NCBI GenBank assembly: GCA_030681475.1
Contig: JAUXWT010000100.1
Location: 1-64,000, forward strand
DNA: 64,000 nt
DNA from: Bacteroidales bacterium
Lineage (GTDB): Bacteria > Bacteroidota > Bacteroidia > Bacteroidales > FEN-979
Direction: 5' to 3'
The translations under genes were made by a program, and so were the position numbers. Below are positions 1 to 64,000 of the stretch, in pieces. A model generated the notes under the pieces. It was not told where the DNA came from, did no database searches, and saw only the letters and a list, made by a program, of their open reading frames with translations. Numbering within the stretch: the first letter of the stretch is position 1; the number at the start of each line of letters is the position of its first letter.

Positions 1-79
1 AAGCTAAATAAATACGTTGCTGTTTCTCGTTTAGAAATGGCAACACCTTTTCGATTTTTTTATCTATGGACATTTTCAT
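1..79 (-). CDS. Partial transposase N-terminus (ISAzo13-like), runs off left edge
   Basis: Reading leftwards from the ATG at 79, 26 codons are open to the window edge. A second in-frame ATG is at 73. The segment ending LPFLNEKQQRIYLA resembles the N-terminal helix of ISAzo13-type DDE transposases, where a stretch like 'LNEKQ.R.. A' precedes the helix-turn-helix. Only 26 residues are visible, so the family call is an inference from a short motif. Just upstream of it (to the right) lies a T9SS sorting-domain remnant with no start, which fits an insertion sequence that landed in a gene. The terminal inverted repeat cannot be tested because the other end is outside the window. Confidence 0.45.
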   Translation of the reverse strand, partial: MKMSIDKKIEKVLPFLNEKQQRIYLA

Positions 80-251
80 GCCCACAAATATAATACAAAT
101 TATTTCAAATGTCAATGTTATTTATTAACAGACCCTAAGTGGTTTTTTATTTGCTTATCCTTCCCAGAATACTCTTTTAATATCCTGTACAACAATATTT
201 TAGAATAATGATATTGGAGTACACACGTACCGCTACATTCACATTTAGTAA

Positions 252-509
252 TTAGCTAAACAGAGGAACAAAATACACGTATTTCCAAACCCTGCCCATG
301 AAATAATTTTTAGCTCACTCTCTGAATATAACTTTAAATCCGGAGTGGTTGAACTGTATGGATCTGATGGTAAGATAGTTCGCAGACTTGATAAACGCGA
401 ACCGGATACAACAATCACCTTAGGCGTTGCTGACCTGCGGCCGGGACAGTACCTTCTGCGGATCAAAGCTCCGGGCTGCCTGGTAAGCCGGAAGATTGTC
501 ATTGAATAG
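252..509 (+). pseudogene. Orphan T9SS type A sorting domain (3' remnant of a secreted-protein gene)
   Basis: An open stretch of 85 codons follows a stop at 249-251 and ends at TAG 507-509. From about 279 it reads as a complete T9SS C-terminal sorting domain: VFPNPAHEI, then a beta-rich region with VELYGSDGK, then LRPGQYLLRI and a final basic-hydrophobic strand ending IVIE. This is the standard layout of the roughly 75-residue Por sorting domain. There is no plausible start codon and no secreted body upstream. The partial transposase at 1-79 reads away from it, so the body was probably removed by an insertion or deletion near 80-250. It is not expected to be expressed as a functional cargo protein. 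Confidence 0.8.
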
Positions 510-576
510 CAGCGAGCGGATTTGGAAGTCTGGACGCGTATTTTCGTGACAGATAACCCACTCCATCCCAAAAACA

Positions 577-640
577 CGAAGACGCAAAGACCCGCAAAAT
601 AAATTGTTGAAATTCAACATTTTGCGCCTTTGCGTCTTCG
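577..640. repeat. Nested inverted repeat with 'gacgcaaag' arms
   Basis: Three nested arm pairs can be read directly. The outer pair is CGAAGACGCAAAG (577-589) with CTTTGCGTCTTCG (628-640). The middle pair is CGCAAAAT (593-600) with ATTTTGCG (619-626). The inner pair is TGTTGAA (605-611) with TTCAACA (613-619). The element lies between the 3' ends of the T9SS remnant and the large T9SS gene, so a transcript from either strand could form a long hairpin. It may act as a bidirectional terminator or stabiliser, but no strong U tract follows. A related 'gacgcaaa' inverted repeat occurs at 61101-61168. Confidence 0.7.
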
Positions 641-656
641 CAGTGAAGAGGGTAAT

Positions 657-3600
657 TTATTCCTTAATGATCTTCACAACACCTGTTTGTTCACCGGAAA
701 ATACCCTCATGAAATAAATCCCGGAAGGTTTTCCGTCAAGCGTAAATACATGCTTGTTCTCGCCTGTGAAATTATAATTCAGGATCTTGTCACCCTGCAT
801 ACCATAAATTTCAACTTTCACGGCAGAATTTTGTGATGCTTCACCCAATTCAAGTGTGAATGAACCTGTTGTCGGATTCGGGTAAACCTTGTAGAACTCC
901 TGTTCCTTGTCCGTAATTACCGGGTTTGTGCCGGTCAATGGACTGGCGGGTACAGGAGGAATATAACACCAGGGGCCTGTTGGTGCAATATAACCATGCA
1001 GGTATCCCCCCCATGCTACAGAGGCTCCGGGTAAAAACCGGATGTTCTGTCCGGCGATCATGGTGATGCTGCCTGCGCCCTGAACGGCAAATGTAGTTCC
1101 GCCGCCTGCAAGGGTTATGGTTTGTTGCGCATTGTAACAAACATTCGCTAACGCAGAAATGGTGACGTTTTGCGCATTGAAGTTGTCTGGAATCAAACCG
1201 TCGGAGACCCGTACATCGTCAATGCAAACCCCATAGCCATATTTAGCGTTCCCTTCGAAGGCGATGTAATAATCACCCGTCTTACCTGGAAGTGCTAATG
1301 TTTCCTGCGTCCAGGTCGAGATATCTGACGTATAGGTGGCCAACTGCGTCCAGGTCCCTCCTGCCGAAGTTTTATAGAATACCGTCAGCTGATCCTGGTC
1401 GGGCGCCCAGTACGTCTGGGTATGCCAGAACTTGAGTTGCGGGGTAGTGACGGCGGTCAGGTTTAATGGCGGGGTGATCAGCTTTGTTTTATGATCCCCG
1501 GTAGCTTCAACGAAGAGATTGGCATTATATGTCCCGCTGTGGGCTGTGCTGGGATTGCCATATACGCTTCCATTTCTGAACGTCCAGTTTACTCCTGAAG
1601 CGTTTACCTGTTCCTGCGACCAGCAGGCAGGTATTGCCCCCCCATTCTCAAATCCTTCATTCCATGGGAATGCTGAAACCGGACCATCTCCAACCTGCAC
1701 ATCATCGATACAAACCCCCCAGCCATATTTGGCATTCCCTTCGAATGCGATGTAATAATCACTGGTCGGATTGGGCAGCGGTATTGCTTCCAGCGTCCAG
1801 GTTGCGAAGTTTGATGTATAGGAGACAAGTTGTATCCAACTGCCGCCAGCCGAAGTTTTATAGAATACAGTCAACTGATCCTGGTCCGGGGACCATAACT
1901 CCTGTGTGTGCCAGAATTTGAGCTGCGCGCTGCATAGGGTGGTCAGGTTTAATGCCGGGGTGATCAGCCTTGTTTTATTATCAGCTGCAGTGGCATCCAT
2001 GAGACGTGCATTATAAGTTCCGCTATGGGCCGCAGCAGGATGAATGCCCCCGTTTCCTGTTACGAAGTCCCAGTTTATCCCTGAACCGTTCACCTGTTCC
2101 TGTGTCCAGCAAGTCGGGATCAACCCTCCGTTCTCAAATCCTTCATTCCAGGGGAACGATGTGACGGTACAGTTGGTCACATTAATATAGTTGGTCTTTG
2201 TTTCCGGGTCACTGCCATACCCATTGGTAGCGGTGAGGGTTACGGAATACAAACCGGTAGCGGTGAACTTTACCTGTGGATTTTGTGAAGTTGAGGTTGT
2301 TCCGTTCAGGTATGTGACGGTTGCCGGCGCAAAACTCCAGCTCCAGCTTGTAGGCGTGTTGCTTGACAGGTCGGTGAAATTAACCTGGGCGTTTATGAAT
2401 GGGTTCGTGTTGCTTGCAGAAAAATCGGCGACAGGCGCTGATGCACCGGTGGAATACAAATCCGATTGCCACAATCCTCTTCCAGAAGTGGCGGCCCTGA
2501 TCCTGCTGAGCGAAGGGCTGGCGTTGTAATATATTTCGAGTTCATTGACAACCACATTGGGCAACCCGGTTGAAAACAGGGTCCAGTTTGCAGCGCCAAC
2601 CTTAACATAAACGCCTAAATCGGTTCCGACATATAATTCCACCTGGCCGGTGTTTTGTTTGTTCTGAATTATATTCATCACCGGAAGCGCTGGCAGACCA
2701 GTTGAGATACTGGCCCAGGTCGAGCCGCCATTGGTCGTTTGATAGACCCTGTTGCTGCTGTAATTCCCCAGGGTAACCCAAGCGGTGTTCGGATCGTTGT
2801 TTTTAACACAAACAGAGGTAATGTCGCCCGAAGCTGTCGGGATAGTTCCTGTTATATTCGTCCAGGAAGTTCCGCCATTGGTCGTCCTGTATAAAATAGA
2901 TGATGTTGCAGCATAGATGTAGCTTGAATTTGAAGAAGCTACCGTGATGGTTAGAATATTCGAACCGCCCCATGTGCTTATTTTAGTCCATGTGGTACCC
3001 TGGTTTGTTGACTTAAAAACATCCTGGTATCCGAAATATACAGTTGTATTTACGTTGGGGTCAATTGCGAAGGGTGAAACCCAGGAGGGAGACCCGGTCA
3101 GGCCTGCCGTAATCGATGACCAGTTGACCCCATGATTTGTAGATCTTCTCAACGCCCCATTTTGGAATTCACCATACAAGGTGTTCTGGTTGGTATAATC
3201 GATCGCACAATCCATGCCGTCTCCTCCCAATACATCACTCCAGGAGCCTGAAAGGAAAGCTTTGGTGCCGTTGTCTTGTAAACCGATAATATTCTCATTA
3301 GCAACTGTTTGTGCAACACCTAAACGATATAATTGGCTGGTAATCAACCCGCTTCCGATATAGGTCCATAGGGCGCCGCTGTTGGTCGTCTTGTAGATTC
3401 CGCCATCATTACATTCAAAAAGGGTTGAAGCGCCGTTCTGATAAGCCATGAAATGCTTGTCGGCATGCACTTCCTGCACACCGCAGTCTCCTGCCCAATG
3501 GCTGCTCATTGTCCATGATGTGCCACCGTTAGTAGATCTCCAGGTGTTAACCCCGCCTACAAACACAGTATTGGCATTGGTAGGATCGGTGGCGATGCAC

Positions 3601-4796
3601 AGGTCATAACCTGCCTGGCCTCCTGTAGCATTGGTGCTGCACTGATTGTGTAATATGTTGATGGTTGTACCGAGGAAAACCGGTGAAAACGTTGCACCAT
3701 TGTCTGTTGATTTGTAAATTGCGGCAAGGCCGTCGTTAACATCGCTCACAACCGCATAAACGATGGCCGCGTTGTTTGGTGAAACAGCAATTTCTGTCCT
3801 GTAGTGGGCGGTGCTGAGTGTCGCAGCCCAAGTGGAACCATCATTAACTGACCGGTAGATATCCCCGGTTCTTGTGGATGCGCAGATGATGGAGGGATTA
3901 CCAGGATTAAATTCCATATCGCCGAATTCAGTGGCAGTTAACAGAGTCCATGAGGTTCCGCCATTAATAGTCTTGTAAACACCTACGGAGGTTGCTGCGT
4001 ATAAAAGGCTGTTATTTGACGGGTGAATCAGCAACCGGTAAACACGACGGTACTGATTGGCTGTGAAGGATAATCCGGTTGCATTCCAGGTCGTTCCCCC
4101 GTCGGTGGATTTAAGAACACCCACGCTGTTATTGTCATTGTATTGGCCGCCACCCAAACTCCACATGCTTCCGCCGTTTTTGTCTCCCGTGGCAATATAA
4201 ATAACGTCGGGGGATGAGACCGGCCGGTAAGCAACAATGTCACTCACCCCCAAAACGGCATTCTGATCACCAAGAGGTGTCCAGTTTGTTCCGCCATCCG
4301 AAGTTTTCCAGATACCTCCTGAGGGGGATCCCACATATAAGGTATTGTTGTCTCCTGAGATAAATCCGACACAATTCAACCGTCCCAATCCTGCATATCC
4401 GCCCGGCGAACTGGTAGGCCCTAAACTTGTCCAGTTGCCAGCCGGACTGTCTGTTTCGGGATTTTCCGATAAGTATTTTGCAAACTCCTCACCGGCTGAT
4501 GTTTTAGGGAATTCGCCGGTTTCCTTGACAATTCTTTTTTCCATGTGCCATTCCCAGCGTTTGAATTGTTTCCACCCGAACGCCTTGGTCTCTTCACCTT
4601 TGTCATTTTTATAGTACCCGTTGTTAACATTTAACGGGGTCCAGTAATCATTGAATGCTTTTTGAATTTCATAAAAAGTCAAATTGCCTTTCTGTAGTTT
4701 TTCTTGTGGAAGATTGTCTGTCCACGGCTGTGCTGCCATATAATTGGTAAATACAATGAATAACAACAAGGATAAAAAAATGGTAATTTTTTTCAT
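657..4796 (-). CDS. T9SS-secreted beta-propeller / PKD / choice-of-anchor J protein
   Basis: A 1379-residue exported protein. It has a signal peptide of about 22 residues (MKKITIFLSLLLFIVF...). About residues 130-770 hold some eleven BNR/sortilin-type repeats of the form S-T-D/N-G-G-T-x-W, predicting one or two beta-propellers. A PKD-like domain follows at about 785-880 (VADFSASNTNPF...). Two tandem copies of a choice-of-anchor J (MAM-like) domain follow at about 880-1040 and 1040-1200, each opening with FPWNEGFENGG. The T9SS type A sorting domain occupies about 1300-1379 (VYPNPTTGSF). The family is secreted by T9SS and either released or anchored at the surface. The substrate is unknown; BNR propellers often bind or process glycans or protein partners, but no catalytic motif is visible. 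The two anchor-J copies are close at DNA level, pointing to a recent internal duplication. Confidence 0.9.
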   Translation of the reverse strand: MKKITIFLSLLLFIVFTNYMAAQPWTDNLPQEKLQKGNLTFYEIQKAFNDYWTPLNVNNGYYKNDKGEETKAFGWKQFKRWEWHMEKRIVKETGEFPKTSAGEEFAKYLSENPETDSPAGNWTSLGPTSSPGGYAGLGRLNCVGFISGDNNTLYVGSPSGGIWKTSDGGTNWTPLGDQNAVLGVSDIVAYRPVSSPDVIYIATGDKNGGSMWSLGGGQYNDNNSVGVLKSTDGGTTWNATGLSFTANQYRRVYRLLIHPSNNSLLYAATSVGVYKTINGGTSWTLLTATEFGDMEFNPGNPSIICASTRTGDIYRSVNDGSTWAATLSTAHYRTEIAVSPNNAAIVYAVVSDVNDGLAAIYKSTDNGATFSPVFLGTTINILHNQCSTNATGGQAGYDLCIATDPTNANTVFVGGVNTWRSTNGGTSWTMSSHWAGDCGVQEVHADKHFMAYQNGASTLFECNDGGIYKTTNSGALWTYIGSGLITSQLYRLGVAQTVANENIIGLQDNGTKAFLSGSWSDVLGGDGMDCAIDYTNQNTLYGEFQNGALRRSTNHGVNWSSITAGLTGSPSWVSPFAIDPNVNTTVYFGYQDVFKSTNQGTTWTKISTWGGSNILTITVASSNSSYIYAATSSILYRTTNGGTSWTNITGTIPTASGDITSVCVKNNDPNTAWVTLGNYSSNRVYQTTNGGSTWASISTGLPALPVMNIIQNKQNTGQVELYVGTDLGVYVKVGAANWTLFSTGLPNVVVNELEIYYNASPSLSRIRAATSGRGLWQSDLYSTGASAPVADFSASNTNPFINAQVNFTDLSSNTPTSWSWSFAPATVTYLNGTTSTSQNPQVKFTATGLYSVTLTATNGYGSDPETKTNYINVTNCTVTSFPWNEGFENGGLIPTCWTQEQVNGSGINWDFVTGNGGIHPAAAHSGTYNARLMDATAADNKTRLITPALNLTTLCSAQLKFWHTQELWSPDQDQLTVFYKTSAGGSWIQLVSYTSNFATWTLEAIPLPNPTSDYYIAFEGNAKYGWGVCIDDVQVGDGPVSAFPWNEGFENGGAIPACWSQEQVNASGVNWTFRNGSVYGNPSTAHSGTYNANLFVEATGDHKTKLITPPLNLTAVTTPQLKFWHTQTYWAPDQDQLTVFYKTSAGGTWTQLATYTSDISTWTQETLALPGKTGDYYIAFEGNAKYGYGVCIDDVRVSDGLIPDNFNAQNVTISALANVCYNAQQTITLAGGGTTFAVQGAGSITMIAGQNIRFLPGASVAWGGYLHGYIAPTGPWCYIPPVPASPLTGTNPVITDKEQEFYKVYPNPTTGSFTLELGEASQNSAVKVEIYGMQGDKILNYNFTGENKHVFTLDGKPSGIYFMRVFSGEQTGVVKIIKE

Positions 4797-5138
4797 AATG
4801 AGAATTTTTTAGGTTCATAAATTGCACAATATTCGCAGGGAAACAGTGAAAATAATACGGACCGTAAATATGACTGAATTTACTTTTAACTCCATGACCG
4901 TTTACTCCCACGAAACAGACTTATTAATTGTTTGTAAAGTTAAACATTATTAAGACTAAATATACATAATATAAATATTTTTTTTGATTGGCCTGTGAAT
5001 GTGGTCATTATGAATAAAAAAAACTGGTTTGACTGAAATTTCCGGCAACTGCCTATTTGAAAAACGGACCAGATACCCTGGTGCAACTCAGGCATCTGAT
5101 CTTTCCAATGAATACAGCAGGGGACTTGGCTACCTTAT
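4797..5138. other. Intergenic region
   Basis: This AT-rich 342-base stretch lies upstream of the large T9SS gene and downstream of the FAD oxidase remnant. It should hold the T9SS gene promoter, but I find no exact TAnnTTTG box; the closest is a TAACTTTA-like sequence near 4940 on the minus strand. No coding sequence or RNA gene is apparent. Confidence 0.4.
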
Positions 5139-6069
5139 TTATTTATGCGGGGCAATATTCTGATTGACACGAAAGAAATTATCCGGGTCGTATCTCTTTT
5201 TAATTTTGGTTAAACGGTCGTAGTTATGTTTGTAACTGGCCTGAACGCGATCCTGTCCCTCGTCCATCATGAAGTTGGAATATGCTCCTCCCGATGAAAA
5301 TGGGTGCGTTGCATTCCAGTATTCTTTACACCATTTGGTGATTTTATCGCTGTTTGCCGGATCCGGATCCACGCCTACAACCACACCTGCATATTTTGCA
5401 TCGCGATATGCCCATGGCGTATCTTCCGACCCAACCCTGCCGGCTGCACCGCTCACCGGATATAAATGCATTTGAGAAAGTGGAGTTGGTATGCTGGAAC
5501 CGAATTTTAAATGCTGCGCCCTTACCTCGGGGCCAAGGTCGTTAAAAAAGTCTGCGCGCCAATACCACTGTATTCCCGGTGGAAATAGCCCGTCAAATAA
5601 AGTCTGTACCCACGGATAGGGCATTTCGCCTATATGTTCAAAGAGCGGGTTCATCGCTAATACAGGCTTGAAGGCCTCTTTTGCCTTTACCATGTCGCCT
5701 GTATAACACCACACGATGCCACAGAATTGCTTGTTGTGCAGATGGGGCGGGAAAGGAGCGCCAGGGATAATCAGCGTTGCGATAAAACCATTCATCTCAT
5801 CTGGCGCTTTGTTCAAAAAACCGTGATACCATTCCATTATTTCTTCGGTCTTTTCAATCGGCCACAGGGAAGGGCCTCCGAAAACAGTTTTTACCTCATG
5901 CGCCTGGAATTTGAATGAAGTCACGATTCCAAAATTTCCGCCTCCGCCGCGAATGGCCCAAAACAGATCGGAGTTTTGAGCAGCATTTACCGTAACAAAT
6001 GAACCATCTGCCAGAACCATATCTGCCTCCAATAACGGACACGTTTATATCTTTTATTGCTGTTTTCAT
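5139..6069 (-). pseudogene. Truncated FAD-linked oxidase (berberine bridge enzyme family)
   Basis: The intact reading frame (5139-6032) starts at LLEADMVLADGSF and gives 297 residues. It has the second half of the FAD-binding PCMH domain (ADGSFV...LFWAIRGGGGNFGIV) and the C-terminal BBE domain (YDPDNFFRVNQNI). Full-length relatives have about 100-150 more N-terminal residues carrying the FAD-linking His and the GGG..G..R..GL region; these are absent. The only start is TTG at 6032, with an in-frame TAA 12 bases upstream. In another frame an ATG at 6069 opens MKTAIKDINV, which looks like the usual beginning of this family. I infer an internal deletion that removed the middle and shifted the frame. 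It would not bind FAD normally. Confidence 0.75.
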
Positions 6070-6448
6070 GTTATTATTTTTAAATTATTCCTGAATTATT
6101 TGACTGGCGATGATCAATTTCGTTCAATGTCGAGCGAATGACAAACGCCTGATATTGCAAACTTATACATTGCATATAGTTCCGGCAACGACTTTTGGTT
6201 CAAATGTGAGCAATTTTAATTCACAGGGACAAATATCATTAATATTGAATTACGATGGGTTTACCGCTTTAATTACGCGACAAAGTCAAATAGTAACATC
6301 TGGTTAAAGGAAAGTGTGGTCCCGTCGAGATAAATCCCAATGTTTATTTAGAAATTCCTTATAGTGACCTGTTTGACAGCGCTATCTTTCATACCTTTGG
6401 CACCCGAAGATAAGTTCTTCCTCCGGTAATCGAAAAAGTAATCGGGCA
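6070..6448. other. Intergenic region with histidine kinase promoter
   Basis: No gene or RNA is recognisable between the decayed oxidase and the histidine kinase. The last 80 bases hold a good promoter candidate (listed separately). The rest is AT-rich with only short open frames that lack family resemblance. Confidence 0.4.
6372..6399 (+). promoter_or_regulatory. Bacteroidetes-type promoter for the histidine kinase operon
   Basis: TTTG at 6372-6375 and TACCTTTG at 6392-6399 (consensus TAnnTTTG) with a 16-base spacer, slightly shorter than usual. The start codon is at 6449, giving a leader of about 45 bases. Confidence 0.5.
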
Positions 6449-8230
6449 ATGAAAAAAACTACATTAAGAACGCAGTTATTCAAACGACTGATTGTTCTTT
6501 TGCTATTGATGTCATTGATTGCTGTTTCCGGAATCATTGTTACTGCCGTATTGAAGCGGACCAGCAACAAGATCGTTTTTGAATATCTCGAACTGAATGC
6601 AGTTCAGGAGCTGAGACTTGCATTCAACAAAACATTTATCCCGGCATATAACTATCTGATTTACCATGAACCGGCTGAGCTTCTCCATTTCCGATCAAGG
6701 CTTGATTCAACACACCGTCATCTGGATTACTGCAAAACGATTCTTTCTAAAACCCACTCCAAAGAATTACTGGAAACATTTGAGAATCATCTGGCATATT
6801 TCGAGAACATGGTTCTGAATACGGAGAACACAGATTTTGATATAATTAAAAACCGAAAGCTTATTCCAATATTAGACGATCTGATCGATAGTTCAACTCA
6901 AATGATTGAACAAATTATTTTTGAAACCAAACAGGAAATTGATGAATGTATCGCGTTGAATACAACAGCGGTAACCCACAGTTCAGTTACAATTATACTT
7001 CTTTCGTGCAGTGTAATCCTCATCGGATTTATCATAGGCAGCTTATTTGTTCGGAAAATAGTACAGCCATTGAGAAATCTTGTTTCGTTTACCAGGGAGG
7101 TGGCCGATGGTAATCTGGATGTGATTGCCGGAACCAGTTCACGCAACGAACTGGAGGATTTGGCTGCAGCATTTAACCATATGGTTGATAATCTGCGACT
7201 AACAACGGTTTCCATGGATTTATTTAATAATATCCTGACCAGCATGCAGGAACTTGTTGTGGTGGTTGATGTAGATGGCAGGATCGTTCTGGTTAACAAT
7301 GCCGCGAGCCGATTGCTTGGATATAATGATGATGAATTACCGGGAAAGCCGGTTGACTTGCTTTTTGAGAAATCCGGTGCATATAGCCGGGATGATGTTC
7401 TTAAGCTGACCTCGTTAAAATGCATAGAAAATGAGTATGTAACCAAAACAGGACAAAAAATTCCAATTCTGTTGTCATATGCTGATCTGCGTAATAAAAT
7501 GGCTGAATTAACCGGATTTATCATGGTTGCTGCAGATATAACAGAGATACGGGCGGCCGAAAGAAATCTTGAATTCATCCGCAGAAAAACAATGATAGAC
7601 CTGAATGATGTTCAGGAAAAAGAGCGGTTGAGAATTGCAAAGGACCTGCATGATGGATTAGGACAAATGTTAACCGGGATTTCGTATTATGTTGAAAATA
7701 ATTTCAGCGAAAAAGCTGAACCCGGCTCCGAATTGAGTGAACATATTGATAACATTCAAAACCAAATTGACGCTGCCATTAAGGAATCAAAGATCATTGC
7801 ATATGATTTGATCCCGATGCAATTAAAAGACTTTGGCTTGTCTGCCGCCATTGCTGTTATGGTCGATCGCTTAAATGCCCGGCAAAAGACAAAATTTGTT
7901 TTCTCTGAATTCAACATTCACAGCCGGCTTGATGAAAAATTGGAAAAGGCGCTATACCGGATTGTACAGGAGGCTACGAACAACGTGGTAAAACATGCAC
8001 AGGCGGAACTAGCGCAGGTTCAACTGATTAAACACGACAATTCAATTTCGCTGATAGTTGTTGACGATGGAAAAGGATTCAATGCTGAAGGGATATCCCA
8101 TGGTTACAACAATAAAGGGCTCGGCCTTACCAGTATTCATGAACGTGTTGCCTCTTTCAACGGGCTGTTGAATATTACTTCAAAACCAGGCGCCGGAACC
8201 GAAATTCTAATCGAAATATATGACGAATAA
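6449..8230 (+). CDS. Membrane sensor histidine kinase (HAMP-PAS-HisKA_3)
   Basis: A 593-residue sensor kinase of the NarX/DegS-like class. It has TM helix 1 at about 12-34, a helical periplasmic region of about 140 residues, TM helix 2 at about 179-202, a HAMP linker to about 250, a PAS domain at about 255-370 (VVVVDVDGRIVLVNN), a HisKA_3 dimerisation domain with the phospho-acceptor in AKDLHDGLGQ (His401), and a HATPase domain with N box EATNNVVKHAQ and G boxes DDGKGF and GLGLTSI. The downstream LuxR-type regulator overlaps its last 11 bases, so the two form one translationally coupled pair. The periplasmic part resembles a four-helix-bundle ligand domain; the ligand is unknown. The adjacent multiheme cytochrome is a possible target. 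Confidence 0.92.
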   Translation: MKKTTLRTQLFKRLIVLLLLMSLIAVSGIIVTAVLKRTSNKIVFEYLELNAVQELRLAFNKTFIPAYNYLIYHEPAELLHFRSRLDSTHRHLDYCKTILSKTHSKELLETFENHLAYFENMVLNTENTDFDIIKNRKLIPILDDLIDSSTQMIEQIIFETKQEIDECIALNTTAVTHSSVTIILLSCSVILIGFIIGSLFVRKIVQPLRNLVSFTREVADGNLDVIAGTSSRNELEDLAAAFNHMVDNLRLTTVSMDLFNNILTSMQELVVVVDVDGRIVLVNNAASRLLGYNDDELPGKPVDLLFEKSGAYSRDDVLKLTSLKCIENEYVTKTGQKIPILLSYADLRNKMAELTGFIMVAADITEIRAAERNLEFIRRKTMIDLNDVQEKERLRIAKDLHDGLGQMLTGISYYVENNFSEKAEPGSELSEHIDNIQNQIDAAIKESKIIAYDLIPMQLKDFGLSAAIAVMVDRLNARQKTKFVFSEFNIHSRLDEKLEKALYRIVQEATNNVVKHAQAELAQVQLIKHDNSISLIVVDDGKGFNAEGISHGYNNKGLGLTSIHERVASFNGLLNITSKPGAGTEILIEIYDE

Positions 8231-8885
8231 AGTTATGTATAACATCTTATTGGTCGACGACCATGATCTGATCCTCGACGGACTCAGAACGATGCTTGCC
8301 AAAGCCAATGAATTCCGTGTGATAGGCGAAGCAAATAGTGGGAAGGAGGCTGTCGAAAAGACATCAGAGTTACGCCCCGATATAGTAATCATGGATATTT
8401 CAATGCCTGAGATGTCGGGAATTGAGGCGACTGAAATAATAAAAAGGAAATATCAGGAAGTAAAGATCATTGCGCTAACACAGCACGAATCAACTGATTA
8501 TATCATGCAAATGCTTAAAGCCGGCGCTGATGGCTACTTGTTGAAAAACTGTAAGCGGACAGAATTGATAGAGGCAATACAGACAGTATTGAGGAATGAA
8601 AAATACCTTGGTAAAAACGTCTCTTCAATTCTCGCAGAAGGTTTGTATCAATCGCAAAATACAGAGCCCGTAATCCCGGAAAACAAGATCATCCTGACAC
8701 CAAGGGAAATAGAGATTATCAAGCTCATTTCTACGGATATCAGCAACAAGGAAATTGCTGAAAAACTGAATATCAGTCTAAGGACAGTGGAAACACACCG
8801 CCGGAATATCATGCTGAAACTTAATGTGAAAAATGTTGTTGCGCTGGTAAGATATGCTGTAAAACATGGCATTGCCGATGTATGA
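8220..8885 (+). CDS. NarL/FixJ-family response regulator
   Basis: A 221-residue regulator with an N-terminal receiver domain (acidic pocket VDDHD, phospho-acceptor in IVIMDISMP, Asp59 from the first ATG) and a C-terminal LuxR-type helix-turn-helix (LTPREIEIIKLI, then ISLRTVETHRRNI). The first ATG at 8220 overlaps the kinase gene; a second ATG at 8235 (MYNILLVDDHD) matches the usual family start equally well. It is the cognate partner of the kinase just upstream. A transcriptional activator role is expected. Its targets are not visible here, though the cytochrome gene about 200 bases downstream is a candidate. Confidence 0.93.
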   Translation: MTNKVMYNILLVDDHDLILDGLRTMLAKANEFRVIGEANSGKEAVEKTSELRPDIVIMDISMPEMSGIEATEIIKRKYQEVKIIALTQHESTDYIMQMLKAGADGYLLKNCKRTELIEAIQTVLRNEKYLGKNVSSILAEGLYQSQNTEPVIPENKIILTPREIEIIKLISTDISNKEIAEKLNISLRTVETHRRNIMLKLNVKNVVALVRYAVKHGIADV

Positions 8886-9087
8886 ATCCCCGTTTCTCCA
8901 CTGATTGTTAATCTCGCCATTGGTATACCGGTTACCAAGGATTCATGTTCTTATATGAAGGAGGCTAAGAAAGGTCGGGAACTACGTAATCCATGGTATA
9001 TAAAATTAAGTAAATTCAGCGATTGTACAGGTAAAACAAGTGTTTTAATATTGCAAAACGCTTTAGTTGAACCTTAAAACAAATACA

Positions 9088-10239
9088 ATGAAAAAGAACC
9101 TATTCCTCCTGTTATGTGCTCTTCCTGCGATTTTACTCATTTTTGGATTACCTGGTTGTACCAAGGATGACGGTGACGATGTTATAGTTCCGACTGTAAA
9201 GGCATTTGCCGGTACCGAAAGTTGCAAATCCTGTCACTCGGGGATACACTCCTCATATATGGAAAGCGGACATCCATATAAATTACAAAAAGTATCCGGG
9301 GCTCAGCCTACGATTCCATTCGCTCCAACCATTTTAACCCCGACCGGATACACCTGGAATGATCTTTCTTATATTATTGGCGGCTATGGCTGGAAAGCTC
9401 GTTTTATTGATAAAAACGGGTATGTTATCACCCAGGTTGCCGGTTCACAGTTTAATCCGGGTAATTTAACTCAAACGATCTATAACAGCGCTATTCCTAA
9501 CGGAACTGAAAAGTACACCTGTGGAAGATGTCACACCACCGGATGGAAAAGCATCGCCGACGGGGGTACACCACAAGACGGATTACCGGGAATGGACGGA
9601 AATTTCTTTGCAGGCGGAGTTCAATGTGAACAGTGCCACGGAATGGGTAACATTCATGCTGTCACCAAGAAAAAATCTGATATCACCCTGGATAAAACGA
9701 CCGAAGCCTGCTCTCAGTGTCATCAAAGGAGAAAACTCAACGGAGATGTCAAACAACAGGTTTCAAACGGATGGGAAATGCACAGAAGCCAGGTTGAACA
9801 ACTTTTAACCAACAAACACAATCTGACCCTGACATGTAATAGCTGTCACGAAGTTCACTCATCGACGGTTAAAGATGACCTGGCCAAAGGAAACGGGATC
9901 AGCAAAACCTGTGTTTCCTGTCATAACACCATAAATGCGAACGTACACAATGGCGCCACATGCATTGATTGCCACATGTCGAAGACGGTAAAGAACGCGA
10001 TCTCTTTTAACAAATACAAAGGAGATGCTCCAAACCACAACTTCAAGATTAACACATCGGCAACAGCCACCTATTTAACAACAGACGGTTCAGGTACGTG
10101 GGCAAATCTCGACGGAAAAGGTACTACTTTAGATTTTGCCTGCTACTCCTGTCATCAAGATACTGCAGGCGTTGGTGGTATATATTCGAAGAAAACAATG
10201 CAGGAATTGGCAACAAAAGCAATTACTTTCCATAAATAG
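9088..10239 (+). CDS. Octaheme c-type cytochrome lipoprotein
   Basis: A 383-residue lipoprotein. The signal peptide ends in the lipobox LPGC with the modified cysteine at residue 24. Eight CxxCH heme-binding motifs can be counted: CKSCH, CGRCH, CEQCH, CSQCH, CNSCH, CVSCH, CIDCH and CYSCH. The opening AGTESCKSCH and the HPYK segment resemble the cytochrome c554/NrfA-like multiheme superfamily. No specific reductase signature such as a CxxCK active-site heme is present, so electron transfer rather than catalysis is more likely. I chose ATG 9088 rather than an upstream TTG at 9067 because it gives a proper signal peptide. The gene stands alone between a two-component system and trxB and ends in a clear terminator. 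Biogenesis needs a cytochrome c maturation system elsewhere. Confidence 0.93.
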   Translation: MKKNLFLLLCALPAILLIFGLPGCTKDDGDDVIVPTVKAFAGTESCKSCHSGIHSSYMESGHPYKLQKVSGAQPTIPFAPTILTPTGYTWNDLSYIIGGYGWKARFIDKNGYVITQVAGSQFNPGNLTQTIYNSAIPNGTEKYTCGRCHTTGWKSIADGGTPQDGLPGMDGNFFAGGVQCEQCHGMGNIHAVTKKKSDITLDKTTEACSQCHQRRKLNGDVKQQVSNGWEMHRSQVEQLLTNKHNLTLTCNSCHEVHSSTVKDDLAKGNGISKTCVSCHNTINANVHNGATCIDCHMSKTVKNAISFNKYKGDAPNHNFKINTSATATYLTTDGSGTWANLDGKGTTLDFACYSCHQDTAGVGGIYSKKTMQELATKAITFHK

Positions 10240-10259
10240 TAGTTCTTGTACGTTTGATG

Positions 10260-10290
10260 AAAAAGGGGGACATAAACATCCTCCTTTTTT
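10260..10290 (+). terminator. Rho-independent terminator after the cytochrome gene
   Basis: An 11-base-pair stem pairs AAAAAGGGGGA (10260-10270) with TCCTCCTTTTT (10279-10289), with one G-U pair, around an 8-base loop. The 3' arm continues into a T run. It sits 20 bases after the cytochrome stop. Confidence 0.8.
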
Positions 10291-10295
10291 TTTGC

Positions 10296-10303
10296 TATTT
10301 TTG
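10296..10303 (+). promoter_or_regulatory. -7 promoter box for trxB
   Basis: TATTTTTG matches TAnnTTTG and lies 18 bases before the trxB start, directly after the upstream terminator. A -33 element is not clear because the terminator occupies that space. Confidence 0.4.
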
Positions 10304-10321
10304 CAGGACAAAACCAGATTT

Positions 10322-11257
10322 ATGAGCGAAAACATGGAAAGCGTCCGCTGCCTGATCATCGGATCGGGTCCGGCAGGATACACCGCGGCCATTTATGCCG
10401 CACGGGCAGATCTCAAACCTGTGATGTACCAGGGAATGCAACCCGGCGGGCAATTGACCATCACCACCGAAGTTGACAACTATCCCGGATACCCCAAAGG
10501 GATCACAGGCCCGGAAATGATGGAAGAATTCAAAGAACAGGCCGAACGGTTTGGTACTGAAGTCCGTTTTGGCGTTGTGACCGAAGCCGACCTTTCAAAA
10601 CAGCCTTTTATTGTAAAGGCCGACGATGGAAAAACCATATCGGCCGAAACTGTGATCATCGCCACCGGCGCCTCGGCAAAATGGCTGGGGATGGAGTCGG
10701 AAAAGAAATACATGGGGCAGGGTGTTTCGGGATGTGCCACCTGCGATGGATTTTTCTACCGCGGACAGGAGGTTGCCGTTGTGGGAGGCGGCGATACCGC
10801 TGCCGAAGAGGCCACCTATCTTGCAAAACTCTGCAAGAAGGTTTATCTGATCCATCGCCGCGATGAACTGCGTGCGTCCAAAGCCATGCAACACAAAGTT
10901 TTCAACACGCCAAACCTTGAGATGGTATGGGACAGCGCTCCCGAAGAGGTGTTAGGCGACCAGAACGGCGTAACCGGAGTGCGGGTGCGCAACGTGAAAT
11001 CAGGTGAAACCAGGGATATCATGGTGATGGGATTTTTTGTCGCCATCGGCCACAAGCCCAATACAGAGCTGTTTTTGGGCCAACTGGAACTGGACGAATT
11101 GAACTACATCAAAACCAAACCCGGAACCACACAAACCAGCACGGAAGGGGTATTTGCATGCGGCGATGTACAGGATCACCATTACCGCCAGGCCGTTACG
11201 GCAGCCGGAACCGGGTGTATGGCAGCGATTGAGGCGGAAAGGTTTCTTTCAAGTTAA
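10322..11257 (+). CDS. trxB: Thioredoxin-disulfide reductase
   Basis: A 311-residue low-molecular-weight flavoenzyme that transfers electrons from NADPH through FAD to thioredoxin. Visible are the FAD-binding GSGPAGYTAAIYAARA near the N-terminus, the redox-active pair in CATCDG, the NAD(P)-binding VVGGGDTAAEEA and the C-terminal FAD motif FACGDVQDHHYRQ. Length is normal. I chose the ATG at 10322 (MSENMESVRC) because it follows the promoter box and matches the family length; open sequence further upstream overlaps the cytochrome gene and terminator. purL follows after 17 bases and may be co-transcribed. Confidence 0.96.
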   Translation: MSENMESVRCLIIGSGPAGYTAAIYAARADLKPVMYQGMQPGGQLTITTEVDNYPGYPKGITGPEMMEEFKEQAERFGTEVRFGVVTEADLSKQPFIVKADDGKTISAETVIIATGASAKWLGMESEKKYMGQGVSGCATCDGFFYRGQEVAVVGGGDTAAEEATYLAKLCKKVYLIHRRDELRASKAMQHKVFNTPNLEMVWDSAPEEVLGDQNGVTGVRVRNVKSGETRDIMVMGFFVAIGHKPNTELFLGQLELDELNYIKTKPGTTQTSTEGVFACGDVQDHHYRQAVTAAGTGCMAAIEAERFLSS

Positions 11258-11274
11258 ATTGAATTTTCCACACA

Positions 11275-14200
11275 ATGATCACTTTCTTTCAGAACAATGA
11301 CCTTTATTATGCCGTAGAAAGTCGAGAAAAACTTGGCGGTAAAGACACGGAGAAACTAAACTGGCTGTTCGGCGGTGCAGAATGCATCGCCGAACCTGTT
11401 TTACCGGGTGCCTTTGTGGGACCAAGGCGTGAGATGATCACCCCGTGGAGTACCAATGCCGTAGAGATTACGCAGAATATGGGGGTCAGCGGGATCAGCA
11501 GGATTGAAGAGTTTACGATTTCCGATTTCCGATTAACAAACAACAAGTCTACGGTCAGCAGTCAGCAGTCGGCAGTCGGCAGTCAGCAGTCGGCAGTCAC
11601 GTGTCACGTGTCACGTGTTACTAGTCACGATCCAATGCTACAACACGTTTACCATGGCCTCGACCAGGAAATCTTTCATATCCTCCACGAACCGGACCCA
11701 GTTCTTTTCATCGACGATATTGCCGCTTACAATAAACAGGAAGGACTGGCGCTTAGTGATGATGAAATCGGATATCTCATCGGGCTCAGCCAGAAACTTG
11801 ACCGCAAATTAACTGACAGCGAGGTTTTTGGATTTTCACAGGTCAACTCGGAACATTGCCGGCATAAGATATTCAATGGCATGTTTATCATTGATGGTCA
11901 GGAGATGCCCGAATCGCTTTTTGCATTGATCAAAAAAACAGCCAGAGAACATCCGAATTTCCTGGTTTCAGCGTATAAGGATAATGTAGCATTCATCCTC
12001 GGTCCCCAAATTGAGCAGTTCGCCCCGGGGATGCAGCATGTGGCCGATTTTTTTACAATCAAAGACATTCAGTCGGTCATCTCTCTGAAAGCCGAAACCC
12101 ATAATTTTCCAACTACTGTTGAGCCCTTTAACGGCGCTGCTACCGGTTCGGGGGGCGAGATCCGCGACCGCATGGCCGGTGGAAAAGGAAGCATTCCCAT
12201 GGCTGGCACAGCCGTTTACATGACTTCCTATCCGCGGCTTGATGGCGGGAGGTCGTGGGAAACCAACATACCGGCGCGGCCGTGGCTTTATCAGACTCCG
12301 GAAGAGATACTCATCAAGGCATCGAATGGCGCCAGCGATTTTGGCAACAAGTTCGGACAGCCACTCATCTGCGGTTCCGTGCTTACTTTTGAACATAATG
12401 CTGACGATCGCTTGTATGGTTACGACAAGGTGATCATGCAGGCCGGCGGGATTGGATTTGCAAAAAAAGAGGACAGTCTGAAAGACGAACCGGAGGCGAA
12501 TCAGCACATCGTGGTTCTTGGAGGCGACAACTATCGGATCGGAATGGGAGGCGGAGCTGTTTCATCGGTCGCTACCGGTGAATACGGCAATGCCATTGAA
12601 CTGAACGCCGTGCAACGGTCTAACCCTGAGATGCAAAAAAGAGTGTTCAATGCCATCAGGGCAATGACCGAAATGGACGTGAACCCGATCGTTTCCATTC
12701 ATGACCACGGCGCGGGAGGGCATCTGAACTCACTGTCGGAACTGGTAGAAACCACCGGCGGAACCATACGGATCGATAAATTGCCGGTCGGCGATCCGAC
12801 CCTGTCGGCCAGGGAGATCGCCAGCAATGAGTCCCAGGAACGGATGGGATTGATCCTGGCCGAAAAGGATGTGTTGCTTTTGCGGGAAATAGCAGATCGG
12901 GAGCGGGCTCCGGTTTACCTTGCCGGCCGGACCACCGGCGATCAGCAACTTATTTTTGAAGACAACCGTGAAAATATCCGGCCCATCGACCTGAAAATCT
13001 CAGACTTTTTCGGAAAACCCCCAAAAACTATAATGACCGACACGTCACGCGTCACGCGTCACGCGTCACTCTCATACGATGCAACAAAATTTTGGCAATA
13101 CTTGATCGAAGTCCTCCAGCTTGAGTCCGTCGCCTGCAAAGACTGGCTGACCAACAAAGTTGACCGTGCATTGAGTGGAAAAATTGCCCGGCAACAGACC
13201 TGTGGCGCCATTCAACTGCCGCTTAACAATGTTGGCGTGACTGCGCTCGATTACCAGGGGATCAAGGGCATTGCCACTGCGCTGGGCCATGCGCCGGTTG
13301 CCGCGCTCATCGATCCGGCTGCCGGGTCGAGGCTTGCTGTGGCCAAAGCGCTGACCAACATCGTTTGGGCTCCGCTTACACATGGACTGAAAGGCGTTTC
13401 ACTCAGCGCAAACTGGATGTGGCCTTGTAAAAATCCCGGTGAAGACGCCCGTCTTTACACTGCAGTTAAGGCGGTGAGTGATTTTGCCATTGCGCTGGGC
13501 ATCAATATACCAACGGGTAAAGATTCACTCTCCATGACCCAGAAGTATCCGGACGGAAAGGTGGTTTATTCTCCGGGAACCGTGATCATTTCAGCGGTAG
13601 GAGAGGTGTCGGACGTTAAAAAAGTGGTAAGTACCGATCTGGCGCCTGATGTCGATTCCGTTCTGGTTTATATCCCGTTTTCCGACCCCGGCTTTGAATT
13701 GGGCGGCAGCAGCTTCGCCCAGATTTTGAACCAAACTGGCGATAAAACCCCGGATGTGAGCGATACAACATATTTTGTCACGGTTTTCGAGACTATCCAA
13801 CGACTTGTCAATGAAGGTGTAATTCTGGCAGGACATGATGTGGCAGCCGGCGGATTGATAACAACCCTGCTGGAAATAACCTTCCCGGTCGAAAACATCG
13901 GACTCGACTTAAACCTCGATCTTTTAGGAGACAACGATCCTGTCAGGGTTCTCTTCAGTGAAAAACCCGGCCTGGTTGTGCAAATTGAAAGTAGCCAAGT
14001 CCTTCGACATCCATTATTCAATTTTCAATATTCGATATTCAGAAATGTTACTGCCATACCTCTGGGTAAAATAACCCGGGAGCGAACCATGAAAATCAAA
14101 TTGCATAGTGAATTGTATCAATTTGACATCGACTCCCTCCGCGATACCTGGTTCAAAACCTCCTATTTGCTCGACCGTCTGCAGTCGGGTGAAAAACTGG

Positions 14201-15078
14201 CCATGGAAAGGTACCGGAACTACAAGCAACAACCACTTAAATTCAGTTTTCCTCCACAATTTTCAGGCACAAATGCCCAATATGGTACTGATCCTGCGAG
14301 GAGGAATCCCTCGGGGGTGAAAGCTGCAATCATTCGTGAAAAGGGGGTGAACCGCGACCGCGACATGGCCTGGGCGTTATACCTTGCGGGGTTCGATGTC
14401 AAAGACATCCATATGACCGACCTGATCGCAGGCCGGGAAAACCTCGAAGATGTCAATTTGATCGCTTTTGTCGGCGGATTTTCCAACTCCGACGTGCTGG
14501 GATCAGCCAAAGGCTGGGCAGGGGCGTTCCTCTACAATGAAAGGGCAAAACTTGCACTGGACAACTTCTTTAAACGCGATGATACACTGAGCCTTGGCGT
14601 ATGCAACGGCTGCCAGTTGCTTGTCGAGCTTGGGATGATCTACCCGGAACGTGCACGGCGCCCATGGATGTCATGGAATGATTCGCGCAAATATGAATGT
14701 TCCTTTGTTGGTGTTGACATTCTGGAAAATCACTCGGTGATGCTGAAAAACCTTGCGGGGTCTAAATTAGGGATTTGGGTGGCACACGGAGAGGGGAAAT
14801 TCAACTTTCCGGAGGAAGAGCACAACTACCACATCCCTGCAAAATTCAGCTATCACGAATATCCAGGCAATCCCAACGGCTCGCAGTTTGATGCGGCCTG
14901 TATCGCTTCAGCCGACGGGAGGCACCTGGCCATCATGCCTCACCTGGAGGACTCGGTACTTCCCTGGCAATGGCCTTTTTACCCGGAACAGCGTCGGAAC
15001 GATGAAATAACTCCGTGGATCGAAGCGTTTGTCAATGCAAGGGATTGGATCCAACTGAAAACAAAAATAGAATTGTGA
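11275..15078 (+). CDS. purL: Phosphoribosylformylglycinamidine synthase (large, single-chain)
   Basis: A 1267-residue enzyme of purine synthesis that converts FGAR to FGAM with glutamine and ATP. It has an N-terminal PurS-like part, the linker and AIRS-type ATP-binding domains (FSQVNSEHCRHKIFNG, LKAETHNFPT, ATGSGGEIRDR, HDHGAGGHLNSL) and a C-terminal class I glutaminase (LGVCNGCQLL, nucleophile Cys1110; IMPHLEDS). This is the large Bacteroidetes/proteobacterial type. Two segments are odd: residues about 81-120 and about 590-600 are encoded by the short tandem repeats that otherwise fill intergenic spacers, yet the frame stays open. A third, about 915-930, shares a 17-base string with a segment inside gldA. 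These probably sit in surface loops. The enzyme is likely still active since all core motifs are intact. Confidence 0.95.
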   Translation: MITFFQNNDLYYAVESREKLGGKDTEKLNWLFGGAECIAEPVLPGAFVGPRREMITPWSTNAVEITQNMGVSGISRIEEFTISDFRLTNNKSTVSSQQSAVGSQQSAVTCHVSRVTSHDPMLQHVYHGLDQEIFHILHEPDPVLFIDDIAAYNKQEGLALSDDEIGYLIGLSQKLDRKLTDSEVFGFSQVNSEHCRHKIFNGMFIIDGQEMPESLFALIKKTAREHPNFLVSAYKDNVAFILGPQIEQFAPGMQHVADFFTIKDIQSVISLKAETHNFPTTVEPFNGAATGSGGEIRDRMAGGKGSIPMAGTAVYMTSYPRLDGGRSWETNIPARPWLYQTPEEILIKASNGASDFGNKFGQPLICGSVLTFEHNADDRLYGYDKVIMQAGGIGFAKKEDSLKDEPEANQHIVVLGGDNYRIGMGGGAVSSVATGEYGNAIELNAVQRSNPEMQKRVFNAIRAMTEMDVNPIVSIHDHGAGGHLNSLSELVETTGGTIRIDKLPVGDPTLSAREIASNESQERMGLILAEKDVLLLREIADRERAPVYLAGRTTGDQQLIFEDNRENIRPIDLKISDFFGKPPKTIMTDTSRVTRHASLSYDATKFWQYLIEVLQLESVACKDWLTNKVDRALSGKIARQQTCGAIQLPLNNVGVTALDYQGIKGIATALGHAPVAALIDPAAGSRLAVAKALTNIVWAPLTHGLKGVSLSANWMWPCKNPGEDARLYTAVKAVSDFAIALGINIPTGKDSLSMTQKYPDGKVVYSPGTVIISAVGEVSDVKKVVSTDLAPDVDSVLVYIPFSDPGFELGGSSFAQILNQTGDKTPDVSDTTYFVTVFETIQRLVNEGVILAGHDVAAGGLITTLLEITFPVENIGLDLNLDLLGDNDPVRVLFSEKPGLVVQIESSQVLRHPLFNFQYSIFRNVTAIPLGKITRERTMKIKLHSELYQFDIDSLRDTWFKTSYLLDRLQSGEKLAMERYRNYKQQPLKFSFPPQFSGTNAQYGTDPARRNPSGVKAAIIREKGVNRDRDMAWALYLAGFDVKDIHMTDLIAGRENLEDVNLIAFVGGFSNSDVLGSAKGWAGAFLYNERAKLALDNFFKRDDTLSLGVCNGCQLLVELGMIYPERARRPWMSWNDSRKYECSFVGVDILENHSVMLKNLAGSKLGIWVAHGEGKFNFPEEEHNYHIPAKFSYHEYPGNPNGSQFDAACIASADGRHLAIMPHLEDSVLPWQWPFYPEQRRNDEITPWIEAFVNARDWIQLKTKIEL
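11516..11630. repeat. In-frame 7-nt tandem repeats inside purL
   Basis: The block starts with CGATTTC-type units (11516-11534), continues with GTCAGCA/GTCGGCA units (11554-11596) and ends with GTCACGT units (to 11630). It is translated within purL as a Ser/Gln/Val-rich insert that includes TCHVSRVTSH. The same words occur as noncoding arrays at 27893-27926 and 34518-34549. Confidence 0.85.
13041..13069. repeat. Second in-frame repeat in purL (GTCACGC x4)
   Basis: About four copies of the 7-base unit GTCACGC, translated as a short Ser/Arg/Thr/His stretch (TSRVTRHASL) between the conserved KTIMTD and SYDATKFW segments of PurL. Confidence 0.85.
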
Positions 15079-15101
15079 CCTGCGAAAAATGACCATCGAA
15101 A

Positions 15102-18100
15102 ATGGATGACTGTACTGTGATATTAAAAAAAGTAGTTTCTATTCTCTCTGAAGACAGATTTGTGAATGTCAAAGGTCATAAGGTTTCTTATGATGATTAT
15201 TGTAAGCTGAGAGATTATGAACGTGAGCATAAAGGCGATGAAGATATTGTAGTCACACCTATCCTCCTTGAAATACTAAAATTCTTTGATTATAAATCAG
15301 GGATTAACATCCTGCAACAAGTCAGTCAGGACGGAGATAAACCTGATTTCAGGACGACCGAAACCAACAAATTTATTCTTGATGCAAAGTCCACCGGCAC
15401 GGAAATAAAAAATGAAGGAGATTCGAAATCAGCAGTAAATCAGATTAAAAGATACCTTGAATCATTTAAGGGTTACGAGTATGGTATTTTGTTCAACCTC
15501 CATCGATTTGAATTTTTTATAAGAACGACCGAAAATGACCTGATTCGTGTCAGACATTTGGCAGATCGAACGATAAACCTCGTGAAGCTAATTCACGACT
15601 TCTCCGGTAATATTCATGGAGGAACGAAAGATTATGAAAACTTTACATGGTTTTATAATAATTTTAAATTTGAAACAATACAACCAGAAGAGTACATTGA
15701 ATTAATCAAAAACAGGCACAAGGAAGACCTGATAACTCCAGATAAGAAATTTTTAAAGAAACTGGTTTATGGGTTGGTTGATAAAATACAGGAAAATATT
15801 CGTCGGCAGATTTTACCGATGTCCAAAGATCTTAATCACCATATTCAACTCAGATATGAATTGGATAAATTGAGTCGTGAAATTAATTTGTCCGAAGGTG
15901 AGAATAGATATTTGGTTGCAACCGAAGAATTAGTCAAGCAAATCAGTTATGTAGTTTTATTGAGGTTTATCCTGATCAGAATCTTTGAAGATAATAACCT
16001 TATACCACCAAACCTATATAATGGAGGGTTTAAAAAGAAACTGGAACCTCCGTTCAGTATGACATTCAAAGAGATCCTTCTGGATGCAAGAGTCAAGGCA
16101 GGAGAATTATTCTCATATTTTGAAGATAAGTTTCCTTATAACTTTCAAATAACTAAAGATGATAACCTCCTTATCCAGGTACTGTTTGAACTTTCCAAGA
16201 TCAATTTTTCCGAAATTAATTTTGATTTGATTGGGGACCTTTATGAACATTACCTGAATGAGGATGAAAGGAAGGATAAAGGTCAGTTTTACACCCCGCA
16301 TTATATTGTGGAATTTATTTTAAACAGGGTGGGGTTTTTGGGAAAAATCAAGGACAAACCCAACAACAAAACTTTGTTCGACCCTGCATGCGGCTCCGGC
16401 AGTTTTCTGGTTGAAGCAGCCATTCGTTTGCGTAAAGAAGGAATGAACCGTGAAACTGAAGCCAAACGCAGCATTGTGGACAATCTTCATGGATCGGAAA
16501 TAACCGGTTTCGCAAGTCGTTTGGCAGAACTCAACCTGATCATCCAGATTTTATCCCTTGTAAAAAGAATTGAGAATGATGAAGAACGGCAAACCCAATC
16601 GTTCAGGGTTTGTACGACTGACTCATTAATGAAATTATACAACCATGATGAATTCGGGGAAACTGATAAGGTTGCATTTGACACTTCTGAATTTACATCA
16701 ACCTATAAAGACGTTTTTATTCATTTGATTGCCAGTAAAAACGATTTTGATTTTGTGGTCGGGAACCCGCCTTATGTTGGCGAAAAGGGGCATAAAGAAT
16801 TGTTTCGCCCTTTACAATCTCATTCATACTGGAAACATCTTTATCAGGGGAAAAGCGATTATCTGTACTATTTTATCCTTCTTGGGTTAAGTAAATTGGC
16901 CGAAGGCGGGAAATTGGGATTTATTACTACCCAATACTGGTTGACAGCCGATGGAGCGGGGAATTTAAGAAACTATATCCTTCAACATGCAAAAATCATT
17001 GAGATCATAGATTTTAAAGGGATAAAGCTTTTTCCGGAAGCACAGGGACAGGAAAATATTGTTTTCATTCTTGAAAAGTGCAGTATTGAATCTGAAAGGA
17101 CAAGTAATAAAATAAAGATCATTCAGTTTTTCAGTGAATGGGCTAATTCTGATCAAAAATACATCAATGCCCAAAACCAGGTCATAACAAATTATGATCG
17201 TTTTATTGACCTGCTAACTCACCCAACCCAGTTTGAACTTTTTGCTGATCCGGACAGATCAAATTTTGCATTAGGAAAAGACAATCGGGGTGAAATAGCT
17301 GATGTTTATTATAGTGGAACCATCCAGGGCGAACTCGATGAAAATGCCTGGTACCTCTATTCCAGAGAAAAACCAGTTACGCTTGATGGAAATTTCGCTT
17401 TTCTGACTGATTTGTTCAATGTAAATCAAGGAATTGTTTCAGGGGCTGATCAGGTTACCAATCAGAATATTAAAAAGATACCGGTGACTGAGCAGAATGA
17501 TTACAATATTAAACCTGGTGATCCAATTTTCATATTTGACTTGGATCAATTAGAGACAAGGCATTTTTCAGAGAATGAACTTAAATATATAAAACCCTTT
17601 TACAAAAATTCAGAGATACATCGGGGTTTTGTTGATTTTAATGAGTTACAATTTGTCATTTATTCTGATGACATTGACAATATTGAAGAAACTCCATCAT
17701 TAAAAAATCATTTTAATCGGCTCGGTTCTTTACTTCGGGATCGGTTGGTAAGATATGAAGAAGATTACAGATGGTTTAACCTGCATCGGGGAAGGAATAA
17801 AAACATATTTGAAAGCGAAAAGCTTGTCACATCAAGGAGGGCAAAAGAAAATACTTTCGCGTATGAGAATAAAAGAACCTATCCGCAATCGGACATCACT
17901 TTAATAACTCCAAAGGAAGAGACAAGGGAAAATTTAAAATATCTCTTTGCATTGCTTAATTCAGACTTTCTGAATTCATGGTATGGAAAAAATACCAAAA
18001 TGAAAGGGAACATGCGGGAATTTTATTTTACACCCATGTCAAAAATCCCAATCCGGAAAATTGATTTCGAAAGTGTTGATGATTTATTCGTCCACGACTT

Positions 18101-18923
18101 TCTGGGGGGATACTATACAAGCCAAGAGCCTAAAGACCCTGGTTACCATTTCGATGATATTACCCAAACTTATATCCGGCAGAAAGGTTTAACCGATTAT
18201 TTTATTTCATTGAAACATGAAATCTACAGCCTGAAAAATATCGGATTTGAGTTTGATCCCGAAAAGGAAGTAACAAATCCTGATTCAATTCGGGTTGATC
18301 TGAATAAGTTAGCTGATTTTCTTGTGGTTAATCATCTGGCACAAATAAAATTTGTTCGGGATGCAATGCTGTTTTATCCTTCATTGATTAAAGATCCTAC
18401 GCTTTATACTTTTAACTCAACTGAGAAAACGGAATTACAATCCTTGTTGTCAAATTGCACATATTTTATAAAAACAACCACAAAAGATATTCATATCAAG
18501 AGTGTAAAGGCTGACCGCATAGAGTCTTTGTTCAATGATGCCGGCGATTTTGGAAACTATGGCTTTGGATGTTCAATTGATTTTATTACCAATGACAATA
18601 AGGTAATAGAAGTTGAATGTAAAACACAAGAGGATGCAATTTATCTTGCTGATTTAGTTCAAGCATATTTAAAGAAATCAAAACTTGCATCATGGGAAAC
18701 CCTGATGGCGTTTCCAGTTATTAACGAAGTGATGGAGCGGTTTATCCTCGAGAAGAAATCCGTGATTGTAAATGCACTTTCCCCATTGAATGAGAAGCTG
18801 ATCAGCAGATTAGAGCAGATTTTTCAAAACAGAGAAATTGAACCCATCGCAAAAATTAACAACATTAACTGTCTTCAATATCTCATTAACCGATATGTTG
18901 ATTACCTGTACAAAGGGATTTAA
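15102..18923 (+). CDS. Type IIG restriction-modification enzyme (Eco57I/PglX-like N6-adenine methylase)
   Basis: A 1273-residue single polypeptide. The N-terminal region has a PD-(D/E)XK-like nuclease signature (PDF with Asp82, then LDAK with Asp94 and Lys96). A helical connector follows to about 390. The gamma-class N6-adenine methyltransferase domain has the SAM-binding FDPACGSGSF (about 425) and catalytic NPPY (about 554). The C-terminal half resembles the TaqI/Eco57I target-recognition region, with a predicted helical C-terminus. This order is that of type IIG enzymes, which cut and methylate with one chain. It looks more AT-rich than purL, consistent with horizontal gain. It lies 23 bases after purL and has no partner methylase or BREX gene nearby. 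The recognition site is unknown. Confidence 0.88.
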   Translation: MDDCTVILKKVVSILSEDRFVNVKGHKVSYDDYCKLRDYEREHKGDEDIVVTPILLEILKFFDYKSGINILQQVSQDGDKPDFRTTETNKFILDAKSTGTEIKNEGDSKSAVNQIKRYLESFKGYEYGILFNLHRFEFFIRTTENDLIRVRHLADRTINLVKLIHDFSGNIHGGTKDYENFTWFYNNFKFETIQPEEYIELIKNRHKEDLITPDKKFLKKLVYGLVDKIQENIRRQILPMSKDLNHHIQLRYELDKLSREINLSEGENRYLVATEELVKQISYVVLLRFILIRIFEDNNLIPPNLYNGGFKKKLEPPFSMTFKEILLDARVKAGELFSYFEDKFPYNFQITKDDNLLIQVLFELSKINFSEINFDLIGDLYEHYLNEDERKDKGQFYTPHYIVEFILNRVGFLGKIKDKPNNKTLFDPACGSGSFLVEAAIRLRKEGMNRETEAKRSIVDNLHGSEITGFASRLAELNLIIQILSLVKRIENDEERQTQSFRVCTTDSLMKLYNHDEFGETDKVAFDTSEFTSTYKDVFIHLIASKNDFDFVVGNPPYVGEKGHKELFRPLQSHSYWKHLYQGKSDYLYYFILLGLSKLAEGGKLGFITTQYWLTADGAGNLRNYILQHAKIIEIIDFKGIKLFPEAQGQENIVFILEKCSIESERTSNKIKIIQFFSEWANSDQKYINAQNQVITNYDRFIDLLTHPTQFELFADPDRSNFALGKDNRGEIADVYYSGTIQGELDENAWYLYSREKPVTLDGNFAFLTDLFNVNQGIVSGADQVTNQNIKKIPVTEQNDYNIKPGDPIFIFDLDQLETRHFSENELKYIKPFYKNSEIHRGFVDFNELQFVIYSDDIDNIEETPSLKNHFNRLGSLLRDRLVRYEEDYRWFNLHRGRNKNIFESEKLVTSRRAKENTFAYENKRTYPQSDITLITPKEETRENLKYLFALLNSDFLNSWYGKNTKMKGNMREFYFTPMSKIPIRKIDFESVDDLFVHDFLGGYYTSQEPKDPGYHFDDITQTYIRQKGLTDYFISLKHEIYSLKNIGFEFDPEKEVTNPDSIRVDLNKLADFLVVNHLAQIKFVRDAMLFYPSLIKDPTLYTFNSTEKTELQSLLSNCTYFIKTTTKDIHIKSVKADRIESLFNDAGDFGNYGFGCSIDFITNDNKVIEVECKTQEDAIYLADLVQAYLKKSKLASWETLMAFPVINEVMERFILEKKSVIVNALSPLNEKLISRLEQIFQNREIEPIAKINNINCLQYLINRYVDYLYKGI

Positions 18924-18960
18924 TCTTGTATTTCGTTTTTTCACAATCTAAAAATGTTTT

Positions 18961-19719
18961 ATGACTAAAATCGTTTTCATCACAGGCGCCACAGCAGGTT
19001 TCGGCATGGCCATTGCCCGGAAATTTGCCGCAAACGGCCACAGCCTGATCATCACCGGCCGAAGAAAAGTACTGCTTGATGAGCTTGCCAAAGAGTTGAT
19101 CACCACTTTTAACGTGGAGGTGTTCCCCCTTTGTTTTGATGTTAGAAGTCTGAAAGCGGTCGGGGAAGCCATTACAGGCTTGACTGAAAGATGGAAAAAC
19201 ATTGACATTTTGGTTAACAACGCGGGATTGGCGGTAGGACTGAATCAAATTCATGAGGCGGTTATTGATGATTGGGAGCGAATGATTGATACCAATGTCA
19301 AGGGACTGCTCTATATGACCCGATATGTATCCCCGCTGATGGTCGCCCGTAAACAGGGCCACATCATCAACATCGGCTCCATTGCAGGCAAGGAGGTTTA
19401 TCCGATGGGACATGTGTACTGCGGATCAAAATTCGCGGTGGATGCCATTACCAAAGGCACCCGGATTGACCTGGTATCGCACAACATCAAGGTGACCCAT
19501 ATTGCACCGGGGGCCGCCAATACCGAATTCTCGCTGGTGCGCTTTAAAGGTGATAAAAACCGTGCAGATAGTGTTTATAATGGATTTCAGCCACTTACGG
19601 CAGAGGATGTTGCCGATGCAGTTTTTTATGTAACAACACTTCCCGCCCATGTAAATATCAACGACATGGTGCTGATGCCAACAGCACAGGCCAGTGCAGT
19701 TAATATTCACAAAGGCTAA
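18961..19719 (+). CDS. Short-chain dehydrogenase/reductase (YdfG-like)
   Basis: A 252-residue classical SDR. It has the NADP-binding glycine motif TGATAGFG at the N-terminus, NNAGLAVG, catalytic Ser in NIGSIAGKE, and the YxxxK pair in YCGSKFAVD. The C-terminal part (HIAPGAANTEFSLVRF...) matches the YdfG/serine 3-dehydrogenase subgroup, which reduces malonic semialdehyde and oxidises 3-hydroxy acids such as serine or threonine. The exact substrate is inferred from subgroup only. The start follows the RM gene by 37 bases; no clear promoter box is seen. Confidence 0.9.
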   Translation: MTKIVFITGATAGFGMAIARKFAANGHSLIITGRRKVLLDELAKELITTFNVEVFPLCFDVRSLKAVGEAITGLTERWKNIDILVNNAGLAVGLNQIHEAVIDDWERMIDTNVKGLLYMTRYVSPLMVARKQGHIINIGSIAGKEVYPMGHVYCGSKFAVDAITKGTRIDLVSHNIKVTHIAPGAANTEFSLVRFKGDKNRADSVYNGFQPLTAEDVADAVFYVTTLPAHVNINDMVLMPTAQASAVNIHKG

Positions 19720-19746
19720 CCTGTTACCCTGTCACCCTGTCACCCG
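19720..19746. repeat. TTACCCTG-family 8-nt array
   Basis: About three units of CTGTTACC/CTGTCACC start right after the SDR stop codon. The family recurs at 27696-27731 and 58514-58559, always in this orientation on the plus strand. Confidence 0.85.
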
Positions 19747-19804
19747 ATTTCTTTTTGTATTATTGCACAAAAATTCTTATCTAATTTTTGTTAATAACAA
19801 CGCC

Positions 19805-21571
19805 ATGGAAGTAACCCGCATTTTTGATCTCCTGCCATATCACGAGTCAAAGTTCAAACCCAAGGATGATGTTGTTGCTTCGAAGGAGAACGGCAGTTGG
19901 GTGAAATACAGCATTGCTCAGTATCGTGAGATCGTTGACAATATCAGTTATGGATTTCTTGCCATGGGAGTACAACCTGGTGATAAAATTGCGCAGATAA
20001 GTTCAAACCGTGCAGAATGGAATTTCGTGGATATGGCCATTCTCCAGGTTGGGGCGGTTCATGTACCCATCTATCCCACGATCAGTGAATCCGATTACAA
20101 ATACATCCTGAATCACGCGGAGGTGAGCTATGTCTTTATCTCCGGCCAGGAGTTGTTACGGAAAATTGACCATATCCTGCCTGAGATAACCAACATCAAA
20201 GGAGTTTTTACATACAAGGACCAGCATAAGCACAAGCGCCTGAGAGAACTGATCGAACTTGGAAAAAGAAATGCCGACAATGCCCTGCTCGAAGCCCGGA
20301 AAGCAGCAATAAAACCACATGATGTCGCAACCATCATCTATACATCAGGTACGACCGGCAAACAAAAAGGGGTGATGCTGACCCACCATAACATTATTTC
20401 GAATTTTACAGTCTGCGCCCATATCCCGCCATTTGGCGAGGAGGCTAAGGCGGTAAGCTACCTGCCTTTATGCCATATTTATGAGAGGATGCTGAATTAC
20501 CTGTATCATTATCTTGGATTTTCGATATATTATGCCGAGAACCTGGGAACCATCACGGAAAACATGAAGGAAGTGAAGCCCGATATAATCTCGACAGTAC
20601 CACGGTTACTCGAGAAGATCTATGATAAATTATTCGCCACCGGCCATAAGCTGACCGGAGCTAAAAGGTGGATTTTTTTCTGGGCGCTGCATCTTGCCCT
20701 GCGATATGAACTCAATGGTTCCAATGGCTTTTTTTATGAAACGAAAAGGAAACTCTATGACAAACTTGTCTATTCCAAATGGCGTGATGCCCTGGGAGGA
20801 AAACATCTGCTGATGGTTTCGGGAGGAGCCGCACTGCAGCCCCGACTGGCCAGGATGTTTACCTGTGCCGGCATCGATGTGTTGGAAGGCTATGGATTGA
20901 CAGAGACCTCCCCGGTGATCTCTGTAAACGATCTCACTGAAAATGGAAGGAGATTCGGTACAGTTGGCAAGGTGGTGCAGGGCGTGCAGGTCAAAATCGG
21001 CGACGATGGAGAGATATTGTGTAAAGGCCCGACAGTGATGTCAGGTTATTTCAAGGAGCCGGAAATGACCGGTGAAGTGATTGACGCCGACGGATGGTTT
21101 CATACCGGCGATCTGGGACATCTTGAATCCGGTGGCCATCTGAAAATCACCGGAAGAAAAAAAGAGTTGTTCAAGACTTCATTTGGCAAATACATCAGCC
21201 CGCAACCTATTGAAGATACTTTCAAGGAATCAATGTTTATTGATCAGATCATGGTGGTTGGCGAAAATCAGAAGTTCGCTGGCGCGCTCATTGTCCCCGA
21301 TTTTATTTTCCTGAAATCATATTGCGGGGTCAAGGAGATACCATTCACCACGAACGCTGAAATTATCAACCTGCCCCGGATCAGGAAACGATTTCAGACC
21401 GAAATTGACAAGTACAACAAATTTTTGGGCGACACGGAAAAAATCAAAAGCTGGGATCTTCTTGATTCTGAATGGACTTTTGATACAGGAGAACTGACTC
21501 CCACGTTGAAACTGAAGCGGAACATCATTGCAAAGAAACACGAAGATAAAATTGCAAATCTCTTCGCATAA
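19805..21571 (+). CDS. Long-chain fatty acid--CoA ligase (AMP-forming)
   Basis: A 588-residue acyl-CoA synthetase of the FACS family, activating fatty acids to acyl-CoA through an acyl-adenylate. Motifs include the P-loop-like YTSGTTGKQKGVMLTHHN (about residue 178), YGLTETSP, GWFHTGDLG and the hinge/C-terminal LKITGRKKELFKTSFGKY. Long upstream open sequence exists, but ATG 19805 (MEVTRIFDLL) gives the normal family start and follows the repeat array. A decayed paralogue lies directly downstream, so this locus was duplicated in tandem. Confidence 0.93.
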   Translation: MEVTRIFDLLPYHESKFKPKDDVVASKENGSWVKYSIAQYREIVDNISYGFLAMGVQPGDKIAQISSNRAEWNFVDMAILQVGAVHVPIYPTISESDYKYILNHAEVSYVFISGQELLRKIDHILPEITNIKGVFTYKDQHKHKRLRELIELGKRNADNALLEARKAAIKPHDVATIIYTSGTTGKQKGVMLTHHNIISNFTVCAHIPPFGEEAKAVSYLPLCHIYERMLNYLYHYLGFSIYYAENLGTITENMKEVKPDIISTVPRLLEKIYDKLFATGHKLTGAKRWIFFWALHLALRYELNGSNGFFYETKRKLYDKLVYSKWRDALGGKHLLMVSGGAALQPRLARMFTCAGIDVLEGYGLTETSPVISVNDLTENGRRFGTVGKVVQGVQVKIGDDGEILCKGPTVMSGYFKEPEMTGEVIDADGWFHTGDLGHLESGGHLKITGRKKELFKTSFGKYISPQPIEDTFKESMFIDQIMVVGENQKFAGALIVPDFIFLKSYCGVKEIPFTTNAEIINLPRIRKRFQTEIDKYNKFLGDTEKIKSWDLLDSEWTFDTGELTPTLKLKRNIIAKKHEDKIANLFA

Positions 21572-21603
21572 ATTATTGCGTTCACCTTAAGCTGATAAGA
21601 TGC

Positions 21604-22892
21604 ATATCACGCATCGCAACGGTCATGAACAACTGTCCGGAATGGAATTTTTTCGACATGGGTATTTTACAGGTTGGCGCTGTTCAGGTTCCTGTCTACC
21701 CGACGATCAGCGAGGATAATTACCGTTATATTTTCCAGGATGCTGAGGTAGAATACCTGATTTTTTCTGACCAGGCGATTTATGACAGAATCAAAAATGT
21801 GCTTCCTGAGATTCCCGGATTGAAAAGGTTTTTTCCATTGAACCAATGGATGGAATTTGCAATTGGCATGAGATTCTTGAAGCAGGTAGAAATTATCCCC
21901 GCCCGGATGAACTCGAAGCAGTTAAGAATGCCATTCTTTCTGGCGACCTGGCCACCATTATCTACACATCGGGAACAACGGGCCGGCCAAAAGGGGTGAT
22001 GTCGACGCACCATAATTTTGTGACCAATTACCAAGCCCTCGCTGAAATCCCTCCGTTGAAAATGCATGACAGGGCGGTGAGTTTTCTGCCGCTTTGCCAC
22101 GTGTACGAACGAACTGCAGGGTATGTGTATCAATCGTTCGGGGTTTCGATCTATTATGTTCAGAACATTGATGAACTCGGTGATTATATCCGGGAGGTGA
22201 AGCCCCACGGATTTGCATCCGTGCCAAGGGTCTTTGAAAAGATCTATGATAAAATAGTCGCCAAAGGGCGCGCACTTCCTTTGCCGATGAAGGTGTTGTT
22301 CTTTTGGGCGCTCCGGCAGGGACATAAATTTGAACCGGATCATGCTCGCGGGTGGGTTTATGACGTGAAGTTGTTCATGGCCAACCTGCTTGTTTTTCGT
22401 AAATGGCGTTCGGCTCTCGGTGGTGAGCTGAAATTCATTGTTTCAGGCAGCGCTTCATTGCACCCACGCCTGGCCCGCATTTTCTGGGCAGCAAGAATCC
22501 CTGTCCTTGAAGCATATGGACTTACCGAAACATCACCCGGGGTGACATGCTACAGGTTTGGCCGTAATGGCATGAAATTCGGAACAGTCGGGCCGCTCCT
22601 TACCGGGAATCAGATGAAGATTGCCGAAGATGGAGAAATACTCTGCAAAGGGCCTAACATCATGTTAGGTTACATGAACAGGCCTGAAAAAACGGCCGAA
22701 GTCATTGATTCAGCGGGGTGGTTTCATACTGGCGACATCGGGGTGATCGAGGATGGCAGGTTTTTAAAGATCACCGATTCCGGCGAAATTTCCCCCACAC
22801 TCAAACTACGCCGTAAATTTATTGTTGAGAAATACAGTCAGATCATCGAGGAGATTTACAGTACACCTGAATTCAACTACCGGGTCGAATAG
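21604..22892 (+). pseudogene. Decayed tandem copy of the acyl-CoA ligase
   Basis: Similarity to the upstream ligase begins abruptly near 21604 (ATVMNNCPEWNFFDMG against the corresponding SSNRAEWNFVDMA), so about 85 N-terminal residues are missing. The frame shifts near 21840-21870: the first frame carries GAVQVPVYPTISED and then loses similarity, while a second frame resumes at NWHEILEAG and continues through IIYTSGTTGRPKG, YGLTETSPG and GWFHTGDIG. A further in-frame deletion of roughly 110 residues joins FLKITD directly to SGEISPTLKL, removing the hinge lysine region. With three lesions it cannot make an active enzyme. Confidence 0.88.
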
Positions 22893-22894
22893 CC

Positions 22895-23911
22895 TCAGTG
22901 GAGGATTTTAAAAATCAGCTCCCTCATCAGTTCGCCGTCGCTTGTTGAGGAATTATCAACTCCTTTGGCCTTCAGGTCATATTCACGGAGACTGGAAATA
23001 ACAGAGACGGTTTTACCCACCGGAAAACTTTTAGCGGCCTGCTGGTAATCTGCCACGAAATAAGGGTTTACCGAAAGCGCTGATGCAACAGCGTTTTTCG
23101 ATTTATCAGGGAGGTAATGGTAGGTGAGTACCTTTGTAAAAAAGGATGATAATATGGGAATCACCTTCACCAAAGGGTTCTCGCGTGGGTTTGCAGCAAA
23201 ATAGCGGATGATGTAGTTAGCCTGAACAATGTCTTTTCTTCCCAGCGCCCTTTGTAGTTCAAATACATTGAAATCCTTGCTGATCCCGATGTTTTTCTCC
23301 ACATAATCCTCATTGATTTCAGTCCCCGGAGGGATGTTGATCAGAAGTTTCTGTATCTCATTGGCGATCTTTCCAAGGTCGGCTCCCAGGAATTCAGTAA
23401 GCAGGGCAGCAGCTTTGGGATTAATGGAATAGTTGCGTTGTCGTACGTAATCGTTGATCCAATCAGGAACCTTGTTGTCATAAAATTTTGCAGATTCAAA
23501 AGCCACTCCATTTTTATCAATGGCTTTGTACAGCCCTTTGCGTTTGTCAAGTTTACCGTATTTATAACACAAGACCAGGATGGTGGATGTGAGGGGATTC
23601 TCAATATAGGGCTGAAAATCTTCAATTTTTGCGAGGTCTTGAGCCTCCTTTACGATCAGCACCTGGTAGTTTGCCATCATCGGGAATCGTTTGGCATAAC
23701 TCATCACGGTTAAAACATCGGAATCCTTCCCGTAAACGATCGTCTGGTTGAACTCTTTTTCCATGTCACTTAAAACATGTTCTTCGATAAAATCGGAAAT
23801 AACGTCAATAAAATAGGACTCTTCGCCATGCAGCAGGTAAACCGGATGATAAATCTGATTTTTCAGGTCGCTCATCAGGTTGTCAAAACTGATGCTGTTC
23901 TTTTCAGCCAT
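22895..23911 (-). CDS. holA: DNA polymerase III subunit delta
   Basis: A 338-residue clamp-loader subunit that opens the sliding clamp. The N-terminus has the family pattern (PVYLLHGEESYFIDVISDFIEE), followed by the delta core (MANYQVLIVKEAQDL) and the C-terminal helical collar region. Length is normal for Bacteroidetes HolA. It converges on the ligase pseudogene with 2 bases between them. holB, another clamp-loader gene, is about 8 kb away. Confidence 0.93.
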   Translation of the reverse strand: MAEKNSISFDNLMSDLKNQIYHPVYLLHGEESYFIDVISDFIEEHVLSDMEKEFNQTIVYGKDSDVLTVMSYAKRFPMMANYQVLIVKEAQDLAKIEDFQPYIENPLTSTILVLCYKYGKLDKRKGLYKAIDKNGVAFESAKFYDNKVPDWINDYVRQRNYSINPKAAALLTEFLGADLGKIANEIQKLLINIPPGTEINEDYVEKNIGISKDFNVFELQRALGRKDIVQANYIIRYFAANPRENPLVKVIPILSSFFTKVLTYHYLPDKSKNAVASALSVNPYFVADYQQAAKSFPVGKTVSVISSLREYDLKAKGVDNSSTSDGELMRELIFKILH

Positions 23912-23966
23912 GGATCGTGAAATATTTGTTTATCAGGAGATGCATCCGGCAGGGATGCTCCTGTTG

Positions 23967-24740
23967 TTAATCAAACCGGAGATGTTTTACAATTAGTTTC
24001 CTGTCAATAAGATCCTTCATGGTCTCCACACCGATACGAAGATGTTCCTCGGTGTATTTTTCTGTCACTTTTCTGTCGCTGGCCTGGGTTTTAATGCCGC
24101 TTCCCACCATGGGTTGATCTGATACGAGAAGTACCGCACCGGTCGGAATTTCGTTGGCAAAGCCTACCATGAAAAGCGTGGCCGATTCCATATCAATGGC
24201 AATGGCACGCGTTATACGTAAATGTTTTTTGAATTGTTCATCATACTCCCATACGCGCCGGTTGGTGGTGTAAACTGTGCCGGTCCAATAGTTTTTATCC
24301 AGGTTATGAATAACGGTGGATAGCGCCTTTTGAAGATTAAAGGCTGGAAGGGCCGGAACCCGCGCCGGAAAGTAATCGTCAGATGTTCCCTCTCCTCTGA
24401 TGGCAGCAATGGGAACGATCAGATCGCCCACCCTGCATTTCTTTTTTAATCCACCGCACTTGCCAAGAAAGAGGGCAGCCTTGGGTTTTATCGCACCAAG
24501 CAAGTCCATAATGGTAGCTGAATTCGGACTTCCCATGCCGAAATTGATGATGGTGATCCGTTCATGGGTCGCAGTGGGCATGGCTTTGTCCTTGCCGTTT
24601 ATAGGTACATCATACCATTTGGAAAAAAGATCCAGGTATCCTGTAAAATTGGTCAGCAGGATGAAATCGCCAAATTCTTCGAGCTTGGTTCCCGTATAAC
24701 GAGGCAACCAGTCATCAACAATATCTTTTTTAGTTTTCAT
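23967..24740 (-). CDS. amn: AMP nucleosidase (short form)
   Basis: A 257-residue member of the nucleoside phosphorylase superfamily. It hydrolyses AMP to adenine and ribose 5-phosphate. Visible family segments are INFGMGSPNSATIMD, FLGKCGGLK, AIRGEGTSDDYFP and AIDMESATLF with the active-site Glu. The short Bacteroidetes type lacks the long N-terminal regulatory domain of E. coli Amn. I chose ATG 24740 (MKTKKDIVDDW); the open frame extends upstream, but that extension has no family resemblance and overlaps the promoter. Confidence 0.9.
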   Translation of the reverse strand: MKTKKDIVDDWLPRYTGTKLEEFGDFILLTNFTGYLDLFSKWYDVPINGKDKAMPTATHERITIINFGMGSPNSATIMDLLGAIKPKAALFLGKCGGLKKKCRVGDLIVPIAAIRGEGTSDDYFPARVPALPAFNLQKALSTVIHNLDKNYWTGTVYTTNRRVWEYDEQFKKHLRITRAIAIDMESATLFMVGFANEIPTGAVLLVSDQPMVGSGIKTQASDRKVTEKYTEEHLRIGVETMKDLIDRKLIVKHLRFD

Positions 24741-24790
24741 CAGGTTTAATTTTATTCCGGATAACCCTGGATGGGTCATGGCATGAAACG

Positions 24791-24798
24791 CAAAGTTA
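24791..24798 (-). promoter_or_regulatory. -7 box for the AMP nucleosidase gene
   Basis: Minus-strand TAACTTTG matches TAnnTTTG about 50 bases before the start. It is divergent from the box at 24820-24827. Confidence 0.4.
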
Positions 24799-24819
24799 AG
24801 ATATTTGTCAGATTTCATT

Positions 24820-24827
24820 TACATTTG
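24820..24827 (+). promoter_or_regulatory. -7 box for the HsdR-N-like gene
   Basis: TACATTTG, 13 bases before the ATG at 24841. This implies a very short leader. Confidence 0.45.
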
Positions 24828-24840
24828 TAGTACTCTAATC

Positions 24841-25299
24841 ATGGAAAAACTCAATCTGCCAGACATAACCGCCCGCATCTGGGTGAATAAAAACGGAAAA
24901 CAGGAGATATTCGACGAGTCCAGGAAAAAGTTTGTGCGACTGACCCCGGAGGAATGGGTCAGGCAACATTTCCTCGGGTTTATGATCAACCATCTCGGTT
25001 TCCCTTCATCGCTCATCGTTGTGGAGGCAGCGCTTAAATACAACAACATGTTGAAGCGGTTCGATATCCTCGCCTATCGTAGCGATGGCAATCCGTGCCT
25101 GGTGGTTGAATGCAAAAGTCCTGCCGTGGAAATAACACAGGCGGTTTTCGACCAGGTTGCCATGTATAATATGACACTCACGGTTGATTACCTTGCAGTG
25201 ACCAATGGAATATCCCACTTTGCATGCAGGATCGATCATGAAAAAAAAACATACGCCTTTTTAAAAGAGATACCTGCCTATGAAGTGTTAAAACAGTGA
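24841..25299 (+). CDS. Stand-alone type I restriction R-subunit N-terminal-like nuclease domain protein
   Basis: A 152-residue protein consisting only of the PD-(D/E)XK fold found at the N-terminus of HsdR (HSDR_N_2). Visible are VRQHFLGFMINHLGFP, the catalytic Asp in RFDILAYRSDG, and the E-x-K pair in VVECKSP. There is no helicase or translocase part and no HsdM/HsdS nearby, so it is not a remnant at an RM locus; the small protein is common in Bacteroidetes near holA. Function unknown. A repair or nucleic-acid-binding role is possible. Confidence 0.85.
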   Translation: MEKLNLPDITARIWVNKNGKQEIFDESRKKFVRLTPEEWVRQHFLGFMINHLGFPSSLIVVEAALKYNNMLKRFDILAYRSDGNPCLVVECKSPAVEITQAVFDQVAMYNMTLTVDYLAVTNGISHFACRIDHEKKTYAFLKEIPAYEVLKQ

Positions 25300-25390
25300 A
25301 CAATTTCACCATCCCGTTGTCACGGATTCAGGGTTTTCTTCTTATCATTGCAGTTACGATCAAGGCCATCAACTTCGTGTTTTTACCCTT

Positions 25391-26284
25391 ATGCCCGACC
25401 AATATACCATCGCATTAAATTTACAAGACGAGTCGTTCAATCCTCAGGATACCGGGAACTACGGACTTGCCCTTGTCATGAATGAATATGGTATCAGTTG
25501 TTGTACCCTCGATTTCAGGAGGAATAAATTCCTGGGATTGTACCGTTTCAACCGCGTGGATTCGAAGTCTATGGGAGCCCCCGTAAACACTGACACTTCA
25601 TTCAAAGGATTTGTTGATGGCGTATTCATAGCGCTGCCATGGATGAAGAATCCGTTCAAACAGGTTAAAATAGCCTTTGATGGTAAGGAAACGACGCTTG
25701 TACCTGCCTTTTTATTTGACCCGGGCGAAAAAGAGCGCTATTTCAGATTTAATTTTCAACAGGATCAGGAGGATATGGTTTTCGGAGATCACCTGAAGCC
25801 CCTGGATGCCTGGCAAGTGTTTGCCGTTCCTGAATTCATCCTGGAAACCACAAGTGCGGTCTTCCCGGGCATAAAGGTTGTCCATTCTTCCAGTCTCCTG
25901 ATCGAAAGCATTTGGATCAACTATAAGAACAGGATCAATAAACCCCATGTCTTTCTGCATGTTCGTGAACATCTTTTTGACATGATGATTTTTGACGGGT
26001 GCCGGATGACTTATTTCAATACATTCTCCTTTCAGAATGCGGAAGATGTGACCTATTACCTCATTTTTGTCATGGAACAGTTGAATTTTAATCCCGAAAC
26101 CATTCCATTGATCTTGTTGGGTCATGTTGATCTGGAGGATGGTTTGTGTGAACTTCTGCACAAGTATGTACGCAATATCGAAACCGTTAGGAGGAACGAG
26201 GCTTACAGGTATAGTTATATGCTGAACCAGTTGCCCCCGCAGACCTGTTTTCCGTTGCTGAATTTTTTCTCATGCGGATTGTAA
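25391..26284 (+). CDS. DUF3822 family protein
   Basis: A 297-residue protein of a family found in Bacteroidetes next to rsmD, as here, where the two genes overlap by 13 bases. The fold resembles an actin-like ATPase half-domain in the N-terminus (YGLALVMNEYGISCCTLDF). No catalytic residues are known to me. Its fixed pairing with rsmD suggests a link with ribosome assembly, but this is inference. Confidence 0.82.
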   Translation: MPDQYTIALNLQDESFNPQDTGNYGLALVMNEYGISCCTLDFRRNKFLGLYRFNRVDSKSMGAPVNTDTSFKGFVDGVFIALPWMKNPFKQVKIAFDGKETTLVPAFLFDPGEKERYFRFNFQQDQEDMVFGDHLKPLDAWQVFAVPEFILETTSAVFPGIKVVHSSSLLIESIWINYKNRINKPHVFLHVREHLFDMMIFDGCRMTYFNTFSFQNAEDVTYYLIFVMEQLNFNPETIPLILLGHVDLEDGLCELLHKYVRNIETVRRNEAYRYSYMLNQLPPQTCFPLLNFFSCGL

Positions 26285-26823
26285 GCGGCAAATACAAAGG
26301 GCGCAGGCTCAAGCCGCCGGTAAATTTACCGGTAAGGCCAACCACCGATTTTGCGAAGGAGGGATTGTTCAATGTATTGAATAACATGGTCGATTTTGAA
26401 TCGCTCAGGGTACTCGATCTGTTCACAGGAACCGGAAGTATGGCTTTTGAATTCCTGTCGCGGGGCGCTATTGAAGTTACTGCAATAGATTCAAATCACC
26501 GTTGTATCGAATTCATAAATAAAACAGCGGAGCATTTTGGTGCAGATAACATTAACGCCGTAAAATCAAATTGTTTCGTATATTTCAAACATACGGTTTC
26601 GGAATACGATCTGATTTTTGCTGATCCTCCATATGACCTGGAAGGCATCGAAGCGATCCCCGATCTGATCTTGTCATCAACCCTGCTTGCTGATGAGGGA
26701 TTATTGATCCTGGAACACAGTGCAGGCTATAAATTTGAGAAACATACCTTCTTTGATTCGCACAGGAAATACGGGAGCGTGAATTTCAGCTTCTTTAAAA
26801 AGGGGAATACCCGGGCCGATTAA
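26272..26823 (+). CDS. rsmD: 16S rRNA (guanine(966)-N(2))-methyltransferase
   Basis: A 183-residue class I SAM-dependent methyltransferase that modifies G966 of 16S rRNA in the small subunit. It has the start MRIVSGKYKGRRL, the substrate segment RPTTDFAKEGLFN, SAM motif LDLFTGTGSMAFE and the catalytic DPPY. Normal length. The start lies inside the end of the DUF3822 gene, so translation is coupled. Confidence 0.95.
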   Translation: MRIVSGKYKGRRLKPPVNLPVRPTTDFAKEGLFNVLNNMVDFESLRVLDLFTGTGSMAFEFLSRGAIEVTAIDSNHRCIEFINKTAEHFGADNINAVKSNCFVYFKHTVSEYDLIFADPPYDLEGIEAIPDLILSSTLLADEGLLILEHSAGYKFEKHTFFDSHRKYGSVNFSFFKKGNTRAD

Positions 26824-27041
26824 TATTCATCTTCATGAAAGAAAAAATCGTCTTTGGTTGGGTAGTCGGGCCAGATATCTTCGATCCGATCATAAGATTC
26901 ACCTTCGTCTTCGATCTCCCTTAAATTTTCAATAACCTCCTGAGGTGCGCCTGATCGGATGGCCCAATCGATCAATTCCTCCTTGGTCGCAGGCCAGGGA
27001 GCATCTTCAAGTTTTGAAGCCAATTCGAGTGTCCAGTACAT
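26820..27041 (-). CDS. DUF2795 family small protein
   Basis: A 73-residue acidic protein: MYWTLELASKLEDAPWPAT, then ELIDWAIRSGAPQEVIENL, and an Asp/Glu-rich tail. The central piece matches DUF2795, a small helical domain widespread in Bacteroidetes. The last four bases overlap the end of convergent rsmD. It has its own promoter box. Function unknown. Confidence 0.85.
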   Translation of the reverse strand: MYWTLELASKLEDAPWPATKEELIDWAIRSGAPQEVIENLREIEDEGESYDRIEDIWPDYPTKDDFFFHEDEY

Positions 27042-27063
27042 TGATATGTTTTTGAATTTCGTG

Positions 27064-27095
27064 CAAAAGTATAAAAAAATAAATCAGAATTACAA
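27064..27095 (-). promoter_or_regulatory. Promoter of the DUF2795 gene
   Basis: On the minus strand TTG (27095-27093), a 21-base spacer and TACTTTTG (27071-27064), 22 bases before the start codon. Confidence 0.55.
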
Positions 27096-27098
27096 GAG

Positions 27099-27659
27099 TT
27101 ATTTTTTTGTGATCCATGGCGTCTCAACTGCACTTGCATCTTTTCCTGTTTTTCGCGCCAGAACAAAAAGGTAATCCGATAAACGATTCAGCAGTTGAAT
27201 TATTATATCTTCAACCGGGCTGGACTGGTTCAGGCGGATCAGCGATCGTTCGGTACGCCTGCAAACAGTACGGGCAACATGACAGAGTGAGACTGTTGGG
27301 TGTCCTCCAGGGAGTATAAAGTTCGTCAGGGCCGGAAGATGTTCATTCATGGCATCGATCTCGTTTTCCAGCATAACCACATCATCCTCTGAAAGAGATG
27401 GCAAATCCTTTGCTTGTTTTTCCGGGTCTCGTGCAATCAATGCTTCAGCCACGAACAAGTTCTCCTGAACATGGATCAGGACATCCCTGTAGTGGGCGTC
27501 AATATCCTGATCGCGGATCAACCCGATAAAAGAGTTCAATTCATCAAGATTCCCATATGCCTCAACCCGCTCATGGCTCTTGGCAACACGGGTACCCCCG
27601 ATCAGCGAGGTCTCCCCCTTGTCGCCCCCTTTCGTGTATATCTTTAATTCATCTGCCAT
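27099..27659 (-). CDS. PduO-type cob(I)yrinic acid a,c-diamide adenosyltransferase
   Basis: A 186-residue ATP:cob(I)alamin adenosyltransferase that makes coenzyme B12 from cob(I)alamin and ATP. Family signatures are the N-terminal YTKGGDKGETSLIGG (ATP binding), AYGNLDELNSFIGL, and C-terminal CHVARTVCRRTERSL with LNRLSDYLFVLAR. I chose ATG 27659 (MADELKIYTKGG); an ATG four codons upstream lies inside a repeat array. The gene is isolated from other cobalamin genes, and no cobalamin riboswitch is seen in its leader. Confidence 0.93.
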   Translation of the reverse strand: MADELKIYTKGGDKGETSLIGGTRVAKSHERVEAYGNLDELNSFIGLIRDQDIDAHYRDVLIHVQENLFVAEALIARDPEKQAKDLPSLSEDDVVMLENEIDAMNEHLPALTNFILPGGHPTVSLCHVARTVCRRTERSLIRLNQSSPVEDIIIQLLNRLSDYLFVLARKTGKDASAVETPWITKK

Positions 27660-27663
27660 AATT

Positions 27664-27731
27664 TCTTTCACTATTTCACTATTTCACTATTTTGCTACCC
27701 TGTCACCCTGTTACCCTGTCACCCTGTTACC
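27664..27731. repeat. Mosaic 8-nt array: ATTTCACT units then TTACCCTG units
   Basis: It begins 5 bases before the adenosyltransferase start and therefore forms its 5' leader. Units of CTATTTCA pass through one CTATTTTG into CTACCCTG, TCACCCTG and TTACCCTG. The change of unit within one continuous 8-base rhythm is striking. Confidence 0.9.
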
Positions 27732-27820
27732 ATTTTTGTAAAACAATGAAAATGAGCTTTTTGATAAAAAAGAACAAATTTAGAAAAAATTAGTTAGTAC
27801 TACTTAAGAATTGTAAAAAA

Positions 27821-27926
27821 ACAGGTAAACGGGTAAACGGGTGAACTGGTTTACACGCGGGCAGGCGGACGGGCGGACAAGGGGACTTCACATTCGTCAC
27901 CTGTCACGCGTCACCTGTCACGTGTT
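27821..27926. repeat. Mosaic array: GGTAAACG, GGCGGAC and TCACSTG units
   Basis: Successive blocks: three 8-base GGTAAACG-like units, then GCGGGCAGGCGGACGGGCGG-type units, then 7-base TCACCTG/TCACGCG/TCACGTG units. The block lies before the promoter box of the 27971 gene. Confidence 0.85.
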
Positions 27927-27946
27927 ATACATCCAACCTGTTTTCA

Positions 27947-27954
27947 TATCTTTG
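27947..27954 (+). promoter_or_regulatory. -7 box for the 27971 gene
   Basis: TATCTTTG matches TAnnTTTG, 16 bases before the start codon and just after a repeat array. Confidence 0.45.
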
Positions 27955-27970
27955 TCTCAAAACAAAGCAT

Positions 27971-28510
27971 ATGCACACCACTGAATATTTCCCGTTCATG
28001 TTTACCGTCGTTGGTGGATTTCTCAAGTTATTGATCGTCTTCGGCGGCGCTTTTTTCCTGTTGTGGTATTACCTCAAACAGACGAGAAAACCGGCCCCGA
28101 TTGCCGGTGGAAGCCAGGATCACCAGATGATCCTTCCATTGCGCTTGCAGGCTTATGAACGGTTTGTTCTTTTTCTGGAGCGTATTCACCCGTCGAACCT
28201 TATTTTACGTTTAAACAGTCCGGACTTGTCGGCGTTGCAACTGCAATCATTGCTTGTCCGTACCATTCGTGAAGAGTTTGAATATAACCTTTCCCAGCAA
28301 CTTTATATTTCAGGCAATTCATGGGATCTGATTAAAAACGCAAAGGAGGAGTCCATTGCCATGATCAACCAGGCATCATCAGGTTTAGCTGAAAATGCAC
28401 CGGCATCTGATCTGGTAAAGCGGGTTTTCGAAGTTGCCATATCCCGCGGGAAATTACCGGTTGAAACTACCCTTGAAGAGATAAAAAAGGAGTTGCAGCG
28501 GTTATTCTGA
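27971..28510 (+). CDS. Single-pass membrane protein, conserved hypothetical (DUF7935-like)
   Basis: A 179-residue protein. One N-terminal membrane helix (about 10-31: FTVVGGFLKLLIVFGGAFFL) is followed by a cytoplasmic, mainly helical domain with LQAYERFVLFLERI and REEFEYNLSQQLYIS. I recognise it as a conserved Bacteroidetes hypothetical, probably DUF7935, but cannot name a function. It is flanked on both sides by long repeat arrays. Confidence 0.75.
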   Translation: MHTTEYFPFMFTVVGGFLKLLIVFGGAFFLLWYYLKQTRKPAPIAGGSQDHQMILPLRLQAYERFVLFLERIHPSNLILRLNSPDLSALQLQSLLVRTIREEFEYNLSQQLYISGNSWDLIKNAKEESIAMINQASSGLAENAPASDLVKRVFEVAISRGKLPVETTLEEIKKELQRLF

Positions 28511-28523
28511 CCTGGTGAGAAGA

Positions 28524-28645
28524 CGTGACGCGTGACGCGTGACAGGTGACAGGTGACACGTCCGCTTGTCCGCCTGTCCGCTGGTCCCCCTGTCCCCCTG
28601 TCCCCCTGTCCCCCTGTCCCCCTGGCCCCCTGTCCCCTCGTTCAC
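28524..28645. repeat. Mosaic array: GTGACGC, GTCCGCNT and TCCCCCTG units
   Basis: Continuous transitions run from GTGACGC and GTGACAG (7 bases) to GTCCGCTT/GTCCGCCT (8 bases) to several TCCCCCTG (8 bases). The right end runs into the stop codon (28642-28644) of the convergent AlkD-like gene. This is the longest mosaic array in the window. Confidence 0.9.
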
Positions 28646-29367
28646 CCGATCCCCCGCTTACTCCTCCTGAACCTCTCCTTCCCTTCTGCCGTCATCTTCT
28701 CCGTGGCATATTGAAAAATCAGGCGGGGAGCCGTATCATTAAATTTCATTAAAAACGCTTCAGCCGATTCCGGTTGTTTTTTCCAGGTTTCGCGAAGGAA
28801 CCAGCCAAGTCCCTGATGCACTTCACGTTCGGGGTCATGCATCATCGGTTCGATGAAATCATAAAATGGAGTGAAGTCGGTTGAAAGTTTCATCGGTTTG
28901 ATCAGGCTGACTACAGCAGCCCTTCGTTGAAACTTATTGGTTGCTGTCCGCCAGTGTCTGATTGAATGGAGATCGACAAGTTCCTTTTTGAAAAACAGGT
29001 TCATCAACTCCCCGCAAATATAATCGGTATGCGCCCAGTTTGTAATCCCAATGGAAAACCACTGTTCAACAGTTTTAAAGGCGCTGACAGTCCATGATTT
29101 ACGAAACCCGAGCAGCAGTTGAATTGAAATGGCCGTCATTTCATACTTAGGAGATTTAACGAGCAGGAGAGAGGATTCCAGGATAAATTCCTGGGAGATG
29201 CCTGGCAATGCAAGTATCTCGTCAACTTTGCCCTTGACCTGTTCATGGTTCAGTCCGAACCCATTATACCCATCTTTGAAATACCTGGAATATTTTTCAA
29301 CGATGGCAGGGTTCGCGTTTTTTTGGCCGAATTTCTCTAAATCGCAATAGAGTTCGTGTGCAGTCAT
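28642..29367 (-). CDS. DNA alkylation repair protein (AlkD-like HEAT-repeat)
   Basis: A 241-residue all-helical protein of the DNA alkylation repair family, built of HEAT-like repeats that wrap damaged DNA. Recognisable pieces are YNGFGLNHEQVKGKVDEIL, FKTVEQWFSIGITNWAHTDYICGEL and a basic C-terminus. AlkD glycosylases remove N3- and N7-alkylpurines; not all relatives are active. The C-terminal codons and stop lie at the edge of a repeat array, so the natural end may have been altered. Confidence 0.85.
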   Translation of the reverse strand: MTAHELYCDLEKFGQKNANPAIVEKYSRYFKDGYNGFGLNHEQVKGKVDEILALPGISQEFILESSLLLVKSPKYEMTAISIQLLLGFRKSWTVSAFKTVEQWFSIGITNWAHTDYICGELMNLFFKKELVDLHSIRHWRTATNKFQRRAAVVSLIKPMKLSTDFTPFYDFIEPMMHDPEREVHQGLGWFLRETWKKQPESAEAFLMKFNDTAPRLIFQYATEKMTAEGKERFRRSKRGIG

Positions 29368-29636
29368 AATTCCCTGTCAACAGAATTCAGTCACAAATTT
29401 ATATAATAATTGATTAACATGGATAACATTTTGTATAAGCTCCAAGTTATTCCAACCATCTCTTTCGGTTTTTAAAACAGTTCATCAGAAACTTATGCCT
29501 CTCCGTTGCATGGACTACTTTTTATACACATCTTTTTTATTTCTGCAAATTACCAATGTTTGGTATTCCCTTATTAACGTTCTGCAGGTATTCTGGTCAT
29601 CAACCTTGACCCCTACGGGATCATTCCCTTTCAGAA

Positions 29637-31703
29637 ATGGAGGGATTTCTTTATAAATTTGTCGGGTCAAGAACAGTTTATATGAAAGCAAATAAAAAGG
29701 ATAGAAAGAGGAATGCCAGGATCCCCGCTGACACGGTCCCCCCGAAAATAAATAAACAGGGCTTTTTTATAAAACATATGGATTTCATATTGTTAGCTAT
29801 TGTCGTCCTGGTGACTTTTGCGATCTACACTCCCGTTTTGCATCATCAATTCACAAATTGGGATGACAATGATTATGTTACTGAAAACCCATACATACGG
29901 TCGCTTTCACCGGCCAATCTTGAATATATTTTCACCAAACCAATCGCCCTGAACTATCACCCGCTTACGATTCTCTCCCTGGCGCTCAACTACAGGGTTT
30001 CTGGCGCTGAACCTTTTTCTTATTTCCTTGTGAATATCCTGCTGCATCTTTTCAATACATTGCTGACCTTATATCTTGCTTTTCTTCTACTTGACCGCAA
30101 TAAGGTTTTAGCCTTATTCGTCGCGGCAATTTTTGCCGTTCATCCAATGCATGTCGAGTCGGTTGCCTGGATCTCCGGGCGCAAAGATGTGTTATACACT
30201 TTTTTCTTCCTTGGCGGGATGATCACATGGATTAAATTTATCACCAAACGATCCCGGTACTTGTATCTTTTAGCCTTGATCCTGTTTGCCTTTTCCGGCT
30301 TATCCAAACCTTCATCCGTGGTGTTTCCCTTGATCCTGCTGGCGGTGGATTTTCTTTATCAACGAAAGTTTAACTTATTGCTGATTGTCGAAAAAGTGCC
30401 GTTTATTGCCATCTCGATTGGTATCGGATTGGCAACCCTGCATGCCCAGGAGGATAAATCTATAGTTGCATTAAGTCAATATAATGCAGTGCAGCAATTC
30501 CTGTTTGCTTCTTTCGGCTTTTTCATATACATCTTTAAGCTGTTGATCCCTGCCGGATTGTCTGCCTTACACCCTGTTCCGGTTTTTAACACATCACTGG
30601 ACATGCCATGGGTCTATTATTTTGCACCATTGTTCAATATCGCCCTGGTGGGTGTTGTGCTCAATTCCCTGAGATATACCCGGATATTGTTTTTCGGTTT
30701 GCTGTTTTATTTCTTGAATATATTGCTTACTCTTCAATTCATGCAGATTGGAAGCGCTGTAATTGCCGAGCGTTATACCTATGTTTCCTATATCGGCCTG
30801 TTGGTCGGGATGGCATGGCTGATGAATCGTTTCGTCGTGAGTAAAAAAGTAAACAAATCTTATCTGTATATTATAATGGTCTTGTTTTTTGGTATGATGT
30901 CCATTATTTCCATTCAACGGGTTGCTGTATGGAGAAACAGTGAAACGCTCTGGACGGATGTCATTGAAAAATATCCGAAGAGTCACACGGCATACAACAA
31001 CAGAGGCTATTATTATGTGAATGAGAATATGTTGGAGGAGGCGTTGCCGGATTTTACAAAATCGCTCGAACTTCTGCCTGCATTTGTTGATGCCCTGAAT
31101 AATCGAGGTAGTCTGTACCGGTTGCTAAACCAGCCCCGGAAGGCCATTGATGATTATAACCAAGCATTGTCGATGGCCCCCGATCATGTAAAGGCCCTTT
31201 CCGGTCGAGGCAATGCATATGCTACACTTGGTGTTCTGGATTCGGCTTTGATGGATTTCAACACGGCATATCAAATCAACCCCGACCTTGCAGCCTCCCT
31301 TGGAGACCGTGGAGCCCTGTTCTTCAGGTTGGGTCAATACGAAAAGGCCATTGAAGACTGCACCCGGAAGATTGTGGTAGATCCGTCTAATACCGGGGCC
31401 TATTTAAACAGGGGCGTTTCTTACAGCTCGCTTCAAAAATGGGAAATGGCCATACAGGATTTTACAACTGTTTTAAACGCCACCGTTGATAATCCCGATG
31501 TTTATGAATGGAGGGGTGTAGCATACACTAGCATTGGATCGTTACAATTGGCTATCAATGATTTATCACATGGAATCAGGATAAGTCCCTCGAGAGCATC
31601 ACTCTATATAAACCGTGCAATAGCTTACGAAAAGGCAGGAATGCATCAGAAGTCCATGGATGACATTAAGACTGCAGGGCTGTTGGGCGCTGATGTCAAA
31701 TAA
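29637..31703 (+). CDS. PMT/TMTC-like multi-pass membrane protein with C-terminal TPR repeats
   Basis: About 688 residues. The N-terminal two thirds carry about ten membrane helices and resemble the protein O-mannosyltransferase superfamily: NWDDNDYVTENPYI with the acidic pair in the first loop, YHPLTILSLALNY, HPMHVESVAWISGRKDVL. From about residue 445 there are about seven TPR units (YNNRGYYYVNENMLEEALPDF...). This matches the animal TMTC layout and bacterial relatives. It probably transfers a sugar from a lipid carrier, but this is inferred. The start is uncertain: ATG 29637 or ATG 29682 (MKANKKDRK), the latter beginning with a basic cytoplasmic segment. Confidence 0.85.
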   Translation: MEGFLYKFVGSRTVYMKANKKDRKRNARIPADTVPPKINKQGFFIKHMDFILLAIVVLVTFAIYTPVLHHQFTNWDDNDYVTENPYIRSLSPANLEYIFTKPIALNYHPLTILSLALNYRVSGAEPFSYFLVNILLHLFNTLLTLYLAFLLLDRNKVLALFVAAIFAVHPMHVESVAWISGRKDVLYTFFFLGGMITWIKFITKRSRYLYLLALILFAFSGLSKPSSVVFPLILLAVDFLYQRKFNLLLIVEKVPFIAISIGIGLATLHAQEDKSIVALSQYNAVQQFLFASFGFFIYIFKLLIPAGLSALHPVPVFNTSLDMPWVYYFAPLFNIALVGVVLNSLRYTRILFFGLLFYFLNILLTLQFMQIGSAVIAERYTYVSYIGLLVGMAWLMNRFVVSKKVNKSYLYIIMVLFFGMMSIISIQRVAVWRNSETLWTDVIEKYPKSHTAYNNRGYYYVNENMLEEALPDFTKSLELLPAFVDALNNRGSLYRLLNQPRKAIDDYNQALSMAPDHVKALSGRGNAYATLGVLDSALMDFNTAYQINPDLAASLGDRGALFFRLGQYEKAIEDCTRKIVVDPSNTGAYLNRGVSYSSLQKWEMAIQDFTTVLNATVDNPDVYEWRGVAYTSIGSLQLAINDLSHGIRISPSRASLYINRAIAYEKAGMHQKSMDDIKTAGLLGADVK

Positions 31704-32804
31704 TTATGTGGAGCGGGAGGAAATGAAGTTCGGTTTGAATAGTCGAACGATTTTCAGGGAAAGATCGAGGAATAGGGTGGAAGGATGGGCGTTTCGTTCG
31801 ATGTGGAACGTGGCATCGTTGAGCAGTGTGTTGAACTCAACCAGGCTTTCCGGTTTTATAAACGGGGAGAAATCGTTGATGAATTTCAACTCTTCCCCTT
31901 CAACCCCTTTGGGTATTTGCCCTATATAATTCATTGATGCGCAGGAACCAATGGTTTTCAGGGAATAGATTAGAAAACTTTTTTGTTTTTCCCTTCCCGA
32001 TTTAGCAATGTCAGTGGCGAATTTGATCAATTCTGTTATTTTGGCCCCATAACAATCTCGCATCCACTGGCGAAAAGTTACAAAATGCATCGGATCATCT
32101 TCATTTTTTATATGGCGACTCAACGACGATTTTGAAATTTTTATCATCAGCGTTCTTGAAAGTATTGTTTTGATAATCTGATCAGGTTCTTCAGAAATCA
32201 GGATGAAGAGCGTTTTTTCAGGTGGTTCTTCAAGTATTTTCAGGATTTTTGGCGCTGCGGAATAGTAAAGTTTTTCAACCATCCAAATGATCATCACTTT
32301 ATAATCGGATTCATAACTCTTATAGCTTAGCGTAGTGATTATCTCGTTGCAGTCATAGGCGTTGATAATACCCTGTTTGTTTTCAATGCCAATAGCCTGG
32401 TACCAGTTTTGCAAACCGGACACAAAATTACTTTCCAGCAGAAATGCCCGCCACTCCTCGATAAAGTGTTTGCTTTGCGGTTTACTGCTAATCCTTTTTG
32501 TCGTTGCAACAGGGTAGATAAAGTGCAGATCGGGATGGGCCAGTTTCTGGTATTTAACACATGACGGGCAGATTCCGCACGAATCAGGCAACACGGCAAG
32601 CTCCTGTTCCATGTTACCTGGAGCCAGTGTGAGCCCCTGTTTGTCGGTGCAGTTGATGAACTGGGCATACGCAATGGCTAGGGCGAGTTTGTCGCTGTCG
32701 TCGGGGCCAAAGAACAATTGGGCATGGCTTACCCTTTGATCCAGGACTGTCTGAATCAGTTTATTTTTAATTTGCTGGTTTCCTGGTATATCGCTGAATT
32801 TCAT
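31704..32804 (-). CDS. holB: DNA polymerase III subunit delta'
   Basis: A 366-residue clamp-loader subunit. AAA+ fold with a degenerate P-loop (FFGPDDSDKLALA, lacking the GxGK pattern), a zinc-binding CGICPSCVKYQKLAHPD, and KILKILEEPPEKTLFILISE with SRTLMIKISK, all typical of delta'. I chose ATG 32804 (MKFSDIPGNQQI). It converges with the TPR membrane protein gene with no base between the stop codons. Confidence 0.92.
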   Translation of the reverse strand: MKFSDIPGNQQIKNKLIQTVLDQRVSHAQLFFGPDDSDKLALAIAYAQFINCTDKQGLTLAPGNMEQELAVLPDSCGICPSCVKYQKLAHPDLHFIYPVATTKRISSKPQSKHFIEEWRAFLLESNFVSGLQNWYQAIGIENKQGIINAYDCNEIITTLSYKSYESDYKVMIIWMVEKLYYSAAPKILKILEEPPEKTLFILISEEPDQIIKTILSRTLMIKISKSSLSRHIKNEDDPMHFVTFRQWMRDCYGAKITELIKFATDIAKSGREKQKSFLIYSLKTIGSCASMNYIGQIPKGVEGEELKFINDFSPFIKPESLVEFNTLLNDATFHIERNAHPSTLFLDLSLKIVRLFKPNFISSRST

Positions 32805-32859
32805 AAACGGGCCACCAATACCCAACCTTTTCTGACGCTGAAATGGTTGGATGGTTTTG

Positions 32860-32867
32860 CAAATTTA
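32860..32867 (-). promoter_or_regulatory. -7 box for holB
   Basis: Minus-strand TAAATTTG, 56 bases before the chosen start. Confidence 0.35.
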
Positions 32868-32873
32868 CCAGAT

Positions 32874-32919
32874 TTTATCGAATTCTTTTTTCCTTGCCCC
32901 ACTCAGTTGGATTGTTTTT
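32874..32919. repeat. 45-nt direct repeat, copy 1
   Basis: This segment (TTTATCGAATTC..., ...TTGCCCCACTCAG...) recurs at 33392-33436 with one T fewer in a T-run and one substitution. The two copies flank the GxxExxY relic. Confidence 0.85.
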
Positions 32920-32983
32920 TCTGTTTTCAGCGTTGGGACACCCTAATGAGACCGTATCGCAGTATAATGTTTTTCAGTTTCTT

Positions 32984-33022
32984 TCACGAAGCTCCACGAA
33001 GAATTCACGAAGCTCCACGAAG
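32984..33022. repeat. CACGAAG repeat, two 20-nt units
   Basis: TTCACGAAGCTCCACGAAG-type units occur twice in tandem, immediately after the stop of the GxxExxY relic. The reverse-complement word CTTCGTG is clustered on its other side at 33232-33274. Confidence 0.8.
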
Positions 33023-33023
33023 G

Positions 33024-33188
33024 TTATAAAACATATCTTTTTAATCCGTTTTTCAGGACAGTTACATTAAAATTGAATAGCAATCCTGTTCTTACTGCTG
33101 AGAATCGCATATATGTCAGGATCTGGGCTTCATGAATCGCTGCCAGTGAATCTATTGAGTTGTCTGTGAACTTCAATTGCACAGCCAA
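33024..33188 (-). pseudogene. C-terminal relic of a GxxExxY-family protein
   Basis: 54 codons read LAVQLKFTDNSIDSLAAIHEA, then QILTYMRFS, GLLFNFNV, LKNGLKRYVL. This matches the C-terminal third of the roughly 125-residue GxxExxY proteins (usual form: VE.K....I...H.AQ.LTYL......GLLINFN...LK.GI.R). The N-terminal part with the GxxExxY motif is missing. Upstream codons are translated repeat sequence. The catalytic-looking ExK is changed to QLK here. Confidence 0.75.
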
Positions 33189-33231
33189 TGATTTTTTTTG
33201 ATACAAGATCAAATTCCATAACAGCTTAATT

Positions 33232-33274
33232 TTCTTCGTGTAACTTCGTGCGATCTTCTTTTCACTTCGTGTAA
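33232..33274. repeat. CTTCGTG repeat cluster
   Basis: Three CTTCGTG words within 43 bases, inverted relative to the CACGAAG array at 32984-33022. They bracket the GxxExxY relic. Confidence 0.7.
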
Positions 33275-33391
33275 CAAAACACAACGCTATTGTGCAACAA
33301 TCACTGATAATAGCATCAGTGAAGGATGGTATATGCCGTTTTCTGTAAAATACATGACTATGGTTAGTCGCATTTTCGGAAAACAGGAGAA

Positions 33392-33436
33392 TTTATCGAA
33401 TTCTTTTTCCTTGCCCCACTCAGATGGATTGTTTTT
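33392..33436. repeat. 45-nt direct repeat, copy 2
   Basis: Partner of 32874-32919, about 518 bases apart in the same orientation. Between the copies lie the GxxExxY relic and its CTTCGTG clusters. Confidence 0.85.
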
Positions 33437-33508
33437 GATATCCCGGCGTATGATAATCCCACCACGTACGACGGGCTGTTTCAACCCTATACTTTGAAAT
33501 GAAAAGGG

Positions 33509-33682
33509 TCACTGCCAGAATATTTCAGGCAAACCATCAAGACAAACCGGTTTGGCAGATAAATTAGTTTCAGGAACCAGCACGGTAGAACGAACAGGAT
33601 ATTTCAGAGTTTTTTTCTTTTTGCCGATAAAACTAATGCTTGAATCAATTTCGACAATTTTAAAACGGATCAGGGTAGCCAT
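33509..33682 (-). CDS. Small open frame of 57 codons, hypothetical
   Basis: ATG 33682 opens a 57-residue frame: MATLIRFKIVEIDSSIS, a KKKK stretch, VRSTVLVPETNLSAK and a stop after LPEIFWQ. It lies in the relic zone between holB and sdhB. Codons look plausible, but I recognise no family, and it could be a fragment of a longer lost gene. Confidence 0.3.
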   Translation of the reverse strand: MATLIRFKIVEIDSSISFIGKKKKTLKYPVRSTVLVPETNLSAKPVCLDGLPEIFWQ

Positions 33683-33757
33683 AAAGAGTTTTATAGCTTA
33701 ATCCGGAAAACAGGTAAAAGGTAATACAGTAATTGGGAAAAAGTTATTAACAATTTG

Positions 33758-34498
33758 TCAGATCACCTTCGCACACATGAACTCCCGGTTCAGACGGGCA
33801 ATGTTGGATCTGGAGATCAGTTTAGGACATTCCGCCTCACAGGCGTAAGTGTTTGTGCAGTTTCCGAATCCCAAATCATCCATCATCCTGACCATCTTTT
33901 CAACCCTTTGTTTGGCCTCGATCTGCCCTTGGGGAAGCAGAGCGAATTGCGAAACCTTTGCCGATACAAAAAGTATGGCAGAGGCATTTTTACAAGCGGC
34001 GACACAGGCGCCACATCCAATACAGGATGCAGCATCCATGGCCAGTTCAGAATTTTCTTTGCTAACCAATATGTTATTTGCTTCGGCAGCGCCTCCTGTA
34101 TTCACAGAAATATAGCCGCCCTCCTGTATGATCTTGTCAAAAGCAGAACGATTTACCATCAGATCCCTGATTACCGGAAAGGGTTTGGCACGCCATGGCT
34201 CAATGACAATGGTATCGCCATCGCTGAACTTTCGCATGTGAAGTTGACAAACCGTAACTGCATCATCCGGACCATGAGGCCGTCCGTTAATATACAAACT
34301 GCACATTCCGCAGATGCCTTCCCGGCAATCGTGGTCAAATACTACCGGTTCCTCGCTTTTCTGTATCAGTTGTTCATTTAAAATGTCCAGCATCTCCAGG
34401 AAAGAACAATTCGGAGAAATATTGTCAAGGGAGTAGGTCACAAACTTTCCCTTGGATTTCGCATCCTTTTGCCTCCAGATTCTCAGTGTCAGTTTCAT
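33758..34498 (-). CDS. sdhB: Succinate dehydrogenase/fumarate reductase iron-sulfur subunit
   Basis: A 246-residue subunit carrying three Fe-S clusters that pass electrons between the flavoprotein and the quinone site. The 2Fe-2S region is CREGICGMC; the 4Fe-4S and 3Fe-4S regions are [13 protein letters not shown] and CEAECP. I chose ATG 34498 ([10 protein letters not shown]). Upstream open codons ([10 protein letters not shown]) are translated repeat array rather than protein. It is the last gene of sdhCAB, 92 bases after sdhA. Confidence 0.95.
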
Positions 34499-34517
34499 TT
34501 TTCTAAGCTTTAAAAAT

Positions 34518-34549
34518 CGTGACACGTGACATGTGACACGTGACAAGTA
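34518..34549. repeat. GTGACAC 7-nt array between sdhA and sdhB
   Basis: Four GTGACA-type heptads. On the minus strand they read CTTGTCACGTGTCAC..., the same text as inside purL at 11596-11620. The array sits within the sdh operon spacer. Confidence 0.9.
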
Positions 34550-34590
34550 ACTTTATTTTCGTAATTTTTATCAACCTTCGAGATTCATCT

Positions 34591-36528
34591 CTATTTATAA
34601 ACTCTCTGTTTCACCTCAATCTCTTCATACACCAGCGGCTCCTTATGAAGGATAAATTCGCCTTCGCCCTTGTATTCCCAGGCAGCTACATATTTGAAAT
34701 CTTCATCATTTCTCATACATTCACCTTCCTCAGTCTGGTATTCCTCGCGGAAATGACCGCCGCAGCTTTCATTCCGGTTCAGGGCGTCGGAGGCCATCAG
34801 CTCGCTCATTTCCAGGAAGTCGGCAACACGGCTGGCTTTTTCGAGTTCAATGTTCAACTCATTCATCGTTCCCGGAATTTTAACATCCTTCCAAAACTCC
34901 ACCCTCAATTTCCTGATCAGTTCAATTGCCTTTTTCAGCCCGGCCTCGTTTCTGGCCATTCCAACATATTCCCACATGATCTTTCCCAACTCTTTGTGGA
35001 AATGGTCAACCGATTTCGTCCCCTTGACTGCCACAAGTTTTTCAAGGCGTGACTGGACGGCTTTTTCTGCATCGGCGAATTCAGGTTTATCTGTCGACAT
35101 TCGGGCAACACGGATTTCACCGGCAAGATAATTTTGAATGGTGTTTGGCAACACAAAATAACCATCAGCCAATCCCTGCATCAATGCTGATGCTCCCAGG
35201 CGGTTGGCCCCATGGTCGGAAAAGTTGGCTTCACCTGCGGAAAACAAACCGGTGACCGTGGTTTGAAGTTCATAGTCAACCCAGGTGCCCCCCATGGTAT
35301 AATGCACGGCAGGGTAAATCATCATGGGGTTATTATAGGGATTTTCATCCACGATTTTTTCATACATCTGGAAGAGGTTGCCATACCGCTCTTCGATAAC
35401 ATGTTTTCCAAGACGCCCGATCGATTCCTTGAAGTCGAGAAACACAGCAAGACCGGTTTCACCAACGCCAAAGCCGGCATCGCAACGTTCTTTGGCAGCG
35501 CGCGATGCCACATCGCGGGGAACCAGGTTCCCGAATGCAGGGTAACGGCGTTCGAGGAAATAGTCGCGGTTTTCTTCCGCAATATCGTTAGCTTTCAGCT
35601 TTCCATGGCGATGTGCTCCAGCATCTTCCTTATTTTTCGGAACCCAGATCCGGCCGTCGTTACGAAGGCTTTCACTCATCAGCGTAAGTTTCGACTGGTA
35701 ATCACCATGTACCGGGATGCAGGTTGGATGGATCTGTGTAAAACAAGGATTTGCAAACCACGCTCCCTTTTTGAATATCTGCCAAACGGCGCTGCCGTTT
35801 GAGCCCATCGCGTTGGTGGAGAGGTAGAAAACATTCCCGTAGCCACCGGTTGCGATCACCACCGCATGACCGAAATGGCGTTCAAGTTTACCGGTGATCA
35901 GGTCACGCGCAATAATGCCGCGTGCTTTTCCATCCACAATAACCACATCCATCATTTCGTGGCGGTCGTAGAGCTTAACTGTTCCCAGTTTGATCTGGCG
36001 GCTGAGTGCGCTGTAAGAGCCAAGAAGAAGTTGCTGCCCGGTTTGTCCGCGGGCAAAAAAGGTACGTGAAACCTGAGCTCCGCCGAACGAACGGTTTTCA
36101 AGTGATCCACCGTATTCACGGGCAAAGGGCACACCCTGTGCAACACACTGGTCGATGATGGCGTTGCTCACTTCAGCCAGCCGGTAAACATTTGCTTCCC
36201 GCGAGCGGTAATCACCGCCCTTGATGGTGTCGTAAAACAGGCGGTAAATGCTGTCGCCGTCATTCGGATAGTTCTTTGCAGCGTTGATCCCGCCCTGGGC
36301 CGCGATGCTGTGTGCGCGGCGCGGTGAATCCTGGTAACAGAATATCTTCACATTAAAGCCCATCTCTCCCAGCGATGCGGCAGCGGCGGAACCAGCCAGC
36401 CCGGTACCCACGATGATGATGTCGAGTTTGCGTTTGTTGCTGGGATTAACAAGGTTCTGATGGTCTTTATAAAGGGTCCATTTTGAGTTCAGCGGTCCTT
36501 TGGGAGTCTTTGAATTTAATTCAGCCAT
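34591..36528 (-). CDS. sdhA: Succinate dehydrogenase/fumarate reductase flavoprotein subunit
   Basis: A 645-residue catalytic subunit interconverting succinate and fumarate. Visible are FAD-binding [20 protein letters not shown], the flavin-linking region [18 protein letters not shown], active-site [10 protein letters not shown] and the C-terminal [22 protein letters not shown] chose ATG 36528 ([11 protein letters not shown]); the upstream open frame overlaps sdhC and lacks resemblance. It starts 5 bases after sdhC. Confidence 0.96.
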
Positions 36529-36533
36529 GATGA

Positions 36534-37205
36534 CTAACGGATAAGTAAAAAATATACGGGAATGATGATAAAGCCTAATGGAACTACGATGGCATAAAAA
36601 GTTCCGAACCATTGAATACAACTGTTGTATTTCGGATGGTTAACCCCAAGCGTTTGCCATGCAGCCTGGAAAGCCTGGTTCAGGTGAAAACCAAGGGCGA
36701 TGAACAGGACGATGTACAGAATTGAATACATCGGTATTGCAAACAACTGCTGTGCGATAATATAAAAGTCCGGTTCTCCATCGGGAGTCATATTTGGGTT
36801 TGATGCCCACCCCAGCTTAATGAAATAAAAATTCACCATATGCACCACCAGAAAGAACAACACGATGCCTCCGGTATAGATCATGTATTTCGACAGAAAG
36901 GGCGTTTCAGTCTTATTTGTTACCATGTACCTCACCGGCCGGGCAATCCAGTTTTGTATCTGCAGGACGATCCCGATCAGGATGTGAAGGATGAACCCTG
37001 CAAACAGTCCAACTTCAAATACCTTTATAATGTAGTTCGTTCCCATGAAATGGGCTGCCGCTCTAAACCATGCGCCCCCGTCATCACGCAACAAACATAG
37101 GTTGATACCCAGATGTACCACCAGGAAGATCATCAGGAACAGACCCAGAAATGCCATCCAGATCTTTTTTGTGATCGAAGAAAATCGTAAAAAAGAGAAA
37201 TTCAT
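36534..37205 (-). CDS. sdhC: Succinate dehydrogenase cytochrome b558-type membrane subunit
   Basis: A 223-residue membrane anchor with five predicted helices and conserved His residues within them ([44 protein letters not shown]). This is the single-anchor di-heme b558 type of Bacteroidetes and epsilonproteobacteria, normally using menaquinone. First gene of sdhCAB. Confidence 0.93.
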
Positions 37206-37236
37206 AACAAGCTTTTAATATATTTGTTCGTTGTTT

Positions 37237-37244
37237 CAAAATTA
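37237..37244 (-). promoter_or_regulatory. -7 box for sdhCAB
   Basis: Minus-strand TAATTTTG, 32 bases before the sdhC start. No clear -33 TTG is visible. Confidence 0.45.
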
Positions 37245-37309
37245 GAACGATTTTTTAATAAAAATATAAATTCATCTGAAAATTTCACAATTCAAAACCA
37301 GTCTAAATT

Positions 37310-38695
37310 ATGTTTCAATCAACCGTTTACAGCGCTCGTCGGAAAAGACTCCGCGATGAACTTTCTTCCGGACTTATTTTATTTTTAGGCAATCAGGAAG
37401 TTCCCTTTAACTATCCGGCAAATACCTATTCATTCAGACAGGACAGTAATTTCTCCTATTTTTTCGGACTTGAACATCCCGATCTGGCAGGGATCATTGA
37501 CCTTGATGAGGGTACTGATAGCATATTCGGAAATGATGTGGATATTGATGACATCATCTGGATGGGTGTCCAGCCTACGATTAAGGATCAGGCCGCGAAG
37601 GCCGGCGTGGAGTATGCGGCGCCCCTGGCCAGCCTCAATGAAGTGATTAAACAAGCACTTGCAACAGGTCGTAAGATACATTTTGTTCCGCCTTACCGCG
37701 GTGAGACGATTTTATGGCTTTCGGATTTGTTGGATATTCCTCACCTGGAATTAAAAGCAAACACATCAGAACCTTTGATCAGGGCCATCATCAAACTCCG
37801 GATGAAAAAAGACGGCATGGAAGTGGCTGAAATTGAAAAGATGGTGGATGTTGCCTGGAAAATGCACACCACCGGCATGAAGATGGCCAGGCCAGGCGTA
37901 GTTGAACGGGAAATTGCCGGAACAATTGAAGGGATCGCGCTGTCACAGTGCGGACCTGTTTCTTTCCCGGTAATCCTCTCCATCAATGGCCAGACACTTC
38001 ACAACCATTATCACGGCAATACACTTGTGGAGGGGAGGATGCTGGTGATCGACGCCGGTTGCGAGAATGACCTTCATTATTCCAGCGACATCACGCGCAC
38101 CGTACCGGTTGGAGGTAAATTCAATGCCCGTCAGAAGGGAATTTACGAAGTGGTGCTGAACGCGAACCTCGCTGCCATCGAAGCTGTGAAACCCGGGGTC
38201 CCGTTCAAGGAAATTCATATGCTGGCAGCCACAGAGATTGCAAAGGGATTGACCAGCCTGGGGATTATGAAGGGCGATCCGGTCGAAGCTGCGCTGAAAG
38301 GCGCACATACCCTTTTCTTTCCTCATGGATTGGGCCATCCGCTGGGAATGGATGTGCATGACCTCGAAGGTCTTGGAGAGAATCTAATCGGCTATGATGA
38401 GGAAGTTCAGCGAAGCAAGGAGTTTGGTCTCGCCTTTTTACGTTTTGGCCGTAAACTGCAGGAAGGATTCGTGATGACCATCGAACCCGGCATCTATTTT
38501 ATCCCCGAATTAATCGACATCTGGAGAACGGAAGGTAAACTGGCAGATTTCATCAATTATGATGTTGTGGAAACTTATAAGGATTTCGGCGGCATCCGTA
38601 TTGAAGATGACATCCTGGTCACCGCCGATGGTTATCGTGTTCTTGGCAAGCCGATTCCCAAGACCGTGGCAGAGATTGAAGAGTTGATGAAATAA
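37310..38695 (+). CDS. pepP: Xaa-Pro aminopeptidase (M24B)
   Basis: A 461-residue metallopeptidase that removes N-terminal residues preceding proline. It has an N-terminal AMP_N domain (YSARRKRLRDEL, SNFSYFFGLEHPDLAG) and a pita-bread catalytic domain with the metal ligands in IDAGCEND, SSDITRT, FFPHGLGHPLG, TIEPGIYF and GIRIEDD. All five ligands are in place. It is divergent from sdhC across a 104-base spacer. Confidence 0.93.
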   Translation: MFQSTVYSARRKRLRDELSSGLILFLGNQEVPFNYPANTYSFRQDSNFSYFFGLEHPDLAGIIDLDEGTDSIFGNDVDIDDIIWMGVQPTIKDQAAKAGVEYAAPLASLNEVIKQALATGRKIHFVPPYRGETILWLSDLLDIPHLELKANTSEPLIRAIIKLRMKKDGMEVAEIEKMVDVAWKMHTTGMKMARPGVVEREIAGTIEGIALSQCGPVSFPVILSINGQTLHNHYHGNTLVEGRMLVIDAGCENDLHYSSDITRTVPVGGKFNARQKGIYEVVLNANLAAIEAVKPGVPFKEIHMLAATEIAKGLTSLGIMKGDPVEAALKGAHTLFFPHGLGHPLGMDVHDLEGLGENLIGYDEEVQRSKEFGLAFLRFGRKLQEGFVMTIEPGIYFIPELIDIWRTEGKLADFINYDVVETYKDFGGIRIEDDILVTADGYRVLGKPIPKTVAEIEELMK

Positions 38696-38830
38696 AGTGG
38701 CTAAAGCCAACTGCAATAAATGAAGGATTGATCATTGATCTGAAAGAAGGAGATTTATTGCAGTCAGCTTTAGCTGACTGTTAGTGGGATAATTGATAAA
38801 TCAGGGGCTTCAGCCCCATTGGTAAATAAT
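38694..38830. repeat. Inverted-repeat spacer element ('aaagccaactgcaat')
   Basis: The word GTGGCTAAAGCCAACTGCAA at the left is answered by TTGCAGTCAGCTTTAGC further right (38758-38774), and GGGGCTTCAGCCCC (38804-38817) is a perfect 14-base palindrome. The element fills the spacer between pepP and the hydrolase. Similar elements are familiar from Bacteroidetes spacers. Confidence 0.65.
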
Positions 38831-38836
38831 AATAAA

Positions 38837-39628
38837 ATGCAAGCAATTAAATATAAAAAAAAGAACATCTTCTATACCGACAAAGGCAAAGGGAAAACCA
38901 TTGTTCTGATCCATGGGTTTACTGAAACATTGGAAATCTGGAACAGATTTACCAAAAAGTTGTCAAAAAAGTACCGGGTGATCGCCATTGATCTGCCCGG
39001 TCATGGTAACAGTGAATGCCTCGAAAACGTTCACACCATGGACCTTATGACCGATATGATCTTTGGTGTACTGAAAAAGCTGAAGGTCATGAAATGCCTG
39101 ATGGTCGGCCATTCGATGGGAGGGTACGTAACGCTTTCATTCGCAGCGAAATATCCTGAAAAGCTCAAAGGTTTCAGCCTTTTCCATTCACATTGTTTTG
39201 CGGATTCGCCTGCCGAGCAGGAGAACAGGAACCGTACGATCGCTGTTGTCAATCAGGATAAATTCACCTATCTGGCCCAATTTATCCCAAGTCTGTTCCC
39301 GGTTGATGTGCATAAGAAGTTTTCAAAAGATATTGAGTTGCTGATCCGGCGTGCTTCAAAAATGGAAAAGAAGGGTGTTGTGGCTGCCCTCGAAGGGATG
39401 AAGATACGAAAAGACCAATCAGAGGTGCTTTCAAAGACCAAACTACCTGTACTGTTTATCCTTGGACAAAAGGATTCAAAAGCGCCAATGGCCCGGCTTT
39501 GGGAAATGATAGCGTTACCTGCCTTGAGCGAAACACTTCTTTTGCGCGAATGTGGTCACATGGGATATATTGAATATCCGGAAGAAACCTGTGAGGCGAT
39601 TGCCACATTCGCTAAAAGGATCCTGTAA
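38837..39628 (+). CDS. Alpha/beta hydrolase
   Basis: A 263-residue serine hydrolase. It has an oxyanion HGFTET, the nucleophile in GHSMGG, an acid in ILGQKDSKAP and the catalytic His in RECGHMGYIEYPEE. This is the canonical fold-2 esterase/peroxidase group; substrate unknown. I chose ATG 38837 (MQAIKYKKKN); a TTG six codons earlier overlaps the palindromic element. Confidence 0.88.
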   Translation: MQAIKYKKKNIFYTDKGKGKTIVLIHGFTETLEIWNRFTKKLSKKYRVIAIDLPGHGNSECLENVHTMDLMTDMIFGVLKKLKVMKCLMVGHSMGGYVTLSFAAKYPEKLKGFSLFHSHCFADSPAEQENRNRTIAVVNQDKFTYLAQFIPSLFPVDVHKKFSKDIELLIRRASKMEKKGVVAALEGMKIRKDQSEVLSKTKLPVLFILGQKDSKAPMARLWEMIALPALSETLLLRECGHMGYIEYPEETCEAIATFAKRIL

Positions 39629-39641
39629 ATCATTCGTAACA

Positions 39642-39662
39642 AATGACAAGTAATCTGTCATT
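39642..39662. repeat. Small hairpin between convergent genes
   Basis: AATGACA (39642-39648) pairs with TGTCATT (39656-39662) around a 7-base loop. The surrounding ATTCGT/TTCGTTCG words resemble the TACGAAT repeat family. It may be a weak bidirectional terminator. Confidence 0.4.
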
Positions 39663-39685
39663 CTTCGTTCGTTACTCTTAATTCG

Positions 39686-40267
39686 TCATTTATAAAAGTG
39701 CATCTCGGCGATGTATTTCCAAACTTTGTCGGGCAGGAAATAGATCATATCCTTGCCATCTTTGATCCCGTTGCGGATAAAGGACGAAGAAATGGTAATC
39801 ATTGGCGCATCAACACCGGTGAAGGCCGGGTGCCCGTCAAATTTGCTTTTCCCGGTTCCGGGCCGTGGGTAGATATAGAAATGATACTGTTTTAGCAGCT
39901 CTTCGTAATTTTTCCATTTGTGAAATGTAGGGAATATGTCGGAGCCGGCAATCAGGGCAAACTTCTTAAGGGGGTACTTTTCCGACAGATAGGTCATCGT
40001 ATCAATGGTATAGGATGGCTGAGGAAGTTTGAACTCGATATTGGAAACCTTGAACCGCTGATCCTCTTCAATGGCCAGGTTCACCATGGCAAGCCGGTGA
40101 TGATCAGCCAGCAGCGTTGATTTCTCCTTCAAAGGGTTGTGAGGGGAAACAACGAACCAGACCTGTTTCAGGTCGGTAAATTCCGCCATATAGGAAGCGA
40201 TCATCAGGTGACCGGAATGGATCGGGTTGAAGGAACCGAAGAAGAGGCCGGTTTTGGATGAAGACAT
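39686..40267 (-). CDS. nadD: Nicotinate-nucleotide adenylyltransferase
   Basis: A 193-residue NAD-synthesis enzyme joining NaMN and ATP to NaAD. Signatures are GLFFGSFNPIHSGHLMIA at the N-terminus (nucleotidyl transferase GxFxPxHxGH) and ISSSFIRNGIKDG near the C-terminus (ISSTxIR variant). Last gene of the yicC-gmk-nadD set. Confidence 0.94.
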   Translation of the reverse strand: MSSSKTGLFFGSFNPIHSGHLMIASYMAEFTDLKQVWFVVSPHNPLKEKSTLLADHHRLAMVNLAIEEDQRFKVSNIEFKLPQPSYTIDTMTYLSEKYPLKKFALIAGSDIFPTFHKWKNYEELLKQYHFYIYPRPGTGKSKFDGHPAFTGVDAPMITISSSFIRNGIKDGKDMIYFLPDKVWKYIAEMHFYK

Positions 40268-40272
40268 TTGGG

Positions 40273-40300
40273 GTTACGAATTACGAATGATGATTAAGAA
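40273..40300. repeat. TACGAAT-family short repeat
   Basis: TTACGAATTACGAATGATGATTAAGAAT lies between nadD and gmk. The same words recur at 58477-58500 and inside gldA at 62945-62963. Confidence 0.75.
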
Positions 40301-40305
40301 TGTGA

Positions 40306-40872
40306 TCAGATACAGATAAAGTCATTTACCATGTCGACTATTTCTTTGCATTTGACTTCGAGGTTGTCATTAATGACTATTTTATCGAAGTGTTCTGCAT
40401 AGGTGAGTTCAAAGGCTGCTTTGTCAACCCGTTTACGCAAATTCTCCGCTGATTCCGTGCCTCGCTTCTTTAAGCGGTGTTCAAGCTCTTCAATAGAGGG
40501 TGGGTGAATAAAGATGCCCAGCCCTTTTTCGCCGAAATATTTTTTCAAATTGACAGCGCCCACCACATCAACATCAAAAATGGGTGTTTTATCCAGCAAC
40601 CAGATCCTGTCCATTTCCGATTTCAAGGTTCCATAGTAACTTCCGGGATAAACCTCCTGCCATTCCACGAATTCATCACGGGCGATTTTCTCCCTGAAAT
40701 CATCAGCAGATATGAAATAGTAGTCTTTTCCGTTCTTTTCCTCTTCACGATTCGACCGGCTGCAGGCGGAAATAGAAAACTCAAGCTGAGGAATGGCCGT
40801 CAGCAGATGTTTCACGATGGTCGTCTTCCCAGCCCCCGACGGCGCTGAAACTATGATCGCCTTCCCAGACAT
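40306..40872 (-). CDS. gmk: Guanylate kinase
   Basis: A 188-residue GMP kinase. It has a P-loop SAPSGAGKTTIV, GMP-binding SACSRSNREEEKNGKDYYFIS and FDVDVVGAVNLKKYF. Normal length. It sits between yicC and nadD on the same strand with repeat arrays on both sides. Confidence 0.95.
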   Translation of the reverse strand: MSGKAIIVSAPSGAGKTTIVKHLLTAIPQLEFSISACSRSNREEEKNGKDYYFISADDFREKIARDEFVEWQEVYPGSYYGTLKSEMDRIWLLDKTPIFDVDVVGAVNLKKYFGEKGLGIFIHPPSIEELEHRLKKRGTESAENLRKRVDKAAFELTYAEHFDKIVINDNLEVKCKEIVDMVNDFICI

Positions 40873-40882
40873 AGTCTTTAAA

Positions 40883-40936
40883 TTATTTCGTTATTTCGCC
40901 ATTTCGCCATTTCGCCATTTCGCCATTTCGCTATTT
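40883..40936. repeat. ATTTCGCC/ATTTCGCT 8-nt array
   Basis: About six tandem units in the yicC-gmk spacer, starting about ten bases before the gmk start and ending at the yicC stop. The unit reads ATTTCGCC on the plus strand although the genes are on the minus strand. Confidence 0.92.
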
Positions 40937-41819
40937 AAAGTATGTTTCCCAGTTGTTCCTTGATCTTCTCCAATTCATCTTTCATCTGCACAACGATCCT
41001 CTGAATCTCCGCATCACTTGCTTTGGAGCCAATAGTGTTTATTTCCCTGCCCATTTCCTGGGTGACGAAGCCAAGTTTTTTACCCTGGGAAACCGGCTCC
41101 TGCAACGTTTCCAGGAAATATTGGCAGTGTTTCTGCAACCGCACCTTTTCCTCTGTAATGTCCAGTTTTTCAAAGTAATAGATCAGTTCCTGTTCAAAAC
41201 GGTTCTGATCGGGGGCTGAACCGGTAAAATCACCTGAATATTTTGAAAAATCCCGTTGCAACCGCTCGCGAAGATCGTTGATTCGATTCTTCTCATATGG
41301 TTCGATCTCAGCAAGAAGTTGAAGGATTTCATGTACGCGGTTCATCATATCATTTTCCAGCGCCTTACCTTCGTTGATCCGGAACTTGTCTGTCTGGTTT
41401 ATAGATTCATCAATGGCTGCGGTGATGGAAGCCCAATCGTGGTCACTCATCTCATCGCGGCTGGTCTGCATTACATCAGGCATTTTGAGTATCAGGGAAA
41501 GGATGTCTGCCGGACTTCCTGCATCAAGTTCATGAGCAAGACCTTTTAACTCCTCATGGTATTTTCTTGCCAGCGGATGGTTTATAGAGTAACTCAGCAT
41601 CTCGCCGGTAACTTCGGTAACAATCGTAAAATCGATCTTTCCCCGCTCAAATCGTTGGGTGAGCATACCTCTCACTTCCCACTCCTTTTCACGGAAATAG
41701 CCTGGTATCTTCAGATTAAGATCAAGTTGCTTGCTGTTAAGTGTCTTGATTTCGATGGTGAGTTTTCGACCGGGGATATCGAGGACAGCTTTTCCGTAGC
41801 CGGTCATGGATTTGATCAT
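40935..41819 (-). CDS. yicC: YicC family endoribonuclease
   Basis: A 294-residue protein with the family start MIKSMTGYGKA, ERGKIDFTI, and the C-terminal DUF1732 part (GKKLGFVTQEMGREINTIGSKA). YicC proteins are RNases that act on small RNAs or mRNA stress transcripts. The yicC-gmk pairing is widely conserved. Confidence 0.93.
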   Translation of the reverse strand: MIKSMTGYGKAVLDIPGRKLTIEIKTLNSKQLDLNLKIPGYFREKEWEVRGMLTQRFERGKIDFTIVTEVTGEMLSYSINHPLARKYHEELKGLAHELDAGSPADILSLILKMPDVMQTSRDEMSDHDWASITAAIDESINQTDKFRINEGKALENDMMNRVHEILQLLAEIEPYEKNRINDLRERLQRDFSKYSGDFTGSAPDQNRFEQELIYYFEKLDITEEKVRLQKHCQYFLETLQEPVSQGKKLGFVTQEMGREINTIGSKASDAEIQRIVVQMKDELEKIKEQLGNIL

Positions 41820-41835
41820 GTTGTTCTATTTTTAG

Positions 41836-41864
41836 CAAACTTACACAAATTTTATCCATTTCAA
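41836..41864 (-). promoter_or_regulatory. Promoter of yicC-gmk-nadD
   Basis: On the minus strand TTG (41864-41862), 18 bases, then TAAGTTTG (41843-41836), 17 bases before the yicC start. Confidence 0.55.
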
Positions 41865-41897
41865 CGATACCGGCTGTGTTGTATTGATCCTTTTCGT

Positions 41898-41905
41898 TAA
41901 TTTTG
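41898..41905 (+). promoter_or_regulatory. -7 box for the phospholipase-D-type gene
   Basis: TAATTTTG, with a possible TTG 16 bases upstream. It lies 21 bases before ATG 41926 and supports that start over the TTG at 41884. Confidence 0.5.
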
Positions 41906-41925
41906 AACAGAAATCTTGTTACGGC

Positions 41926-42990
41926 ATGAAGTACAGGGTCATTGACGATACCTTGCAATTATACAACCTGATGCTCAATGATATTGCGCATGCGAAGGAA
42001 TTTGTATTTCTCGAAACCTACAAATTCGCCAACGACCACATGGGGGTTAGATTTCGTGACGCACTCACAAAAAAAACAAGGGAAGGGGTAAAAGTTAAAA
42101 TCCTGATCGATTCATGGGGCAGGGGGCCGGTTTCGGAAACGTTTTTCACGGAGCTTATCCGCATGGGGGGCGAGGTGAAATTTTTCGAAAAGATCAAGAT
42201 CAACAATGATATCTTTACCCGCGGACACAGGCGCGATCACAGGAAAATCATGGTTATTGATGATATGATCAGTTATATCGGGTCTGCCAACATCACAGGT
42301 TATAACCTTAACTGGCGTGAACTTTGCCTGCGCATGGAGGGCGAGATTGCAGTTTCTTTCAAAAAAGTTTTCCTCGAGAATTTTAATGCCTTCAATCTGT
42401 TCATCATTACAAACAAGGTAACATATACGCGGAAGATCAGGTTTGGTGATTTTGAAATCATCCGCGATGTTCCTTCCCTTCAGTTTCAGCGACTCAGAAA
42501 GCGTTATACCCAACTTATCAGGCAGGCTGTACATTCGGTGGTTATCGAAACCCCCTATTTCCTTCCGGGGTTTTTGCTTCGTAAAGCCATGATGGATGCC
42601 AGCAAGCGCGGAGTGGTCGTGGAGGTCATCATGCCAAAACACTCAGATGTACGCATGGTCGATATCCTCAGAAATAAATACCTGGGCTTGCTTTACAATG
42701 CCGGCATTAAGCTGATGTTCTATCAGTCTCATAACCTGCACGCGAAGCTCCTGGTTATTGATCATGAGATATTCTCGATCTCAAGCGCCAATTTTGATTT
42801 TCGTAGTTTCAGGTATCAATATGAAATCGCTCTTATTGGATCGGAACCGGAAATTCTAAGTCAATTGCGAGAACATATTGCCGAAACCATCAGGAATTCG
42901 CAGGAAATGGATTACCTGGGGTGGAAGCGACGGCCACTCATCGAAAAGATTTTCGAATGGATTTTATTGCCTTTCCGGCACTTTTTCTGA
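41926..42990 (+). CDS. Cardiolipin synthase-like phospholipase D family protein
   Basis: A 354-residue protein with two HKD motifs: HRRDHRKIMVIDD with IGSANI at about 106-127 and NLHAKLLVIDHEIFSISSANFD at about 274-295. Both active-site halves are intact. It lacks the N-terminal membrane helices of ClsA, resembling ClsB. It likely condenses phosphatidylglycerol or related lipids to cardiolipin, although related enzymes are phosphodiesterases. The last 27 bases overlap the end of the convergent DMT pseudogene. Confidence 0.88.
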   Translation: MKYRVIDDTLQLYNLMLNDIAHAKEFVFLETYKFANDHMGVRFRDALTKKTREGVKVKILIDSWGRGPVSETFFTELIRMGGEVKFFEKIKINNDIFTRGHRRDHRKIMVIDDMISYIGSANITGYNLNWRELCLRMEGEIAVSFKKVFLENFNAFNLFIITNKVTYTRKIRFGDFEIIRDVPSLQFQRLRKRYTQLIRQAVHSVVIETPYFLPGFLLRKAMMDASKRGVVVEVIMPKHSDVRMVDILRNKYLGLLYNAGIKLMFYQSHNLHAKLLVIDHEIFSISSANFDFRSFRYQYEIALIGSEPEILSQLREHIAETIRNSQEMDYLGWKRRPLIEKIFEWILLPFRHFF

Positions 42991-43690
42991 TATGTGTTCC
43001 AGCTTATTTGACCGGTTAACCACATAGACTCCGGAAAAGATCAGCAGGGCTGCAATGACCTTCGGAACCGTAATGTTGTCCTGCCCGATGGATACCGACA
43101 TTACGGCTGCAACAAATGGCTGAAGGTAGTTGTAATAAAATTGTTGTCGTATGATATTTCCCGATCAGTGGTTTGATCAAAACAAGATACATGGCGTAAA
43201 ATAGAATGTTCAGAAAAACCAGCAGGTTTCCCAGCGTATGACTGCCGTCGAAATGAACAGATCGCCCGTAAAGGATAAGGATCAACGCACCGGAAGCGCC
43301 AAGGGCAATACCCCCTGATTTCAGCCAGGTAAATTTTTCCCTGATGACGATGCTGGCCAAAACGATGACCATGATCGGATTCAGGATATGGATCAGTGAT
43401 GCCTCAACAGGGTTGGTAAGGTTCAAGCCTTCATAAAACAACGCCTGGTTCAAAGCAAAACCGGTCAATCCGCACAGTGCCAGTTTCAGCAGATCTTTTC
43501 TTGCAACTTTTTCCCGGATAAAGAATCGTGTAAACCCCCAGAAGATCACCATGCCCCCAAGTAATCTCATAAATATTAGTTGTTTAGGCGTAAAATCGTC
43601 TGGCATCAAACTCTTTGCGATCGAATAATGCATGCCAAAGATCAGCGTGGTGGCAATTAAGGCAAGGTGTGCCCTGGGGGTGTTTTTCAT
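42964..43690 (-). pseudogene. DMT/EamA family exporter, internal deletion with frameshift
   Basis: The first 178 codons encode an intact EamA half: MKNTPRAHLALIATTLIFGMHY..., LALCGLTGFALNQALFYEGL, and helices up to KPLIGKYHTTT. There the frame changes near 43135-43155. In another frame the sequence continues as FYYNYLQPFVAAVMSVSIG and IAALLIFSGVYVVNRSNK to a stop at 42964, which is the last helix pair of the second EamA repeat. About 60-70 residues between are missing. The intact frame itself would end in an unrelated tail. The start overlaps the hsp20 stop. Confidence 0.82.
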
Positions 43691-44115
43691 CAGGTGATTG
43701 GGATCTCCTTTTTGGTCTCAACCTTTGCCTCGTCCTTCTTTGGGAGCGCGATCTTCAATATCCCGTTTTCATAGTCAGCCCGGATATTATCAAGATCGAT
43801 GGTTTTGGGCAAGGTGAATGACCTGCTGAATGAGCCGTAATAAAACTCTTTTCTTGAGTAATTCTTTCCATCTTCACGCTTTTGGTCGTCAACTTCTGCT
43901 GAGATGGTCAGAATGTTGTTCTCAAGGTTGATCTTAAAATCATCCTTGACCATTCCCGGAGCCGCGATTTCAAGGTGGAACGAATCGTTGTTTTCAATGA
44001 TGTTGGCAGCAGGATCGCTGAAACGCTTGCCGAAAAAATCGCCAAGGTCATTGTCAAAGATGTTGCTTACCATATCCGATAAGGGATTTCTGGGTTGCCA
44101 TTTAATAAGTGTCAT
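43690..44115 (-). CDS. Hsp20/alpha-crystallin small heat shock protein
   Basis: A 141-residue holdase chaperone. The alpha-crystallin domain covers about residues 35-135 (FHLEIAAPGMVKDDFKINLENNILTISAE ... SFTLPKTIDLDNIRADYENGILKIALPKK) and is followed by the short IPIT tail carrying the I-x-I-like oligomerisation motif. It has an unusually strong Shine-Dalgarno for this phylum. The DMT pseudogene follows with a TGATG stop-start overlap. Confidence 0.94.
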   Translation of the reverse strand: MTLIKWQPRNPLSDMVSNIFDNDLGDFFGKRFSDPAANIIENNDSFHLEIAAPGMVKDDFKINLENNILTISAEVDDQKREDGKNYSRKEFYYGSFSRSFTLPKTIDLDNIRADYENGILKIALPKKDEAKVETKKEIPIT

Positions 44116-44120
44116 GGTTT

Positions 44121-44126
44121 ACCTCC
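44121..44126 (-). promoter_or_regulatory. Strong Shine-Dalgarno of hsp20
   Basis: Minus-strand AAAGGAGGTAAACC immediately before ATG 44115. A near-perfect anti-SD match with a 5-base spacer is rare among the genes in this window. Confidence 0.7.
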
Positions 44127-44257
44127 TTTTTTTTAATTGGATTTGTGTTTCTTTCCCTGAAAAAGTCAAACAACGTACCAGTGAAAAAATTTAAAAACAA
44201 ACAAGACAAAACGGCATTTTATTCGATGTTTTTTGCGTCAAAATGACAGTAAAATAT

Positions 44258-44281
44258 CTCGTTATAAAGATTAATAACGAG
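44258..44281 (-). terminator. Hairpin downstream of plsC
   Basis: CTCGTTAT (44258-44265) pairs perfectly with ATAACGAG (44274-44281) around an 8-base loop, 10 bases past the plsC stop. On the minus strand it is followed by ATATTTTACT, a weak U-rich tract. Confidence 0.5.
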
Positions 44282-44291
44282 GGAAAGCCCG

Positions 44292-45053
44292 TCAAACCTG
44301 AGCGTTAAGTTCACTCATCGTTTTTTCATGAATAAGTAATGACAACTCTTTGGCATTCATGTGGCCGAAAGTTTTATATGGTATGGGATCGAGGATCACC
44401 AATTGAATCTTATCGTTTTTTTTGATCAGCCAACGGGTTTTATTAACGGCATGATGGGTCCCTTTAATAACAATTGGAAGGATCGGTGATTGTGTCTCTA
44501 AGGCCAGCCTGAAAGCGCCGGTTTTATAAATTTGTAAATGACCATCATGAGAACGGGTTCCTTCGGGAAACATGATGACTGAATTACCTGCCCGAATTGA
44601 TTCGGCAGCATTGTCCATCATTTGAAGTCTGCTCCTCCCGCGGCCGCGCTCAATGGAAATATACCCGTTCATAGCTATGTTCCAACCGATGAACGGAATG
44701 AGATACAACCCCTTTTTTGCTACCCATTTGAAATGACGGTGAAGTTTGTAAAGTACCAATATATCTAAGCCCGATTGATGATTTGAGACCATTACATACA
44801 CCTGCTCAGGATCAATTTTTTCACGACCTTTAACATGTACTTTCCAATAGGGATTTATGCCCAGGATAATATCGGACCACCTGCATGTAAACTGATGCAA
44901 AATATACCTCCGGCGATCGAATAACACCGTTGAAATCCATATTAACAATGTAACCGGGAACAACAGACCAGAGACGAGAAACAACGAGACGTAAAAATAG
45001 ACTGATGCAAAGAATTGAAGGATTCTTCTTTCCCGGTTTTTTTTACCAATCAT
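44292..45053 (-). CDS. plsC: 1-acyl-sn-glycerol-3-phosphate acyltransferase
   Basis: A 253-residue membrane acyltransferase making phosphatidic acid. It has an N-terminal membrane helix (about 18-38), the HxxxxD catalytic motif in SNHQSGLDILVL and the second motif FPEGTRSHDG. Family and length are normal. Its start overlaps the rluD stop by 4 bases, so they are translationally coupled. Confidence 0.92.
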   Translation of the reverse strand: MIGKKNRERRILQFFASVYFYVSLFLVSGLLFPVTLLIWISTVLFDRRRYILHQFTCRWSDIILGINPYWKVHVKGREKIDPEQVYVMVSNHQSGLDILVLYKLHRHFKWVAKKGLYLIPFIGWNIAMNGYISIERGRGRSRLQMMDNAAESIRAGNSVIMFPEGTRSHDGHLQIYKTGAFRLALETQSPILPIVIKGTHHAVNKTRWLIKKNDKIQLVILDPIPYKTFGHMNAKELSLLIHEKTMSELNAQV

Positions 45054-46105
45054 CCGATCTCTCCTTCCATGCGATTAAAATTCATATTGTTGCCATAAGC
45101 TCTCCATTTATCCACAACGGCTGCAAAATCAGGTGGGTATTCCGAATCAAAATGAATAAATTGTTTTGTTGAAGGATGAATGAATCCCAGCGATTTAGCA
45201 TGCAACGCCTGGCGTGGCATCAAGGTAAAACAGTTATGCACAAACTGTTTATATTTTGTAAATGTGGTACCTTTCAGTATTCTGGATCCACCATAGCTTT
45301 CATCGTTGAACAAGGGATGTCCGATGTGGTTAAAATGGATTCTGATCTGATGCGTTCGGCCGGTCTCAAGCCTGCACGCCACAAGGGTAACATAACCAAA
45401 CCGCTCAAGCACGTGATAATGCGTAACAGCATGACGGCCTTTGTCAGGATCATCGTACACGGCCTGAACCAGGCGGTTCCGGTTATCCCGGCCTATATTC
45501 GCTGTGATGGTTCCCTCGTCATGGTCGATATTCCCCCAAACAAGCGCTACATATGTGCGTTCAATCGTATGATCAAAAAACTGCTTCGCGATCTTCGACT
45601 GCGCCAGTTCATTTTTGGCAATCAACATGATGCCGCTTGTGTCTTTGTCAATCCGGTGGACAAGGTATGGCTTTATTTCGGCATCACCCGGATTGTTTTG
45701 CTGCAGATAATACAGTACTGCGTTTTGAAGGGTGCCGGTGAAGTTTCCATGTCCCGGATGCACGACCATACCCGGAGCTTTGTTAACCACCATGATATCA
45801 GGGTCTTCATAAACAACCGTAATCGGAATATTTTCGGGATATACTTCGGTATCCTTCGGTGGATAAGACATTAAGATTGTTAAAACATCAAGAGGTTTAA
45901 CCTTGTAATTAGGCTTCACAACCACTTCATTGGCAAAGATGTTTCCGGCATGAGCTGCGTTTTGAATACGGTTCCGGGAGGCATTTTCAATTTTTGCCAT
46001 CAGATATTTGTCGATGCGCAAGGATTTTTGTCCTCGGTCGACAATAAACCGGAAATGTTCAAATAGTTCACCGGATTCGTCAGGAATTTCAGATTTATCG
46101 TCCAT
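45050..46105 (-). CDS. rluD: RluA-family 23S rRNA pseudouridine synthase
   Basis: A 351-residue enzyme. It has an N-terminal S4 RNA-binding domain (RIDKYLMAKIENASRNRIQ), then the synthase domain with catalytic Asp in HRIDKDTSGIML and the RLETGRTHQIRIHF motif. It is of the RluD type, expected to modify the 23S rRNA helix 69 region. A purine-rich GGAGGAGATA precedes the start. In Bacteroidetes it usually follows a PASTA protein gene and ddl, as here with one T9SS gene in between. Confidence 0.93.
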   Translation of the reverse strand: MDDKSEIPDESGELFEHFRFIVDRGQKSLRIDKYLMAKIENASRNRIQNAAHAGNIFANEVVVKPNYKVKPLDVLTILMSYPPKDTEVYPENIPITVVYEDPDIMVVNKAPGMVVHPGHGNFTGTLQNAVLYYLQQNNPGDAEIKPYLVHRIDKDTSGIMLIAKNELAQSKIAKQFFDHTIERTYVALVWGNIDHDEGTITANIGRDNRNRLVQAVYDDPDKGRHAVTHYHVLERFGYVTLVACRLETGRTHQIRIHFNHIGHPLFNDESYGGSRILKGTTFTKYKQFVHNCFTLMPRQALHAKSLGFIHPSTKQFIHFDSEYPPDFAAVVDKWRAYGNNMNFNRMEGEIG

Positions 46106-46164
46106 AGCTTATATCTCCTCCGGATGAATGAACTTTTCAGGAGTGCACCTGGAAGGCTATTGCT

Positions 46165-48141
46165 TTACCGTGAAATTATGAATTTTGTACTGCCAACCCG
46201 GATTCCTGACCGGTTCCTGACTTCAAGAAAATAGAGTCCATTGGCAAGGGAACTTACATCGGTTACCTGCCGGAATTCTGTGTTAACACGGATATTGCCA
46301 ATGAGGTCGTAAATGATCATGGTGCATCCCTTTGAAATTTCGTTGTTATCAGTTAATTCCGGGAACCTGACCGACATCATGTTGGTCGTACAAGGGTTCG
46401 GGAAAACGGTAATCTTCAAATTCCGTGAAACACGATCACTGATACCAAGCGGAATCGGTTTTCCGATCACCGGGCGGATCATCAGCGATCCGGCGAAGGT
46501 GGAGTTATTCCATACCCCGGCGGAGTTCCAGAATATCTCATTCTGGCTGTTGTTGTAACTGTCGAACCCGATCGAAAGATTGTCGCCGGTAGTTTGTATC
46601 CAGCCCACATAAAAGGTTCCGGTAACTTGCAATGGAGGAAAGAGATGGTAGGTAACGAATTTGTTTATGCTATCTGCATACTCCGGCATGACAAGTTCAG
46701 AGTAAATGGTATCCCCCGGTTTACCGGCATTGTCATTCCAAACACAAAGATAGAAGAACTGCTTGCTGGCGTTGCTCAACGTCCGGTTAAAATACATCCT
46801 GACCGCACGCAGCGTGTCGGGCGATTTATTTAGCCTGAACCGGTAGGCAAGTTTTGAGCCGGCAGGACTGAGCCCGTAGCTTGCCTCCGGCGTACCATCA
46901 TCATATGCAAAATAATTATAAAATCTCTGGTATGCCTGCATCGTGTCACCGGGAACAGACCCCGGCACTAGAGGATTTAAAACATGTTTCATCAGGAAAA
47001 TAGCGCTGTCGGCCTGGCTGACCGGTATCAGGAATGGGACTGCAGGGTGTGCGAATTTCTGGTACGTTACATATGGAACATTAAAATATGGCTGTATATT
47101 ATAATTTCCACCATTGTATGATTTTGAAAAGCTGCTGTTCGGATTTGTAATATAATAATTGTAGGATGACATGTGGGGGATGATGTCTCTGTTGCTCATC
47201 AGGATGTCGAGTGTGTCCCTGATCTCATTGGTCGGGTCGTCGCTATACTGGGTATAAGGCATTGATGCATATCGGTGGAGGATGGAAGGAGGCCGGTAAA
47301 TAAATCGCAATTCGGGATAAATGGTATCATATCTGCTGCGGCCGATATTGAGATAAACATTGTCGAGGTTCCACTGGGCAGCATTACTTTGCCAACTTGG
47401 CTCGGAAGAACCGGCAAGGCTTACATAGTTGAAAAATCTGAATCTGAATTTGTTTTTGAAAAACGCCGGATCCTTAACCGGAACCATCACCTGCACAAAC
47501 CATTTGTTGTTCCTCAGAAAAAACGTGTCAAGTGGCATCCCGTTGGCAAACCACATTTTTCGCCATAAATCTGGAACCGGAATCGTATCATCCTGAGTGA
47601 TGCTGTCGTGTGCAGGAACAACCAGAAATTCCAAAATCAGCGAGTCGTTCTTTTGCGGCGCTTTTCCCCGGCCTTGTGGTTGGTAAAAAAAACTCAGGTA
47701 AACAGAATCCGCCAACGTAAGCGCTCTTGGTACAGGTGAAAAAACAGAATCAAGTCTGATATAGCGTGATGTCAGGTAATCAGCAATGAAATTCATGGGG
47801 CCGGGAACGGCATTGGGATACATGTTACCGGAATCATTGATGGCATCGAGGGTCATGGCGCCCAGATTGACCGGAAAGACCGGAAGGTCGTCGTTCTCAA
47901 AGGCAAAATGGTCAATCCAGCGCTTTGACGAAGGAAACACGCCATTTGACGAGAAATCATCAAAAAACGGGATCGTGACCGGGATCGTGTCCAATCCGGT
48001 GGCCAAATAACTCATCCGTTTAAGATCACCTGCTTTGGCCTTGACCATGGGGTTAAACTGCAATCCCGTTAGCGCCTCCTGGGTAAACCCAACTAACCCA
48101 AAGAACAGAGAAAGAAATATAATCAGTAAAAAACGCATCAC
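46165..48141 (-). CDS. T9SS-secreted protein, function unknown
   Basis: A 658-residue protein with a signal peptide (MMRFLLIIFLSLFFGLVGFTQ), a large beta-rich body with two jelly-roll-like regions (FFDDFSSNGVFPSSKRWIDHFAF near 60; YDDGTPEASYGLSPAGSKLAYRF near 420) and a C-terminal sorting domain (VFPNPCTTNMMSVRF, ANGLYFLEVRN). The YDDGT segment is common in Bacteroidetes T9SS proteins encoded next to PASTA-ddl-rluD. No enzyme motif is seen. Confidence 0.85.
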   Translation of the reverse strand: MMRFLLIIFLSLFFGLVGFTQEALTGLQFNPMVKAKAGDLKRMSYLATGLDTIPVTIPFFDDFSSNGVFPSSKRWIDHFAFENDDLPVFPVNLGAMTLDAINDSGNMYPNAVPGPMNFIADYLTSRYIRLDSVFSPVPRALTLADSVYLSFFYQPQGRGKAPQKNDSLILEFLVVPAHDSITQDDTIPVPDLWRKMWFANGMPLDTFFLRNNKWFVQVMVPVKDPAFFKNKFRFRFFNYVSLAGSSEPSWQSNAAQWNLDNVYLNIGRSRYDTIYPELRFIYRPPSILHRYASMPYTQYSDDPTNEIRDTLDILMSNRDIIPHMSSYNYYITNPNSSFSKSYNGGNYNIQPYFNVPYVTYQKFAHPAVPFLIPVSQADSAIFLMKHVLNPLVPGSVPGDTMQAYQRFYNYFAYDDGTPEASYGLSPAGSKLAYRFRLNKSPDTLRAVRMYFNRTLSNASKQFFYLCVWNDNAGKPGDTIYSELVMPEYADSINKFVTYHLFPPLQVTGTFYVGWIQTTGDNLSIGFDSYNNSQNEIFWNSAGVWNNSTFAGSLMIRPVIGKPIPLGISDRVSRNLKITVFPNPCTTNMMSVRFPELTDNNEISKGCTMIIYDLIGNIRVNTEFRQVTDVSSLANGLYFLEVRNRSGIRVGSTKFIISR

Positions 48142-48175
48142 AATATCTGTTTTAGAAAAAATTTATAGGAATCCT

Positions 48176-48240
48176 TCACCATTTCACCATTTCACCATTT
48201 CGCTATTTCGCTATTTCACTATTTCGTTACCTCGCCACCT
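48176..48240. repeat. ATTTCACC/ATTTCGCT 8-nt array
   Basis: About seven units fill the spacer between the PASTA gene and the T9SS gene, both on the minus strand. Units drift from ATTTCACC to ATTTCGCT to ATTTCACT to GTTACCTC. Plus-strand orientation is the same as in the other ATTTCGCT arrays. Confidence 0.92.
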
Positions 48241-48242
48241 GT

Positions 48243-48836
48243 TTACTGCAAACTATCCACCCCCAATGTATCAACCTGCACCTCGGCCGCTTTAGCGCCC
48301 ATGCCAACCGTAAGATTGATCACAGAACTTTTATCCAGTTCAGTTCCCGCTTTGATGATGCTTCCATTAAAAAGTTGATTTTGCACAGCATCTTCATCAA
48401 AAGTATTGATATAGAACAATTTCCCAAGTTTCAAACCTGACGCTTCAAGCATGGATTGTGCCTGCCGCAGTGTAAGGTCGCGAAGTTCGGGCATGGTCGT
48501 TTTTTCGGGAATGACAGAGGTGATGGTCAGATAAACCATACGGTTTTTCTTGACTTTTGCGCCAGGAAAAGGATCCTGCGACAGGATCGATCGTGCAGGT
48601 TTATCCGAACTAAATACCGAATCAATCACATTGAACTGATAATCTTTATTCCCGGGGTCGGTTAGTACATCGGTAAATGACTGCTCCCTGAAATCGGGCA
48701 CAATGATGTATTCGCGATGTTTGGTGTACCAGGCAAGCGATTGCAAAGCAACCCAGATCAAAATGAGCGATATTCCCACCAGGATAAGAAGATGTTTAAG
48801 AAATGTTTTTGAAAAAAGAAATCTTAAAAAATCCAT
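48243..48836 (-). CDS. PASTA domain-containing membrane protein
   Basis: A 197-residue protein with one N-terminal membrane helix (about 14-34) followed by two to three PASTA domains (IIVPDFREQSFTDVL; ILSQDPFPGAKVKKNRMVYLTI; MPELRDLTLRQAQSMLEASGLKLG). PASTA domains bind peptidoglycan fragments or beta-lactams in other proteins. There is no kinase domain. It is divergent from ddl, consistent with a cell-wall role. Confidence 0.9.
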   Translation of the reverse strand: MDFLRFLFSKTFLKHLLILVGISLILIWVALQSLAWYTKHREYIIVPDFREQSFTDVLTDPGNKDYQFNVIDSVFSSDKPARSILSQDPFPGAKVKKNRMVYLTITSVIPEKTTMPELRDLTLRQAQSMLEASGLKLGKLFYINTFDEDAVQNQLFNGSIIKAGTELDKSSVINLTVGMGAKAAEVQVDTLGVDSLQ

Positions 48837-48895
48837 TCGCCGCTTTATCTGATAACCTGAAAAGGTCTGTTTTATTGTATTTTCCTAACAAGCTA

Positions 48896-48926
48896 CAAAC
48901 TTACACAAAAATTGAATTTCGGACAA
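48896..48926 (-). promoter_or_regulatory. Promoter of the PASTA gene operon
   Basis: On the minus strand TTG (48926-48924), 20 bases, TAAGTTTG (48903-48896). The start codon is 60 bases downstream. Confidence 0.5.
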
Positions 48927-48944
48927 TACGCAATATTTTTGTGC

Positions 48945-48952
48945 TACTTTTG
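48945..48952 (+). promoter_or_regulatory. -7 box for ddl
   Basis: TACTTTTG, 20 bases before the ddl start. The -33 region is shared with the divergent PASTA promoter. Confidence 0.45.
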
Positions 48953-48972
48953 CACCTTAAACATTACCGAAA

Positions 48973-49944
48973 ATGTTGAATATTGCCATAGTTGCAGGCG
49001 GGGATTCCGGAGAATACGGTATTTCCATCAAAAGCGGAAAACAAGTTGAGCTGCAAATTGATCGGGACAAATATGCCCCTTTTCTGATCGAGATCAGTGG
49101 AAAACATTGGAATTACCGGATCGGATTAAAAAAATTTCCCATTGATAAAAATGATTTCAGTCTGACCCTTGGCCGGAAGAAGATCCGTTTTGATGCCGTA
49201 TTTATTGCCATTCATGGCACGCCGGGAGAAAATGGCAAACTGCAGGGTTATTTCGACATGCTTAATATCCCTTATACCTCCTGTGATGTAACTACCTCTG
49301 CTATAACGTTTAACAAAAGTTTTTGCAAGGATGTGGTTCGTTCATACGGGATTAAAACAGCAAAATCTGTGCATTTATTTAAAGATGGTTCAGACCTCAG
49401 GGATTCCGCAATTCTCGCTGATCTTACACTTCCGGTTTTTGTGAAACCCAATAACGGCGGATCCAGCGTGGGGATGACAAAAGTAACACAGAGAAAAGAG
49501 TTAAAGCCCGCGCTGGACAGAGCTTTAAGGGAAGATTCAGAGGTTCTTGTCGAAGAATTCATCAGCGGCCGTGAACTTACATGCGGTGTGCTCAAATCGG
49601 AGGGAAAAATCATCGCCTTCCCTGTGACAGAGATCATCACCAGGAAAGAATACTTTGATTTTGAAGCCAAATATAAAAAGGGAATGGCTGATGAGATCGT
49701 TCCCGCCAACATTACGAGCCAACTATCTGATACCTGTCAGAATATTTCAAAATTGCTCTATAAACAATTAAATTGTAAAGGCCTGGTGAGGTTTGATTAT
49801 ATCTGTTCAGGCAATGACTTTTATTTTCTGGAAGTCAATACAGTTCCTGGGATGACCGAAGAGAGTATTATCCCTAAAATGGCAAAAGCCTACGGCTGGA
49901 CTTTTTCCGAACTTTTAACCCGTTTAATCAAAGAAACTATCTAA
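48973..49944 (+). CDS. ddl: D-alanine--D-alanine ligase
   Basis: A 323-residue ATP-grasp enzyme making the D-Ala-D-Ala dipeptide for peptidoglycan. Visible are the N-terminal GGDSGEYGISIKSG, HGTPGENGKLQGYFDML, KPNNGGSSVGM, VEEFISGRELTCGVL and metal-binding FLEVNTVPGMTEES. Normal length. It is followed by rdgB across an 8-nt repeat array. Confidence 0.95.
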   Translation: MLNIAIVAGGDSGEYGISIKSGKQVELQIDRDKYAPFLIEISGKHWNYRIGLKKFPIDKNDFSLTLGRKKIRFDAVFIAIHGTPGENGKLQGYFDMLNIPYTSCDVTTSAITFNKSFCKDVVRSYGIKTAKSVHLFKDGSDLRDSAILADLTLPVFVKPNNGGSSVGMTKVTQRKELKPALDRALREDSEVLVEEFISGRELTCGVLKSEGKIIAFPVTEIITRKEYFDFEAKYKKGMADEIVPANITSQLSDTCQNISKLLYKQLNCKGLVRFDYICSGNDFYFLEVNTVPGMTEESIIPKMAKAYGWTFSELLTRLIKETI

Positions 49945-49952
49945 GAAATCAC

Positions 49953-50020
49953 AATTTCGCCATTTCGCTATTTCGCTATTTCGCTATTTCGCTATTTCGC
50001 TATTTCGCTATTTCGCTATT
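49953..50020. repeat. ATTTCGCT 8-nt array, about 8 units
   Basis: Nearly perfect tandem CTATTTCG units, opening with CCATTTCG, fill the whole ddl-rdgB spacer. The array ends 5 bases before the rdgB start, so the array itself contributes the ribosome-binding context. It is the most regular array in the window. Confidence 0.95.
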
Positions 50021-50025
50021 TAATT

Positions 50026-50601
50026 ATGTCCGATCTCCTCTTTGCCACCAACAACTCCCATAAACTCCGCGAGATTCAGGAGATTATTGGCAATGAATTC
50101 CGTATACTCAGTCTGAAAGACGTGAAACTGGATATTGATATCCCCGAAACGCAGGAGACAATTGAAGGTAATGCGGTTCAGAAGGTCAGGTTTGTTTACG
50201 AACTGACCGGGTTGAATTGTTTTGCCGATGATACGGGGTTAGAGATAGATGCGCTGAACGGACGCCCGGGTGTTTACTCGGCACGATATGCCGGTGAGGG
50301 TTGCAGCTTTGACGACAACATCAACAAAATCCTGCGTGAGCTGACAGGAGTTGAGAACCGGAAAGCATGTTTTCGTTGTGCGATCTGTTTGATCACGGAT
50401 GGTGAGGAACACATTTTTCAAGGTCGTGTCAATGGTGTTATTACCACTGAACGTAAAGGTACTGACGGTTTTGGGTACGATCCAGTATTCCTGCCTGACG
50501 GGCACCGGCAAACGTTTGCCATGATGCCGGCCTATCTGAAAAACGGGATAAGCCACCGTGGACGGGCAGTTGAAAAAATGGTGAAATGGCTTACCTGTTG
50601 A
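50026..50601 (+). CDS. rdgB: Non-canonical purine NTP pyrophosphatase
   Basis: A 191-residue Ham1/RdgB house-cleaning enzyme that hydrolyses XTP, ITP and dITP to monophosphates. Motifs are LFATNNSHKLREI, ADDTGLEIDALNGRPGVYSARYAG and GFGYDPVFLPDG. All expected residues are present. Confidence 0.95.
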   Translation: MSDLLFATNNSHKLREIQEIIGNEFRILSLKDVKLDIDIPETQETIEGNAVQKVRFVYELTGLNCFADDTGLEIDALNGRPGVYSARYAGEGCSFDDNINKILRELTGVENRKACFRCAICLITDGEEHIFQGRVNGVITTERKGTDGFGYDPVFLPDGHRQTFAMMPAYLKNGISHRGRAVEKMVKWLTC

Positions 50602-50611
50602 CCCGTTTACA

Positions 50612-51931
50612 TTATGGAAAGATAACTCCCGGATAATTGGTGATATTCACCTGAGGTATGGTACTGCCGTATTTAAGATTGATCGCATCAATAAAGTAGT
50701 TGGCTGCGACCGCACATCCTCTCGGGTTAAGGTGAACGCCATCAAGAGAAAAGGCTCCGCCCGTAACAAACGTGGAAGTCATTTTAATTCCATCCCAAAC
50801 GATCCCTTTTTGCAAGAGGCGCAAATTTGCACTCATATCAACAAAACCAAGGTTGAAGTTTGCTGCAAGGTTAAAAAGAATAGTATTGTAGGCCGCGGTC
50901 ATTGACTTGATCATTGTTATTTCATTGATGGTCAGGACATATTGTGAAGGAATGGGATAAGGCTGGAATGGATTGCCCGGATCGATGATTCCCATGCCCT
51001 TGCATTTGAGTGAATCCTGGGGAACTGAAAGAAGCACCAATTCTCCCGGCTGCATCTGACGCACTTTGAAATATGGATGCGGAGAATTAGGTTCATTAAC
51101 AAGGAAAGGATTCGGACCTGCGGAATAGTGGAAAGGCAACTGGTAAAGCGCCATGGCCATGTTGATGGAGTCAGCCTGGCTCTGGGTGAGTACCAATCCG
51201 TTATAAGGAATGGTCGTAAAAAATGGTATGGCAGTCACATCAGGGATGTTCGCCAGCACGCCCTTGGCGCCGTTTGCAACAAGCGCGGTTATCACCCCAC
51301 CCATGGCTTGCTGGAATAAAGCCGGGCTTGTGATCGTATCGCCAACGCCACCCGAAAGTGCGTAACCTAATACATCATTATCCCCGAGCCACAGGGTAAA
51401 AAAGGTAGGATTTAGCGGGGCAATTTCCTGTACCACCATGTTATTCGCGTTGGTGGCAAACCGGGCATAATAAGGATTGAAAAGTGCATATCCGGGGAAA
51501 AGCATATGAAATGATTTGGCGCCGGGAATTGCAAGGTTATTTACCTGATATCCAACAGGTGCGGCGGGTTCGAGTGTTCCGGTAGCCGGAACCGGCCCCA
51601 ATGAAACGGTCCCTTTGCAATCAACCGGGTATCCCATGATCAGTTTTGGCCTGGCTCCGGGGAAGTCAACTCCGAAATCGTTGTTTACCACTGGCTGCAC
51701 AAAATTACCGGATCCGGCTAACTTTAACTGGCCTGCTATAATGTTGGGAATAGAATACATTTGTCCGGTACGGTACAATGCTCCGTCGGCATAACCGGCC
51801 ATCATGGAGTTGCCTACTGCAATATAGGTTGAAAAGTTCGCGGATCCTTTTTCGACTTTGAATTCATCGATCTTTCTTTCGCAGGATGTAAATACTGCAA
51901 GGGATAATATGATGAAAAGAATTTTTTTCAT
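50612..51931 (-). CDS. SGNH/GDSL hydrolase lipoprotein
   Basis: A 439-residue lipoprotein (signal peptide ending FTSC) with an SGNH hydrolase fold. The block I serine is in VGNSMMAGYADG, block III is LWLGDNDVLG, and block V is DGVHLNPRG. Esterase or lipase activity at the outer membrane or surface is expected. It is encoded 19 bases after a FadL-type porin, a pairing recurrent in Bacteroidetes and suggesting work on fatty-acyl substrates. Confidence 0.88.
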   Translation of the reverse strand: MKKILFIILSLAVFTSCERKIDEFKVEKGSANFSTYIAVGNSMMAGYADGALYRTGQMYSIPNIIAGQLKLAGSGNFVQPVVNNDFGVDFPGARPKLIMGYPVDCKGTVSLGPVPATGTLEPAAPVGYQVNNLAIPGAKSFHMLFPGYALFNPYYARFATNANNMVVQEIAPLNPTFFTLWLGDNDVLGYALSGGVGDTITSPALFQQAMGGVITALVANGAKGVLANIPDVTAIPFFTTIPYNGLVLTQSQADSINMAMALYQLPFHYSAGPNPFLVNEPNSPHPYFKVRQMQPGELVLLSVPQDSLKCKGMGIIDPGNPFQPYPIPSQYVLTINEITMIKSMTAAYNTILFNLAANFNLGFVDMSANLRLLQKGIVWDGIKMTSTFVTGGAFSLDGVHLNPRGCAVAANYFIDAINLKYGSTIPQVNITNYPGVIFP

Positions 51932-51950
51932 AATGTTCGTGTATTAAAAG

Positions 51951-53180
51951 TTAAAAAGAGTAGGTTAAACCGATCCCGGGGCTGTATAAAGCGTTTTTAT
52001 ATGTGCCGGCAAAATTGTCAGGGCTGTATGTACCGCTTCTTTCCACACCCAAAATGTACAGAAATGCTGCATCAATGCTAAGTCCTTTGGTTGGGTAAAT
52101 GGAAATTCCACAGGTCATTCCGATCTGGTTCATGCTCGGGGTCTGTGGGTTAAGATAACTGTTCTTGACAGGCGTTGGATCATAATAGCCACCCAACCTG
52201 ATTGTTAACAAATCACTGGCCTTATATTGAGCTCCAATTCGCATGATCAGTTGGTCAGTATATAATGCAGGTGTGGCTGTGCGGTTAACTGCAGCGGTTT
52301 TGGTCTGAAAATCGAATATCAGAGAGTCGTACGTGCTCCAGAATACATAACACAGGTTCATTCCGATCATCCATTGTTTGTCCTTACCGAATTCGTATGA
52401 GGCGCCAAAATCGAGGTTGGCGGGCAAAGGCAACATGACATCTACTTTGTTTTTCGGGAAATTGGAACTTAACGACTGTGGTACGGTAAAGTCAGCATTG
52501 GCGCTGGTCACGCTCATTTCGATTTTGGAACGATAACTAAGACCAAGACTCCATCCGGTCTCTGGATGCACCATAATCCCTGCATTGAATCCAAAATTAC
52601 CGGTGCTGCCATTAATGTTCAAGGTACCGTCTCCATTTGATCCCTGCAGAGGTATGGCTTTGTTCATGTCAAAAGCTCCATAGGCATACACCAATCCCAC
52701 ACCAATTCCAACGACATCCTTGATTTTATAGGAAACAGTAGGTTGGAAGGTAATGGCCCTGAACGATAGATCCTGGATCAGGTACCGGCCCTTCCAGGTT
52801 TCACCCCACGAGAGGCTGTTTCCATAAGGAGTGTTCACCGCAAGCCCGATGCTCAGGTTGGCCGTAGGTTTATAGGCGGCGTAAAAATAGAACGGAGTAT
52901 TCAATTTATGTTCTAAATTATACTGCTCCATGACATTAAGCGGCTGGAATGTTGTGCGCGCCAGCAGGAAACTGACTCCACCCGAAAAACTCCACTGATC
53001 CTTGATAAACGGCGAGCCACCCGGGTTGTAGAATAAACTGCTTGCATCATAGCTGAGCGATGTTCCGATAAGCCCCATGCCGATATTTCGCATGCTGTGC
53101 AAACCTACCTGGTATCCACCCCCAAATGACGTGGTTGCTGCCAAACACACGATCAGCAGCAAGGTTGTAAATCTCCTCAT
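51951..53180 (-). CDS. OmpP1/FadL family outer membrane transporter
   Basis: A 409-residue beta-barrel with signal peptide (MRRFTTLLLIVCLAATTSFGGG) and the FadL hatch-like start (GMGLIGTSLSYDASSLFYNPGG). It ends in aromatic-rich strands (PGIGLTYSF), the usual barrel C-terminus. It transports hydrophobic compounds across the outer membrane. I chose ATG 53180 since it gives the signal peptide; longer open sequence upstream has no signal. It is co-directional with the SGNH lipoprotein. Confidence 0.92.
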   Translation of the reverse strand: MRRFTTLLLIVCLAATTSFGGGYQVGLHSMRNIGMGLIGTSLSYDASSLFYNPGGSPFIKDQWSFSGGVSFLLARTTFQPLNVMEQYNLEHKLNTPFYFYAAYKPTANLSIGLAVNTPYGNSLSWGETWKGRYLIQDLSFRAITFQPTVSYKIKDVVGIGVGLVYAYGAFDMNKAIPLQGSNGDGTLNINGSTGNFGFNAGIMVHPETGWSLGLSYRSKIEMSVTSANADFTVPQSLSSNFPKNKVDVMLPLPANLDFGASYEFGKDKQWMIGMNLCYVFWSTYDSLIFDFQTKTAAVNRTATPALYTDQLIMRIGAQYKASDLLTIRLGGYYDPTPVKNSYLNPQTPSMNQIGMTCGISIYPTKGLSIDAAFLYILGVERSGTYSPDNFAGTYKNALYSPGIGLTYSF

Positions 53181-53283
53181 ATTGATTTTTTTTTGGTTAA
53201 TAATCGGCGCGCAAGTTACTATTTTTTTTAATATGCAAACTACTTCATATCTGTGGGGCATCACGTGATAAAATAGTAGTGGT

Positions 53284-53308
53284 ACGAGGACAAGCGGACA
53301 AGCGGACT
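53284..53308. repeat. GCGGACAA 8-nt array
   Basis: Three CGGACAAG units upstream of the Smr gene promoter. Inverted complement of the GTCCGCNT array at 53416-53441. Confidence 0.8.
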
Positions 53309-53352
53309 AAAAAGCATTACACTTAAACAACTTGCGGGTTGGTGGAGATGCA

Positions 53353-53383
53353 TTGATAAAGTACAAAAATCTAAGTACCTTTG
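53353..53383 (+). promoter_or_regulatory. Promoter of the DUF2027-Smr gene
   Basis: TTG (53353-53355), 20 bases, TACCTTTG (53376-53383). This is among the best matches to the Bacteroidetes consensus here. The leader to ATG 53471 then crosses a GTCCGC array. Confidence 0.6.
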
Positions 53384-53415
53384 TCTCCTTTCAGAAACGA
53401 GGTAACCTGGTTGAT

Positions 53416-53441
53416 TTGTCCGCCTGTCCGCTCGTCCGCAC
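53416..53441. repeat. GTCCGCCT 8-nt array in the Smr gene leader
   Basis: TTGTCCGCCTGTCCGCTCGTCCGC: three units between the promoter and the start codon. The family recurs at 28558-28582 and, inverted, at 27859-27880 and 53284-53308. Confidence 0.8.
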
Positions 53442-53470
53442 GTAAATAAACAATAAACCTCTAAACCCTT

Positions 53471-54541
53471 ATGCTCAACGTTGGCGACAAAGTTAAATTC
53501 CTGAATGCGTCAGGTGGAGGGATCGTAGCAAAAGTGATCGACAGCCGCATGGTCAGTGTCATGATCGAAGATGGTTTTGAGATCCCGACCATGATCAGTG
53601 AACTGATAAAGATCGATCCCACTGAACCGGCTGCACGCTTTTTTGAAGAACATTACAACATTGATCTTTCCGCGCAAACTGATAACGACCATACTGAACC
53701 TGAAGATGACCGGTTAACTCATCTTCCGGCTCATGTTAAAACCGACCGCAAATCAGAAGATATCTACCTTGCTTTTGTTCCGCATGATCAAAAATGGCTT
53801 ATTACCGGACCATTGGATATTTTCCTGGTCAACAACAGCTCTTATGATATACTGTATAATATATTCAGTCTGACTCCTACCGGTCATTACAGCGGAGTTG
53901 ATTATGGTAGTATTTTTCCCGATTCTAAGCTGTTGCTGGATACCGTTAATCGTGAACAGTTGACACGTTGGACAGAGGGATGCATGCAATTCCTATTCCA
54001 TAAGGAGCAATGCAAGTCATTGCTTCCACCATTCAATTCCGAATTCCGGGTTGATGGAAAAAAGTTTTTTAAAGAGGGCAATTATCGTGATAATTCTGTC
54101 ATGCAAGCCAGAGGTATCGTAGTAAGAGTGCTTTCACTCACTGAATATTTCAATGCTGAAAGGCAGGCCAATCCTGGTTCACAAGCAGATAACCGGCGTC
54201 CGGGAAATGCTGCCACCCTGATCACCCGTTACCAGGTGGCGCCACAAGAAGCAGTGGTTGACCTCCATATTCATGAATTGATTGATGATCCCGCCAATCT
54301 GGAAAAATCTGAGATCCTCGAATTCCAGAAAAACCATTTTCTGAAGTGTCTTGACAGTGCACTCGCGGGTAATTTTCGCAAAGTGATTTTTATTCATGGG
54401 GTAGGTAACGGTGTCCTGCGGAATGTCCTTCTTGATTTACTTAAAAATCAAGAGGGCATCGCTTATAACGATGCCCCCATGTCAAAATATGGAATCGGCG
54501 CCCTGGAGATCAGGATACCGCATAATGAAGCTATTATTTGA
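53471..54541 (+). CDS. DUF2027 and Smr domain protein
   Basis: A 356-residue protein. The N-terminal part (NVGDKVKFLNASGGGIVAKVI ... MVSVMIEDGFEIPTM) and middle match DUF2027. The C-terminal about 85 residues are an Smr domain (VDLHIHELID, VIFIHGVGNGVLRNVL). Smr domains in MutS2 and related proteins are RNA/DNA nucleases with the DLHG-like and HGxG motifs seen here; the first is DLHIH rather than DLHG. A nuclease role, perhaps on stalled ribosome mRNA, is inferred. The last 8 bases overlap the end of the convergent T9SS gene. Confidence 0.9.
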   Translation: MLNVGDKVKFLNASGGGIVAKVIDSRMVSVMIEDGFEIPTMISELIKIDPTEPAARFFEEHYNIDLSAQTDNDHTEPEDDRLTHLPAHVKTDRKSEDIYLAFVPHDQKWLITGPLDIFLVNNSSYDILYNIFSLTPTGHYSGVDYGSIFPDSKLLLDTVNREQLTRWTEGCMQFLFHKEQCKSLLPPFNSEFRVDGKKFFKEGNYRDNSVMQARGIVVRVLSLTEYFNAERQANPGSQADNRRPGNAATLITRYQVAPQEAVVDLHIHELIDDPANLEKSEILEFQKNHFLKCLDSALAGNFRKVIFIHGVGNGVLRNVLLDLLKNQEGIAYNDAPMSKYGIGALEIRIPHNEAII

Positions 54542-56228
54542 TAACAGATACTTTACGGGAATAAACCTCCGTGCCTGTGTTCACCTGCAAGATATAAACG
54601 CCAGGCTGTAAATTGCTGTTATCCAGTTTGGTTGTGTGTTGGCCGGCATTCATATATCCCAATAAACGTGAGTTTACCAATTGTCCGAATGCACTGTAAA
54701 GGCTCATTTGTACATCGCCACTTTGCTTCATGTAAAATGAAACCCTGGCGGGACCATCCATTGGATTCGGGTAAACGATCAAAGGATTGCGAATGCTGAC
54801 TTCCGAAACAGACACAGGGGCCTCCATCCGGAATTCACTGAGTTCGGAATACCCGAATGATCCACCTTGTTTGATGGTAGCGCCATTTGAGGAAACCTCA
54901 TAGCCGCCATTGCCGTTGCTGCAGCAAATGCCATTGCCGCCGGTATCTTTGATGGTAAAGGAATAACAGTCGGCCTGCGGCATGGTGTAGGTTTGCTGGT
55001 AAAGTTTGTTCGCTTCGGGATATGGCCCGCCGCTGGCCACCACAACGTCCAGTGAGTTCTTAATTTCCCAGGTCGTTTCCTGCGGTGAATTATCGGTTCT
55101 TATTGCAACTTTTATCTGGGCGGTTGAAAGTGGGGCGGGAGTGAAGTTGAATTCAAGGGTGTCATTTTTCGGATACTGGTCTGAAGTGTTGTTCGGATCA
55201 GTGGAATAAACGGTCAGCTTATTCTGGGGAAGAAGGTCGAACAGGTATCCGGGCAGGGTAACCACGGTTTTTTGCATGCTTCCCAGGTTACCGTTCCAGG
55301 TGAAACTGTTCAAGGCCCCATCATTTATTTTGTATTTGACGGTCATGCTGGTAACAGGATTACTCCCGTTGTTCCTTATTCTTACCTGTGGTGAAAGATT
55401 GTTGTTACAGGTTTTCGGCGGAATATTCACGACGTCAAGCACCTGCAGATCATTATTGTAGGGAAGGGTCAGGGGACCTGCCGAACTGTTGGCGGTCTGA
55501 TAGATCTCTTTGGTGCCTTTATCCTGGACAAATCCTACCGATGCAACCTCCGCAAAGCTATACACTGTACCTACTTTCCACATACCTTCAATCAATACGT
55601 AATCGCCCGTAACCATCGACAGCGGTAAAGTAGTGCCACCGGAACCGGGCAGCATTTTCTTCATCACGTTATAGAAATCACGTTCGCCGTTTGAACTTGC
55701 GCAAGGGGCGTAGGCAAAGTGTATCCACTTTTCGATGATAACGTTATGAGCCGTCATGCTTGCACTCACATTCTGCGTGCATTTAACGAGTATGGTTGAG
55801 AAAACAGTGTCCTGGCCGGTTGAAACCTGGTGCTGTAACTGGATCTCAAATGGAGAGGGAACAGCTAACCTGTTGTCAATGGTTGCCATGTTCCATCCAC
55901 CGGCGCTTCCATTGTAATAATTCCCGTCAAGCACCGAATAAGGGACATACATGTTCGTGGGCGCCATGTAGTAACTGACCCGTGTTGATGCCTCGCCGGG
56001 ATTGTCCAAATTCATCGGATCGCCGGCAACTGGCCAGTTCACATGATAGTAGATCGACGTGAATTTGTCAGGATTTTGCGTCTGCCAGGTATGAAACTGT
56101 GCGTTCTTACTAACGCAAGGGCCACATGTTGCCGAGGTGAACTCCTCCAGCATCACCAATCGTGGAGACTGGGAATATCCTGCATAAAGAAAACAGGAAC
56201 ATGCAAAAAACAGTATAAGTTTTTTCAT
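54534..56228 (-). CDS. Omp28-like thioredoxin-fold T9SS protein
   Basis: A 564-residue exported protein. Signal peptide (about 1-19), then an Omp28-related thioredoxin-like domain opening with LEEFTSATCGPCVSKNAQFH, which keeps a CxxC pair (CGPC). Two beta-sandwich regions follow (CNNNLSPQVRIRNNGSNPVTSM; TTWEIKNSLDVVVASGGPY with DTGGNGICC). A T9SS sorting domain ends the protein (VYPNPMDGPARVSF, PGVYILQVNTG). The CGPC pair suggests thiol-disulfide exchange at the surface, but activity is unproven for this family. Confidence 0.9.
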   Translation of the reverse strand: MKKLILFFACSCFLYAGYSQSPRLVMLEEFTSATCGPCVSKNAQFHTWQTQNPDKFTSIYYHVNWPVAGDPMNLDNPGEASTRVSYYMAPTNMYVPYSVLDGNYYNGSAGGWNMATIDNRLAVPSPFEIQLQHQVSTGQDTVFSTILVKCTQNVSASMTAHNVIIEKWIHFAYAPCASSNGERDFYNVMKKMLPGSGGTTLPLSMVTGDYVLIEGMWKVGTVYSFAEVASVGFVQDKGTKEIYQTANSSAGPLTLPYNNDLQVLDVVNIPPKTCNNNLSPQVRIRNNGSNPVTSMTVKYKINDGALNSFTWNGNLGSMQKTVVTLPGYLFDLLPQNKLTVYSTDPNNTSDQYPKNDTLEFNFTPAPLSTAQIKVAIRTDNSPQETTWEIKNSLDVVVASGGPYPEANKLYQQTYTMPQADCYSFTIKDTGGNGICCSNGNGGYEVSSNGATIKQGGSFGYSELSEFRMEAPVSVSEVSIRNPLIVYPNPMDGPARVSFYMKQSGDVQMSLYSAFGQLVNSRLLGYMNAGQHTTKLDNSNLQPGVYILQVNTGTEVYSRKVSVIK

Positions 56229-56255
56229 AATAAAAGGATTTGCTTTTAACCATTA

Positions 56256-56263
56256 CAAATATA
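56256..56263 (-). promoter_or_regulatory. -7 box for the Omp28-like gene
   Basis: Minus-strand TATATTTG, 28 bases before the start. Confidence 0.4.
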
Positions 56264-56305
56264 TCAAATATTATGGCCGGATATCTTCTCTGGAGAAAAA
56301 AATCG

Positions 56306-56313
56306 TAACTTTG
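56306..56313 (+). promoter_or_regulatory. -7 box for the 56341 T9SS gene
   Basis: TAACTTTG, 27 bases before ATG 56341 and divergent from the box at 56256. It overlaps a potential TTG start at 56311, which argues against that start. Confidence 0.5.
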
Positions 56314-56340
56314 CTGAATAACTCCGAAAAAAATATACTT

Positions 56341-57084
56341 ATGAAAAGTCTGACACTGACCTTTTGCTTGTTCGCGGCAATTGCTTTTTATGGTTATTCT
56401 CAAAACCTGATGCTGTCTGACAACAATGGCCCGATCGCAGCAAATTCAACCATTATTCAGGCCGGCACTCCTGAAAGTACGGAGCTGATCACCTATCTTA
56501 ATGTTAAAAACACAGGGAGCAACACCCTCAATATACTGTGTAAAAAAGTTGAATTGAAAATAATCGATTCAACTGAAGTTGCCATATGTTGGGCAGGTGG
56601 CTGTTATTCATCAACCACTTTTGTTTCGCCAAATGCCCAGGCCATTGCGGCCGGTGAAACCATCACTGATTTTTCGGGACATTACTCACAAATTGCCTTC
56701 AGACCTATTAAATCGGGCGAGAGTGTGGTACGGTGGGTTTTCTATGACCAGTCAAATGTGAACGATTCAGTGAGTTTGACGGTAAAATACACCACCTATC
56801 CATTGGGTATTGACCAGAAGAAGGCCAGCCAGGGGGCGCTTTCGAATATTTATCCGAATCCGGCATCCGCGGTTGCCAGGATCAGCTGTTCAGTTCCTCC
56901 CGGATCAAATGGGACGATAATCATCCGCGACATGTTGGGAACATCTATACTTGCACAAGCTCTTCCGGCCAATTCCGGCTACGTAACCATCAATACCACC
57001 AATCTGAGTGACGGAATTTATTTCTGTACACTTTTGGTAGATGGTTCTACAAGCCAGACTAAAAAGCTGATCGTAAAGCATTGA
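56341..57084 (+). CDS. Small T9SS-secreted protein
   Basis: A 247-residue protein with a signal peptide (MKSLTLTFCLFAAIAFYGYSQ), one beta-sandwich domain (about 25-160) with cysteine segment AICWAGGCYSS, and a T9SS sorting domain (IYPNPASAVARISC, LSDGIYFCTLLVDG). The sandwich resembles the immunoglobulin-like module frequent in Omp28-type neighbours. It is divergent from the Omp28-like gene, and the two may work together. Confidence 0.85.
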   Translation: MKSLTLTFCLFAAIAFYGYSQNLMLSDNNGPIAANSTIIQAGTPESTELITYLNVKNTGSNTLNILCKKVELKIIDSTEVAICWAGGCYSSTTFVSPNAQAIAAGETITDFSGHYSQIAFRPIKSGESVVRWVFYDQSNVNDSVSLTVKYTTYPLGIDQKKASQGALSNIYPNPASAVARISCSVPPGSNGTIIIRDMLGTSILAQALPANSGYVTINTTNLSDGIYFCTLLVDGSTSQTKKLIVKH

Positions 57085-57110
57085 TCCGTTCCGGATACCG
57101 GTGAAACCGA

Positions 57111-57125
57111 AATCCGCTTCGGATT
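57111..57125. terminator. Short palindrome at the metK stop
   Basis: AATCCG-CTT-CGGATT between the convergent T9SS gene and metK. A 6-bp stem without a T run, so only a weak terminator candidate. Confidence 0.25.
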
Positions 57126-58467
57126 ATAACCCAAATTCTTTTTTAAGTTTGACTACATAATCAAGCTTTTCCCAGGCAAAGAATGTTATCTTTTTCTTGT
57201 AAACATCCTTTCCGTTTCCATCAACTTTCCTGGGTTTTGAACCATTAACAGGATAAAAAACTTCAACCTCCTTCGCGTAGTGATCACGACCGAAATGGCC
57301 ATAGGATGCCGTTGGCTGGTAAATAGGATTCTTCAGGCCGAAACGTTCAACGATCGCGTAAGGACGCATATCGAATAATTTATTGATCTTTTCGGCTATC
57401 AGACTGTCCGGTAAAATCTTTCCCTTTTTATCTTTCACTCTGGCCGTGCCAAAGGTATTGACATAAAGTCCGACAGGCTGTGCAACGCCAATTGCATAGG
57501 CAACCTGGATGATCACCTGGTCGGCAACACCTGCAGCGACCATATTCTTTGCAATATGCCGGGCAGCATAAGCAGCCGAACGGTCAACCTTTGAAGGGTC
57601 CTTTCCCGAAAAAGCGCCGCCGCCATGAGCCCCGTGACCGCCATAGGTGTCAACAATGATCTTCCGGCCGGTGAGACCGGTATCGCCATGGGGTCCGCCG
57701 ATGACGAATTTTCCGGTAGGGTTCACATGAAGTTTGAAGTCATTTTGAAAGAGCTTTTGGATTTTGACAGGCAGGGTCTTTTTAACCCTGGGAATGAGAA
57801 TTTTCTGAACATCATCCCTGATCTTGTCCTGCATGGCCTTTTCAGCGATTTTTTCAGCTTTAGCTGTTTTTCCGGCAGGTTGGATGAACTCGTCATGCTG
57901 GGTGCTCACCACGATGGTATTTATGCGTAACGGTTTCCCGTGGTCATCATATTCAATGGTGACCTGCGATTTGCTGTCGGGTCGCAAATACTTCATCTGT
58001 TTTCCCTCCCGCCGGATTTCCGCCAATTCCTGAAGGAAAATGTGGGCCAGTTCGATAGACATCGGCATGAGGTTTTCCATTTCATTGCAGGCGTAACCGA
58101 ACATCATCCCCTGGTCGCCTGCGCCCTGGTCCTCTTTCCTTTCACGCACAACGCCCTGGTTAATATCTGCTGACTGCTCGTGAATGGTGGAGATCACGCC
58201 GCAGGAGTCACTGTCGAAACGATATTCGGCTTTGGTATAACCGATCTCCCGGATCACACGGCGGGCGGTCTCCTGAACATCAACCCATCCCTGTGTTCTC
58301 ACTTCACCGCCGCAGACAACAAGCCCGGTAGTCACAAAAGTCTCACATGCCACTTTCGATTCCGGATCCCACTTCATGAACTCATCAAGCAAGGCATCTG
58401 ATATCTGGTCGGCCACTTTATCCGGATGTCCCTCTGATACAGACTCCGATGTAAATAAATATCCCAT
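57124..58467 (-). CDS. metK: S-adenosylmethionine synthetase
   Basis: A 447-residue enzyme making SAM from methionine and ATP. Signatures are [35 protein letters not shown], the flexible-loop region [21 protein letters not shown] and [14 protein letters not shown]. It is longer than the E. coli enzyme, with extra residues in the middle typical of Bacteroidetes. Its roughly 210-base leader begins with a SAM-II riboswitch candidate, so feedback by SAM is likely. Confidence 0.96.
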
Positions 58468-58476
58468 AAGAAAAAA

Positions 58477-58559
58477 ATTACGAATTACGAATTAAGAATT
58501 ATAAATGACTTTATATTACCCTGTTACCCTGTTACCCTGTTACCTTGTCACCCTGTTAC
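58477..58559. repeat. TACGAATTA and TTACCCTG arrays in the metK leader
   Basis: CGAATTA units (58480-58500) and then TTACCCTG/TCACCCTG units (58514-58559). Both lie between the SAM-II candidate and the metK start codon, so they would be transcribed. Confidence 0.88.
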
Positions 58560-58627
58560 TAAAACAGTTTCAACAAGGATAATAATAACAAAGAAAAGAC
58601 TTGACAATTGATTGAAGGAAGGAAATG

Positions 58628-58680
58628 TTGGTTTAGCATTTTTTTCCAGTGGTTGCAATCAATCAAATCTTTCCACTATT
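58628..58680 (-). ncRNA. Candidate SAM-II riboswitch upstream of metK
   Basis: The minus strand reads AGTGG (58677-58673), a loop with GATTTGATTGATTGCAA, CCACT (58652-58648), an A-rich joint, then TGCTAAACC (58638-58630). This is the order of the SAM-II aptamer: P1 stem, a loop with GAUUU...UUGCAA, the P1 3' strand, an A-rich linker, then GCUAAA that forms the pseudoknot with the loop. P1 is 5 bp plus a U-G pair. It starts about 8-10 bases after the -7 box, just where the transcript should begin, and precedes metK, a known target class. Confidence 0.62.
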
Positions 58681-58687
58681 CAGGTTG

Positions 58688-58716
58688 CAAAATTAATAAA
58701 AATTTTAATTGTCCAA
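58688..58716 (-). promoter_or_regulatory. Promoter of metK
   Basis: On the minus strand TTG (58716-58714), 18 bases, TAATTTTG (58695-58688). The TSS would fall near 58680, giving a leader of about 210 bases that carries the riboswitch candidate and repeat arrays. The promoter overlaps the end of the HEPN gene. Confidence 0.55.
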
Positions 58717-59112
58717 TGGTGCTTTTAGAAACTGCTCCATTTCTCTGATAAATTCGGTCATCTCACCAAACATCTGTAAAAGTTCCTGCTTGTCCAGCTC
58801 AAAGACTGTTGCATAATCTCCTTTTGTACGAAGATTGTAAGCTTTTGTAATAATCTTGGAAAATTTCACATCTATTTTCCCGGTATGGATAAAGGTTTTA
58901 TTAAACCAACCTAACAATTGTGTATGCTTTGATGACTCAAATTGATATTTCAGGGATAATGCCTGTAACATGTAAAACATGCTGTAATACATCCTGTTCA
59001 TTGATCCTCGCAGCATGTCGTTCTGTAACAGGAATTCAGCTTCCCGGACAGTTGATTTAGCCTGATCTTCTCGGTAAGTGATAAGTTCTGATCTGCTTTC
59101 TTCATCAATCAT
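58705..59112 (-). CDS. HEPN domain protein (HEPN/MNT pair)
   Basis: A 135-residue helical protein of the HEPN superfamily (UPF0332-like): EAEFLLQNDMLRGSMNRMYYSMFYMLQALSL, SSKHTQLLGWFNKTFI and TKAYNLRTKGDYA. The N-R-x-Y-Y-x-M-F and L-R-x-x-x-D-Y segments are the family core. HEPN proteins paired with minimal nucleotidyltransferases act as RNase toxins or as substrate-binding partners. The canonical R-x4-6-H is not evident, so toxicity is uncertain. It overlaps the MNT gene by 4 bases. Confidence 0.88.
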   Translation of the reverse strand: MIDEESRSELITYREDQAKSTVREAEFLLQNDMLRGSMNRMYYSMFYMLQALSLKYQFESSKHTQLLGWFNKTFIHTGKIDVKFSKIITKAYNLRTKGDYATVFELDKQELLQMFGEMTEFIREMEQFLKAPLDN

Positions 59113-59432
59113 GCGTGAATCCCTCTCTCTAAAGCATTAATAATAATTGGTTCTCTCCCTTTCAAGGAATTATTCCGCTCATTTTCCGATAAGAGGTGGA
59201 GATCAAATAATACCTGGTATTTCAGACCCACATCGAATGCTTTATCAAATATAAGATTCTGATATTTCCAGTCATAATCATTTGATAAGACAATCAGAAT
59301 ATCATAATCAGAATCTTCTGCCGAAATTCCGGTGGTTTGAGAACCAAATAGAATCACCTCTTGAATATCATCGCCGAATTGGGCGACCAAATATCGCTTC
59401 AATTCTATTAAAACCATTTTTGGAGTAAACAT
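59109..59432 (-). CDS. Minimal nucleotidyltransferase (MNT antitoxin-like)
   Basis: A 107-residue nucleotidyltransferase with the active site GSQTTGISAEDSDYDILIV (GSxxxG...DxD). I chose ATG 59432 (MFTPKMVLIEL) because it follows a -7 box; upstream open codons overlap the next gene's 3' end. In several systems the MNT protein neutralises HEPN by adding AMP or ADP to it. Confidence 0.88.
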   Translation of the reverse strand: MFTPKMVLIELKRYLVAQFGDDIQEVILFGSQTTGISAEDSDYDILIVLSNDYDWKYQNLIFDKAFDVGLKYQVLFDLHLLSENERNNSLKGREPIIINALERGIHA

Positions 59433-59457
59433 AATGAAATCAAAATTATTGTGAATA

Positions 59458-59465
59458 CAAAGGTA
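59458..59465 (-). promoter_or_regulatory. -7 box for the MNT-HEPN operon
   Basis: Minus-strand TACCTTTG, 25 bases before ATG 59432. Supports that start codon. Confidence 0.45.
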
Positions 59466-59527
59466 ACAGTTTTTCTTCTGTTCTTTCATTACCTTCTCTC
59501 TTTCAAAAGGAGGTTTGGAATGAAGTG

Positions 59528-61024
59528 TCATTCTCTAATCCATTTTCCCCTTCCGATAATTCTCCCGTCATGTTCAAACGTGTAGAGATACATTCCTTTA
59601 GCCAAACCAGGCAGGTCAATTTTTGTTTTTTGCTGTTTGATTTCCGTAAACAATACCGTCCCCCCATTCATATCATACATGCGAAGGGTGGCCGATTTAT
59701 ATTGGGGCCCAAGTAATGCGATGCAGTATTCACTACCCGGATTCGGTGCAAGTATCGCCTCCGACATCAAATATTTCTGGTTTTCGGGAAGGGACAAGAC
59801 TCTGCCAGCCGTGTCAGTTTTCAGGATGAAAATATTAACATGTTTATTGTCTGGCGTCAGGTGGTTAAATCGAGTTCCGACAATTAAAGCACCACTCTCC
59901 TTCACATCAATTATATCACTTGGGAAATACACGGCATCTCCACCAAATAGCGTATGTCCCTTAATGTTTAAATCGAAATCTGTTTTTAGAAACTGAACCC
60001 AAGTAGGCTTTGTTAAATAAGGATAATTATCAAAATTCATGTTAAAAATACCGGCAAGATAGATTACGGAATTCTTCTTGTCAACGGAGACCATCCCTCC
60101 ACCACGGGAAGGATAAACCAATGTGTCGTAGCTTTCCCAGAATTCCGAGACTTTTATTGTTTTGTTCGAATCATTTACTAAAAAAAGACCAATATCACGA
60201 TTATCTGCAGTATGATTTGAAAATGCAGAACCTGTGACGAAAAAGATGGAGTCGTTTAATGGGCTTGCTGATATGTTTACGGTGATCATCCTTTCAGCGG
60301 GTGCTCCATAACGATAATTAAGGTCGCGGTCGAGGCACAAAACATTATTCGTTGAGGTGATGTCGTTAATAATCGGGCCGAAATAGTAAACATATATTGT
60401 TTCATTTGATTTAACGAAGAAAATATCTTGCGGAACATTCATCGGATAAGTAGACGGATGATGATATCTTCCGATTATATCAAATTGCAGATTCAATTTG
60501 AGAACGATAAAATCAACTTGGTTTGCTGAAACAGAGTCATATCGGGCAAGTAAATAAAGAATGGAATCATCAACAATTGTTGCTTTCCAGACGTTAACCC
60601 TCCTGCCAGATTCCATTATAATTTCCTTAGTTTGGATTACCTGAAGTGAATCGTTAATAACAGTGAATGTGAGCATTGACTGAACCGGATTGGAATTATC
60701 CAATTCTTGGTCTCCGCTTACTACAAATCGGTTTTGGGAACCTGGAAATGGATTTATTGTACCCAGTCGTGATATTTTATTATCTGAATTAATGTCTAAT
60801 GTTTGAATTATATTCCCGATGTTGTTGACTTTAACACAATATCCACGTGATTCCACATCATTTGGGCCTTTTGCTCCTACTAATATGAATTCCTGATTAT
60901 TAGTTTGAATCAATTCGCTTATACTTTCCGAGTATTGTGATGGGAAATACTTAAAAAAAGTCGTTTGTGAATAGGATAAGATATTAATTATAAGTAGAAT
61001 AGAAAGACTGAAAATGGATTTCAT
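59528..61024 (-). CDS. T9SS-secreted protein with repeated beta-strand body
   Basis: A 498-residue exported protein with a signal peptide (MKSIFSLSILLIINILSYSQ), a body of about 380 residues rich in short beta strands with propeller-like repeats (EFILVGAKGPND, SMLTFTVIND, LYLLARYDS), and a sorting domain (APNPGSEYCIALLG, KGMYLYTFEHDG). I cannot assign a function. Lower GC than the T9SS proteins at 0.6-5 kb. Confidence 0.82.
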   Translation of the reverse strand: MKSIFSLSILLIINILSYSQTTFFKYFPSQYSESISELIQTNNQEFILVGAKGPNDVESRGYCVKVNNIGNIIQTLDINSDNKISRLGTINPFPGSQNRFVVSGDQELDNSNPVQSMLTFTVINDSLQVIQTKEIIMESGRRVNVWKATIVDDSILYLLARYDSVSANQVDFIVLKLNLQFDIIGRYHHPSTYPMNVPQDIFFVKSNETIYVYYFGPIINDITSTNNVLCLDRDLNYRYGAPAERMITVNISASPLNDSIFFVTGSAFSNHTADNRDIGLFLVNDSNKTIKVSEFWESYDTLVYPSRGGGMVSVDKKNSVIYLAGIFNMNFDNYPYLTKPTWVQFLKTDFDLNIKGHTLFGGDAVYFPSDIIDVKESGALIVGTRFNHLTPDNKHVNIFILKTDTAGRVLSLPENQKYLMSEAILAPNPGSEYCIALLGPQYKSATLRMYDMNGGTVLFTEIKQQKTKIDLPGLAKGMYLYTFEHDGRIIGRGKWIRE

Positions 61025-61100
61025 TTTATATGTTTTTGTAAAAATAAATTTGAAATAAACTAAAATAAATGAAAATAAGAGGGTACCTCAAATGCCACTA

Positions 61101-61168
61101 TTCACCGCTAAGACGCAAAAATATTCACAGAGTTTTAATGCGTTGCATATTAGCATCTTAGCGGTGAA
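61101..61168. repeat. Inverted repeat with TTCACCGCTAAGA arms
   Basis: TTCACCGCTAAGA (61101-61113) and TCTTAGCGGTGAA (61156-61168), 13 perfect base pairs, with GACGCAAAA following the left arm. Structurally similar to the nested element at 577-640. Confidence 0.75.
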
Positions 61169-61210
61169 GATAGTTTCCATATTTATAGGACCTCCTATAA
61201 AATTATGATG

Positions 61211-62257
61211 TTAATCAGGAGGAACTCCTTCATGAAATACTCCGTAATACATCCAGTATGCGTATATATCTGGTAATGGAGGATTTGGCGGAGGGGTCAA
61301 AATCACATCTCGTTTAACATTAACGTGACTGAATGATTTACCTGGAACTAGATTATCATTGATCAAATAATCGAAAACACTCAGATAATAATTCAATTCC
61401 TGATATCCAATACATGTTAAAGGATTATAAAGACCGTTTGCAAATATCATATAACCCCCAACTGGATTCGATGGGTCGGGATAGGCATAAGGTTGAAGAT
61501 AAGCCCACTCAACATCAGTGAAATATCCGAGTTCAGAACTGCCGACTGGATTGTTGAACCTGTTTTGCAGTAAAATTCTTGCATCATAGGGTGTACCTCC
61601 CCCTGTGCAACGACCTGCTTGCATATACCAATACCAATTATCATTCGGCCCAAAAGGTTGATAATTTGTTTCTATAACCTCCTCACCGATTGTTGCATCT
61701 AAATAAAAAGTTTCACTCCCATCTTTTAAGATAGTCGGGGATACATAAATATCAACAGCATCAGCTTTTATTGTTGAATTACTCCCAATTGCAGAATCAA
61801 TTTTATCTTGAAAGGCAGAATAAATCTCATTGATTTGATCAATAGTAATTGAACCATTCATTGGAACAACTGACATTGAATCCTTAATTGAGAAAGCGTT
61901 TATGAATTGGTGAGTATTGTTCGCATTATCCAGATTCAAAAGTCCTTCGGTATACCAGATGGCACTATCCATCTCCATACTACCTGTAGATTTTTGTAGC
62001 AGGTTGGTTTTAAATGCGAGCAGGATGCGCGTAATACGTGCGTCTTGTGTGTTTTTTTCATTGCTTGCAACAGGCTTCGACTTTTCTTTTGTACATGCCT
62101 GAAATGTTCCGAAAAGGAACATTGTAATTAAAAATATATAAATGGTTTTCAGTGAGTTTATAATATTAGTTTTTAATTGGGTTTTGAAAATCGGATTGAC
62201 TAATGATATTAATCCTCGCCCCACAGTTAAAAATATCCGTGGGGCACAAACTTTCAA
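61211..62257 (-). CDS. Lipoprotein, function unknown
   Basis: A secreted protein of 300-348 residues. A lipobox FQAC follows a hydrophobic stretch (IYIFLITMFLFGTF), then KEKSKPVASNEKN. The C-terminal 170 residues include NWYWYMQAGRCTGGGTPYDARILLQN and PPPNPPLPDIYAYWMYYG. The start is unresolved: only TTG 62257 gives a long product, ATG 62122 leaves a signal too short, and the region between contains a hairpin (62218-62245). I recognise no family. Confidence 0.7.
   Translation of the reverse strand: MKVCAPRIFLTVGRGLISLVNPIFKTQLKTNIINSLKTIYIFLITMFLFGTFQACTKEKSKPVASNEKNTQDARITRILLAFKTNLLQKSTGSMEMDSAIWYTEGLLNLDNANNTHQFINAFSIKDSMSVVPMNGSITIDQINEIYSAFQDKIDSAIGSNSTIKADAVDIYVSPTILKDGSETFYLDATIGEEVIETNYQPFGPNDNWYWYMQAGRCTGGGTPYDARILLQNRFNNPVGSSELGYFTDVEWAYLQPYAYPDPSNPVGGYMIFANGLYNPLTCIGYQELNYYLSVFDYLINDNLVPGKSFSHVNVKRDVILTPPPNPPLPDIYAYWMYYGVFHEGVPPD
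62218..62245 (-). promoter_or_regulatory. Hairpin near the 5' end of the lipoprotein gene
   Basis: GCCCCAC (62218-62224) pairs with GTGGGGC (62239-62245) around 14 bases. If the gene starts downstream of it, this is a leader hairpin. Confidence 0.35.
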
Positions 62258-62758
62258 ATTCCCTGCTGCATAACCATGATATAAGGTCAGTTATCGATTT
62301 TTTGTGTTTAAATGCCGCGGTTGCAGAATAGCCGAAAAACCTGTTTTGGTTCCAGAAAAGCCACGAAGTTTTATTTAGCGGGGAAATCTGTACAAGAAGC
62401 AGTTGTCCATTAGCAATACCAGGATTGATTGATTGATTGATTGATTGCATAGGAATAGCTGGTGTTAAAATGTTCAAACATGAATGACCAGATGATATGA
62501 ATGCCCGGAGCCATGAAACAGCTTAGAAGTGAATAATATTTGACAGGCAAATATATGGATAATGATTTCCATGTACACGAAAAGTTTTTTTATTTTTTGG
62601 GGGAATTAATGTTGCATTTGAGCAAATTGGGAATTTACAAGTAAATGTTATGGTAAATATTCGTTATAGTTGCAGAAAATCAAGGTTATGACTATGAAAA
62701 GTGAGACTTAACAGGTACACTTGTCGAAAAAGAAAAGATTTTGAACGATTGGGGATTT
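62258..62758. other. Intergenic region with GATT microsatellite
   Basis: About 500 bases without a convincing gene. It contains the six-copy GATT repeat (62423-62447) and AT-rich sequence. Near 62660-62708 a TATAGTTG box precedes ATG 62688 and a 7-codon frame that stops at once, perhaps the start of a lost gene. Confidence 0.45.
62423..62447. repeat. GATT tetranucleotide repeat, 6 copies
   Basis: Six uninterrupted GATT units plus one G. The tract lies about 170 bases upstream of the lipoprotein gene on the opposite strand (AATC units). Confidence 0.95.
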
Positions 62759-63754
62759 CTAATTCCTGGTCAGTTCCTGGAAAACCTCTTCAAGTTTCTG
62801 CTCTTCACGATGCAGGGAGAGGACGGTAAGTTTGTTGTCAACGGAAAACTGAAATACCTCTGCGCGGATATCGCTGCCAGGCTCGGAGATGAGATGCCAT
62901 ACGCGGGATTCGTGGTTGACCCCGGCAGACTCACGATTCCCTTCATTCGTAATTCCTGATTCGTTGTTCAATATTCGATATTCCTTTTCCTCGCCCGGCA
63001 CCAAAGCCTCAATTACTCCCGGAATCCCTAAGAGCAGCGCCCCCATCACCGGTGTATTAAACTCTACCTTAATGACCGCCTTGCCGGTGGCAAGTTTTTG
63101 CAGGTTGTGCGTTGAATCATTGGCAATGATCCGGCCTTTGTGAATGATGACGACACGGTTGCAAATGGCCTCCACCTCCTGCATGATATGGGTTGACATC
63201 AGCACTGTCTTGGTCTTGCCAACCCCGGTGATGAGGTTACGGATTTCGAGCAACTGGTTGGGATCAAGCCCGGAAGTGGGTTCATCGAGGATCAGTACTT
63301 CAGGATCGTGGATCATGGCCTGTGCAAGGCCCACACGTTGGCGGTAACCTTTCGACAGCGCCCCGATCTTCTTATGCTGTTCCGATTGCAGTCCGGTCAT
63401 TTCAATCATTTCATCAACCCGGCCGGCGATATTGCCTTTCAGTTGGTGCGTTCCGGCAATAAAACCAAGGAACTCCTTCACATAAAGGTCGTGATAAAGC
63501 GGGTTGTTCTCCGGCAGGTAGCCGACTTTTTTTCTCACTTCGATAGACTGTTCCAGGACATCAAAACCGCAAACCATGGCATCTCCCGAAGTGGGGGGGA
63601 TGAAGCATGTGAGGATCTTCATCAGGGTGCTCTTGCCTGCGCCGTTGGGGCCAAGCAGCCCGGTTATGCCACCCGGCTTTATTTCGAGCGAAACGTCATC
63701 CAGCGCTTTCTGGACGCCATAAATTTTGGTGATGTTTAAAACACTGATCGACAT
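62759..63754 (-). CDS. gldA: Gliding-motility-type ABC transporter ATP-binding protein
   Basis: A 331-residue ATPase. Walker A LLGPNGAGKSTLMKIL, Q-loop region GYLPENNPLYHDLYVKEFLGF, signature LSKGYRQRVGLAQA, Walker B VLILDEPTSGLD and switch H in MSTHIMQEV. The NNPLY and LYVKEFL segments place it in the GldA/NosF-like group. In flavobacteria GldA works with GldF and GldG; those are not in the window. In the C-terminal domain about residues 263-290 (LNNESGITNEGNRE...) look like translated intergenic repeats absent from relatives. Confidence 0.9.
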   Translation of the reverse strand: MSISVLNITKIYGVQKALDDVSLEIKPGGITGLLGPNGAGKSTLMKILTCFIPPTSGDAMVCGFDVLEQSIEVRKKVGYLPENNPLYHDLYVKEFLGFIAGTHQLKGNIAGRVDEMIEMTGLQSEQHKKIGALSKGYRQRVGLAQAMIHDPEVLILDEPTSGLDPNQLLEIRNLITGVGKTKTVLMSTHIMQEVEAICNRVVIIHKGRIIANDSTHNLQKLATGKAVIKVEFNTPVMGALLLGIPGVIEALVPGEEKEYRILNNESGITNEGNRESAGVNHESRVWHLISEPGSDIRAEVFQFSVDNKLTVLSLHREEQKLEEVFQELTRN

Positions 63755-63779
63755 GATTGGGAATGATTGAATACAATTG

Positions 63780-63787
63780 CAAAGGTA
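63780..63787 (-). promoter_or_regulatory. -7 box for gldA
   Basis: Minus-strand TACCTTTG, 25 bases before the gldA start. Confidence 0.5.
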
Positions 63788-63804
63788 TTTAAAATGGGTT
63801 GATC

Positions 63805-64000
63805 CTTAAATTTTCCGATTTGTTCTTCTCCAAAAACTTAAAATCGCGGTAACAAAGAAAAGTTCACCGGTCGCAAATAACCACCAGTTGAAAAACTGCG
63901 GTATATAATTCATGGACGGATTGGCAACCAGCGATGTTGTATGATCGTGGAGCATGAATTGTACATAGTCAAGTGTATATGCCACAATAGTAACCAGGGA
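63805..64000 (-). CDS. C-terminal part of a membrane protein, cut by the right edge
   Basis: 64 codons enter from the right edge and end at TAA 63807-63805. They encode a short hydrophobic stretch (SLVTIVAYTLDYVQFML), a loop with HDHTTSLVANPSMNY, and a final helix (FFNWWLFATGELFFVTAILSFW) with a basic tail. I do not recognise the family. It sits upstream of gldA on the same strand; gldA has its own promoter box in the spacer. Confidence 0.7.

Follow-up and report, generated by a model that had tools for sequence, protein, structure and literature searches.

Species-specific tandem units of 7-9 nt at shared intergenic gaps and in loops of essential enzymes suggest that repeats are copied from place to place in Bacteroidales genomes

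Genomes of one family of the Bacteroidales carry tandem arrays whose units are locked to a length of 7-9 nt. These units form genome-specific dialects, turn over at fixed sites, are shared locally between arrays and occur in composites that mirror each other across a gene. The presence of each species' own units at the same intergenic gaps and in the same essential-enzyme loops suggests, as judged from sequence comparison, that repeats are copied from place to place. In the reading we favor, with a probability of roughly 55%, arrays grown by slippage would in addition start new arrays at tolerant sites, or overwrite such sites, through templated copying. This copying step is an inference, as are the enzymes involved and the reason for a length of 7-9 nt.

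The window, that is the whole stretch of DNA analyzed, comprises 64,000 nucleotides (G000:C94:1-64000) of a 4.24 Mb draft genome in 111 contigs (G000, the own genome). For its DUF7935 gene, the nearest relatives that carry a name are on record as Bacteroidales or Bacteroidetes MAGs. A family sample of 24 genomes (1,643,924 bases, 27% of them from the own genome) was searched for arrays with a run score of at least 13, counting minimal periods only; 8 order-level genomes from other families were kept out of the family period counts and tallied separately. In window and family sample alike, the arrays are head-to-tail, perfect or near-perfect repeats of short (1-9 nt) units, i.e. simple-sequence repeats (SSRs). 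Scanned for periods 4 to 15, the window yielded arrays of period 7 (6), period 8 (10), period 4 (1) and period 14 (2) and of no further period, with an average of 0 arrays in shuffles; one of the 10 period-8 calls is GATT in six copies, really period 4. This GATT array lies at 62423-62447, and period-4 arrays total only two in the 1.64 Mb family sample. The arrays of the window, and the gene flanked by the most elaborate of them, are as follows.

11512..11534, + strand: TTTACGA/TTTCCGA 7-mer array within purL (TRF, period scan, PurL alignment)
11554..11618, + strand: mosaic 7-mer array in the purL variable loop, GTCAGCA/GTCGGCA then GTCACGT
13043..13069, + strand: GTCACGC 7-mer array within purL (PurL alignment of congeners)
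19720..19745, + strand: CCTGTYAC 8-mer array at a gene border
27666..27731, + strand: 8-mer tract, TTTCACTA passing into CCCTGTYA in register, upstream of the cobalamin adenosyltransferase gene
27819..27850, + strand: AAACGGGT 8-mer array between the divergent cob and DUF7935 genes
27859..27887, + strand: GGCGGACG/GGCGGACA 8-mer units, absent from the TRF list
27895..27922, + strand: GTCACCT/GTCACGC 7-mer array upstream of the DUF7935 gene
27971..28510, + strand: DUF7935 gene (PF25589), with mirrored composite arrays on both sides
28524..28640, + strand: composite array of GTGACGC and GTGACAG (7 nt), then GTCCGCYT and GTCCCCCT (8 nt), counterpart of 27819-27922 in mirror order
34518..34545, + strand: 7-mer array of CGTGACA where the Fe-S subunit gene call starts
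40274..40288, + strand: TTACGAA (TACGAAT family), 2.1 copies, weak (TRF)
40883..40936, + strand: ATTTCGCC 8-mer array occupying the whole yicC-gmk spacer; congeners have a different unit or none
48175..48225, + strand: TTCACCAT/TTCGCTAT 8-mer array
49954..50021, + strand: ATTTCGCT 8-mer array, 8.5 copies
53288..53307, + strand: GGACAAGC, 2.5 copies; arrays at the same spacer in G012, G013 and G018
53417..53439, + strand: TGTCCGCC, 2.9 copies (TRF)
58476..58501, + strand: AATTACG 7-mer array (TRF, period scan)
58516..58556, + strand: TTACCCTG 8-mer array (TRF, period scan)

Longer repeats occur in the window as well: a 486-nt unit in 1.9 copies at 1213-2156, inside a 1379-aa ORF (657-4796), and 10- and 21-nt repeats (CACGAAGCTC, CTTCGTGTAA) at 32985-33022 and 33234-33275, within 932 nt that contain no long ORF call.

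The first-pass annotation had named several recurring unit families at 16 places in the window, and printing out the sequence confirmed them at 16 of 16, some weakly, namely at 40274 and, for the GTCCGCNT family, at 53288-53307 (2.5 copies), 53417-53439 (2.9 copies) and 27859 (unlisted by TRF). Tandem words of five families were counted 15, 8, 17, 4 and 2 times in the window and 0 times in each of 10 dinucleotide shuffles. The arrays reach beyond the window: CGTCACGCGTCACG was found at 27 places, some overlapping, across the 4.24 Mb genome (reversed control, 0), and 65 period-7/8 tracts were called, at a lower threshold, in a 443-kb sample of the own genome. The expectation that unit families exceed control frequencies was thus borne out, in the window against shuffles and genome-wide against reversed words (CGTCACGCGTCACG, AATCGTA, RGYGAAAT).

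Unit length is sharply restricted. Arrays of periods 3 to 12 in the 24 family genomes numbered 0, 2, 1, 3, 131, 91, 17, 2, 0 and 4, respectively, so that 239 arrays of period 7-9 compare with 12 of the remaining periods. The unit is not one of exactly 7 nt: 8- and 9-nt units stand beside the heptamers, making the arrays a variant of the wider SSR kind. In the 8 genomes of other families (approximately 0.40 Mb), where 9 arrays have a period of 7-9 and 7 have another period, the length lock is not visible. Seventeen more distant contigs, many from Chitinophagaceae (0.26 Mb, named loci), contained 10 arrays of period 7, 4 of period 8 and no others between 3 and 12; seven contigs of mostly Lewinella type (0.12 Mb, named loci) contained one array of period 7 and one of period 12. 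Array load also differs among congeners. G009 is without an array in 31 kb and has zero matches genome-wide to four unit families (RGYGAAAT, AATCGTA, GGYGGACR, GGTRAACG). G017 was considered as an array-free key genome and dropped, as it carries 2 period-8 arrays and one 6-mer array in 111 kb and also matches AATCGTA/RGYGAAAT words.

Within the family, each genome favors units of its own. Unit clusters are largely confined to single genomes: AAATAGCG (12/18) and ACAGGGTG (9/11) in G000, which contributes 27% of the bases, AAAAGCG (8/9) in G025 and AAACGGGT (5/6) in G012. Whole-genome word counts, taken in 19 congeners with overlapping places counted, gave for RGYGAAAT standing twice in tandem 270 in G000, 257 in G014, 150 in G012, 2 in G001 and 0 in G009, and for AATCGTA 415 in G001, 203 in G012, 177 in G006, 6 in G000 and 3 in G014. 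GGYGGACR reached 377 in G018 and 192 in G013 and was at 0 in seven genomes; GGTRAACG reached 166 in G014, 70 in G018 and 55 in G012 and was at 0 in eleven. For one of AATCGTA and RGYGAAAT, the reversed-word control was positive only in G012 (18) and G013 (2) and gave 0 in the other 17 of the 19 genomes. For GGYGGACR and GGTRAACG this control says little: one reversed word hits the same arrays, read in a different rotation, and the other is high only in G012 (48), where it probably hits another array family. Unlinked arrays of the same genome were related in 13.0% of 2161 pairs (282), compared with a label-permuted mean of 6.7%, a level of relatedness reached by 0 of 2000 permutations, which take arrays as independent. 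Without G000, 18.0% of 523 unlinked pairs were related, compared with 6.2% after permutation. Genome-specific mutation bias could yield part of this dialect.

Synteny of the window was compared between the own genome, G012, G013 and G018 (31 spacers with at least one ortholog). An array is present in at least one genome in 10 of the 31 spacers and in none in 21. Among 124 orthologous spacer pairs, both members carry an array in 24, one member in 10 + 9 and neither in 81. As these pairs stem from only 31 spacers, array status was permuted over spacers too, which gave a mean of 7.5 double-positive pairs and a maximum of 16; 24 was not reached in 5000 permutations. Units are unrelated in 15 of the 24 double-array pairs, and the 9 pairs with related units, as plain descent would give, count against the copying reading. 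The spacer of the array at 48175..48225, for instance, holds GCCCACCT in G012, AAATAGTG (related) in G013 and GCGGACAA in G018, and that of the array at 49954..50021 holds ATTGGAA in G012, a short GGTGAGT array in G013 and none in G018. Some spacers are array-free at constant length (e.g. 136/136/136/137 nt), as would be expected if promoters exclude arrays.

Units also differ at the yicC-gmk spacer, which starts at the yicC stop. The 230 nt after this stop were searched by program in 19 genomes of the genus and in G022, and 11 of these 20 carry an array of period 7-9: a AAATAGCG-type unit in the own genome, AATTTGAA in G012, AAGTGTT in G002, ACTGCAG/ACTGCCA in G016, AGGATTTG in G011, a GCTCAAG/GTTCAAA-type 7-mer in G005 and a AATGCAGAC-like 9-mer in G018, G014, G013, G004 and G022. 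The program scan found none in eight genomes (G001, G003, G006, G007, G008, G009, G010 and G015). G017, otherwise an array-poor congener, has a GGGGCT 6-mer array in this spacer (L122 6056-6082), one of just three period-6 arrays in the family sample.

Arrays are also accommodated within enzymes. Array-bearing ORFs match Pfam families of AlaRS, NadE, a MurF-alanine racemase fusion, MeaB, M17 aminopeptidase, a DNA polymerase III delta-type subunit, an ABC ATPase and an epimerase, and also PurL; the frames stay open across the arrays in AlaRS, NadE and PurL. AlaRS and NadE were scanned for periods 5-12 at a loose score of at least 9, at 30 loci each out of 41 and 40 genomes with a match, respectively. 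The AlaRS loop bears an array in 16 of 30 loci, all of period 7, with units including AATCGTC, GTCACGT, CATTCGT, TCCCTCG, TGCAAAA, ATCCCAC, ATCAGGC, CGAAGGA and ATCCAGG, and none in 14, the own genome included. The NadE linker bears an array of period 7 or 8, of many different units, in 20 of 30 loci and none in 10.

PurL was aligned for 14 of 19 genomes, leaving out G015 (internal TGA) and G002, G004, G005 and G009 (partial or split). The G015 sequence (L217), from a draft genome, has a single in-frame TGA within the PurL match. The loop corresponding to 13043..13069 is of identical length in 13 of the 14 congeners: six of the 13 have GTCAC-type units (decayed in G003 and G017), G012 has GGAAATT, and no array was seen by eye in G018, G001, G006, G007, G008 and G010. 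The fourteenth, G011, has GTCAC-type units and a loop 21 nt longer. In a midpoint-rooted PurL tree, in which branching among the other ten is mostly unresolved, G006, G007, G008 and G010, whose loops are array-free, split from these ten with support of 100/100. At least one change between array and no array therefore kept loop length, which would fit overwriting better than insertion.

Arrays share units preferentially with their neighbors. Among the 239 arrays, 22 of 68 pairs separated by 100-1000 bp were related and 26 of 99 separated by 1-3 kb; beyond 3 kb the share fell to the genomic level (282/2161). Since some near pairs represent one broken tract, arrays less than 100 bp apart were merged into 198 tracts. 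Of the tract pairs with 100-1000 bp between them, 18 of 42 were then related (P = 0.0002), and of those with 1-3 kb between them, 21 of 61 (P = 0.002); taken together, 39 of 103 pairs closer than 3 kb were related, compared with 246 of 1375 distant pairs (P = 3.8e-6). Further apart, related merged tracts amounted to 26 of 141 at 3-8 kb and 49 of 269 at 8-20 kb. Orientation is balanced at 100-3000 bp (19 direct, 20 inverted), as it was before merging at 300-3000 bp (22 direct, 22 inverted). Selection for hairpins was rejected, there being no excess of inverted pairs. At 3-20 kb, direct pairs outnumber inverted ones 47 to 28, which the copying model does not predict.

Inverted, near-identical copies are found close together, the configuration looked for as a trace of template switching. 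Two mirrored composites stand out. One flanks yicC in G014: a series of 9-mer array, A-rich linker and 7-mer array lies on one side of the gene and returns in inverted form on the other, with 127 of 134 positions alike (7 mismatches; inverted score 240, direct 43); the A-rich makeup of the linker counts against the copying reading. At the downstream site, 9-mers are present in four genomes besides G014; upstream, G014 is the only one of 20 genomes scanned with such arrays (G016 has a weak 8-mer), and in another genus arrays were seen by eye in G029 and G035. Any copying would thus likely have run from downstream to upstream. In the window, the strand-reversed 27819-27922 and 28524-28640, on either side of the DUF7935 gene, share the block order GTGACNN then GTCCGCYT, with an inverted score of 95, a direct score of 36 and a shuffle maximum of 51; as dinucleotide shuffles destroy the repeats themselves, this control is no test of block order. 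Judged by eye, arrays related to the upstream composite sit at the same spacer in L037, L034, L033 and L039, which represent other species; L031 has no downstream composite. The downstream array is partly shared with G013 (score 49), so this is not a clean event of the window's own lineage. Relatives of the DUF7935 protein with 58-76% identity are found in L035, L048 and L049, titled Draconibacterium orientale or Alphaproteobacteria, labels that may be loose.

What recurs is mostly the array itself. Of 348 repeat-bearing HSPs, a count that leaves out those over 600 bp, 24 include, in each of the two copies, at least 14 non-array bases, with an identity of at least 75%. Transposon-like dispersal with flanks was rejected on this ground. 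Most copies consisting of repeat units only, each shared unit taken alone could be convergence.

Duplications of other kinds were also encountered. In G020, a direct duplication of approximately 150 bp, 0.5 kb apart on one contig (L139 19510-19664, L140 165-312), comprises heptamer arrays and 109 non-array bases per copy. Three array-dense stretches with many short ORFs and repeated inter-ORF modules, L283 1-16000 (G018:C1), L284 (G000:C82) and L285 (G000:C27), have matches to PIN, DUF4143, AAA ATPase, DUF354 and glycosyltransferase and look cassette-like. A CTTAACACTTAAAAC string repeated in G018:C1 was discarded as proof of copying; it sits among segmental duplications and is also found in G000, G002, G014 and G016.

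An unbroken rhythm, in which one family runs into the next at 27.6-28.6 kb, had been the first-pass annotation's reason for proposing templated copying or exchange. The rhythm is real: in the mosaic at 28524-28637, GTGACGC, GTGACAG, GTCCGCTT and GTCCCCCT follow one another with register intact, first at 7 and then at 8 nt. Same-period junctions between different units were likewise in best register in 305 of 335 cases, with 48.7 expected, a figure to be read with the fact that overlapping runs are in register by construction. At 230 of the 335 the units differ by one base only, and most switches are in-register steps of 1-2 bases that mutation plus slippage can explain; where units lie at least 3 bases apart, 24 of 47 junctions are in best register, with 9.2 expected. 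Stitching is thereby weakened as proof of copying, and the proposal draws its support instead from dialects, unit replacement, sharing below 3 kb and mirrored composites.

The same junctions are what slippage and point mutation would leave if they acted alone, arrays growing from local sequence and persisting at tolerant sites while their units drift and mutation bias sets the dialects. Mismatches inside arrays are chiefly transitions (655:262), and some flanks resemble the unit, such as in NadE, where TGCAAAA arrays adjoin GAATTGCAAA (by eye). As a full account we nevertheless hold this to be unlikely, given that the whole unit, length included, is replaced at the same spacer among congeners, that sharing is in excess below 3 kb, that composites stand in mirror order and that replacement in the PurL loop is of equal length. 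A dedicated array-writing enzyme with a 7-9 nt register, be it a telomerase-like reverse transcriptase or a Y1/RAYT-type transposase, would account for a fixed unit length with free unit sequence and for arrays that mostly recur without shared flanks. Array-bearing genomes G010, G011, G013 and G020 gave no RVT_1 match (E ≤ 0.001), however, and G007, G010, G011 and G015 no Y1_Tnp match, negatives that divergent enzymes or gaps in draft assemblies could produce; neither enzyme was retained as a required source, and we consider this explanation very unlikely.

Equally hard to credit is that the arrays are selected binding sites for a DNA or RNA regulator, as proposed for the TAACTGA repeats. In line with such a role, 164 of the 239 arrays fall outside ORF calls, in sequence of which crude calls mark 86% as coding, an over-representation in non-coding DNA; arrays in codirectional spacers lie close to the upstream stop (median 12 nt), and among 80 such cases purines dominate the coding strand in 48 and pyrimidines in 25. 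The unit at a given gene, on the other hand, changes completely between congeners, arrays also occur inside unrelated enzymes, and counts of AATCGTA and RGYGAAAT are similar on both strands in most genomes. With so mild an orientation bias to genes and varying distances, a translational signal was rejected as well. An assembly artefact of short-read drafts is barely conceivable: the assemblies compared consist of many contigs, and those close relatives that carry names are MAGs, but arrays lie inside contigs, at the same spacers across assemblies of several projects and in open frames of three enzymes. A bolder form of templated copying, which we regard as doubtful, would make tandem 7-9-mers a self-propagating sequence state, in which any array may act as donor and overwrite tolerant sites, units compete as dialects, and the lock to 7-9 nt reflects a recognition length of strand exchange or of a polymerase. 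RecA samples microhomology of roughly 8 nt.

In the favored reading of slippage combined with templated copying, simple-sequence arrays locked to 7-9 nt would persist where extra or altered sequence is tolerated, that is in spacers, often right behind a stop codon, and in enzyme loops. Units would alter by point mutation and slippage would spread the change within the array, with which the junction data are in agreement. Existing arrays would serve as templates for copying to another place, mostly within approximately 3 kb and in direct or inverted orientation; copying across the whole genome would be rarer. In this way each genome would come to have a dialect of its own, and an unrelated unit could take the place of a fixed-site array. 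The likely route would be that a nascent strand switches template, or that short tracts are converted, in the course of replication or repair, the short repeats providing the landing sites; template switching at the fork would fit both the range of up to approximately 3 kb and the two orientations. No benefit to the cell is assumed.

Heptameric SSRs have been described before, which corrects the first-pass view that no named element has this design (PMC4679880, PMC4692102). TAACTGA heptamers, for which no transfer mechanism is reported to be evident, occur in five Bacteroidetes as well as in Beggiatoaceae and cyanobacteria (MacGregor 2015, PMC4679880). Like the present arrays, they are numerous per genome and mostly intergenic, with some in ORFs; they are mixed with other heptamers in Microcystis, Gramella and Elizabethkingia, and close relatives can be without an array (PMC4679880). 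Unlike here, that study tracks one unit, which in the BOGUAY genome lies mostly directly upstream of start codons, and its available text reports no 8- or 9-mers, genome dialects, fixed-site unit replacement or distance analysis (PMC4679880). GGGNATC heptamers of Xanthomonas and Nostoc, which form G-quadruplexes and prefer four units, are likewise spread across the genome and enriched in non-coding DNA; they occur singly or as inverted pairs and prefer aligned over divergent ORFs (Rehm 2015, PMC4692102). The same source, in the part available, mentions three tandem heptanucleotides in Calothrix and calls reports on repeats of 6-9 nt rare (PMC4692102). Among the matches listed by our search, these two papers are the ones close to the present arrays. 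Neither, as far as the available text of each extends, reports fixed-site unit replacement, genome dialects or an 8-9-nt class (PMC4679880, PMC4692102), and no paper describing these three features was among those matches; most subscription journals lie outside the search. TAACTGA is the consensus unit of 0 of our 239 arrays and none is within one base of it; a run of at least 3 G or C occurs in only 35 of the 239 consensus units, so that a G-tract in each unit is not a property of these arrays.

Tandem 7-mers of several unit types per genome are known from cyanobacterial STRR heptamers and the heptamers of the Nostoc tRNA-Leu intron, to which the present arrays can, by description, be likened in this respect. 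REPINs and Rickettsia palindromic elements, the latter also found in frame within genes, are similarly small dispersed repeats; they are fixed palindromic units, unlike tandem 7-9-mers of free sequence. Quasipalindrome mutations in E. coli are related to template switching between inverted repeats, a process that would explain both homogenized inverted copies and multi-base replacement in coding DNA. Template switching between short inverted repeats has been studied in yeast; the available text concerns such repeats rather than genome-wide tandem-unit families (PMC8604942).

The sharp lock to 7-9 nt, the dialects, the contrast of array-rich and array-poor congeners and the replacement of units at fixed sites make the origin, spread and length control of these arrays testable. 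For the organisms, the arrays constitute a source of rapid change in the loops of housekeeping proteins, a change that resembles hypervariability and need not be adaptive.
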